Below are positions 1 to 35,977 of a DNA stretch of 35,977 bases, in pieces; position 1 is the stretch's first letter, and each line of letters starts with the position of its first letter. The notes beneath the pieces were generated by a model, which saw only the letters and a list, made by a program, of their open reading frames with translations, did no database searches and was not told the DNA's origin. Source of the DNA: Bacteroidia bacterium (lineage in GTDB: Bacteria; Bacteroidota; Bacteroidia; UKL13-3). The stretch lies in NCBI GenBank assembly GCA_021740845.1, contig JAIOYZ010000033.1, forward strand, positions 1 through 35,977, given 5' to 3'. The translations under genes were made by a program, and so were the position numbers.

Positions 1-100
1 ATAGACCGCAAAATTTCTGACTATCATATTGTGTTGCTGGAACTAGATTAACGCTTTTAATCCACGCCAAAATAGCTTTCTGAGGCTTTTGGGCACATAA
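1..100. repeat. Dispersed ~100-bp repeat, copy 1
   Basis: This stretch aligns, with divergence, to 4977-5075 in the same orientation. Both begin with ACCGCAAAATTTCTGAC after AT-A/C-G, continue through a matching TGGAnCTnATTnACGCTT-like segment, and share AGCTTTCTG followed by GGGCA. The two copies lie on either side of the 0.2-4.7 kb gene block. No transposase was found, so this may be an insertion-element remnant or an intergenic repeat family. Confidence 0.55.
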
Positions 101-145
101 TACCAAAAACTCACTTCATAAAAAGAACTAACGCAATGGTTTTTT

Positions 146-240
146 AGTTCAAACCGAAAATAATGGATTATTAAATTTGAGGATGTAAGAACAATGAGGT
201 GTAAATACTTGCTTAAAGGTTTTATAAACTACCATTATCA
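146..240 (+). repeat. Palindrome-family repeat with tail (single copy)
   Basis: It starts with AGTTCAAACCGAAAA (one change from the GGTTCAAACC consensus) and continues with GGATTATTAAATTTGA and GTAAATACTTGCT. The same tail, diverged, follows the copies at 1559 and 7037, so these three share a ~90-bp unit and not only the 10-bp core. Confidence 0.6.
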
Positions 241-260
241 TTTGACTAATACCAACAAAA

Positions 261-449
261 GTGAAAACCAAAATTAATAGTTATTACATTTATGATGTGG
301 AAAAAATTGGCTTTAAAGCAATTGCAATGTGCGGCCTGGCCACCTTTTGAGTAGCATTTTCAGTTAATTGGGATTACATTCTATTATCAGTTGTAAGCGT
401 TGCATTAGTTTTGCTTTATAATCTTCTAGCGGACCTTATTTTAAAGTGA
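261..449 (+). pseudogene. Small membrane protein gene with in-frame stop
   Basis: A 62-codon frame opening with GTG at 261 encodes a charged N-terminus (MKTKINSYYIYDVEKIGFKA), then two hydrophobic stretches. The second, near residues 38-58, is clearly membrane-like (LLSVVSVALVLLYNLLADL). It is interrupted by one TGA at 348-350, after residue 29, so it was not called as an open frame. It ends at 447-449, just before the hairpin terminator at 458-492, as a real gene would. The TGA could be a mutated TGG or a sequencing error. No family was recognised. Confidence 0.4.
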
Positions 450-457
450 GTTTCGAT

Positions 458-492
458 AAAAAAAACGCAAGCGAAAAGCTTGCGTTTTTTTA
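458..492. terminator. Bidirectional rho-independent terminator
   Basis: A stem ACGCAAGC / GCTTGCGT with a short A-rich loop is flanked by an A run on the left and a T run on the right, so it can stop transcription from both sides. It sits 15 bp past the stop of the minus-strand barrel gene (508) and just after the remnant membrane gene (449). Confidence 0.85.
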
Positions 493-507
493 GAATAGAG
501 TATAGAA

Positions 508-1077
508 TTAGTTCATACCTAGTGTATAAAATACACCAATTCCAAATACATTTGAACCTCCTGTTTTAGAGTTAATCATATAGGAAACGCGAAGACCACC
601 AGAGATATCCTTAATGGCATTGGTTCTGATACCTGCATTAATAACCAGTCCGCTCGATGACGAGGAACCCGATACAGTTCCAAATGCGGTGTTTTCTGAA
701 TAGGCCATGGTATTATACCCATAACCCAATCCGACAAAACCACCCCAATCTGCACGTGAATCTGAATTGGCTGCATGACCAAAATTGAGTTCTGCCATCA
801 GGGGTACATCCAGCAGAAAACTACCTTCTGCACCAGTTTGTGAATTGGAACTACCAGAAAATCCTAGTCCCAAGTGGGTACCTACAGAAAAGGTCATGTC
901 GTTTCCTAATTCAGCCAAATTCAATCTGGGTGAATACAGAAGTCCCCAACCACTACCACCAGTGGCATAATAGCCATTTGCGCCAAAAGAATGATTAAAA
1001 GAAACTTGGGCTTTTGCAGCGCCTGCTACAAGAAGTGCGATGGCCATAACAGCCAGCTTTAATTTGTTTAATTTCAT
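508..1077 (-). CDS. Secreted outer-membrane beta-barrel-like protein
   Basis: The 189-aa product starts with a clear Sec signal peptide (MKLNKLKLAVMAIALLVAGAAKAQ, cleavage after AKA about residue 23). The mature part is rich in Gly, Ser, Tyr and alternating hydrophobics, for example WGLLYSPRLNLAEL, GGFVGLGYGYNTMAYSEN and GGLRVSYMIN, and ends with an aromatic-containing strand (FGIGVFYTLGMN). This is the pattern of small outer-membrane beta-barrel proteins (OmpW/porin-type fold) of Bacteroidota. No lipobox is present. It is a single-gene unit ending at the terminator 458-492. The exact function is unknown; the barrel assignment is inferred from composition and length. Confidence 0.75.
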   Translation of the reverse strand: MKLNKLKLAVMAIALLVAGAAKAQVSFNHSFGANGYYATGGSGWGLLYSPRLNLAELGNDMTFSVGTHLGLGFSGSSNSQTGAEGSFLLDVPLMAELNFGHAANSDSRADWGGFVGLGYGYNTMAYSENTAFGTVSGSSSSSGLVINAGIRTNAIKDISGGLRVSYMINSKTGGSNVFGIGVFYTLGMN

Positions 1078-1274
1078 TGGTTAAAATTTTTTTGAAATAT
1101 GAAGTAAACTTTTTTTAGACGAATTGCCTTAATGAGCGGCTGAATTAGTTATATGTAATTTAGTATGAAGGGAATATAATTAAGGCGCTATCATCAATTG
1201 GCGCAAAACTTATAAAAAGGACAGGTTTGGTAATCTATAAAATCATGCACTTTCACATCAATGGATAAGACATG

Positions 1275-1535
1275 TTAATCCTTTATGGTTATGGGCAATA
1301 CCTGCACTCCAAAGGTAATATCAGTAAAGGTACATAGGAATTGATTGTTGCCTAAGTGCTCTAGTTTAGCTGTATTATTTGGATGATGGGCAAGCATTAA
1401 AAGGAGCTTTCCTTTTTCTGCCTATATTTCCAAATCGCCATAAAAATTGTTACGGATTTTACCTTGATATGTTTCCAGTTTAAGTGGGGTGGGTGTTTTC
1501 AATGGATTGGGTATAGGTTTCAACAAGCAGCAATA
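1275..1535 (-). pseudogene. Remnant of a serine hydrolase C-terminal (DUF3471-like) domain
   Basis: Read on the minus strand, one frame gives PLKLETYQGKIRNNFYGDLE, one TAG stop, then AEKGKLLLMLAHHPN, a short linker, LEHLGNNQFLCTFTDI and FGVQVLPITIKD before a TAA at 1275-1277. The order (Y-x-G-x-Y/I strand, G-D-L-x-I, E-x-G-x-L, LEHxxxxxF) resembles the C-terminal DUF3471-type lipocalin-like domain of beta-lactamase-family esterases. No catalytic SxxK domain lies upstream, so this is a decayed tail. Family assignment is from memory of the pattern. Confidence 0.45.
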
Positions 1536-1553
1536 TTTATTTTAAAAATAGGG

Positions 1554-1660
1554 TTTTTGGTTCAAACCGAAAAAAAAATGGATTATTTGATTTAAAGATG
1601 TATGTGTGGGTAGAATGCTTGATTTTTAGTTAATAAGGACTTAAATATGCATTCTTATGG
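1554..1660 (+). repeat. Palindrome-family repeat with tail (single copy)
   Basis: The core GGTTCAAACC lies at 1559-1568, followed by GAAAAAAAAATGGATTA and a diverged form of the same tail seen at 146 and 7037. It lies between the DUF3471-like remnant and the helicase gene, about 160 bp before the helicase start. Confidence 0.65.
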
Positions 1661-1728
1661 GAATTGAAAGCTTAATTTGCGATAAGGTAGAAGCATAATG
1701 GGTTTTCATAGTAGGTAAAATCAAAGAA

Positions 1729-4722
1729 ATGATTGACAAAAACATCACTGCAATTATTGGAAAGGCCATTAGGGAGGGGAAATACCTAACTATTACCTAC
1801 AAAAATAAGAGTGGTGAAATTACCCCTTTTTGGATTAGCATTTTAGATATTAATGAACATGGAGAACTTTATGTAAACATGTTTAATGTTACCAAGGATG
1901 AACCACTTTTAAATAGAAAAATATTTATTGCAAGTATTCAGAATGCTGAAATTCTTAAATTTTCGCAGTATGATGTTTCGGAAAAATTAATAAAAAAGAT
2001 TGAGGAGGATACATCCCTTGAGATTTATGATTTTGATAAATATGATAATAATATTCTGAACTACTTTTTAGAATGTTATAAAGCCAATAATGACCCTTTT
2101 CTGCACAAGCTTCATGTGATACCCAATATCGATTTATCTGAATTGATAAATCATAACCCATATACACTTTCGGATGAACAGCAGAAGTATTTGATAAAGA
2201 ATATTTACAATAATGATTACAATAAATTCCATGATTACGAGCTTGCTTTAAGTGAGTTTTCTATAGAAATAGAAGGCAAAGGAAAATTTGTGGTTGCGTT
2301 TAGAAAATTGAGTTTTGATCCAATTGAAAAAACTCTGATAATGGGAGGCAAAACAAATTTTAATTCAAACTTCTATATTTCTGAAACCAAGCATTCACTG
2401 GCATATTATACTGATTTTAGTCCTGCCGATTTTGAAGCCCTCTATTTAAAGGACAAAATGGGTGCTATTGAAACAATAGAAAAGAATTTTAGAATAGGAG
2501 AATTGCCAAATACCTTGCCAGAGGTTGTTGTTTTAGGGTATTCGCAAATAAACATTTCGCCTATTTATGAAGAAATAAACAGTGCGCATGAAAGAAATGA
2601 GATGGAGATTCCTATGAAAGCATTCTTTCAAAATTCATCCTTGCTTGATAGAAAGAACAGGAAAGAACCTTATATTGTGTTGTATGATAATAATGTTAAT
2701 ATTGATCAACTGCGAACTATTTATAATACCTTAAAGTACCCTGTTACCTATGTGCAAGGTCCACCAGGCACAGGAAAAACGCAAACCATTCTAAATATTG
2801 TGGTTAATTGTTTGGCAAACAACAAAACCTTGCTTATTAGCTCTAACAACAATGTTCCAATTGATGGCATAAAGGACAAGTTGCATATTGGGGATTATAA
2901 TAGAAAAGAGATTCTTTTTCCAATTATAAGGCTTGGGAATAACAATTATACCATTGACGCTTTAAAGAAAATAAGGGAGCTTTATGAATTTGAAACGAAG
3001 GATGTTCCTAAGGAAAATCAATTGACTAATTTGAAAGAGAAGTCGAAAGAAAACAACAAAATTTTGCTTGATAAGCTGAAGAGTTATGAGGAAAGAGAAG
3101 ACTTAGTTCAAAATTTAGAATTCATAAACGGTGTTTTATCAAAAGGCAGTTACTATTTACTTGAACAAGAGAAAAGGAAGCTGGAGGGGAAAATTGAAAA
3201 TTATCCAGAAATTACAGACGATGATTTGAAGGGGATATTTGAGGTTATTAAAGGTAATCATAGTCTGCTTCAATATTTTTATTTTGAGTCGTTAAAGTAC
3301 GTAAAAAGGTTAAAAACCAAGGCTTATAGCGACCTGGTTGAAATATTATATATTGAAGATAAAGCGATACAGGTAAAGAATTTTAATAAATGGATAGGGA
3401 ATGATGAGAATTTAGAAAAGTTCACCAAGGTTTTTCCTATCGTTCTTACCACAAATATTTCTAGTCGGAACCTAGGTAGGAAATTTAAATTTGATTTGTT
3501 AGCCATTGATGAAGCTGGTCAGTGCGATATTGCCACCAGTTTAATCCCAATTTCAAAATGCCGAAACATGGTATTAATAGGCGATACCAATCAGCTAAAA
3601 CCAATTGTGGTATTTGAAGAAAGCAGAAATCAAAGATTGATGAACCAATTTGCCATTGAAGGGTTTTATGACTATTTCAATAACTCCATACTATCTGTTT
3701 ATAAGAATGTAGACAATATTTCAAGGGATATTTTACTCAGTTATCATTACCGCTGTGGCAAAAAAATCATCAATTATTCCAATATGAGATTTTATGAGAA
3801 TAAGTTGAATATTGATGCCATAAAGAATTTGGGAGAGGTTAAATTATTAAATGTAAACAATGTAAATAGCAAAGGTAAGAACTCGCAAATTGAGGAAGCA
3901 AAGGGCATTGTAGATTTTATTAAAGAAAATAAATTGACGGATGTTTTTATCATTACCCCATTTAGAAATCAGGAAGAAGTAATAAATCACTATTTAAGAG
4001 AGGCGAAAGATTTAAATGAAATTGATGGCTCGGTGAGCTGTGGAACCATACATAAGGTGCAGGGACAAGAAAATAAAACCATTATCATTTCTACAGCCAT
4101 TTCGAGGCAAACCACCACAAGAACTTACGATTGGATTAAAAATAATAGTCAGTTGATTAATGTTGGAGTTACACGCGCCAAAGAAAATTTAATTGTGGTA
4201 ACGGATAAAAAAGCAATAGATATATTGTCGAGGAAAGATGATGATTTGTATGCGCTGATTGATTATGTTGAAAAAAACGGGAGCACCCAAATATCGCAAA
4301 GCGCAGTAAATAAACTGACCATTGGTTTTTCTAATAATTCAAAGTTTGAAGATGAGTTTTATAAAACCATGCAACATTATTGTACGCTAAATGATGTTAG
4401 GTTTGATAGGAATGTTAAGGTTGCGACTGTATTTCCTGAGGAAAGAAATAATGTCCTAGTGAATAAAAAAGAGTTTGATGGAGTGCTTTATGAGAAGGGT
4501 ATTCCTAGGGTGGTATTTGAAATAAATGGAAGGGAGCATGCAAATGTTAAAAAAAGAATAGGTTCAGATATCATTAAAATGGAACTCTTAAAAAGCAAGG
4601 AAATTCAATTAATAGTAATACCCAATAATTATGTAAAGCACTATGAATTTATCAGAGAATTATTGATAAAATTCAAAAAAGGGGCATATCAAAAATCGCT
4701 TTTTGAGGAATATGATTCTTAG
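1729..4722 (+). CDS. WYL-like / DNA2-NAM7-type SF1 helicase / nuclease fusion
   Basis: This 997-aa protein has three parts. Residues ~15-75 (ITYKNKSGEITPFWISILDI ... RKIFIASIQNAEIL) resemble a WYL/Sm-like ligand-binding domain. Residues ~330-850 form an SF1B (UPF1/DNA2-like, AAA_11/AAA_12) helicase: Walker A GPPGTGKT at 344-351, Walker B DEAGQ at 594, GDTNQLKP (motif III), HYRC (IV), HKVQGQE at 775 (V), and VTRAKE at ~814 (VI). A ~200-residue insert rich in Lys/Glu follows Walker A. The C-terminus carries EFDGVL (D917) and FEINGREH (E931), matching a PD-(D/E)xK/DUF2726-like nuclease with Asn where Lys is usual. Such helicase-nuclease fusions are common in phage-defence regions, so a defence role is inferred, not shown. 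It stands alone with no obvious partner gene. The start ATG is the first in frame. Confidence 0.8.
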   Translation: MIDKNITAIIGKAIREGKYLTITYKNKSGEITPFWISILDINEHGELYVNMFNVTKDEPLLNRKIFIASIQNAEILKFSQYDVSEKLIKKIEEDTSLEIYDFDKYDNNILNYFLECYKANNDPFLHKLHVIPNIDLSELINHNPYTLSDEQQKYLIKNIYNNDYNKFHDYELALSEFSIEIEGKGKFVVAFRKLSFDPIEKTLIMGGKTNFNSNFYISETKHSLAYYTDFSPADFEALYLKDKMGAIETIEKNFRIGELPNTLPEVVVLGYSQINISPIYEEINSAHERNEMEIPMKAFFQNSSLLDRKNRKEPYIVLYDNNVNIDQLRTIYNTLKYPVTYVQGPPGTGKTQTILNIVVNCLANNKTLLISSNNNVPIDGIKDKLHIGDYNRKEILFPIIRLGNNNYTIDALKKIRELYEFETKDVPKENQLTNLKEKSKENNKILLDKLKSYEEREDLVQNLEFINGVLSKGSYYLLEQEKRKLEGKIENYPEITDDDLKGIFEVIKGNHSLLQYFYFESLKYVKRLKTKAYSDLVEILYIEDKAIQVKNFNKWIGNDENLEKFTKVFPIVLTTNISSRNLGRKFKFDLLAIDEAGQCDIATSLIPISKCRNMVLIGDTNQLKPIVVFEESRNQRLMNQFAIEGFYDYFNNSILSVYKNVDNISRDILLSYHYRCGKKIINYSNMRFYENKLNIDAIKNLGEVKLLNVNNVNSKGKNSQIEEAKGIVDFIKENKLTDVFIITPFRNQEEVINHYLREAKDLNEIDGSVSCGTIHKVQGQENKTIIISTAISRQTTTRTYDWIKNNSQLINVGVTRAKENLIVVTDKKAIDILSRKDDDLYALIDYVEKNGSTQISQSAVNKLTIGFSNNSKFEDEFYKTMQHYCTLNDVRFDRNVKVATVFPEERNNVLVNKKEFDGVLYEKGIPRVVFEINGREHANVKKRIGSDIIKMELLKSKEIQLIVIPNNYVKHYEFIRELLIKFKKGAYQKSLFEEYDS

Positions 4723-5132
4723 GTGATTTAAAATAAGATGTGTAACAAAATAACTTATTAGTAATTTATGGAGTGGGTGATATTTTTTCTGTTAACCGTA
4801 ATTTTTGTAAATGCTTAAAGATTCATAATCAATATTAGGTGCAATGAATAATGTCTATACTATTGCCTCATGTTAAAATTGTTGAGATTGACGCGCAAAT
4901 AAGTGAAGTTTTTAAGCGCGAATTTTTCGAAAATATAAATTTCATAATTCATTCTCAAGACTAAGAAATACTGGCTATCGACCGCAAAATTTCTGACCAT
5001 TTTCTGGTATGGCTGGAGCTGATTTAGCGCTTGGAATCTATCCCCAAAGAGCTTTCTGGGCATTTCGACACTTATTACGCGATATCAAGTTTACTAAAAA
5101 AAGTAGGACAAAGGAGACGTGCCATTCGTTTG
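4723..5132. other. Intergenic region with second copy of the 100-bp repeat
   Basis: No credible gene was found. Positions 4977-5075 form the second copy of the repeat at 1-100. The minus-strand frame through it (4860-5063) has no recognisable domain, and the partner copy does not keep that frame open, so it is probably not coding. Confidence 0.55.
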
Positions 5133-5186
5133 AAATTCCTAAAAGTTATCAAAAAATGGAAGTTTTAGGAATTTTAAATATCTTTG
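5133..5186 (+). promoter_or_regulatory. Inverted-repeat operator plus -7 box of ATPase gene 1
   Basis: A perfect 12-bp inverted repeat, AAATTCCTAAAA (5133-5144) and TTTTAGGAATTT (5163-5174), surrounds an 18-bp core GTTATCAAAAAATGGAAG. A Bacteroidota -7 box TATCTTTG (TAnnTTTG) follows at 5179-5186, only 4 bp before the ATG at 5191, so the leader must be extremely short. The same layout, with different outer arms and a similar core, precedes the paralogous gene at 12230. Autoregulation is inferred. Confidence 0.65.
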
Positions 5187-5190
5187 ATTT

Positions 5191-6405
5191 ATGCAAACAA
5201 TAGCTCGTAAACGTTATCTAAATACACTTAAAGTTCTTAAAGACAAGAACCTAATAAAGGTTGCCACTGGCGTAAGGCGCTGTGGTAAGTCAACTTTAAT
5301 GAGCCAGTTTCAAGACCTGTTACGCAAAGAAAACGATAAAGTATCTATTTTGGCAATCAATATGGATATGCCTGAATTTCGGTTTTTAGCAGAAAAAAGC
5401 TGGAAAGAGATTTACGATTACATCATCAAGCACCTCAAAAAAAACGTAAGCAACTATGTGTTTATAGACGAGGTGCAAAATGTTCCAGAATTTGAAAAAC
5501 TATTGGAAGGCCTTTACGTTCACCCCAACATAGACTTGTACGTTACTGGTTCAAACGCATTTTTATTATCAAGTGAATTGGCAACTTTGCTCACAGGTAG
5601 AGCTTATGAAATAAATGTATTGCCTTTTTCATTTGCTGAGTTTTTGGAGTTCACAGACAAACGCACTATTCCTGAACGTGCCTTTGCAGAATATGTTCAA
5701 ATAGGTGGTTTCCCTGAGGCTGTAAGACTTTCAGCAGACGGGAATCATTTTGCAAATGAATATTTGCAAATGGTTTTCAAAAATATATATGACAATGATA
5801 TTTCTAAACGATATACTATTTATGCTGAACAATCCTATATGGAGGTTGTAAACTTCTTAATCGATTCAATTGGCTCAAGTGTTTCAGCAGGAAATATTGC
5901 AAAAGTTTTGACGGCAAACAAAAAAAAAATAGACAATAAAACAGTGTCAAGGTACATTGGATCGTTGGCAGAAGCCTATTTGTTTTACAAAGTAGATCGC
6001 TACGATATTAGAGGCAAACAACATTTAGCAACGCAAGAAAAATACTATTTGGTGGATTTAGGTTTTCGGAACGCATTAATTGGAAAAGAATTAGCAAGTG
6101 ATGCTGGCCATATCCTTGAGAATATTATTTACCTGGAGCTAAAGCGCAGAAACAATCAAGTTTGGATAGGTAAAACTAATAATTTGGAAGTTGATTTTGT
6201 TGTTCGAAATAACGAAGGGTTTACACAATACATACAAGTTTCGCAATCATTACAAAACGCTAAGACATTAGAACGAGAATTAGCTCCCTTTAATAGTATT
6301 TCAGACCATCACGAGAAAATAATAATTACAATGGATTATGAAACGGGTTCATATAACGGAATCAAAAAAATAAATGCATTAGATTGGCTTACAATGGATA
6401 AATGA
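5191..6405 (+). CDS. AAA_14/DUF4143 ATPase (COG1373), paralogue 1
   Basis: The 404-aa protein belongs to the COG1373 ATPase family. The N-terminal AAA_14 domain has Walker A GVRRCGKST at residues 27-35 and Walker B FIDEVQN with D93/E94. The conserved TGSNAFLLSSELATLLTGR segment follows at about 117-135. A winged-helix-like middle leads to a C-terminal DUF4143 domain with a restriction-endonuclease-like core; NNLEVDFVV (E333, D335) is its recognisable motif. No membrane segment is present. The cellular role of this family is unknown; it is widespread, often multi-copy and common in accessory regions. A close paralogue of nearly equal length lies at 12230. Start chosen at the first ATG, directly after the -7 box. 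Confidence 0.85.
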   Translation: MQTIARKRYLNTLKVLKDKNLIKVATGVRRCGKSTLMSQFQDLLRKENDKVSILAINMDMPEFRFLAEKSWKEIYDYIIKHLKKNVSNYVFIDEVQNVPEFEKLLEGLYVHPNIDLYVTGSNAFLLSSELATLLTGRAYEINVLPFSFAEFLEFTDKRTIPERAFAEYVQIGGFPEAVRLSADGNHFANEYLQMVFKNIYDNDISKRYTIYAEQSYMEVVNFLIDSIGSSVSAGNIAKVLTANKKKIDNKTVSRYIGSLAEAYLFYKVDRYDIRGKQHLATQEKYYLVDLGFRNALIGKELASDAGHILENIIYLELKRRNNQVWIGKTNNLEVDFVVRNNEGFTQYIQVSQSLQNAKTLERELAPFNSISDHHEKIIITMDYETGSYNGIKKINALDWLTMDK

Positions 6406-6582
6406 TATTTTCTAAAACGTAGAATTCTTGCACTCCTTAAAATTTACTTTTGTTATTGGCCTGTGTTTCGCTTAAACCCAAAAGTGAAATTGCCCAACAA
6501 TACACTGAAAAATATCACATGAATGTAACTGGAATGACATTATGTTTAGAAGTTCCAGAAATAATAGATCTCATAAATAAAT

Positions 6583-6872
6583 ATGACCATGACCATTAAT
6601 CAAAAGTTTATCAAAACTAATTCTGATTCTGATATTGAATTTGGAGTTGATTCGAGATATCAATCGAAGGAAGAAAGAGTATTAGACGCTATTTTACTTA
6701 TGCAAGCTCGTTTGGATAGAATGAAGAATTTATCAAGGGAGCAGACTCTTCGGGCAAAACTATTACAACTAAAGTTGAGAATGGAAAATTACCTTAAGGA
6801 ACCAGTTTATGATAACCAGAAACACTTTTCTCGATTTTTGAAGCCTACGTGGATGTTATGAAGTCGAATTAA
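6583..6872 (+). pseudogene. Truncated small regulator-like gene
   Basis: A 92-codon frame starts MTMTINQKFIKTNSDSDIEF and contains a helical KEERVLDAILLMQARLDRMK stretch. From memory this matches the N-terminal half of Bacteroidota proteins of about 170-190 aa with an HTH-like C-terminal part. Near 6836-6840 a T run is one base short: restoring it changes the ending from FLKPTWML to FFEAYVDVMKSN before a stop at about 6872, closer to the family, but still far short. The gene is therefore frameshifted and truncated. A second frame (6519-6599) overlaps its start by 17 bp. Confidence 0.5.
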
Positions 6873-7176
6873 TAGGGAAGTAAGCTTCTGCTTGAATTAT
6901 ATTTAATTTGGGGATATGCATGCTTTGCAATTGAATGATTGGTTTACCATCAACAACCATTAACAGAAAGAAAAATGGTCGCGTTTGGTTTAATAAAAAA
7001 ATTCTACAAGAATTGATTCCACTTCAACGGCGCTTTGGTTCAGACCGAAAAAAAAGGATTAATAAATTTGACAATGTGTTAGCAATGATAAGTAAATACT
7101 TGCTGGTAGGTTTGTATGCTTAAGAAACCACTCATGCAACGAATAAACCACCTAATAGTCGCAAAAAGTGCAACGA
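6873..7176. repeat. Intergenic stretch with palindrome-family repeat
   Basis: Core GGTTCAGACC at 7037-7046 is preceded by GCGCTTT and followed by GAAAAAAAAGGATTA and TAAATACTTGCT, the tail also seen at 146. An open frame across it (6935-7123) has no family features and runs through the repeat, so no gene is called here. Confidence 0.6.
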
Positions 7177-7208
7177 TAAATTTGTATAAGCGGCGAAAAG
7201 GGCTTATA
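7177..7208 (+). promoter_or_regulatory. Putative Fic gene promoter and operator
   Basis: A TAAATTTG (TAnnTTTG) -7 box at 7177-7184 is immediately followed by an inverted repeat TATAAGC (7185-7191) / GCTTATA (7202-7208). This lies 22 bp before the chosen start at 7231. Use as an operator is inferred. Confidence 0.45.
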
Positions 7209-7230
7209 TTCGTCTTAAAATGTGCAGCGA

Positions 7231-8355
7231 ATGAGGGCTTTTATACATCAAAATGGCAATTGGCCAAATTTTACTTGGGATAATGATGAAATAGTTAATT
7301 TGTTGGCTGAGGCGAGAAATTTGCAGGGCAGATTTACTGGTAAAATGGAATCATTGGGATTTGATTTAAGGAATGAAGCCATGCTGGATACTTTGACGCT
7401 TGATGTTTTAAAATCGTCTGAAATAGAAGGAGAGTATTTAAATCCTGAGCAAGTTCGTTCTTCGGTAGCTCGTAGATTGGGAATGGAGATTGTGGGATTG
7501 GTTGAATCGGATAGAAATGTAGATGGTGTGGTGGAAATGATGGTGGATGCAACGCAAAATTGTTTTAACCGATTAAGCGCTGAAAGGCTTTTTGATTGGC
7601 ATGCTGCATTATTTCCAAGTGGACGAAGTGGGATGTACAAAATAACCGTTGCTGATTGGAGGAAGGATACTACCGGACCAATGCAAGTTGTTTCTGGTGC
7701 CATGGGAAAGGAAAAGGTGCATTTTGAAGCGCCTGATTCAATATTGGTAGAGAAGGAAATGAAGCAGTTTTTGGATTGGTTTAATTCAAATTCGAAAATT
7801 GATTTGGTTATAAAGGCAGCAATAGCTCATTTATGGTTTGTTACCATTCATCCATTTGAAGATGGAAATGGAAGGATAACGAGGGCATTGACAGATATGT
7901 TATTGGCTCAATCTGACAAAAGCAATCAGCGATTTTATAGCATGTCGGCACAAATACGCGTGCAAAGAAAAGAGTACTATGAAATGCTTGAAAAAACACA
8001 AAAGGGGAATCTTGATATTACAGAATGGATTCAATGGTTTTTAAATTGCTTAATAAATGCATTACATGCTACTGATTCTGTATTAATGAGCGTTTTATTT
8101 AAGGCAGATTTTTGGTTAAAACATTCGAAGCTTAGCATGAATGATAGGCAGGAAAAGCTTTTGAATAAATTATTGGATGGGTTTGATGGGAAATTAACTT
8201 CGTCTAAATGGGCAAGGATTGCTAAATGTTCAAAGGACACTGCGATAAGGGATATAAATGATTTGATAGAAAAAAATATCCTGCAAAAGGAATTGGCAGG
8301 TGGGCGAAGTACAAATTATGAATTGGTGGAATTAAGGAAGTTGCAGGAGGAATAA
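7231..8355 (+). CDS. Fic family AMP-transferase (DUF4172 N-terminus)
   Basis: The protein is about 374 aa. The N-terminus (WPNFTWDN ... LQGRFTGKMESLGF) matches the DUF4172 lead-in of cellular Fic proteins. The Fic core carries the full catalytic motif HPFEDGNGR with H207, which supports AMP transfer from ATP to a target hydroxyl side chain. An inhibitory helix motif (S/T)xxxE(G/N) is present N-terminal to the core as SSEIEG (S62, E66, G67), so this is a class II self-inhibited Fic enzyme and needs no separate antitoxin. The C-terminus (LTSSKWARIAKCSKDTAIRD ... GGRSTNYEL) is a winged helix. ATG at 7231 (MRAFIHQNG) is preferred over an in-frame GTG at 7222 because relatives begin close to this sequence. 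Targets are unknown. Confidence 0.88.
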   Translation: MRAFIHQNGNWPNFTWDNDEIVNLLAEARNLQGRFTGKMESLGFDLRNEAMLDTLTLDVLKSSEIEGEYLNPEQVRSSVARRLGMEIVGLVESDRNVDGVVEMMVDATQNCFNRLSAERLFDWHAALFPSGRSGMYKITVADWRKDTTGPMQVVSGAMGKEKVHFEAPDSILVEKEMKQFLDWFNSNSKIDLVIKAAIAHLWFVTIHPFEDGNGRITRALTDMLLAQSDKSNQRFYSMSAQIRVQRKEYYEMLEKTQKGNLDITEWIQWFLNCLINALHATDSVLMSVLFKADFWLKHSKLSMNDRQEKLLNKLLDGFDGKLTSSKWARIAKCSKDTAIRDINDLIEKNILQKELAGGRSTNYELVELRKLQEE

Positions 8356-8490
8356 AGTGAGTGAGGATAGAAGGGGTGGGGATGTTTTTTTGAATTTTTG
8401 TGGGCTTTGGGATGGGAATTGCTATTTTAGTGAGGTTTAATTTCCTTATGTTTACGTGGAATTTGCTTTTTCATATTTTTTAATTTTACA

Positions 8491-9327
8491 ATGAACTATA
8501 GGCTTTTAGCGCATCGCCAATTAAAGGGTTTAAGGGATTTGGTGCATGATATGTATGAAATTACCACGGACGCGAAGGGGCTTGAGTATAGCACTGCGCC
8601 TAATGGCATTATTGGTATTTCTGTTGTGGTGAAGGGGCAATCGAGCATTTTAATAAATGGGCAATGGCAAAAAATTCCGTTTGTTTCTATTTATGGATTG
8701 GCTAAGAGACCTGATATTATTAGGATTAGTGAGCATTTTAGGGAGATTGCGATTGGGTTTAAGCCTTATTTTTTGCAACTGCTTTTAAAGGATAGCATGG
8801 CAAATATTATAAGCTCTGGCAATGTGGATGCGAGTGATGTGTTTACTAAATTGGCTGTTGAAATTTTATCTGAGCAACTTGCATTGGCAAACAATGATTT
8901 TGAAATTATGTGTGCGGTTGAAGCTTTTATCATTCAGCAATTAAATGAGGCGAAAGTTGATAATCGCTTATTGGCAGCTATGAATTTGGTGTATAACGAG
9001 GGCCATACCAGGGTGGATGAGATTGCGAATAAAATTAACCTTTCGGGTACGAGTGTGAGGAATTTGTTTCATGAAGGAATTGGTCGCTCACCAAAGGACG
9101 TGATTACGATACTGCGCATTAACAAAATATTGAAAGTGAAACCAGAAGAGTTTTCTAGTTTAACGGAGTTGAGTTACCATTGTGGCTTTTTCGACCAAGC
9201 GCACTTTATTCATGAGTTTAAGATGACGATGGGAATGAGTCCGAGGCAATATTTTAATCATCCGAAATTAGCTTTCGATTTTTACAATTTTGGCAGATGG
9301 GAAGGGAATATTTTTGATGAAAATTAG
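8491..9327 (+). CDS. AraC family transcriptional regulator
   Basis: The 278-aa protein has an N-terminal DUF6597-like sensor region (GIIGISVVVKGQSSILINGQ ... FREIAIGFKPYFL) and a C-terminal AraC DNA-binding domain with two helix-turn-helix units, near residues 174-206 (RVDEIANKINLSGTSVRNLF) and 224-258 (LTELSYHCGFFDQAHFIHEF followed by GMSPRQYF). The GF-x-DQAHFxxxFK signature is typical. The serine hydrolase gene begins 5 bp after its stop, so the two are probably co-transcribed, and the hydrolase is the likely target. The ligand is unknown. Confidence 0.85.
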   Translation: MNYRLLAHRQLKGLRDLVHDMYEITTDAKGLEYSTAPNGIIGISVVVKGQSSILINGQWQKIPFVSIYGLAKRPDIIRISEHFREIAIGFKPYFLQLLLKDSMANIISSGNVDASDVFTKLAVEILSEQLALANNDFEIMCAVEAFIIQQLNEAKVDNRLLAAMNLVYNEGHTRVDEIANKINLSGTSVRNLFHEGIGRSPKDVITILRINKILKVKPEEFSSLTELSYHCGFFDQAHFIHEFKMTMGMSPRQYFNHPKLAFDFYNFGRWEGNIFDEN

Positions 9328-9332
9328 TAAAC

Positions 9333-10802
9333 ATGATAAAAATTTTCGCAGCAATTTCGCTATTATCTTTGTCCACCCTAGGATATTGTCAGACATACAA
9401 CTATAAGCAGCATATACAATCTGTTACAACTGTTGTTGATGGGATGAATCAACAAGATTATCATTTGATGCAAAAGCCTTGGGTGTTTTTGGGCAAGGTG
9501 ATTATATCGAATAATATGTTGCGCAAGGACTTTCAACCCTTTTCTACCAAATATGGTATTGCCGACATTGATACGGTAGTTTTTAGTTCTATATACAATG
9601 GTACGGCGCAATTAAAGTTTAAACAGTTTCCTGAAAAAAGTACTTATCTTACCTTTAACTTTAGTGAGAAAGGAAAGATAGAAGGATTAGGTTTTGGCTA
9701 TCCAATTTTCATTTATAAAAATAAAGGCATTTCAAGTGAACGGCATTTAACACTTGAAGAAAAAAGAAATAGAATAGATTCGATTTTTTTGAAATATGCC
9801 CATGCGAAGGCGCCCAAAGATTTTAGTGGATGTTTGATGGTGACGAAGGGGGATGAAATAGTGTATCAGGTGAATAAGGGCTATTCTGATTTTGAAAACA
9901 ATATACCCAATAATGATTCTTCAATCTTTTTGCTGGCATCGTGCACCAAACAATTTACGGCACTTGCCATACTGCAATTAAAGGAGAGAGGGAAGCTGAA
10001 ATTGGAGGATAAGGTGCAATCCTATTTGCCGGAATTTCCATATGATAAAATTACGATAGAACATTTACTTACACATACCTCTGGACTACCAGATTATTTT
10101 GAACTATTGAACAAGCATTGGGATAAAACGAAATTCGCCACCAATGGCGATGTGCTAGGTATCATAAACCAGCACAAACCAAAATTGCTATTTGAGGTAA
10201 ATGAGCATTTTGAATACAGCAATACAGGTTATGTTATGCTCTCTTTGTTGATTGAGAAAATCTCTGGAGAGTCATTTGGAGCCTATTTAAAGCAAAACAT
10301 TTTTGAACCAATAAAGATGCAGAATACTTATGTTTATCATAGGCGATATGAAGGAGATACTTTGAAAAATTATGCCAAGGGATATTTGTATTCCAGCGAA
10401 CAAAAGAAGTACCAGCTACCCGAAAGTTTTAAAACTTACCAATACACAAATTATATGGATAGAATAACGGGGGATGATGGGGTAAGTTCGACAATATATG
10501 ATTTAAAGATATGGAACGAGGCATTGAAAAAGCATGTTTTGATAAATAAGGCATCTACAGCGCTTGCCTATACCAGCCATAAGTTAAATGATGGATCTGA
10601 AACTGGCTATGGTTATGGTTTTATGTTGAAAAAGGGAGAAGGGATTGAGGATATTATTTATCATACAGGAGGATGGCCGGGGTATTCTACCATGATTTTA
10701 CGATTTGCGGAACGAGATGAGAGTATTGTTATTTTATCAAATAATGCTTTTGAGCGTTTCGACTTTTTGGTAGATGAAATATGTAAAGTGCTTTTGAAAT
10801 AA
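9333..10802 (+). CDS. Secreted beta-lactamase-family serine hydrolase
   Basis: The 489-aa product has a Sec signal peptide (MIKIFAAISLLSLSTLGYCQ). About 120 residues of unassigned N-terminal sequence precede a class C beta-lactamase/DD-peptidase-like domain with nucleophile motif SCTK (S203, K206), YSN (Y295), and HTGG (H444) as the third element. LLTHTSGLPDYF is the usual family segment after the nucleophile helix. It probably acts in the periplasm on an ester, amide or peptidoglycan-like substrate; sequence does not separate esterase from peptidase. It lacks a DUF3471 tail, unlike the remnant at 1275-1535. It follows the AraC gene by 5 bp. Confidence 0.85.
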   Translation: MIKIFAAISLLSLSTLGYCQTYNYKQHIQSVTTVVDGMNQQDYHLMQKPWVFLGKVIISNNMLRKDFQPFSTKYGIADIDTVVFSSIYNGTAQLKFKQFPEKSTYLTFNFSEKGKIEGLGFGYPIFIYKNKGISSERHLTLEEKRNRIDSIFLKYAHAKAPKDFSGCLMVTKGDEIVYQVNKGYSDFENNIPNNDSSIFLLASCTKQFTALAILQLKERGKLKLEDKVQSYLPEFPYDKITIEHLLTHTSGLPDYFELLNKHWDKTKFATNGDVLGIINQHKPKLLFEVNEHFEYSNTGYVMLSLLIEKISGESFGAYLKQNIFEPIKMQNTYVYHRRYEGDTLKNYAKGYLYSSEQKKYQLPESFKTYQYTNYMDRITGDDGVSSTIYDLKIWNEALKKHVLINKASTALAYTSHKLNDGSETGYGYGFMLKKGEGIEDIIYHTGGWPGYSTMILRFAERDESIVILSNNAFERFDFLVDEICKVLLK

Positions 10803-10830
10803 AGCAGTATTTGAAAGGATAAAGCTTGGA

Positions 10831-10947
10831 ATGGCAGAGGCACAATTGCATAAGGTGACCATGAAATTGATTGATAGTAATTTTGCTAGGGAAAGGGCAA
10901 AAAAAAACCTAAAAGGTTTGGTTATAGGTGTTTTGAAAAATAGGTAA
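10831..10947 (+). CDS. Short ORF, possible remnant
   Basis: A 38-codon frame starts MAEAQLHKVTMKLIDSNFAR and ends with a Lys-rich tail. Its LHKVTMKL matches the extreme C-terminus of the 13542-14162 product (ELHKVTIKLK), also at DNA level (TTGCATAAGGTGAC). It may be the surviving end of a second gene of that kind followed by unrelated codons. Coding status is doubtful. Confidence 0.25.
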   Translation: MAEAQLHKVTMKLIDSNFARERAKKNLKGLVIGVLKNR

Positions 10948-10989
10948 AAGGCGTCATTCTGGGCCAAATTTATGAGCTGTTAAATTGGC

Positions 10990-11006
10990 TTTGGTTCGGA
11001 CCGAAA
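10990..11006 (+). repeat. Palindrome-family site (single copy)
   Basis: TTTGGTTCGGACCGAAA carries the core at 10993-11002. The centre CGG replaces CAA, which makes this copy a more exact palindrome (GGTCCGAACC on the other strand). It lies between convergent genes. Confidence 0.55.
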
Positions 11007-11043
11007 TAAGAGGCATTTTATGAAGAGGCGCATATACTATGCG

Positions 11044-11914
11044 CTAGTTTTTAATTAGCTTATAGATTTGGTTATTGCTTTGGGATAGATTCTGAAGGAA
11101 GTAAATTGAGTTGGCTAAATTACTTAAATCAAATTTTTCTGAATTTTCGCCTGGATTTGAAAGGAGGGACTTTGATTGAATTTCATTACCGGCTAAATTG
11201 AATAGTTTAAGGGTAACTGCTTCTGTTTTGGTGTGCGTCCAGCTAATGGTAGTATTGCTTCTGCTTGGATTTGGGTAAATTTTTACGTTTTCTATGTTGG
11301 AAGTAAGGCTGTTCACGCCTGAAGCTATGGATGGCTTGGTTAAATCTAATACTGTACAACTAAAAGCACCTGATTTAAGCAGTATGCCTGAAGAGTCCAT
11401 GCCAAGAGAATCGCAGAAGGTGCTTGTGCACATGCTATCAATTATCTTTAAGCAAAGATGATGTGCCTTCACCAAAGTTCCATAAGTAAGATAAGGTAGC
11501 ATTTGAGCCATTGGTACTTTTAGAATTATTGCTAAAAGTTAACGTTAAACCACTTACCATTGTAGTAAATGATGCTTCCCATTGGTTTTGTGGAGTGTGT
11601 ACACTAACAATATCGTTTAAGGTTTTAATCCATCCAAAAGAATCGTTGATGGTTAGTTGTATTGCTTTCCATCCGCCACTGGTATATGTTTTAACAGGAT
11701 TTTTTTGCGTTGAAAAGGTTCCATCGCCAAAACTCCAGTAATACGACATCCTAGCAGGAAACCCGCTTGTAGTAGTTGAGTTGTTGACAAAAGTAACGGT
11801 AAGTCCGTTAATGGATGATGCTTGAAAGGATATTGTACATGCTGCATTTGCATGAGAAACAAATAATGTAGTTATGCATGAAAGCAATAACAAAGATTTA
11901 AGTAGATTTTTCAC
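11044..11914 (-). pseudogene. Frameshifted secreted PKD-domain protein with T9SS sorting domain
   Basis: Two overlapping minus-strand frames form one gene. The first (11438-11914) has a signal peptide (MKNLLKSLLLLSCITTLFVS, HANA) and two PKD-like repeats with WSFGDGTFS and LWNFGEGTSS, then runs into a stop. The second (11044-11511) resumes with LCLKIIDSMCTSTFCDS, the normal end of the second PKD repeat, and finishes with a type A T9SS sorting domain (VKIYPNPSRSNTTISW ... ANSIYFLQ ... IYKLIKN). The NPxHTYxxxGxY part expected between GEGTSS and LCLK is missing, so a deletion of roughly 13-15 codons that is not a multiple of three broke the gene. The intact parent would be exported and secreted or surface-attached. 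Confidence 0.75.
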
Positions 11915-12139
11915 ATATAGTTTATTTTTAACGAATATATCTTCTTTTGAGGAGAAGCGGTAACTAGCGCAAATTTAAGGGGATACAATTGCGGAAAACT
12001 TTTTGGGTGGATTTAATTTAATTGGAAGGGAAAATTTGGAATTGTGTGCATTGAGGGTCAAAGGCGCTTTGGTTCAGACCGGAATTGGAGGTGTGGAAGT
12101 AGGAAAGGCAAATATTTGATGAATAGGTTTTTATGTTTG
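11915..12139. repeat. Intergenic region with palindrome-family site
   Basis: It holds the core GGTTCAGACC at 12071-12080, preceded by GGCGCTTT as at 7037 and 15222, and shortly followed by AAATATTTGATGAATAGG. No gene was seen. Confidence 0.5.
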
Positions 12140-12194
12140 TTATTGACGAAAAGTGATAAAAATTGATTTTTCGTCAATAAGGTTTGTATATTTG
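12140..12194 (+). promoter_or_regulatory. Inverted-repeat operator plus -7 box of ATPase gene 2
   Basis: A perfect 13-bp inverted repeat TTATTGACGAAAA (12140-12152) / TTTTCGTCAATAA (12168-12180) surrounds the core GTGATAAAAATTGAT. A TATATTTG -7 box follows at 12187-12194, 6 bp after the right arm. The layout and core match those upstream of the paralogue at 5191, but the outer arms are unrelated. Confidence 0.7.
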
Positions 12195-12229
12195 TTAAGT
12201 GATGAATTGAAAGCATAATAAGAAAATAA

Positions 12230-13438
12230 ATGATAAGTCGCGAAACGTACCTAGAAAAGCTTCGACAACTCAAAGATCAAAATCTCATAAAAGTTGTAAC
12301 AGGCATTAGACGAAGTGGTAAATCCACGTTATTGGAAGCTTTCAAAAACGAGCTTATTGAAAGCGGCATTTCAAATAAAAATATTGTTTTCCTGAATTTT
12401 GAAGAACGTGAAAACTTGCATCTTACAGATTGGTCGACACTTTACGATGAAATCATAAAAAAACTTGGGAGCGACAAAAGGCAATATGTGTTTTTGGACG
12501 AAGTGCAGAATGTGAATGATTTTGAAAAGCTTGTTAACGGGTTGTTTGCCAAGAAAAATGTTGATTTGTATGTAACAGGATCAAACGCTTATTTGCTTTC
12601 AAGTGAATTGGCAACTTTGCTAACAGGGCGATATATTGCTATAAATGTGCAACCCTATTCGTTTACCGAATACGCATTGGCAAATAGAGATGAAAAAAGC
12701 ACCGATAAATTGTTTCGTCAATACCTTAACTCAAGCTCATTTCCTGAAGCTGTAACTTTAGCGAAAAGCAATGAAACACTGGCCAACGATTATTTACAAT
12801 CGATTTATGATACAGTTGTAATTAAGGATATTGCGCAACGTTATAAGCTTCGTAATCTACACAATTTGCATCGTGTAATTAGCTTTGTTTTTGATAGCGT
12901 TGGTTCTTACATTTCGCCCACAAACATAGCCTCTGCGCTCAACCAAAAATCAAAGAAAACTATATCACACAATACAATAATTAAGTATTTGGATTTTCTG
13001 AAAAACTCCTACATTATTTATCCTGCACCAAGATATGAAATTAAAGGCAAAGAATTGCTTACCACTAACCAAAAATATTATTTGGTGGATTTGGGTTTGA
13101 AAAATATTGCCACTTCCAATAAATATGATGCTGACTTAGGACATAAGCTGGAAAATGTAGTTTATTTTGAACTATTGAGACGTGGCGGGAAGATTTATGC
13201 AGGTAGAAACAACGATAAAGAAATTGATTTCGTTGTACAAAAACCAAATAACGAAAGAGCCTACTATCAAGTTGCTTTTACTGTTAATGATGAAAAAACT
13301 TTTGAGCGCGAAATTTCTGCATTTAGGAATTTGCCTGATAATTACCCTAGGTATCTGCTTACTCTTGACTATGACAATACGAACATTGAAGGTATACAAA
13401 AAATAAATGTAATAGACTGGCTTACAAAGGCTGAATGA
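12230..13438 (+). CDS. AAA_14/DUF4143 ATPase (COG1373), paralogue 2
   Basis: The 402-aa product is collinear with the protein at 5191-6405: Walker A GIRRSGKST at 25-33, Walker B FLDEVQN with D90/E91, then the almost identical DLYVTGSNAYLLSSELATLL segment and a C-terminal DUF4143 nuclease-like core with NDKEIDFVV (E331, D333). Divergence is greatest in the Walker A-B interval and in the DUF4143 part, which may set partner or target specificity (inference). Function of the family is unknown. It is monocistronic, behind its own inverted-repeat promoter. Confidence 0.85.
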   Translation: MISRETYLEKLRQLKDQNLIKVVTGIRRSGKSTLLEAFKNELIESGISNKNIVFLNFEERENLHLTDWSTLYDEIIKKLGSDKRQYVFLDEVQNVNDFEKLVNGLFAKKNVDLYVTGSNAYLLSSELATLLTGRYIAINVQPYSFTEYALANRDEKSTDKLFRQYLNSSSFPEAVTLAKSNETLANDYLQSIYDTVVIKDIAQRYKLRNLHNLHRVISFVFDSVGSYISPTNIASALNQKSKKTISHNTIIKYLDFLKNSYIIYPAPRYEIKGKELLTTNQKYYLVDLGLKNIATSNKYDADLGHKLENVVYFELLRRGGKIYAGRNNDKEIDFVVQKPNNERAYYQVAFTVNDEKTFEREISAFRNLPDNYPRYLLTLDYDNTNIEGIQKINVIDWLTKAE

Positions 13439-13527
13439 TTTTAATAGTGAAGGAAATATTTGGAGCTTAAGTTTTGATGCGATAGATGGATGGTGCAAAT
13501 CAACCCACAGGTATAGAAACAATCTAT

Positions 13528-13535
13528 TATATTTG
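13528..13535 (+). promoter_or_regulatory. -7 promoter box TATATTTG
   Basis: It matches TAnnTTTG 6 bp upstream of the ATG at 13542, implying an almost leaderless transcript like the one at 5191. Confidence 0.5.
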
Positions 13536-13541
13536 AATTAT

Positions 13542-14162
13542 ATGAAATCATTGAAACTGGCATTTATTTTGGCTGTTGGCGTAGTGTTTACGCAGGCTTG
13601 GAAGGTAGAGATAAGTAGGTTGAGTGAGGATGAAACTACGAGTGAATTATTTGTATTTCAGAATGGGGTGGAGCGGGTTGTGAGTGGGGTAGAGGAGACG
13701 ATTGAGATAGAGCGGAAGGAGTTTTCTTTGCGGTTTTTTAATAGACGGTATGATGCGGCGAATGATAAATTTTATTCTGCACAAATTGCGGCTTTTACGG
13801 ATAAATTGGAACTTGAAAAGATAAGGGTTGGTATGGAAAAGAGCAGCTTGCCTTGCTTTGAGCCGGGTTCTGGCATGGCACCTAGCAAAAGTGGGAGGTA
13901 TGAATCTTTGATATTTAATAATAATGGTCATCATTATACTACCTATGAAAACGCGGAGAGCAAAAGGCTTAAGCTTTTGGATGGAACGGGAGATGTGTTG
14001 AAGCTTGAATTTGAGGTGAATTCTTTGTTTTATAATGGTAAGAAGGTTAAGATGAAAGCGGCCAAATTGAAGGAGTTTTATATTGCTTTTTTGATAGATG
14101 GAAATTTGAATGGGGTGATTGATGATGGGGAGTTGCATAAGGTGACAATTAAATTGAAGTGA
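13542..14162 (+). CDS. Exported protein of unknown function
   Basis: The product of about 206 aa begins MKSLKLAFILAVGVVFTQAW, a signal peptide or N-terminal anchor. The rest is a charged, soluble region with no domain I recognise. FLIDGNLNGVIDDGE near the C-terminus (about residues 185-199) is a D-x-N-x-N-G-x-I-D-D-G-E pattern resembling a calcium-binding dockerin or EF-hand-type loop. ATG 13542 is preferred to the in-frame TTG at 13533, which overlaps the -7 box. GGA/GAG-rich codons make its base use slightly richer in G than its neighbours. Confidence 0.6.
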   Translation: MKSLKLAFILAVGVVFTQAWKVEISRLSEDETTSELFVFQNGVERVVSGVEETIEIERKEFSLRFFNRRYDAANDKFYSAQIAAFTDKLELEKIRVGMEKSSLPCFEPGSGMAPSKSGRYESLIFNNNGHHYTTYENAESKRLKLLDGTGDVLKLEFEVNSLFYNGKKVKMKAAKLKEFYIAFLIDGNLNGVIDDGELHKVTIKLK

Positions 14163-14201
14163 TTGTAATTTTGAGTATAAATCTAATAGCTGTTAAATGG
14201 T

Positions 14202-14293
14202 TTTGGTTCAAACCGAAAAATTAGGAGGTATATATTTAAGGTGAAGGTTTGTTTTTCTGAAGATTTATTGCAAGATTTACTTAGTGAATTGCG
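14202..14293 (+). repeat. ~90-bp direct repeat, copy 1 (palindrome family)
   Basis: It starts with TTTGGTTCAAACCGAAAAA (core 14205-14214) and continues GGAGGTA, ATATTTAAGG, GGTTTGTTTTTCTG and AGATTTATTGCAAGATTTAC. The copy at 15219-15302 is nearly identical. The two flank the CPBP gene. The GTTTGTTTT-C-AGATTTATT segment also resembles part of the B repeats at 18.4, 19.4 and 21.0 kb. Confidence 0.75.
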
Positions 14294-14328
14294 ATGATGA
14301 ATTAGTATGAAAAACAAATATTTAATAC

Positions 14329-15186
14329 ATGATAAGAGCAACGTTTTTGTTTCAATGGGCAAAGGTTAAGGAGAATTTTTTGACCTTTCTGTTGGTGGTG
14401 ATAACTGCATTGGTATCGGTTTATATTGGGTATAAGCATGAGACCATAGGGCAGAGTTTTGCTTATCTTGGGGCAATGTGGTTGTTTTCGTTCTTTATTG
14501 ATTTCTATTCTCTTTCCAGGCCTGCGAAAGATGTTTTTGTGGTGAGGAATGCCAAACGTGAATCTATTTATTTTATCATTAGTTTTATATTGGGTTTTGT
14601 GTTTTTGTTGTTTCGCTTTTCGCCTGCTATAGATTGGCAGCATCTGAATCCATTTGTGCGGCTGGCGGTATTGCCTTTGATTTTATTTACATTCCCAATT
14701 GCTTTGGCCATAATATTGTTGTATTTAAAGTACAAGCCTGCAGATTTAGGTATTCGTTTAAATAATGGATTGATTTTGGTGATTCCCATTGCGCTAATTT
14801 CTGCTTTGGTAAATAGGTTTGTTTGTCCGCAAAGCCTAACCTATGATGCTATAATTGCAGAAACTGGAGGAATTGTTTCAGCTTTAGCAATGGGAATAAT
14901 TACTGCGGGTTTGAGTGAAGAGTTTTTTAAAATGGTTGGACAAACAAGGTTGGGGGCATATATTCAAAATTTTGGACTTGCATGGTTTATAACTGTAGTT
15001 ATTTGGGCATTTATGCATGCGCCAAAATGGTATTCTGAGGACTTGGATATGACGGAAGCAATTCTAGGTTCTATAAGAATTATTCCAATTGGCCTGATGT
15101 GGAGTTATATGACGCATAGAACAAAAAGTATTTTGCCTTCTGTTCTGGTGCATGGCACAAACTTCTGGGGATTGCAAAATTTTTGA
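14329..15186 (+). CDS. CPBP family intramembrane metalloprotease
   Basis: The 285-aa protein has about seven or eight hydrophobic segments and the three conserved CPBP (CAAX protease and bacteriocin-processing, ABI) elements: E197-E198 in GLSEEFFKMVG (family EExxxR, here Lys replaces Arg), H230 in WAFMHAPKW, and H275/N278 in LVHGTNFW. These residues bind the metal and form the active site in Rce1-like proteases. The usual roles are peptide maturation or self-immunity to bacteriocins; no bacteriocin gene is visible nearby, so the substrate is unknown. It sits between two ~90-bp direct repeats, which suggests that gene and repeats moved or were duplicated as a unit. Confidence 0.8.
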   Translation: MIRATFLFQWAKVKENFLTFLLVVITALVSVYIGYKHETIGQSFAYLGAMWLFSFFIDFYSLSRPAKDVFVVRNAKRESIYFIISFILGFVFLLFRFSPAIDWQHLNPFVRLAVLPLILFTFPIALAIILLYLKYKPADLGIRLNNGLILVIPIALISALVNRFVCPQSLTYDAIIAETGGIVSALAMGIITAGLSEEFFKMVGQTRLGAYIQNFGLAWFITVVIWAFMHAPKWYSEDLDMTEAILGSIRIIPIGLMWSYMTHRTKSILPSVLVHGTNFWGLQNF

Positions 15187-15218
15187 GGGATGTTTTAGAT
15201 GAGGTTTGTCAACCGCGC

Positions 15219-15302
15219 TTTGGTTCAGACCGAAAAAGTGGAGGTAAATATTTAAGGCGATGGTTTGTTTTTCTGCAGATTTATTGCAAGATTTACATAA
15301 AT
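15219..15302 (+). repeat. ~90-bp direct repeat, copy 2 (palindrome family)
   Basis: The core GGTTCAGACC lies at 15222-15231, followed by GAAAAAGTGGAGGTAAATAT, TTAAGGCGATGGTTTG and TTTTTCTGCAGATTTATTGC, matching 14202-14293. It is preceded by CCGCGCTTT, as at other GGTTCAGACC copies. Confidence 0.75.
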
Positions 15303-15385
15303 GAAATTAGGTCGATAAGTCTATTAATGTTGTTGAATAGGTTATAAAAGATCATCTTTTAGAATAGTTACTAATTAGATGAAAA

Positions 15386-15859
15386 ATGATTGATACATAT
15401 ATGCAAAAATTACAATATAAAGTGAGCATAAATGCTCCAGCGACTGAGGTGTATGATAGGATGTTGGGCATTAGCAATAAGGCCACTTATGAGCAATGGA
15501 CATTTATATTTAACCCAACTTCTACCTATGAAGGAAGTTGGGAAAAAGGAAGTAAAATTCTGTTTATTGGTGTGGATGAGAAAGGAGAAAAAGGCGGTAT
15601 GGTTTCTAGGATAGCAGAGAACATGGAGAACAGATTTGTTTCCATACAACATTACGGACTATTAAAAGAGGATATAGAAATTACCGAGGGAGAAGAGGTA
15701 GAAAAATGGGCAAATGGGTTTGAGAATTATACTTTTGATATGGAGAACGAGGTAACTACTGTTACGGTTGACCTTGACACGACGGAGGATTTCGTAGATT
15801 ATATGAACCAACATTACCCACAAGCATTGGATAAGTTGAAGGAAATTTGCGAAGCTTAG
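15386..15859 (+). CDS. SRPBCC (START/AHSA1-like) domain protein
   Basis: The protein of up to 157 aa starts with a typical Bet v1-like strand and helix (QYKVSINAPATEVYDRMLG), then has the WTFIFNPTSTYEGSWEKGSK turn region and a C-terminal helix (VDYMNQHYPQALDKLKEICE). SRPBCC proteins enclose hydrophobic ligands in a helix-grip fold; the ligand here is unknown. ATG at 15401 (MQKLQYK) is a possible alternative start 15 bases downstream and fits relatives better. It is a single gene; another SRPBCC gene of the same broad superfamily lies at 28607. Confidence 0.8.
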   Translation: MIDTYMQKLQYKVSINAPATEVYDRMLGISNKATYEQWTFIFNPTSTYEGSWEKGSKILFIGVDEKGEKGGMVSRIAENMENRFVSIQHYGLLKEDIEITEGEEVEKWANGFENYTFDMENEVTTVTVDLDTTEDFVDYMNQHYPQALDKLKEICEA

Positions 15860-16255
15860 AAATATAGACTCTTAGTGATTTTGCTATAAAGGGACACTCT
15901 AAACCTAAGGAATAATAAAAAAGCAAACTGATGGAAACAAGAGTACAGTTTAATATTTGTTGGGAATTAGAGCCATACCAGAAATAGACAAAGACCTACA
16001 GATTTTAAAAGATTTGAAATTTACCATAAGTACGAAACTGTATCGATGAAACATTTGTATTTAGTACTTTGCAATTAAATCTTTTGGAAATAACAAATTC
16101 AAAAGCGAGTAGAATAGGCACTAAGCATGGCTAAGAATAAATTTGGTTTGAACCCATTTAAAATAGGTTCAAACCAAATGGATGCGATTATAAATGGGTT
16201 AAGAAAAACCTATTTCGAGTATATCTTGGTTTAAGAATCTTTCCTTTCAACCCCA
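15860..16255. other. Convergent intergenic region with double hairpin
   Basis: It lies between convergent genes and has no credible gene. Positions 16141-16179 form a perfect 14-bp inverted repeat (ATTTGGTTTGAACC / GGTTCAAACCAAAT, 11-bp loop) made of two palindrome-family sites. A second stem follows, AAATGGGTT (16192-16200) / AACCTATTT (16207-16215). The pair could act as a terminator for both genes, although there is no long T run. Confidence 0.6.
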
Positions 16256-16675
16256 TTAGGCATTTTCGGGTGGGGTAGGAAATTTGGAAAGATCCATGTA
16301 AAATACTTCCCAAGTATGACCGTCTGGGTCTTCTAAAGTTCTTTGTTGCATAAAGCCATAATCTTTCATTTCACTAGGCTCTTTGCCACCAGATTTTAAA
16401 CCATTTTCCATAAAAGAATTTACCTCCTCCAAACTATCCATTGACAAGGAGTAAATTCCTGCAATTTGGGTATTTGCATTAGCAATGGGTTTGGTAATAA
16501 ATGAACCAAATTTTTCATGGTTCAATATCATTACAAAAATAGAATCACTCCAAACCATGCACTTGCCAGAATCGTCGGAAAATTGCGGGTTATTGGTAAA
16601 ACCTATGCCGGCGTAAAAGTCCATAGATTTTTGTAAATCACTTACTGGTAAATTGATAAAAATTTGCTTTGCCAT
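16256..16675 (-). CDS. VOC family (glyoxalase/bleomycin-resistance fold) protein
   Basis: The 139-aa protein opens with FINLPVSDLQKSMDFYAGIG and ends with DPDGHTWEVFYMDLSKFP, the paired beta-alpha-beta-beta-beta pattern and terminal glutamate strand of the vicinal-oxygen-chelate superfamily, close to the PhnB/lactoylglutathione-lyase-like group. Its substrate is not evident. It is transcribed toward the SRPBCC gene. It is not closely similar to the VOC protein at 30159. Confidence 0.82.
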   Translation of the reverse strand: MAKQIFINLPVSDLQKSMDFYAGIGFTNNPQFSDDSGKCMVWSDSIFVMILNHEKFGSFITKPIANANTQIAGIYSLSMDSLEEVNSFMENGLKSGGKEPSEMKDYGFMQQRTLEDPDGHTWEVFYMDLSKFPTPPENA

Positions 16676-17195
16676 TTGTATTGTATTTTAGTGTTTTTGT
16701 ATTTCGGTTTAGGGTTAATTCTGAATTATTTTTGGTTCAAACCAACTCTTTATTTTATAAAATAGGAATAGAGAGGAATGCCACTTAATGTTTGCAATAT
16801 AATTGGCTTGAACCAATAAAAAGGACAAAAAGTGTGGATGATTATTTTTTGACAATGTGAAGAAAGATTGATCATTAACATTGGTAAGATTTTGGAGAGT
16901 AAGCGAAGATTTTATCCAAGAAGACAATTTTGTTTTCGGCTGTTTTAGATGAAAAATGGAAAAGGTAAATAGGAAATGTGGCACATATTATGGCTTCAAC
17001 ACCTGATAAAAATTGACTTTAAAAATGGGTGTGAATTTGGTTCAAACCACTACTAAATAAATCTAGCTCTTTGCCTACTTTTTTTAACCCACACATTAAG
17101 AAGAGGAGGAAAGAATTAGAAAATTTTCCGTAGCCCATAATCAAATAAAATTTATTGGATTGTATTTCCGTTAGATGAGAATAAATCCAACTCCC
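16676..17195. other. Intergenic region with a paired palindrome element
   Basis: It contains an inverted pair GGTTCAAACC (16734-16743) / GGCTTGAACC (16805-16814), 81 bp end to end, and a single core at 17039-17048. Open frames here lack any family feature. No gene was seen. Confidence 0.55.
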
Positions 17196-18152
17196 ATGAA
17201 ACACCTACTCGTTTTCTTTGTGTTGATTTTTGCAATAAATAACACAAGCCTTGCCTGCTTAAATGGTGAAAGCCGATTTTTAAAAGATGGAACCTATTTG
17301 TATGTAGATGCAAAAGGAAACGTGCCCTATGGACATTATTTTTTTACAGGGAAATTTGAAGAGGGAATTCATACCTTAGATAGCTTGTATAAGCATACAA
17401 AGGATATTGAATACCTTTCTGATAAAGGCATTCTTCTAATCCTTTTGAAGCGTTATCAGGAAGCCAGAAAGTTGTATTTGGAGATTGAAAAAAAACACCC
17501 AAACAGGTATTCTACTGCATCTAATTTGGGAACAGCGTATGAACTAATGGGTGAGAACGAAAATGCCTTAAAATGGATTGCTAAATCTGTTAACCTTAAT
17601 CCAAAATCCCATTTTAATTCGGAGTGGATTCATGTAAATATTTTAGAAGCCAAAATAAAAGAAGAGAAATTTTTTGCCACTAAATTTTTGTTACATACCG
17701 AGTTTGGTGAGGAAGAGAAGCCAAAAACGGAATTGAGTTTTGCCGAATTAAGCAGTTTACAAGCAGCACTCTATTACCAATTAAATGAACGTGTATCTTT
17801 TGTAGAACCCAAAGATAAATTGGTGGCACAATTGCTTTTTGATTTAGGAAATATTGCCTTTTTATTAGATAACTATACCGATGCATTAAGCGATTATAAG
17901 CAAGCAGAAAAGTATGGTTATTCTAATTCTTTGCTAACATTGCGTAGACAATTAGCCCAAAAATGTTTGGATGAACCCAAGGTGCAAAGGAAGGTCGTGG
18001 CACCAATGCCTAGTGAAACCATAAAAGACGAAGCTAGCTCCTGGAGTGGGTTTCTAAATTATGGAATACTTGTTTTTGCAGCTCTATTGATAATAGGAAT
18101 AAGTTGGTTTGTAGTTAAAAAGAGAAAGAAAGCAAAATATACCCTTTATTGA
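17196..18152 (+). CDS. Exported TPR protein with C-terminal membrane anchor
   Basis: The product of about 318 aa has a signal peptide (MKHLLVFFVLIFAINNTSLA, then C), a helical body with tetratricopeptide-like repeats (YLSDKGILLILLKRYQEARK, YSTASNLGTAYELMGENENA, LLFDLGNIAFLLDNYTDALS) and a C-terminal transmembrane helix (GILVFAALLIIGISWFVV) followed by a basic KKRKKAK tail. It is probably held in the inner membrane with the repeats in the periplasm as a protein-binding scaffold. ATG 17196 is preferred over 17175 because it begins the signal peptide. Function is unknown. Confidence 0.75.
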   Translation: MKHLLVFFVLIFAINNTSLACLNGESRFLKDGTYLYVDAKGNVPYGHYFFTGKFEEGIHTLDSLYKHTKDIEYLSDKGILLILLKRYQEARKLYLEIEKKHPNRYSTASNLGTAYELMGENENALKWIAKSVNLNPKSHFNSEWIHVNILEAKIKEEKFFATKFLLHTEFGEEEKPKTELSFAELSSLQAALYYQLNERVSFVEPKDKLVAQLLFDLGNIAFLLDNYTDALSDYKQAEKYGYSNSLLTLRRQLAQKCLDEPKVQRKVVAPMPSETIKDEASSWSGFLNYGILVFAALLIIGISWFVVKKRKKAKYTLY

Positions 18153-18261
18153 TATGGCTTGTTGTTTCCATCTATCCTACATTAAAGGTAGATAGAAAAA
18201 TAAATTAAGTTTCAAGCACTGTTTTCTTTTCGGGGTAGTCTTGCAAAATTGCTTAGGTAAG

Positions 18262-18437
18262 GTTCGGTTTGAACCAAAAATAATTGAATAAGCCAGCTAG
18301 CAACGCAAACAGATATTAGAATACCTTCACTTGTTTTTGGGATGGGTTTTTGTGTTTGTTTTCAGATTTATTCTTTTTATATTGCTGAGAACTAAAGGAA
18401 GTTTTATTAGGGTAATGCAAACGTTTTAGCCAATGGT
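18262..18437 (+). repeat. Intercassette repeat, right half (B1)
   Basis: It begins with TTCGGTTTGAACCAAAA (core 18266-18275) and TAATTGAATAAGC, runs through TTCAGATTTATTCTTTTTA and TATTGCTGAGA, and ends near CAAACGTTTTAGCCAATGG (18419-18437). Close copies are B2 (19304-19480) and B3 (20883-21058); the 30705-30795 stretch keeps only the right end. The left half (A) is missing before this copy. Confidence 0.8.
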
Positions 18438-18484
18438 GAGTGCAGAAATTTCCCTTATTTGAATATTTTCACTATTTTTACAAC

Positions 18485-18679
18485 ATGAGTACTATCTTAA
18501 TAAAAACCGACAAACAAAGCAGTAAAATACTTGCCGAACTTGCAAAAAGGCTTGGAGGGAATGTAATTGATATGAAAGATGATCAGTTTGAAGATTTTAT
18601 GCTTGGAAATTTGATGGATAAAGTAAAAACAGGTAAGACAGTATCAAAAGATTCAATTTTAAAGAAACTTAGATCTTAA
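18485..18679 (+). CDS. Antitoxin of RelE/ParE-type module (cassette 1)
   Basis: The 64-aa protein starts MSTILIKTDKQSSKILAELA and continues with an acidic, helical DDQFEDFMLGNLMDK stretch and a Lys-rich end. It has the size, charge and position of a short Bacteroidota antitoxin; the frame opens at 18440, but ATG 18485 fits the family better and leaves the promoter outside the gene. The toxin ATG overlaps its stop (TAATG), so the two are translationally coupled. It is inferred to bind and neutralise the downstream toxin and to repress the operon. Confidence 0.75.
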   Translation: MSTILIKTDKQSSKILAELAKRLGGNVIDMKDDQFEDFMLGNLMDKVKTGKTVSKDSILKKLRS

Positions 18680-18948
18680 TGATCGTGGAGTTTGATAAAT
18701 CTTTTGATAAGTCCCTCGACAAGTTGAAGGACAAATCACTGTATCCAAAAATTGAAAAAGTAATTTCAATTCTAGAAAAAACTGATTCATTAATTGAGTT
18801 AGCTAGTAATAAAAAACTAAGTGGATATAAAGTATACCATAGGTACAGACTTGGAGACTATAGGATAGGAATTGAACAAATTTCTAAAAACACAATAAGG
18901 CTAATTATAATTGCCCATAGAAAGGATATTTACGATGTATTCCCATAA
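18679..18948 (+). CDS. RelE/ParE superfamily toxin (cassette 1)
   Basis: The 89-aa protein has the RelE/ParE layout: an N-terminal strand and helices (FDKSFDKSLDKLKDKSLYPK), then LSGYKVYHRYRLGDYRIGIE, and a final IRLIIIAHRKDIYDVFP. The R-x-G-D-Y-R-I and H-R-K-D-I-Y motifs are typical of the mRNA-interferase branch. It likely cleaves mRNA at the ribosome when freed from the antitoxin; sequence alone does not fully exclude a gyrase-targeting ParE. It overlaps the antitoxin by one base. The cassette end CACTGGCTATAAC follows at 18953-18965. Confidence 0.85.
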   Translation: MIVEFDKSFDKSLDKLKDKSLYPKIEKVISILEKTDSLIELASNKKLSGYKVYHRYRLGDYRIGIEQISKNTIRLIIIAHRKDIYDVFP

Positions 18949-19075
18949 ACACCACTGGCTATAACAGCGCACAAAAGATATTTTGGTATTGCTGGTTCCC
19001 ATAAATTATCTACTTTTGATATTCGGTTTCGGTGGACAGAAATGCGGCTTCGAATCCAAAACAATCTCTGTTCCC
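18949..19075. other. Cassette 1 boundary and variable spacer
   Basis: CACCACTGGCTATAACAGC (18950-18968) is close to the reverse complement of the cassette start CGTTTTAGCCAATGGTG at 18422-18438, so the toxin-antitoxin pair is bounded by inverted ends. The rest, up to the A repeat, is not shared with other copies. Confidence 0.55.
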
Positions 19076-19480
19076 AAGCAGTCAGATTGCCTAAAAACTC
19101 CAAAGTAAAGTGGATTAATTTGCCGTGTTATTTAGCTTCAACTATGCCTAAGAATTAATATTACCTATACCGTTTTTTCAATGGACAATATTTGTAATAT
19201 CTCATAACTTGGTCGGTTCAAACCGAAATAAATTGAATATGAGTTTTGATAAACTGTTTCAAACTTTTCAATGCCATCCAATCTTGCTGCATTCCTATTT
19301 TTATTTCGGTTTGAACCAAAATTAATTGAATAAGCCAGCTAGCACCGCAAATAGATATTAGACTACTTTCACCTTTTTTTGGGATGGTATTTTGTGGTTG
19401 TTTTCAGATTTATTCTTTTTATTTTGCTGAGAGATACAGGGATTTTTTGAAGGGTTATTACAAACGTTATGCCCCATTGC
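19076..19480 (+). repeat. Composite intercassette repeat A1-palindrome pair-B2
   Basis: The left half A1 (about 19076-19214) contains CAGATTGCCTAAAAACTCCA and TTGCCGTGTTATTTAGC. It leads into an inverted pair GGTTCAAACCGAAATAAA (19215-19232) and TTTATTTCGGTTTGAACC (19300-19317), then B2, ending ACGTTATGCCCCATTGC. The unit is nearly identical to 20655-21058. Its right end is the start of the HigBA cassette. Confidence 0.8.
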
Positions 19481-19522
19481 TCTTACAAATATCGCTTCAT
19501 TTGGACTTAGTTTAATTGACAA

Positions 19523-19561
19523 TTTGTTTCTTTTATTTAAATACTTACCTTTGACGTAAGT
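19523..19561 (+). promoter_or_regulatory. HigBA promoter and operator
   Basis: A -33-like TTTG (19523-19526) is followed after 19 bp by the -7 box TACCTTTG (19546-19553). The -7 box is inside a palindrome ACTTAC (19543-19548) / GTAAGT (19556-19561), a good site for HigA autorepression; use is inferred. Confidence 0.65.
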
Positions 19562-19577
19562 AACGCATGGCAATACT

Positions 19578-19859
19578 ATGATTATTTCATTTGGGGATAA
19601 GGAAACTCAGAAAATTTGGTTAGGTGAAAGGGTTAAGGGGTTCTCGACAGAAATTCAGGAAACAGCCCGTAGAAAGTTGAGAATGCTAAACAACTCTCAA
19701 GACCTTAACGACCTAAAAATTCCTCCATCCAATAAGCTTGAAAAACTGAAGGGGGATTTGAAGGACTATTATTCCATTCGAATTAACATTCAATGGATAA
19801 TTATATTTAAATGGAGTAATGGTAATACAGAAGCAGTTCAAATTATAGACTATCATTAA
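19578..19859 (+). CDS. higB: HigB-type mRNA interferase toxin (cassette 2)
   Basis: The 93-aa protein has the HigB/RelE pattern: W-L-G-E-R-V, then ETARRKLRMLNNSQDLNDLK, IPPSNKLEKLKGDLKDYYSI and RINIQWIIIFKW ending in IIDYH. The P-P-S-N-x-L-E-x-L-K-G-D and Y-S-I-R-I-N-x-Q-W motifs are diagnostic. It cleaves mRNA in the translating ribosome. The toxin gene precedes the antitoxin gene, the usual higBA order, with 11 bp between them. The promoter at 19523-19553 serves both. Confidence 0.92.
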   Translation: MIISFGDKETQKIWLGERVKGFSTEIQETARRKLRMLNNSQDLNDLKIPPSNKLEKLKGDLKDYYSIRINIQWIIIFKWSNGNTEAVQIIDYH

Positions 19860-19870
19860 AAAACAATGAC

Positions 19871-20170
19871 ATGAAAAAGCTTAAAAACATTCATCCCGGA
19901 GAAATTTTATTAGAGGAATTTCTTGTTCCTTTGGAAATCACTGCTTATAGACTTTCCAAGGATTTAGGTATACCACAGACTCGTGTTTCGGAAATTATTA
20001 AAGGTAACAGACGCATTACCGCAGACACTGCGCTAAGACTTTCAAAATACTTTGGAAACAATGCAAAGTTCTGGCTCGGACTTCAAGACGACTTTGACAT
20101 AGAGGAAGAAAATAATCTGAAGAAAGCTGAGCTAAACGCCATAAAACAGCATGACCGCAGCGCTGCATAA
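19871..20170 (+). CDS. higA: HigA antitoxin, HTH regulator (cassette 2)
   Basis: The 99-aa protein begins with the HigA signature HPGEILLEEFLVPLEITAYR, followed by an XRE-type helix-turn-helix (LSKDLGIPQTRVSEIIKGNR, RITADTALRLSKYFGNNAKF). W-L-x-L-Q-D-D-F-D completes the motif. It binds HigB and the operator upstream of the operon. Its last codons run into GCAGCGCTGCATAAC (20157-20171), a cassette-end-like sequence, so the stop lies inside the recombination-site-like end. Confidence 0.92.
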   Translation: MKKLKNIHPGEILLEEFLVPLEITAYRLSKDLGIPQTRVSEIIKGNRRITADTALRLSKYFGNNAKFWLGLQDDFDIEEENNLKKAELNAIKQHDRSAA

Positions 20171-20318
20171 CAATGGCTGCCATAAAGTGGCGGAATTGTG
20201 TGTCGCTGGACAAATTTTCTTATGTTCGAAACAAGGTTTCCAGAAGGTAGATTTGCCTAATTCACCACTTTTTGGTAGTCCCAAACAGATTAATTAATCA
20301 ATATTTTAAATCATCAAC

Positions 20319-20495
20319 ATAATTGGACTAATTAGAGAACCTAAAAATGGCGACTTCACCGTTCTTGACAAACCATGGGCTGATGAGGAAATATAAGAAT
20401 TTAGTGCATTTATTAAGTTGCGTAAAGAACAACGAAAAAAAAGACTTGCTAAAACCTCAAAAACGACAGCAACTCGTAAGAAAGTTATTGCATAG
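20319..20495 (+). pseudogene. Interrupted small ORF, unrecognised
   Basis: One frame reads IIGLIREPKNGDFTVLDKPW, ADEEI, a TAA at 20394-20396, then EFSAFIKLRKEQRKKRLAKT, a short Ser/Thr/Lys tail and a TAG at 20493-20495. The pattern (PKNGDFTV ... KPW-x-x-E-E ... helical basic tail) looks like a genuine small Bacteroidota protein with one nonsense change and no normal ATG. It follows higA by 150 bp, within cassette 2. The longer frame at 20347-20571 is its out-of-frame shadow. Confidence 0.35.
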
Positions 20496-20654
20496 AAAAA
20501 GAAGACCTTCATTGAAAGCGAAGCACGACCGCATTACAGGCCTTTGGCAAAAAGGCGAGTTTAGTGCTTAAATGAAGTATTGTGTCCAGCATGTGCGGGA
20601 TTCGGTGCTGGCAGAAAGTTTATTGCTTCGAAATCCGCTTCTTCACCAAGCCCA

Positions 20655-21058
20655 AGCCGACAGATTGCCTAAAAACTCCAATGTAAAGTGGATTAATTTG
20701 CCGTGTTATTTAGCTTCAACTATTCCTAAGAATTAATATTACCTATGCCGTTTTTTCAATGGACAATATTTATAATACCTCATAACTTGGTCGGTTCAAA
20801 CCGAAATAAATTGAATATGAGTTTTGATAAACTGTTCCAAACTTTTCAATGCAATACCAGCTTGCTGCATTTATTTTTTTTAGTTCGGTTTGAACCAAAA
20901 ATAATTGAATAAGCGAGCTAGCAACGCAAACAGATATTAGAATACATTCACCTGTTATTGTGATGGGATTTTGCGGTTGTTTTTGGATTTATTCTTTATA
21001 TATTGCTGAGACCTATAGTAAGGTTTTGAAGGGTTATTAAACGTTATGGGTAATTGCA
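20655..21058 (+). repeat. Composite intercassette repeat A2-palindrome pair-B3
   Basis: The unit has the same order as 19076-19480: CAGATTGCCTAAAAACTCCA at 20661, TTGCCGTGTTATTTAGC, the inverted pair GGTTCAAACC (20793-20802) / GGTTTGAACC (20887-20896), then B3 ending ACGTTATGGGTAATTGC. Apart from scattered substitutions the two units are nearly the same sequence. Confidence 0.82.
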
Positions 21059-21131
21059 AGATAAAGAATTTATAGAAAATCTGAAATTGTTTAATACAAT
21101 GGTTCCATTCATAAATAATTGGAAATAAAAA

Positions 21132-21356
21132 ATGAATTTTTACCCTCAAAACATTACAATAGGAATAGTAATATTCTACTTAACAATTTCTTATTTAATT
21201 GGTCTATTTATTGCATTTCTTATAAATTTAATCGCAAAATATTTATTTAATAAAAAAATCAATTTTCAAATAATAGTGATAATATTTTCAGCAATTTTCT
21301 TTTCCATTTTTATGCTATTAGTTTTATCCGAAGGGCCACGTACTGGAGGGCGCTAA
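21132..21356 (+). CDS. Small two-helix membrane protein (cassette 3)
   Basis: The 74-aa product has a first long hydrophobic stretch (IGIVIFYLTISYLIGLFIAF) and a second (FQIIVIIFSAIFFSIFMLLV) separated by a basic KYLFNKKIN loop, then SEGPRTGGR. No family was recognised. It is the only gene between B3 and the insertion element, so it is the cassette-3 cargo. Its end is followed by GGGCGCTAAAAAC rather than a clean GGGCATAAC, so the 3' boundary may have been altered when the element inserted. Confidence 0.5.
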   Translation: MNFYPQNITIGIVIFYLTISYLIGLFIAFLINLIAKYLFNKKINFQIIVIIFSAIFFSIFMLLVLSEGPRTGGR

Positions 21357-21412
21357 AAACAATTTTTATGACATAATTTAATAGAAGAAAAGCAACTACC
21401 AATAACAGCAAG

Positions 21413-21447
21413 AGTTTCGTGGTGGCCGCAGGCCAAGCCATGAAACT
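21413..21447. other. Strong hairpin beside insertion element left end
   Basis: AGTTTCGTGG (21413-21422) pairs with CCATGAAACT (21438-21447, one G-T wobble) around an inner GGCC-GCA-GGCC stem. It ends 3 bp outside the left terminal inverted repeat. It could be an IS91-type end hairpin or the remainder of a recombination site. Confidence 0.55.
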
Positions 21448-21620
21448 CCGGTTGAACGGAACCTTCGGTAGCTAGTAGAAAATTTGTTATGGGTTTTTCG
21501 TTTGAGGCTTTGTTTGATCGAAGTGTTTTGGCAAGGTAAGAGCGCCTCGTTTGGTGCTTAATGAATGTAATTTTAGATAAAATCTCTTACCCTTAGGCAT
21601 AAGTTCCCTTACCCATAAAT

Positions 21621-22745
21621 TTAGGATTTATAGGGAAAAGGAGTTTGGCAATCGCCCATTTGTAGGTTAGGAGGTCCTCGTTTGTCGAATACTAAAATGG
21701 TGCGCATGTTTCCCGTTTTGCAATGTGGGCATTTAGGAATAATGACTGGCTTTTCTTGTTCTTTTGGTGAAGGTGTAATACCTAATTTCAGTTGCAAGGC
21801 TTTCAACTTCTTTCTTTTCCAAGTGCTGCTTAGGAACCCATAATGCCTAATCTTAACAAAGCCTTTGGGGAGTATGTGCAGGGCAAACCTTCTGATAAAC
21901 TCAGCATGTGTTAGTGTCATTTCTTTCTTCACCGCCTTTTGCTTGTAATCTTTATAGCTAAAGGTGATGGTGTCTGCATCAATCTCCCTGATACGATGAT
22001 TGCTGATGGCTATTTTGTGTGTGTATCTTCCTAGGTATTCTACCACAGCATGAGCGCTTCCAAAAGGTCTTTTAGCAAAGACTACCCAGCTTTTTTCCCA
22101 TAAGGCTTCGCGTATATTTTGGTATTGAATGAGCGCTGCTTTCTTGAGTTTATCGCAAAACTTTGCCCTAAACACCTTTGACAGCGCTTTAACATGAAAC
22201 AAAAACTTACCATCTGCTCTTATGGGTTGCCAGTTGCCGTTTTTGTCGATACCACCTCCAGGTACAATACAATGCAAATGAGGATGCAAGCTTAAGTTTT
22301 GACCCCAAGTATGTAAGATAGAAACCATGCCCATCTGCACTCCTTTGTTTTTCCCAAATTGCTGTAAGGTTTCCCACGCAGCTTCGAAAAGGATTTCATA
22401 CACGCACTTGGGCAAATGCATGGCTAGCGGATTGATGGCATCTGGCAGGGTAAATACAACATGAAAATAAGGTACAGGCAAGAGTTCTTCTTCTCTTTTG
22501 TTAATCCAAGCTTCTCTGTTCTTGCCTTGACATTTTGGGCAATGTCTGTTCCTGCAACTGTTATAGCTGATATGTTGCTTCCCACAATCATCACAAGCAT
22601 CTACATGTCCACCTAATTCTGCTGTTCTACATTTTCTTATAGCTGAGAGCGTTCTGAGTTGCCATGTGTTTAAACCAATAGCTTCAATTTGATTTGCTAA
22701 ATGTTTTATTACATCTGCTACTTCACAGGCTACTTTGGGCTGCAT
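21621..22745 (-). CDS. IS91-family HUH transposase
   Basis: The 374-aa protein has an N-terminal zinc-binding region (C-x2-C and C-x4-HC-x2-C in DACDDCGKQHISYNSCRNRH and CPKC), the YFHVVFTLP segment, an HUH metal motif (HPHLHCIVPGGG), and the tyrosine region YLGRYTHKIAISNHRI that forms the 5'-phosphotyrosine nick. This is the IS91/Y2 rolling-circle transposase arrangement and full family length. A further CPHCKTGNM motif lies at the C-terminus. Its ATG overlaps the 3' end of the recombinase gene by 16 bp, so the two are coupled. Confidence 0.92.
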   Translation of the reverse strand: MQPKVACEVADVIKHLANQIEAIGLNTWQLRTLSAIRKCRTAELGGHVDACDDCGKQHISYNSCRNRHCPKCQGKNREAWINKREEELLPVPYFHVVFTLPDAINPLAMHLPKCVYEILFEAAWETLQQFGKNKGVQMGMVSILHTWGQNLSLHPHLHCIVPGGGIDKNGNWQPIRADGKFLFHVKALSKVFRAKFCDKLKKAALIQYQNIREALWEKSWVVFAKRPFGSAHAVVEYLGRYTHKIAISNHRIREIDADTITFSYKDYKQKAVKKEMTLTHAEFIRRFALHILPKGFVKIRHYGFLSSTWKRKKLKALQLKLGITPSPKEQEKPVIIPKCPHCKTGNMRTILVFDKRGPPNLQMGDCQTPFPYKS

Positions 22746-23682
22746 GTGGCAAAGAGCGTGTCTAAAGGACTAAATACCTTTTGGGTGGGTAGTTGAGCCA
22801 CTTGTAGATATTCAATAGTTGTTTCGATGCTTTCATGACCTAATAAATCTTTTAGCGTCATAATATCAACACCATCTTCTAGCAAGTGTGTAGCATAGGT
22901 ATGGCGCAACGTATGAACATGAACATCTTTAATGATACCTGCATTTTTGCATGCTTGCTTTACCGCCCATTGAACGCCCTTTTGGGAGTATCTACTGTCA
23001 AAATCACCTCCTGCTCTATTGGCAAGCGGTTGACCATTGAATAACCAATCTTTAGGTTTCTCTGCTTGTATGTACTGTTTGAGTCCGCGAATGAGATGTT
23101 CTGATAATGGCACATACCTATCCTTTTTTCCTTTGCCTTGAACCACCCGTAATTGCTTACGGTCAAAATCTAAATCTTGAAGGCGCACACTGCGTGCTTC
23201 CATGCATCTTAGTCCACAGCCATATAGCAAGCCAATTAATATCTTATGCTTAAGTATTTGGCAACTTTTTAAAAGACGCCATACCTCTTCTTTGCTTAAA
23301 ACTACTTGTACTTTTTTCTCATGTTTAATCTGAGGCAAGGCCAAATACTCATAAGGCAAACCTTCGGATTTTAGTAGGAAACGTAAGCCATAAACGGTAT
23401 GTTTAAAATAGGTTTGAGAAGGAGTTTTAGACTTCTTTTGTAGAAAGAACAAGTAATCATGAACCTGTTCAGGGTCGAGTTCAGTGGGTAACTTACCAAA
23501 ATGCAGTGCCATAGCTGCCACATGACGAGAGTAGCATTGAAAGGTAATGTTACTCCTCCCCAGTACAGAGATAGTGCGTTCAAATCGCTGTAATAACTCA
23601 GTAAAGCCTGCAATGTCTCGCTTGGCGCAATTGATTAATTTGTTCTCCCTTAATTCGTCGGGGTTCTTTTTTTTGTTGCCAT
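22730..23682 (-). CDS. Tyrosine recombinase of the element, -1 frameshift in A8 run
   Basis: The open part (from GTG 23521) has the XerC/D-like catalytic core: R in YGCGLRCMEARSVRL, K in GKGKKDRYVPL, HTLRHTYATHL, and LGHESIETTIEYLQV with the tyrosine nucleophile. It lacks the extra alpha-helical insert of integron IntI enzymes. Upstream the same frame continues through a SAM-like N-terminal domain (ELLQRFERTISVLGRSN, ITFQCYSRHV) but has no ATG. An ATG at 23682 in another frame joins it if a -1 shift occurs at A AAA AAA on the minus strand (23667-23674), giving MATKKKNPDELRENKLIN and about 317 aa. This is either programmed slippage, as known for IS elements, or a one-base sequencing error. Confidence 0.8.
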
Positions 23683-23906
23683 TTTGTTTTTAATTTACAC
23701 TTACAATATAATTAACTTTAACAAATGCTACCGAAGGTTTAGTTCAACAGCGCAATAGCAAATACAGGTATGCATGTTGGTTAAAACATTTGAAATATTT
23801 ACATGCATTTGTGTTGGCAGACGGTTAAGCAACATTTTAATCCCGCACTTGGTATAGCGGCATACGGTCAAATTTTCTAAATCCTCGCTCATAATTGTCC
23901 CATAGT

Positions 23907-24120
23907 TTGCCGTGTTATTTAGCTTCAACTATGCCAAAGAATTAATATTACCTATGCCGTTTTTTCAAAGGACATCTTTTGTAATACCTCATAACTTGGT
24001 CGGTTCAAACCGAAATTACCTAGAACTTAGTTTTAAAAATGAATAAACCTTAGATGTGAGATAGCTGTTGGGCGTTTATTTCTTTATTTATTTTTTGTTC
24101 CATGGTTTTTGGTTTGAACC
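23907..24120 (+). repeat. Intercassette repeat, left half A3 with palindrome pair
   Basis: AGTTTGCCGTGTTATTTAGC to GGTCGGTTCAAACCGAAAT matches A1 and A2. The inverted pair is GGTTCAAACC (24002-24011) and GGTTTGAACC (24111-24120), 119 bp end to end, but the sequence between differs from A1/A2 and no B half follows. The stretch 23749-23906 to its left is unassigned, probably old cassette-3 or flank sequence. Confidence 0.75.
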
Positions 24121-24269
24121 AAATTGTTTTTAGTCTTTTTATAATCGCCTAAAATTATATTATTTTCGATTTGCAAATAATGAAATTGGAGAGGATATGG
24201 TATGGCATGTCCAGCTGCAATTACAAGAGAATCGGAATAAAATATATCAGACGGATAATAGAATTAATA

Positions 24270-24728
24270 ATGGAATTAAGAATACTTCAACAGAATATAG
24301 ATAAAACAGATCAATTATTTGAATCCTTAGATTGCCAATCTTTGTTGGGAATGTACGAGGACTTTTACCCTAAAATTGGCTTCCATTTGCCTTGGGTTGC
24401 TTATCTTGTTGTAAAGCAGAATGAAGTAGTTGGTACATGCAGTTTTATTGGTCGGCCAAAAGATGGGAAAGTTGAAATTTCCTATTGGACATTTAAAGAA
24501 TTTGAAGGGCAAGGTTTTGCTTCCTTTGCCTGTAAAGAGCTTATAAAAATAGCACGAAATGCAGATTTAAGTGTGACCCTTACTGCAAAGACAGAACCTG
24601 CTCACAATGCTTCAACAAGAATTTTAGAGAACAATAATTTTATTTTCTCAGGTATTGTTCAAGATGAAGAAATTGGCGATGCTTGGTTATGGACCTTAAA
24701 ATCAGACGAACAAATATTGGATAGCTGA
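24270..24728 (+). CDS. GNAT family N-acetyltransferase
   Basis: The product is about 152 aa. It opens MELRILQQNIDKTDQLFESL and contains WVAYLVVKQNEVVGTCSFIG (strands 2-4), VEISYWTFKEFEGQGFASFA with the acetyl-CoA-binding Q-G-x-A/S motif A, then ELIKIARNADLSVTLTAKTE and N-x-A-S-T-R-I-L-E-N-N-x-F, the classical motif B. It transfers acetyl from acetyl-CoA to an unknown small molecule or protein. The frame is open from 24171, but ATG 24270 matches GNAT starts; the upstream 33 codons look like untranslated leader. Confidence 0.82.
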   Translation: MELRILQQNIDKTDQLFESLDCQSLLGMYEDFYPKIGFHLPWVAYLVVKQNEVVGTCSFIGRPKDGKVEISYWTFKEFEGQGFASFACKELIKIARNADLSVTLTAKTEPAHNASTRILENNNFIFSGIVQDEEIGDAWLWTLKSDEQILDS

Positions 24729-24982
24729 TAATTGTGTTGGTAGACAAAAGGCTTCATTGTAAATCTAAGTTGATTAAATACATTCGTGAGCAAGTTTGAA
24801 GAGTGTGGTGTTGTGGAAATGCGGAATTATGAAAAGGTTCTTCCTTTTATGCGCAATAGGCTTTGGGAGCTTAAGGGTAAACGCCCTTGCCCGACCCGAT
24901 TGTAGCCATTGCTTAAAGAACGACAGGCTTCTTCCATTTATTAATAAGCAACCTTGAAATAGGAGAATTGAAATCATAGAAA
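24729..24982. other. Intergenic, no feature recognised
   Basis: It contains scattered stops in all frames and a short inverted match AAGGGTAAACGCCCTT (24872-24887 region). Nothing else was supported. Confidence 0.4.
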
Positions 24983-26653
24983 GTGAAAAGCAAAGAATTT
25001 ACACCTAAGTTTATATCCTTATTAAAAGAAGGAATAAGCAGAAAACAACTCACCAAAGACGTTCTATCAGGAATTATTGTTGGCATTGTTGCATTACCCT
25101 TAGCCATAGCTTTTGCCATAGCCTCGGGTGTATCACCAGAAAAAGGACTTATTACTGCTATCATTGCAGGTTTTTTAATTTCAGTTCTTAGTGGAAGCAG
25201 GGTTCAAATAGGAGGACCTACAGGAGCATTCATCATTATTGTATTTGGTATAGTTCAAGAACATGGTGTAAACGGACTCACCATAGCCACTTTTATGGCA
25301 GGTTTCCTGATTATTGGTCTTGGCGTTTTGAAACTTGGCAATTACCTAAAATTCATTCCCTATCCTTTGATAGTAGGGTTTACAAGCGGAATTGCAGTTG
25401 TTATATTTTCAACCCAAATAAAAGATTTTTTAGGGATGGAAATAGATAAGGTGCCTGCTGATTTTGTTGAGAAATGGGTCGTTTATTTCCAGAATATTGA
25501 AAGTATCAATTGGGTGGCTTTTAGTATTGCAATAGGAACTGTTTTAATCACTCTAAATTTTTATCGTATTACTACTAAAATACCCGGTTCCTTGGTAGTA
25601 ATTGTACTTGTTACCCTGCTTGTGTACTTCTTTGAATTACCTGTAGAAACCATCGAAAGTAAATTTGGAGAGATTCCAAACAAAATCGCCATGCCTCAAA
25701 TACCAAGCATAAACTTTAAGATAATTCAACAGCTCATTGAACCTGCTATTGCTATTGCTTTGTTAGGTGCCATTGAATCCTTACTCTCAGCTGTTGTGGC
25801 AGATGGCATGATTGGCGGAAACCATCGCTCTAATATGGAACTTATAGCTCAAGGGGTGGGCAATATTTTTTCAGGACTTTTTGGTGGTATTCCCGCAACA
25901 GGTGCTATTGCTCGTACCGCTACTAATGTAAAAAATGGCGGGAGAACACCTATTGCAGGTATGGTTCATGCTGTTTTTCTACTACTCATTATGCTACTAT
26001 TTGCCCCCATAGCCAAACTTATTCCGCTCTCTTGTTTGGCTGGTATATTGGTTGTTGTGGCTTATCACATGAGTGAATGGCGGCATTTTAAGGCTTTGTT
26101 GAAAAGCAATAAAATGGATATCATTGTTCTATTGACCACGTTTTTATTAACCATATTCTTTGATTTGATTTTAGCTATTGAGATTGGGTTGATTTTATCA
26201 AGTTTTATTTTTATGAAACGAATGAGCGAAGCAACAACCATAAATAATGCGGAAAATCTTTTTGGAACTGCAGAAGCTAATGGAGAAAAATTATTTGAGG
26301 AAGAACTAAAATACATTCCCAAGAACACCATGCTATACGAAATAAATGGGCCTTTGTTTTTTGGGGCAACCGAGAAATTTCAGGAATTCTTAACTGACTT
26401 AAAGCAAGCCCCCAAGGTGCTCATTCTAAGAATGAGAAATGTTCCTTTTATTGATGCAACTGCGGTGAATAGGCTAAAAGAATTTCATCAAAAACTAAAA
26501 TCACGTGGGACAACTATTCTTATTTCAGGTGCAAACAGACAGGTAAAAGAAGAGTTGTTTAAATCTGAATTTTATTCACTCATTGGTAAAAACAATATAC
26601 TCGACAATATTGACCAAGCGATTGAAAGAGCAGAAGAAATAAACCTTAAATAA
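24983..26653 (+). CDS. SulP family anion transporter with STAS domain
   Basis: The 556-aa protein has the SulP membrane domain: SGIIVGIVALPLAIAFAIAS, GPTGAFIIIVFGIV, LIVGFTSGIAVVIFSTQ and FSGLFGGIPATGAIARTATN, about 12-14 helices in all. A C-terminal STAS domain spans about 440-556 (MLYEINGPLFFGATEKFQEF ... LILRMRNVPFIDATAVNRL). Family members move sulfate, bicarbonate or other anions with protons or sodium; specificity cannot be set here. The start is GTG 24983: a TAG lies two codons upstream in frame and the next ATG would cut into the membrane domain. It is monocistronic. Confidence 0.9.
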   Translation: MKSKEFTPKFISLLKEGISRKQLTKDVLSGIIVGIVALPLAIAFAIASGVSPEKGLITAIIAGFLISVLSGSRVQIGGPTGAFIIIVFGIVQEHGVNGLTIATFMAGFLIIGLGVLKLGNYLKFIPYPLIVGFTSGIAVVIFSTQIKDFLGMEIDKVPADFVEKWVVYFQNIESINWVAFSIAIGTVLITLNFYRITTKIPGSLVVIVLVTLLVYFFELPVETIESKFGEIPNKIAMPQIPSINFKIIQQLIEPAIAIALLGAIESLLSAVVADGMIGGNHRSNMELIAQGVGNIFSGLFGGIPATGAIARTATNVKNGGRTPIAGMVHAVFLLLIMLLFAPIAKLIPLSCLAGILVVVAYHMSEWRHFKALLKSNKMDIIVLLTTFLLTIFFDLILAIEIGLILSSFIFMKRMSEATTINNAENLFGTAEANGEKLFEEELKYIPKNTMLYEINGPLFFGATEKFQEFLTDLKQAPKVLILRMRNVPFIDATAVNRLKEFHQKLKSRGTTILISGANRQVKEELFKSEFYSLIGKNNILDNIDQAIERAEEINLK

Positions 26654-27021
26654 TTTTTTTTTACAACTCTAAATCTTAGAAATGCTAGTTTCATAAACTG
26701 CTTTCACTTTAATTTTCTATTGTTTTATTGAACCTATTATTCATAGGCCTTGGGCTATTAAATAATGGCCAATAACTTCTGTTTCCTAGAAAAGTTGTTC
26801 ATGGTTTACGAGTTATCTAAGCAACAAGAATGCTAGGTATTTTTTTTCAAATTTGTTTTTTGCCAATAGAAATCTGTAGGTTTGAACCAAAAGAAAATAA
26901 TACCTAAATCTTCTCAGCATTCATGTATTGAGAGTTTTCTCTATCTATGAATGGACTTGATGCTTTTGGTGTATTAATTTTCAAAGGATAAGCAAGGCTT
27001 GCTGAAAAATTAATATTTAGA
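26654..27021. other. Intergenic region upstream of arr with a palindrome site
   Basis: A single core GGTTTGAACC lies at 26879-26888, about 135 bp before the arr start. A T-rich stretch follows the SulP stop but without a clear stem. No gene was seen. Confidence 0.5.
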
Positions 27022-27459
27022 ATGCAAAATAATAGTGAACCAAACCCATTACTTCCCAAACCTTTTGCGCAGACATATTTCCATGGTACCAAGGCAAATC
27101 TCCAATTGGGTGATTTCATTGAAGTGGGGTATAGCTCTAATTTTGGACAACAAAAAAATTCCAAGTTTATTTTTCTAACATCCACCCTCGACGCCGCCAT
27201 TTGGGGCGCCGAACTCGCTTTAGGCGAAGGCAGAGAAAGAATTTATTTAGTGGAGCCAACTGGTCCAATTGAAAACGACCCCGATTTAACGGATAAAAAA
27301 TTTCCAGGGAATCCAACCCAATCTTACCGGTCGCAGCATCCCTTTAAGGTGGTTGGAGAAGTAAGCCAATGGCAAGGTCATGCCACCCTGCAAGTGGATG
27401 CCATGAAAGCTGCTTTAAAGAAATTGAAAGAACAAGGAATAAATTCACTAAACGATTAA
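27022..27459 (+). CDS. arr: NAD(+)-rifampin ADP-ribosyltransferase (Arr)
   Basis: The 145-aa protein matches Arr enzymes along its length: QTYFHGTKANLQLGDFIEVG (catalytic-type H21), FLTSTLDAAIWGAELALGEG, RIYLVEPTGPIENDPDLTDK and KFPGNPTQSYRS followed by VVGEV. Arr uses NAD(+) to ADP-ribosylate rifamycins and so inactivates them. Where many relatives read VYLT/VYFT this one has FIFLT, so a commonly conserved tyrosine may be phenylalanine; activity should not be assumed. It is followed after 13 bp by a DUF4287 gene, probably in one operon. Confidence 0.9.
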   Translation: MQNNSEPNPLLPKPFAQTYFHGTKANLQLGDFIEVGYSSNFGQQKNSKFIFLTSTLDAAIWGAELALGEGRERIYLVEPTGPIENDPDLTDKKFPGNPTQSYRSQHPFKVVGEVSQWQGHATLQVDAMKAALKKLKEQGINSLND

Positions 27460-27472
27460 ACTAGATAGAACA

Positions 27473-27691
27473 ATGTCATTTCAAGCCTACCTAGACAATA
27501 TTAAAGCAAAGACAGGTAAGACTCCTGCCGACTTTAAAAAATTAGCAGAGGAGAAAAAGTTTATCCTCAATGGAAAGCTCAATCCCAATTGCAAAGCCAC
27601 CGAAATTACCAATTGGCTAAAGGAAGAATTTGAATTGGGTCATGGACATGCCATGGCTATTTATGCCAGCTTTAAAGGGAAAACCGATTAA
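27473..27691 (+). CDS. DUF4287 domain protein
   Basis: The 72-aa protein has the conserved pattern YLDNIKAKTGKTPADFKKLA, then KATEITNWLKEEFELGHGHA and MAIY, characteristic of the DUF4287 helical domain. Its function is unknown. It lies 13 bp after arr and shares its strand; no role in rifamycin resistance is known. Confidence 0.85.
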   Translation: MSFQAYLDNIKAKTGKTPADFKKLAEEKKFILNGKLNPNCKATEITNWLKEEFELGHGHAMAIYASFKGKTD

Positions 27692-27717
27692 TAAAAGCTG
27701 TTATTAGCCCTTAGCTT

Positions 27718-28250
27718 GATTTTGCCTTGAGTGGAGATTTTATGTCGATAGGTAGTTTGGTCTTTGGTCTTTGGGAGTTGGTCTTTAGTCATTGGTAAAA
27801 TTTAGCTTTAGTGGAGGCTTTTTTTGTCGATAGGTAGTTTGGTCTTTGGGAGTTGGTCTTTAGTCTTTGGTAAAATTTAGCTTTGGTGGAGGCTTTTTTT
27901 GTTGATAGGTAGTTTGGTCTTTGGGAGTTGGTCTTTAGTCTTTGGTAAAATTTAGCTTTAGTGGAGGCTTTTTTTGTCGATAGGTAGTTTGGTCTTTGGG
28001 AGTTGGTCTTTAGTCTTTGGTAAAATTTAGCCTTGGTTGATGTTTTTTTGTCGATAGGTAGTTTGGTCTTTAGGAGTTGGTCTTTAGTCTTTGGTAAAAT
28101 TAAGCTTTGGTGGAGGCTTTTTTTGTCGATAGGTAGTTTGGTCTTTGGGAGTTGGTCTTTAGTCTTTGGTAAAATTTAGCTTTGGTTGAGGCTTTTTTTG
28201 TCGATAGGTCGTTTGGTCTTTGGGAGTTGGTCTTTAGTCATTGGTAAAAG
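27718..28250 (+). repeat. 75-bp tandem minisatellite, seven copies
   Basis: Units containing GTCGATAGGTAGTTTGGTCT and GGGAGTTGGTCTTTAGTCTT recur with starts at 27744, 27826, 27901, 27976, 28050, 28125 and 28200. Spacing is 74-75 bp except the first (82 bp, a duplicated TCTTTGG). Although 75 is a multiple of three, each unit has stops in the frames examined and there is no long frame, so it is not a coding repeat. The strand is strongly T/G versus A/C skewed. Confidence 0.9.
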
Positions 28251-28479
28251 CGGTTAGCCATTAGCTGTTGGCCTTTAGCATTTTGCTTGGTTGGTGTTTT
28301 TTGTCGAGTCCATGGTCCATAGACGATAGTAGAATTTTGATATGAGTGAAATATTTTGCTCGAAATGAATCTTGGGAATTTAGCTTTGGCAAAATGAAGA
28401 ACTATGGATTATTAGTCGTTTGCTGTTGGTCGTTAGCTTGGTAATTATACAAAGTGAAAACATGTCACACTGCGCTGAA
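28251..28479. other. Intergenic spacer between two minisatellites
   Basis: It contains degenerate fragments of the same T/G-rich vocabulary (GTTGGCCTTTAGC, TTAGCTTTGG) but no regular period. No gene was seen. Confidence 0.4.
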
Positions 28480-28581
28480 GCTTCGGATGACGATCATCCT
28501 TCGCCAAGGCTTCGGATGACGATCATCCTTCGCTGAAGCTTCGGATGACGATCATCCTACGCTAAGGCTTCGGATGACGAG
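28480..28581 (+). repeat. 29-bp tandem repeat with internal palindrome, four copies
   Basis: Copies begin with GCTTCGGATGACGA at 28480, 28509, 28538 and 28567, exactly 29 bp apart. Three full copies contain the perfect palindrome GGATGA-CGA-TCATCC; the fourth is cut after GGATGACGA. Linkers alternate TTCGCCAAG / TTCGCTGAA / TACGCTAAG. It ends 25 bp before the SRPBCC start and may lie in that gene's promoter or leader. It is not CRISPR: there are no variable spacers of constant length. Confidence 0.88.
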
Positions 28582-28606
28582 GGGGGAAACAAATAATAAT
28601 AACAAT

Positions 28607-29101
28607 ATGAAAAATTTTAACTGGACTACATTTACAAAAAAGATAATCATTAAGTCGGAACTAAGCGATATGTATGGAGCTTGGACCAAAGCTTGTGAAT
28701 TAGAAAAATGGTTTTTAAGTAAAGCTGTTTATAAAGAGGATGGAGGATTGCCAATTGACAAAGACCAAACGGTAGAGAAGGGAGGTACTTACGAATGGAA
28801 TTGGTATTTATTTGAGGTGACTGAATATGGCCAAATTACGGAAGCAAACGGCAAGGATTTTGTACAATTTACCTTTGCAGGAAGTTGTTTGGTTGATATT
28901 CAACTTTCCACTCAGGACGAATATGTTTTGGTAGAATTAACGCAAAAGAATATTCCAACCGACGACAATTCCAAACAAGGAATACGATTGGGCTGCGAAT
29001 CGGGATGGTCCTTCTTTTTGGTAAACTTAAAGTCGGTATACGAAGGTGGTCTTGACTTAAGAAACAAAGATACTCAATGGAAAGGTTTGGTGAATAATTA
29101 G
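28607..29101 (+). CDS. SRPBCC/AHSA1-like protein
   Basis: The product is about 164 aa. It starts MKNFNWTTFTKKIIIKSELS and has the typical AHSA1 features: helix DMYGAWTKACELEKWFLSKA, then DQTVEKGGTYEWNWYLFEVT, FVQFTFAGSCLVDIQL, and the terminal helix GWSFFLVNLKSVYEGGLDLR. The ligand is unknown. The frame opens upstream at 28574, inside the tandem repeat, but ATG 28607 is the natural start. Confidence 0.82.
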   Translation: MKNFNWTTFTKKIIIKSELSDMYGAWTKACELEKWFLSKAVYKEDGGLPIDKDQTVEKGGTYEWNWYLFEVTEYGQITEANGKDFVQFTFAGSCLVDIQLSTQDEYVLVELTQKNIPTDDNSKQGIRLGCESGWSFFLVNLKSVYEGGLDLRNKDTQWKGLVNN

Positions 29102-29112
29102 CCTTTAGATTT

Positions 29113-29207
29113 GGTTCAAACCTAAAAGAAAAAGAATAGCCAAGAGAAGAAAGAGCAAGCACCAAATTTGCTTATAGTTTGCATTTTAAATACTGGCGGT
29201 TTGAGCC
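29113..29207 (+). repeat. Inverted palindrome pair, 95 bp
   Basis: TTTGGTTCAAACCTAAAAG (core 29113-29122) and CGGTTTGAGCCAAAAG (core 29198-29207) face each other, as in the 16.7, 19.2, 20.8 and 24.0 kb pairs. The intervening sequence is not shared. Confidence 0.65.
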
Positions 29208-29322
29208 AAAAGATAACACCGATTAAGGGAGAAAATTATCCTTAACCAAGGCTATTTGAAACGAGGAATTTTTTAAAGAAAAGCCTAAGTTTGACTTAGC
29301 TAGAAAAAGGAAATAGCTGCAA

Positions 29323-29958
29323 ATGGATACTTACAAAGAAACCTCCGAAACTTGGAACAAATTGGCCAAACTCTATGAAGAGAAGTTTATGGACTTGGAT
29401 TTATATAACCTCAGCTATGACAATTTTTGTAAAGCTTTATCCAAGGAAAAGGCAAGGGTGGTTGATATGGGCTGCGGACCTGGAAATGCCAGTAAATACT
29501 TACTTTATCGCAGGCCAGATTTGTTTATATTGGGAATAGACAATTCACCCAATATGCTGGCACTTGCCAAAGAAAACAATCCCAAGGTCAGCTTTGAACT
29601 TTTAGACATAAGGCAAATTGAAAAATTGAAAACTAGCTTCGATGGAATACTTTGTGGCTTTTGTTTGCCCTATTTAACACCAACAGATGCCATGAAATTT
29701 ATTTCAGACGCATACCAATTGCTCAACAAAAATGGAGTGCTGTATATTAGTTTTGTAGAAGGCGAGCCAAGTAAATCTGGCTTTCAAGTGAGTAAAAGTG
29801 GCGATAGAATTTACTTTAATTATTACCTATTAAGCGATTTAATAACTCAATTGGAAGGGAACAAATTTGGCCAAATAGAACTAAGCAAAGTAAGCTATCC
29901 TAAATCCGAAAACGAAACAGAAATCCATACCATTCTAATAGCAAGAAAATTAACCTAG
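29323..29958 (+). CDS. Class I SAM-dependent methyltransferase
   Basis: The 211-aa protein has SAM motif I VVDMGCGPGNASKYL (G50-x-G52-x-G54), motif II LFILGIDNSPNMLALAKENN with the acidic residue binding the ribose, a D-I-R motif, and FDGILCGFCLPYLTPTDAMK at the post-motif position. It is a small-molecule type methyltransferase core with no extra domain; the acceptor is unknown. It is monocistronic; 29959-30158 carries no gene. Confidence 0.87.
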   Translation: MDTYKETSETWNKLAKLYEEKFMDLDLYNLSYDNFCKALSKEKARVVDMGCGPGNASKYLLYRRPDLFILGIDNSPNMLALAKENNPKVSFELLDIRQIEKLKTSFDGILCGFCLPYLTPTDAMKFISDAYQLLNKNGVLYISFVEGEPSKSGFQVSKSGDRIYFNYYLLSDLITQLEGNKFGQIELSKVSYPKSENETEIHTILIARKLT

Positions 29959-30158
29959 GCAGCACCTGGCACCTAGCACCTAGCTCCTAGCCTTTGGCAT
30001 AAAAACAATAACCAACCTCCAAACCTCATGTTTTAAGAGCTAGTTTAATGAGATAAGGAAAGATACAACTAAGAATTAGAATGAAGACTTCAAGGACTAG
30101 AAATGAAAACAAATCGCAAAAGCAATTCGCTAAATTATTCAACGATAAATAAAGATTT

Positions 30159-30548
30159 ATGCAACTAGAAAAGATACATCACATAGCCATTATTTGTTCG
30201 GATTACCCTAAATCAAAACAGTTCTATGTAGAAATTCTAGGCTTCAAAATTGAGCAGGAAATATACCGAGAAGAGCGGCAATCCTACAAACTTGATTTAT
30301 CTTTAAATGGGCATTATTTACTAGAATTGTTTTCTTTTCCAAATCCGCCCAAAAGAGTTACAAATCCTGAGGCAACAGGATTAAGACATATTGCTTTTGG
30401 AGTGAAAGACATTGAAAAAGAAGTTCGGTTTTTAAATGCAAATAATATCCCAACAGAGCCCATTCGAATAGACGAATACACCCACAGAAAATTCACTTTC
30501 TTTTCTGACCCAGATAATTTGCCGATAGAAATTTATGAGATGGAATAG
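30159..30548 (+). CDS. VOC family protein, YaeR/GloA2-like
   Basis: The 129-aa protein reads KIHHIAIICSDYPKSKQFYV, the characteristic first beta-alpha unit with a metal-ligand histidine (H8), then LELFSFPNPPKRVTNPEATG, LRHIAFGVKDIE and FFSDPDNLPIEIYEME. The H/E-H/E ligand set of glyoxalase-like VOC proteins is present. It is close in pattern to the YaeR/GloA2 group of unassigned glyoxalase-like proteins. Substrate is unknown. Confidence 0.85.
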   Translation: MQLEKIHHIAIICSDYPKSKQFYVEILGFKIEQEIYREERQSYKLDLSLNGHYLLELFSFPNPPKRVTNPEATGLRHIAFGVKDIEKEVRFLNANNIPTEPIRIDEYTHRKFTFFSDPDNLPIEIYEME

Positions 30549-30871
30549 GAGGGTAAAAAGGGATTTCAAAATTTTCTAGTTAAGGGTTTCTAAATAATGG
30601 TAAAGACACCATGCAATAATAAGGCAATTCCATATTTTCATTATGCAAACCCGCTGGCCTTTAAACTCTGATTAAAATTGTTAATTAAGCTATCTTTAGA
30701 TTGCATTTGTGATTTGCTTTCAGGTTTATTCTTTTTATATTGCTGATTGATTAACTAAGGTTTGGGAGGGTAATATGACAGTTATGCCCAATGCTATGAC
30801 AACAGACAAACAGAAAATTCAATTACAATTTTAAGTGTGGAATAAGCCCTTAAATCACTGACAAATATAAA
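30549..30871. repeat. Partial B repeat (B4) and cassette start
   Basis: 30705-30795 is the right end of the B repeat: TTGCTTTCAGGTTTATTCTT, TTTATATTGCTGA, GGGTAATATGACAGTTATGC then CCAATGC. It stands where B1-B3 stand relative to their cargo. The palindrome half is missing. The cassette start GTTATGCCCAATGC is at 30782-30795; its complement appears at the other end of the next gene (31553-31568). Confidence 0.7.
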
Positions 30872-31537
30872 ATGAAAAACATTTTCGCAATAACACTCTT
30901 TTGTCTTCTGGCAATTGGACGCTTATATTCTCAAACCGGTTGTTGCCCTTACATCAACGGTATTACCATCATTCCAAAAAGTCCTACAACCAATGACACA
31001 ATTAAAATTGTTACTACCACTACTACTCCAAATTTAGGAATTAAAATATCATATACTCATTCCCAACAATCTGACACTTTTAATTTAGTCGGCTGCTTTT
31101 GGGAAGGTATGTTTACACAACTAAAAACTTTTCTTGATACTACAAATATTGGACTGCTAACAGCTGGAAATTACTATGTTAATTACATTGCTTACTCCTC
31201 AATATCTTCCACATCGTCGTCAGTAATTGACACCAATTCAATGACGACATCATTTGTGGTAACTGCGACAAGCGGACTTGAAAACTTAAATGATAACCAC
31301 TTTTCTATTTATCCTAATCCTTTTTCAATGCAGACCGTTCTACAAACAGAAAAATCCTTTCACAACGCAACTCTAACTGTGGACAATTATTTCGGACAGA
31401 CAGTAAAAGAAATAAAAAATATTTCGGACCAAACAGTCACTTTACAGCGGGACAATCTACCAGAAGGGCTTTATTTCGTTAGGCTTACAGAGAACAATAA
31501 AATAATTGCGACAAAGAAAATAGTAATAATGGACTGA
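30872..31537 (+). CDS. Secreted protein with T9SS type A sorting domain (cassette 4)
   Basis: The 221-aa protein has a signal peptide (MKNIFAITLFCLLAIGRLYSQ), a Cys- and Thr-rich, strand-predicted middle of about 110 residues, and a C-terminal type A sorting domain (FSIYPNPFSMQTVLQ ... LPEGLYFVRLTENNKIIATK). It is exported by Sec to the periplasm, then through the type IX system, which removes the C-terminal domain and may anchor the protein to surface lipopolysaccharide. The cargo function is unknown. It lies between cassette-type ends. Confidence 0.82.
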   Translation: MKNIFAITLFCLLAIGRLYSQTGCCPYINGITIIPKSPTTNDTIKIVTTTTTPNLGIKISYTHSQQSDTFNLVGCFWEGMFTQLKTFLDTTNIGLLTAGNYYVNYIAYSSISSTSSSVIDTNSMTTSFVVTATSGLENLNDNHFSIYPNPFSMQTVLQTEKSFHNATLTVDNYFGQTVKEIKNISDQTVTLQRDNLPEGLYFVRLTENNKIIATKKIVIMD

Positions 31538-31551
31538 CACAGCTGACAGAG

Positions 31552-31697
31552 AAGCACTGGGCATAACGGCACCTAAAAGAAATTGTCGGTTTGGTGTTAC
31601 GCTGAAACATTTGTGGTTATTGAAAATTTGGTGCGCCGCAACTATATTTGTGTTGATTGGAGCCAACTCATTGTAGCTGCTAACCGTTATGCCAATT
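31552..31697. other. attC-like recombination site
   Basis: GCACTGGGCATAACGG and CTAACCGTTATGCCAATTGG bound ~130 bp with perfect 10-bp ends GGCATAACGG (31561-31570) / CCGTTATGCC (31684-31693). Size, GCATAAC/GTTATGC ends and position between two genes are like an integron attC, but GTTATGC departs from the GTTRRRY consensus and no integron integrase is in the window. The T9SS gene stop lies 15 bp before it and the next gene starts 6 bp after it. Confidence 0.6.
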
Positions 31698-31702
31698 GGA
31701 AT

Positions 31703-32188
31703 ATGATAATTAAGCCATTGATCTTTTTGAACTTTTTATTTTTGGGAATAAATTTATTTGGACAGACAATTGACTCAAGTTATTTTGATACTGACCCAAG
31801 TTTTAGGATTGACTCAATCTCAAATTTGATTGACCATTGCAAAAAATGCAAAACAAAATATATTGATACAACATTAATTTCAATCATTAAAGGGCAAAAA
31901 ATAAATTCCATTTCAAAAATAACCCTCAAGAAAATAAGTAAGTACACTTTAACTACAGAAAATTTTGAAGATGGCATATTAAATGTAAAAATGATAGAAA
32001 TGTATTTTTATAATGATTCATTAATTAAGACTCTTGTGAGTTATGGCAAAGATAAAGACCCATGGACCGCATATTATTTTCTGGACAATAAGCTTGTTTA
32101 TATTACATGGCCACAATGTTTTCGTGTTACATTAAATGATGAAGGTATGGAATACCTTAACCTTGCAATTGTACTGTCGACAAGGTAA
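31703..32188 (+). CDS. Exported protein of unknown function (cassette 5)
   Basis: The product is about 161 aa. ATG 31703 begins a signal peptide (MIIKPLIFLNFLFLGINLFG, Q). The mature part is strand-rich with DHCKKCKTKYIDTT, a C-x2-C that may be a metal site or disulfide, and no recognised domain. The frame is open upstream to 31583, but that part is the attC-like site and would not be translated. Codon and base use match the cassette 4 gene. Cargo role is unknown. Confidence 0.65.
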   Translation: MIIKPLIFLNFLFLGINLFGQTIDSSYFDTDPSFRIDSISNLIDHCKKCKTKYIDTTLISIIKGQKINSISKITLKKISKYTLTTENFEDGILNVKMIEMYFYNDSLIKTLVSYGKDKDPWTAYYFLDNKLVYITWPQCFRVTLNDEGMEYLNLAIVLSTR

Positions 32189-33427
32189 CTGGCAGCAAGC
32201 AAAAGGTAAGCTTTCAAATCGGCCTGAATATACACCTAGAACTCTGTGTTAAGTGGAACCACATTTAGGTTTGGGGCATTTCGGAATACTATTATTTATT
32301 TGTCGATTAAAAATCCACACTGCATTATTCAATCCCTGCCTTTCTAATCCTTACAAAAAATTGGCCTTTAGCCAAAAAGGAGCATTGTTATTTGGGCTAA
32401 AGCCCCATCTTCATTTTCATTTATAATTCCTCCAGATAAATCTGGAGGCAATTGAAATCATCAATGAAATTGCCAAATAATTTGCAAATTGAGAATCAAA
32501 AAATCAATAGGAATTGGCCTTTAGCCAAAAAGGAGCATTGTTATTTGGGCTAAAGCCCCAACTTCATTTTCATTTATTATTCCTCCAGATAAATCTGGAT
32601 GCAATTGAAATCATCAATGAAATTGCAAATAATTTGCAAATTGAGAATCTAAAAAATCAATAGGAATTGGCTTTAGCCAATTCATTCAAATGAATAAAAA
32701 GGATAGGGGCTTTAGCCCAAAAGAATGTTTCAAATTGCAGAGAGGAATCAGCAAAAAGGTGTCATTGCCCAATTAGGTAAAGCAAAATAATTTTCAATTG
32801 TGTTTAAAATATCAATTGGAATTATGAAAAATCCCGTCATTTCAAATCCTCAAAAAAATATTGGGCTTTAGCCAAAAAAGGAACATTGTTATTTGGGCTA
32901 AAGCCCCATCTTCATTTTCATTTATAATTCCTCCAGATAAATCTGGAGGCAATTGAAATCATCAATGAAATTGCCAAATAATTTGCAAATTGAGAATCTA
33001 AAAAATCAATAGGAATTGGCTTTAGCCAATTCATTCAAATGAATAAAAAGGATAGGGGCTTTAGCCCAAAGGAATGTTTCAAATTGCAGAGAGGAATCAG
33101 CAAAAAGGTGTCATTTCCCAATTAGATAAAGCAAATTAATTTTCAATTGTGGTTAAAATATCAATTGGAATTAAGAAAAATCCCTTCATTTCAAATCCTC
33201 AAAAAATATTGGGCTTTAGCCAAAAAATTGAGCATTGTTAATTGGGCTAAAGCCCCATCTTCATTTTCTTTTATTAGCCTTCCAGATAAATCTGGATGCA
33301 ATTGAAATCATCAATGAAATTGGTAATTATTACTTGGGACAAATTAATCAAAACCACAAAAAGTACATCGTGGTTCCAATTTATTTTTATTTATATTTGG
33401 TAAGAAGTTGTCAGGTGGATTATTCAA
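32189..33427 (+). repeat. Nested palindrome-rich repeat block
   Basis: No gene is present. Two nearly full units of about 350 bp (starts near 32513 and 32864) follow a ~155-bp partial unit (from about 32358) and are followed by a partial fourth (from about 33212). Each unit carries palindromes GGGCTAAAGCCC, CCAGATAAATCTGG (one arm extended to CTCC/GGAG), TTGGCTTTAGCCAA and GGGGCTTTAGCCC, plus the shared AAATCATCAATGAAATTG and AAATTGCAGAGAGGAATCAG. The frame at 33235-33438 is through this repeat and is not called a gene. Confidence 0.85.
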
Positions 33428-33449
33428 GTAACAGCTAATTGCGGTTAGC
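33428..33449. other. Short hairpin CAGCTAA / TTAGCTG
   Basis: A 7-bp perfect stem with a 6-bp loop (TTGCGG), flanked by GTAA and CCAATC, sits right after the repeat block. It may be the remains of a cassette-type site; too short to decide. Confidence 0.35.
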
Positions 33450-33496
33450 TGCCAATCTTACTCTTCAATGCAAGTTAATACCATCAAAAATTTATA

Positions 33497-33676
33497 ATGA
33501 AAGATAGACCAATAATAAAATTAAACCTTTCTTTTGGCGACAAAATAATTGAATTTATTGCTTGGTTATCGCTTGCTATTGTTTGGATTATGACAATTTC
33601 AAATTTCAACCAATTGCCCGAAATAATTCCAACACATTTTAATGCATCTGGTCAAGCAAATGGGTTTGGATGGTAA
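33497..33676 (+). pseudogene. Truncated DUF1648 membrane protein
   Basis: A 59-codon frame encodes MKDRPIIKLNLSFGDKIIEF, a hydrophobic helix (IAWLSLAIVWIMTI) and QLPEIIPTHFNASGQANGFG, the unmistakable DUF1648 signature (IPxHFNxxGxxxGxG). It stops at TAA one codon later, whereas family members continue with further helices. It is a 3'-truncated remnant; downstream sequence shows no continuation in any frame. It is too short for most gene callers. Confidence 0.7.
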
Positions 33677-33714
33677 TAAAAACGATATCCATTTTAACAG
33701 AACCGTGCTAAACA

Positions 33715-33760
33715 TTCAGCGATTTGTGTTAATGAACTTCAGAACGACAGAATAAATTTG
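33715..33760 (+). promoter_or_regulatory. Direct-repeat site and -7 box before araC-type gene
   Basis: TTCAGCGATTTGTGTT at 33715-33730 is repeated exactly at 34717-34732, ahead of the SDR gene. A TAAATTTG -7 box is at 33753-33760. The two identical 16-bp sites flank the regulator gene, as expected if it controls itself and the SDR gene; this is inferred. The spacing to a -33 box is not clean. Confidence 0.5.
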
Positions 33761-33774
33761 TGAAAAGAAATAGT

Positions 33775-34683
33775 ATGAGCAATCCGATTATACATTCAAA
33801 ATCAATAACTGAAATCAGAGCTGTCTTCGGTTTGGACAAGCCTACACACCCTTTAATCACAATACTTGACACTCAAGAATTGGCTTATGGAGAGGAATCC
33901 GTTGGTAAAAGATTTTCTTCTGATTTGTTCTGTATTGCTCTAAAGGATTCGAGTTGCGGAATTGACTACGGTCGAAACTCCTATGATTTTGATGATGGGG
34001 TTTTGATTTTTACCGCACCGAATCAGGTCATTACAGTAAAAAAACCGCAAGAACTGAATCAAGTAATAGGTTGGATGTTATATTTTCACCCCGACCTAAT
34101 TAGAAATACTGCCCTTGGTCTAAAAATTGACGATTACAATTTCTTTAACTACGAAGTGCACGAAGCATTACACCTATCTGAAAATGAACAAAACACCCTC
34201 AACCAAATTGTTCAGCTCATTCAAGATGAAATAAAAGAACGAATTGACAATCACAGTCAGCAAGTCTTAGTTTCTAATATTGAATTGTTACTTAATTACA
34301 GCAAACGATTTTACGAAAGACAATTCAATACTCGTTCTGCAAGCAATACGGATATTGTTACCAAAGTTGAATTGTTACTAAAAGACTATTATAAGGCAAA
34401 ACAGCTCATAGAAAAAGGACAACCAACTATCCAATATTTAGCAGACCATTGCCATTTATCAGCTAGTTATTTGAGTGATCTTTTGACAAAAGAAACAGGA
34501 CGTTCTGCCAAAGACCACATTAATGATTTTCTTATAGACAAAGCAAAACATTTGTTACTTGGTTCTACTGATTCGATTAGCGAAATAGCTTATACTTTAG
34601 GCTTCAATTATCCACATTATTTTGGAAGGCTGTTCAAACAAAAGACAGGCAAAACACCCCAAGAATACAGGCAATTGAATTAA
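33775..34683 (+). CDS. AraC family transcriptional regulator
   Basis: The product of about 302 aa (ATG 33775; an in-frame GTG at 33760 overlaps the -7 box) has an N-terminal cupin-like sensor (NSYDFDDGVLIFTAPNQVIT, GWMLYFHPDLIRNT) and a C-terminal pair of HTH units (TIQYLADHCHLSASYLSDLL, TKETGRSAKDHI, and SISEIAYTLGFNYPHYFGRL followed by TGKTPQEYR). The IGFxxPxYFxRxFK-like signature is typical. Adjacent to SDR genes in the same orientation, it is the common Bacteroidota arrangement of a sensor for a small metabolite and its oxidoreductases. Confidence 0.87.
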   Translation: MSNPIIHSKSITEIRAVFGLDKPTHPLITILDTQELAYGEESVGKRFSSDLFCIALKDSSCGIDYGRNSYDFDDGVLIFTAPNQVITVKKPQELNQVIGWMLYFHPDLIRNTALGLKIDDYNFFNYEVHEALHLSENEQNTLNQIVQLIQDEIKERIDNHSQQVLVSNIELLLNYSKRFYERQFNTRSASNTDIVTKVELLLKDYYKAKQLIEKGQPTIQYLADHCHLSASYLSDLLTKETGRSAKDHINDFLIDKAKHLLLGSTDSISEIAYTLGFNYPHYFGRLFKQKTGKTPQEYRQLN

Positions 34684-34716
34684 TGTAAAGGGAGCAAAAT
34701 GACTTCCTTTTCTCTT

Positions 34717-34732
34717 TTCAGCGATTTGTGTT
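34717..34732 (+). promoter_or_regulatory. Second copy of 16-bp direct repeat
   Basis: TTCAGCGATTTGTGTT matches 33715-33730 exactly and lies 80 bp before the SDR start. A related TTCGTGTTAAT follows at about 34747. A likely regulator site, not proven. Confidence 0.45.
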
Positions 34733-34812
34733 TAATCTTCCTTTTTTCGTGTTAATCCGCCTGCTTTATCATTAAGATATTTGTTTCATCAAATTATAGA
34801 AACTTTAAAAAT

Positions 34813-35688
34813 ATGAAACATAAAATTTTAGTTACAGGAGCAAGTGGTGCTTTTGGAAGTTTAACTTGTATTCAATTAGCCGAAAACGGGCATCAAGTTG
34901 TAGGAACGTTGCGTTCATTAAAAGGTAAAAATGAAGCAATAGTCAATGGGTTAAAAGCAAAAGGCGTAGCATTGGTTGAAATGGACGTAACCAATGAAGA
35001 CAGTGTAAATGTAGGGGTAAAATCAGCTATTGAACTGATGGGCGGTTTGGATACTGTTTTTAACAATGCAGGAATAGGAGCAAATGGAATTTTGGAGTGC
35101 TTTACTTCTGAAGATATTCAAAAAATGTTTGACGTAAATGTTTTTGGTGTTCAACGAGTAATGAGATCTGTTATACCTTTTTTGCGCCAACAAGGGAAAG
35201 GAACTATTATTCATACTTCAAGTTGTATTGGTAGAGTAACCACACCATTTTTGGCATCATACTCGGCTTCAAAGTACGCTTTAGAATCATTGGCAGAAGG
35301 TTACAGAGCAGAACTTTCAGGCTTTGGAATTGAATCTTGCATAATAGAACCAGGTGGATTTCCGACAGGTTTTATGACTGGAATGATAACGCCAAGCGAT
35401 ACAAATAGAATGAAGCAGTATGGCGAAATGGCTAGCCTTCCCGAAACCTCAATTAATGGATACGTTGCTTATGTGGAATCAATCCCCGAACAAAGACCTG
35501 AACGAGTTGCAGAAGCCGTAGTTAATTTAGTAAATACACCTTTTGGTGAAAAACCATTTAGAACCGTTGTTGATTTCTCTGGGTTAAAACAAACTATTGA
35601 AAACTATAACAAAGTGCTGAATGAAACTACAAAAGCAATTTACACAGCCAATGGAGTGGCTAATTTACTAACCCTAAACAAAGATTAA
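34813..35688 (+). CDS. Short-chain dehydrogenase/reductase
   Basis: The 291-aa protein is a classical SDR: cofactor motif VTGASGAFG near the N-terminus, NNAG (FNNAGIGANG), catalytic S in HTSSCIGR and YSASK (Y and K). It uses NAD(P)(H); an Arg (TLRSLKGKN) at the end of strand 2 favours NADP(H) (inference). The substrate is unknown. An AraC regulator precedes it and a second SDR gene begins 1 bp after its stop. Confidence 0.9.
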   Translation: MKHKILVTGASGAFGSLTCIQLAENGHQVVGTLRSLKGKNEAIVNGLKAKGVALVEMDVTNEDSVNVGVKSAIELMGGLDTVFNNAGIGANGILECFTSEDIQKMFDVNVFGVQRVMRSVIPFLRQQGKGTIIHTSSCIGRVTTPFLASYSASKYALESLAEGYRAELSGFGIESCIIEPGGFPTGFMTGMITPSDTNRMKQYGEMASLPETSINGYVAYVESIPEQRPERVAEAVVNLVNTPFGEKPFRTVVDFSGLKQTIENYNKVLNETTKAIYTANGVANLLTLNKD

Positions 35689-35689
35689 A

Positions 35690-35872
35690 ATGAGTAAAAC
35701 CATATTAATAACGGGAGCAAGTAGCGGAATTGGAAAAGCAACTGCTATCCATTTTCAACAACAAGGCTGGAATGTAATTGCAACAATGCGTTCCCCTGAA
35801 AAGGAAACAGAATTAAACAATAGGTATAGGCGTTTAGATAACAATTTTAATTGTTTGATAATAAGCGTATAG
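35690..35872 (+). pseudogene. SDR gene cut off after ~44 codons
   Basis: The N-terminus MSKTILITGASSGIGKATAI, then QQQGWNVIATMRSPE, is a typical SDR Rossmann start. After ETELNN (about 35820) the sequence departs: RYRRLDNNFNCLIISV and a stop replace the rest of the enzyme (about 200 residues missing). The break looks like a rearrangement junction with the unrelated sequence that follows, not a point mutation. It was probably co-transcribed with the SDR at 34813. Confidence 0.75.
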
Positions 35873-35893
35873 GGTCATTTTTTACCATCCTTT

Positions 35894-35977
35894 TTAGGAG
35901 TAAGTCGAAGGTTGTCCCCATTTTTTGCCTTCTATTGAATCTATAATGGTATTCATTGAGATACCCTTGCATCCTTT
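35894..35977 (-). pseudogene. Partial minus-strand ORF running off the window
   Basis: A 27-codon C-terminal piece reads KGCKGISMNTIIDSIEGKKW, then GQPSTYS and a stop at 35894-35896. GISxNTIIDSIEGKKWGxP resembles, from memory, small contact-dependent-inhibition-immunity-like Bacteroidota proteins that normally continue ~40 residues (LxxTCHRLRKxPL...). If that is right it too is truncated at the junction. Only the window edge is seen, so the call is tentative. Confidence 0.3.

What the first reader, a model, noticed from the sequence alone, without database searches (positions are those of the whole stretch)
5133..12194. Two paralogous ATPases behind inverted repeats with a conserved core and swapped arms
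Before gene 5191 the arms are AAATTCCTAAAA/TTTTAGGAATTT around GTTATCAAAAAATGGAAG; before gene 12230 they are TTATTGACGAAAA/TTTTCGTCAATAA around GTGATAAAAATTGAT. The inner AAAA-GTkATmAAAAAwTkGA-TTTT part is shared; the outer 8-9 bp are unrelated. A TAnnTTTG box follows each right arm by 4-6 bp. Conserved core with variable palindromic arms is what one expects if each paralogue, or its partner, recognises its own operator, or if the repeats are the recombination ends of a family of exchangeable ATPase units. The role of COG1373 ATPases is unknown, so such a cis site is a useful handle.
Basis: seen in the sequence. Interest (0 to 1): 0.7.

Follow-up and report, generated by a model that had tools for sequence, protein, structure and literature searches.

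The report
Promoter palindromes of DUF4143 ATPase genes
Many genes of a very common but uncharacterised bacterial ATPase family carry their own palindromic DNA tag on their promoter, and the tag appears to change together with the DNA-reading helix of the protein, which suggests that each protein binds and controls its own gene.

Summary
The two palindromes are real (12 and 13 bp perfect arms), each 4-6 bp before a TAnnTTTG box and an AAA_14-DUF4143 gene. In 286 collected DUF4143 upstream regions, strong inverted repeats (score >=12) occur in 56, against 5 of 197 AT-rich control promoters. In the window's subfamily the site is two 14-bp half-sites: 7 variable bases plus a conserved AAAACTT-like core. 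73 of 193 upstreams have the core pair 11-12 bp apart; 120 do not. Chosen on the core alone, the 7 flanking bases pair at 64% (shuffles 29%) and fall to 34% at base 8. The site lies on the promoter, with no copy downstream (0 of 51); the 5191 site is unique in its genome. In the pooled 66 genes, adjacent residues 249 and 250 of the predicted recognition helix rank first of 404 columns for the two bases next to the core; held-out genes alone do not confirm this for 249. Best reading: each protein binds a private operator through its own wHTH; repression is inferred. PADLOC lists the family as phage-defence candidate PDC-S01.

The parts
5133..5174 (.). Palindrome (proposed operator) of gene 5191: half-sites AATTCCT-AAAAGTT (5134-5147) and AATTCCT-AAAACTT (5160-5173, minus strand), 12-bp spacer
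   Evidence: (only place in the genome)
5179..5186 (+). TATCTTTG, Bacteroidota-type -7 box (TAnnTTTG), 4 bp after the palindrome
   Evidence: that the box is a promoter element is recalled knowledge
5191..6405 (+). AAA_14 + DUF4143 ATPase (404 aa), PADLOC PDC-S01
5935..5973 (+). Predicted recognition helix H3 of the wHTH (residues 249-261); N249 and K250 codons at 5935-5940
12140..12180 (.). Palindrome (proposed operator) of gene 12230: half-sites TATTGAC-GAAAAGT (12141-12154) and TATTGAC-GAAAAAT (12166-12179, minus strand), 11-bp spacer in this register
   Evidence: the register with an 11-bp spacer was chosen afterwards, the script read it with gap 9
12187..12194 (+). TATATTTG, TAnnTTTG box, 6 bp after the palindrome
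12230..13438 (+). AAA_14 + DUF4143 ATPase (402 aa), PADLOC PDC-S01
12968..12973 (+). Codons of H247 and N248, aligned to residues 249 and 250 of the 5191 protein

Best explanation
Each gene encodes a STAND-like AAA ATPase with a winged helix (wHTH) and a C-terminal domain that looks like the PD-(D/E)XK fold. The palindrome on its promoter is its own private operator. Shown by sequence: two inverted 14-bp half-sites (7 variable + 7 core), usually 11-12 bp apart, placed on the promoter, not repeated downstream, and with both arms changing together in evolution. Supported by co-variation, not proven: the start of the wHTH recognition helix (residues 249 and 250) reads the two variable bases next to the core. 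Inferred: a dimer or larger oligomer binds there, blocks RNA polymerase and represses its own gene, until a trigger (perhaps invading DNA or phage infection) changes the ATPase state; different operators keep paralogues in one genome from cross-regulating.
For: Strong inverted repeats: 56/286 vs 5/197 AT-rich controls at >=12, 36/286 vs 1/197 at >=14; shuffles 0.1% at >=12 (first 198 genes). Core-only selection: 73/193 core pairs (9.5% of shuffles, 4.8% of controls), flanks complementary 0.64 vs 0.29 and 0.31, falling to 0.34 at base 8. Symmetric double changes in 30 orthologue pairs: 18 in the variable part against 3.2 expected, maximum 10 in 500 permutations. Placement: TAnnTTTG starts 3-9 bp after the palindrome in 13 of the 20 genes that have a box (1.5 expected); Firmicutes -35 abuts or overlaps it in 10 of 14 genes with a strict promoter (2.9 expected). 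Gene-specific. wHTH in the AF2 model, pLDDT 93.6; residues 1-297 match 2fna (Z 17.5, 269 aligned, rmsd 3.6) and 2qen (Z 17.4, 269, 3.5). Pooled 66 genes: residue 249 ranks 1st of 404 columns for base V7, residue 250 1st for V6. In 36 'out' genes H/R/K249 go with C in 15 of 15, D249 with G in 2 of 2, N249 with T in 7 of 9. Minimal pair L114/L124, 85% identical: N249 to H with T to C. No conserved neighbour that could be another binder was found.
Against: No binding or expression data. The core pair is missing in 120 of 193 subfamily genes, including nearly all of L244-L262; of the viral-contig members 2 of 42 reach >=10. The residue code was read off the genes it describes. On 31 held-out genes residue 249 failed (accuracy 0.61 vs 0.58 permuted, P 0.28; rank 90 of 404 for V7) and 250 was weak (0.34 vs 0.21, P 0.044; rank 19 for V6). 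Acidic and amide residues at 250 fit G in only 7 of 11. A column test on 62 genes found no excess in the wHTH (5 of the top 25, 4.5 expected). The domain-level Mantel test was significant for all 66 (P 0.002, but some random column sets reached as high) and for the same-register 30, not for all 39 'out' (P 0.18) or 23 'in' genes (P 0.066). In independent pairs, V7/249 gave P 0.16 at >=40% and 0.059 at >=50% identity, and other columns did as well or better. In STAND proteins the winged helix often does not bind DNA (recalled).
Confidence: 0.75

Rival explanations
1. The palindromes are recombination or transposition ends of exchangeable ATPase cassettes.
For: Nucleotide homology between the window gene and orthologues in three other genomes starts at or inside the palindrome (5133 in L101, 5134 in L013, 5160 in L100) and stops at 6387-6389, near the stop codon; none of seven window neighbour proteins was found in those three loci.
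Against: An end element needs a partner at the other end; 0 of 51 genes have a half-site copy within 300 bp downstream. A horizontally transferred gene that keeps only its promoter gives the same homology limits.
Confidence: 0.05
2. The palindrome acts as RNA: a hairpin attenuator or riboregulator of the mRNA leader.
For: Perfect arms would form a hairpin.
Against: It lies upstream of the TAnnTTTG box (13 of 20 genes with a box) or on the -35 element (10 of 14 Firmicutes genes with a strict promoter), so it would not be transcribed from that promoter; the core is conserved in sequence.
Confidence: 0.05
3. A separate host regulator, not the ATPase, binds these sites.
For: Defence genes can be controlled in trans, for example by RptR (title and start of abstract only, PMC12255303).
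Against: Arms differ between paralogues of one genome, no neighbour gene family recurs in more than 6 of the 80 named loci, and the arm bases track the ATPase's own helix in pooled data.
Confidence: 0.12
4. Orc1/Cdc6-like origin boxes: the ATPase is an initiator-type protein and the repeats are iterons of a replication or maintenance site.
For: The ATPase domain resembles Orc1/Cdc6 (2qby_B Z 14.9, 188 aligned, rmsd 3.6); 14 of 51 genes have 3 or more half-site copies upstream.
Against: Several copies per genome (11 here); sites tied to promoter boxes.
Confidence: 0.03

Closest known systems
PDC-S01, phage-defence candidate of PADLOC (COG1373 / AAA_14-DUF4143)
   Same: Both window proteins match PDLC04787 over nearly their whole length (E 2.1e-140 and 2.6e-147).
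   Different: Three papers hold that name. Two I saw in passages, which count the system and in which I saw no operator or self-regulation (no 'palindrom', 'operator', 'autoregulat' or 'promoter' in PMC12988326); the third, PMC12733099, only in the listing.
Archaeal ATPases SSO1545 (2fna) and PABY2304 (2qen)
   Same: Same ATPase + winged-helix arrangement over residues 1-297 (Z 17.5 and 17.4); that they are STAND/MNS-type is recalled.
   Different: I did not look for operators of theirs; C-terminal domains not compared.
Autoregulators of defence loci such as BrxR/CapW (recalled) and RptR (title and start of abstract)
   Same: DNA-binding repressors of defence loci.
   Different: There the regulator is a separate dedicated protein (recalled); here the ATPase itself would be the regulator, with a different site for each paralogue.
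STAND immune ATPases: plant NLRs, EfAvs5
   Same: ATPase core plus winged helix (WRR4A 9qlv Z 16.4, 260 aligned, rmsd 4.1; EfAvs5 9jap Z 13.3, 254, 4.0).
   Different: No self-operator known to me (recalled).

Membership tests
AAA_14-DUF4143 (COG1373) ATPases | PF13173 and PF13635 above curated cut-offs | tested here: met
   115.6/65.5 bits and 115.0/73.3 bits against 27 and 28.1
PDC-S01 | Match to the PADLOC profile | tested here: met
PDC-S01 | Anti-phage activity | not testable with these tools
   validation pending for most PDCs according to PMC12988326 (passages)
STAND ATPase with wHTH | ATPase core followed by a three-helix winged domain | tested here: met
   model pLDDT 93.6 with H213-225, H233-242, H249-261, strands 265-272 and 277-287; 2fna/2qen
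PD-(D/E)XK nuclease | Fold | tested here: inconclusive
   C-terminal model alone (pLDDT 88.5): Card1 Z 8.7, VRR_NUC 8.2, EndoMS 8.0, Can2, McrC and restriction enzymes; Z near the middling range
PD-(D/E)XK nuclease | Catalytic acidic residues plus ExK motif | tested here: not met
   E310, E333 and D335 in 64 of 64, but ExK is Q349-x-(A/S/T/C) in 64 of 64 aligned window-clade proteins; the 9 proteins of other subfamilies in A2 have ExK
Autoregulatory operator | Gene-specific palindrome on the promoter | tested here: met
   73 of 193 clade members
Autoregulatory operator | Bound by the encoded protein and represses its transcription | not testable with these tools
   only indirect:
Mobile cassette with terminal inverted repeats | Related site at both ends | tested here: not met
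   0 of 51 downstream within 300 bp

The most novel reading that the evidence does not exclude
PDC-S01 is a huge class of one-gene STAND immune ATPases that sit on their own promoters. A simple recognition-helix code (residues 249 and 250 reading the two bases next to a fixed core) diversifies so that every paralogue has an insulated operator, and release from that operator on infection is the immune switch. In the window's clade the nuclease motif is altered, so DNA binding and assembly, rather than cutting, may be the output.
Probability: 0.3. Interest if true: 0.9.

Novelty: new variant of a known kind. Interest (0 to 1): 0.75.

Why it matters
PDC-S01 is reported as the fourth most common defence system across prokaryotes (29,494 in bacteria, 9,986 in archaea), with validation pending for most such candidates (PMC12988326, passages), and as the most frequent individual locus in a rumen survey (PMC13356809, passages). 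I found no paper that says what these proteins bind (searches named under Tried and rejected). A conserved, gene-specific site on their own promoters gives a concrete DNA ligand, a reporter for what triggers them, and a testable amino-acid-to-base code.

Tried and rejected
Pattern search used a wrong right arm and says nothing; done correctly. Column-wise mutual information over 62 genes with mixed register (four rows L253, L324, L327, L330 dropped) showed no wHTH excess. Domain-level Mantel: wHTH partial r 0.113, P 0.002, on 66 of 75 genes after removing those 85% or more identical, while the best of 1,000 random column sets from outside reached 0.119; r 0.21, P 0.003 in the same-register group n=30 (17 of 1,000 random sets as high), P 0.18 for all 'out' n=39, P 0.066 for 'in' n=23. 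The held-out code test failed for residue 249.

Literature (PMC open-access library, no bioRxiv): no listed paper held both 'DUF4143' and 'inverted repeat'; one paper holds 'DUF4143', in which a Thermus AAA_14-DUF4143 gene rises 6.6-fold with a plasmid only when Argonaute is present (passages); seven hold 'COG1373' (listing only, not opened); three hold 'PDC-S01'. The original PDC paper is not in that library as far as I saw and was not read.

VIA-align and Foldseek lists cover only top Foldseek candidates; absences there mean nothing. The generality claim is limited: 120 of 193 clade members lack the core pair.
Full report
Observation. The two inverted repeats exist as described: 5133-5174 and 12140-12180, followed after 4 and 6 bp by a TAnnTTTG box. 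In the whole window four places have perfect arms of 12 bp or more with a loop of 3-20; 20 shuffles gave 0-2 each. Both genes are AAA_14-DUF4143 and 43% identical.

Own genome. It holds 11 DUF4143 genes. By eye 9 of 11 carry a dyad or tandem dyads just before the start, for example a 21-bp perfect palindrome (L001), TTGACGGAAAT repeats (L006) and TTGCAY..RTGCA repeats (L011); L003 and L007 show none that is clear. By the score cut-off >=10 it is 5 of 11. The sequences differ from gene to gene.

Generality. From genomes of the family and phylum, named contigs and viral contigs I collected 286 unique upstream regions, 193 of the window's clade (W) and 93 of other subfamilies (O). Best inverted repeat in the last 120 bp: >=10 in 92, >=12 in 56, >=14 in 36 of 286; 197 AT-rich control promoters (GC <=0.36, from the first 233 loci) 13, 5 and 1; all 479 controls 15, 6 and 1. 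In the first set of 198 genes, 990 shuffles reached >=12 in 0.1%. W and O are alike (19.7% and 19.4% at >=12). Viral-contig members score low (2 of 42 at >=10), and the 28 genes of the phylum search reached >=10 in 29% but >=12 in 4%.

Site anatomy. In the W clade I chose sites only by a pair of AAAACTT-like cores, at least 11 of 14 matches, 11-12 bp apart: 73 of 193, against 184 of 1,930 shuffles, 23 of 479 controls and 9 of 93 O genes. The 7 bases outside each core are complementary at 0.64 (shuffles 0.29, controls 0.31); bases 8-16 are at 0.31-0.41. The three bases next to the core use all four pair types. So the half-site is 7 variable plus 7 core. Several Firmicutes have the reverse order, core outside, with gap 0-2. 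With the spacing left free, the best-scoring 'out' pairs mostly still have 11-12 bp, some 9, 14, 16 or 18.

Both arms change together. In 30 orthologue pairs (each gene used once, chosen on the core), 18 positions of the variable part changed identically in both arms (25 with the core) and 100 variable-part positions changed otherwise; right arms permuted between pairs gave 3.2 on average, at most 10 in 500.

Place. Of 37 high-scoring 'out' genes, 20 have a TAnnTTTG box in 140 bp, and in 13 of these it starts 3-9 bp after the palindrome (random placement 1.5, maximum 7 in 2,000). In 14 Firmicutes genes with a strict promoter the -35 lies within -14..+8 of the palindrome's end in 10 (2.9 expected); a looser scan gave 16 of 20 without a chance control. 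In 51 genes the half-site (<=2 mismatches) occurs 2.16 times per 300 bp upstream, which includes the copies that define it, 0 downstream and 0.007 per 300 bp of far flank. The 5191 palindrome occurs once in the 4.09-Mb genome. The exact 11-mer of the 12230 site occurs at 10 places, only two of them close together: its own palindrome.

Protein. The 5191 model (64-row alignment) has pLDDT 93.6 with a wHTH at 213-287. Residues 1-297 match the archaeal ATPases 2fna and 2qen (Z 17.5 and 17.4, 269 aligned), then plant NLRs, CED-4, Orc1/Cdc6 and EfAvs5 (Foldseek list). The C-terminal domain folded alone is nearest to Card1, AF1548, VRR_NUC, EndoMS, Can2, McrC and restriction enzymes (Z 6-9). E310, E333 and D335 are kept in 64 of 64 W proteins, but ExK is QxA/S/T/C in all 64; the 9 other-subfamily proteins in A2 have ExK.

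Which residues read the arm. Domain-level tests lean to the wHTH but are uneven and one column test was negative. In 36 'out' genes with gap 10-12 residue 249, first of the recognition helix, goes with the base next to the core: H/R/K with C 15 of 15, N with T 7 of 9, D with G 2 of 2, other residues with A in 8 of 10. Residue 250 goes with the next base: K with C 8 of 9, H with C 3 of 3, S/T/A with T 10 of 11, D/E/N/Q with G 7 of 11. On the complementary strand this resembles the usual chemistry (basic-G, Asn-A, acidic-C, hydrophobic-T; recalled). Over 404 columns and the pooled 66 genes, 249 ranks first for V7 and 250 first for V6; in the 35 'out' genes they rank 1 and 2; in the 31 held-out genes alone 90 and 19. 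The table was read off the data, so its 0.90 and 0.84 fit is descriptive; held-out accuracy was 0.61 vs 0.58 permuted (P 0.28) and 0.34 vs 0.21 (P 0.044). In 24 pairs above 50% identity, each gene used once, V6 changed in 6 and residue 250 in all 6 (P 0.0034); V7 changed in 3 and 249 in all 3 (P 0.059); at >=40% identity V7/249 gave P 0.16; a few other columns do as well or better in so small a set. L114 and L124, 85% identical, differ N249/H and T/C. The window's 5191 fits (N-T, K-C; it is one of the genes the table came from). 12230 fits residue 249 (H-C) if read in the register that gives an 11-bp spacing, a choice made afterwards; in the script's register (gap 9) it did not fit.

Context. 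Among 490 neighbour ORFs of the 80 named loci no family recurs in more than 6 loci; three loci lie beside apparent type I restriction genes, by my reading of the sequences, not by a family search. Homology with orthologues in three other genomes starts at or inside the palindrome and ends near the stop. PADLOC calls both proteins PDC-S01; surveys count tens of thousands and state that validation is pending for most such candidates.

Verdict. A private self-operator is the best reading (0.75). Autorepression, trigger and defence role are inferred.

Noticed in passing
window 7222-8355: Fic/DUF4172 gene between the two ATPases matches PADLOC SoFic (E 6.5e-45), so the window holds three defence-listed genes within 9 kb.
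   Followed up: no
window 1729-4722: SF1 helicase (AAA_11/AAA_12) with partial matches to Mokosh MkoC/MkoA models.
   Followed up: no
L135, L146, L161, L119: DUF4143 loci L135, L146 and L161 share a large ORF that looks like a type I restriction subunit; L119, L135 and L146 share one that looks like a specificity subunit (by my reading).
   Followed up: partly
L006, L026, L031, L038, L058, L061: Other DUF4143 subfamilies have tandem arrays of about three palindromic repeats of roughly 30 bp before the gene, iteron-like.
   Followed up: partly
G050:C20:61403-61603 (L052): A 73-aa open frame 81% identical to the C-terminus of the 12230 protein, apparently a remnant of a close relative.
   Followed up: no
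window-clade DUF4143 domain: ExK replaced by Q-x-A/S/T/C in all 64 aligned proteins, while the 9 proteins of other subfamilies examined keep ExK.
   Followed up: yes
L010, L014, L015, L104, L106, L107, L110, L111, L113, L124, L264, L265: The TAnnTTTG box starts 12 bp before the ATG in these 12 genes, which suggests near-leaderless transcripts.
   Followed up: partly
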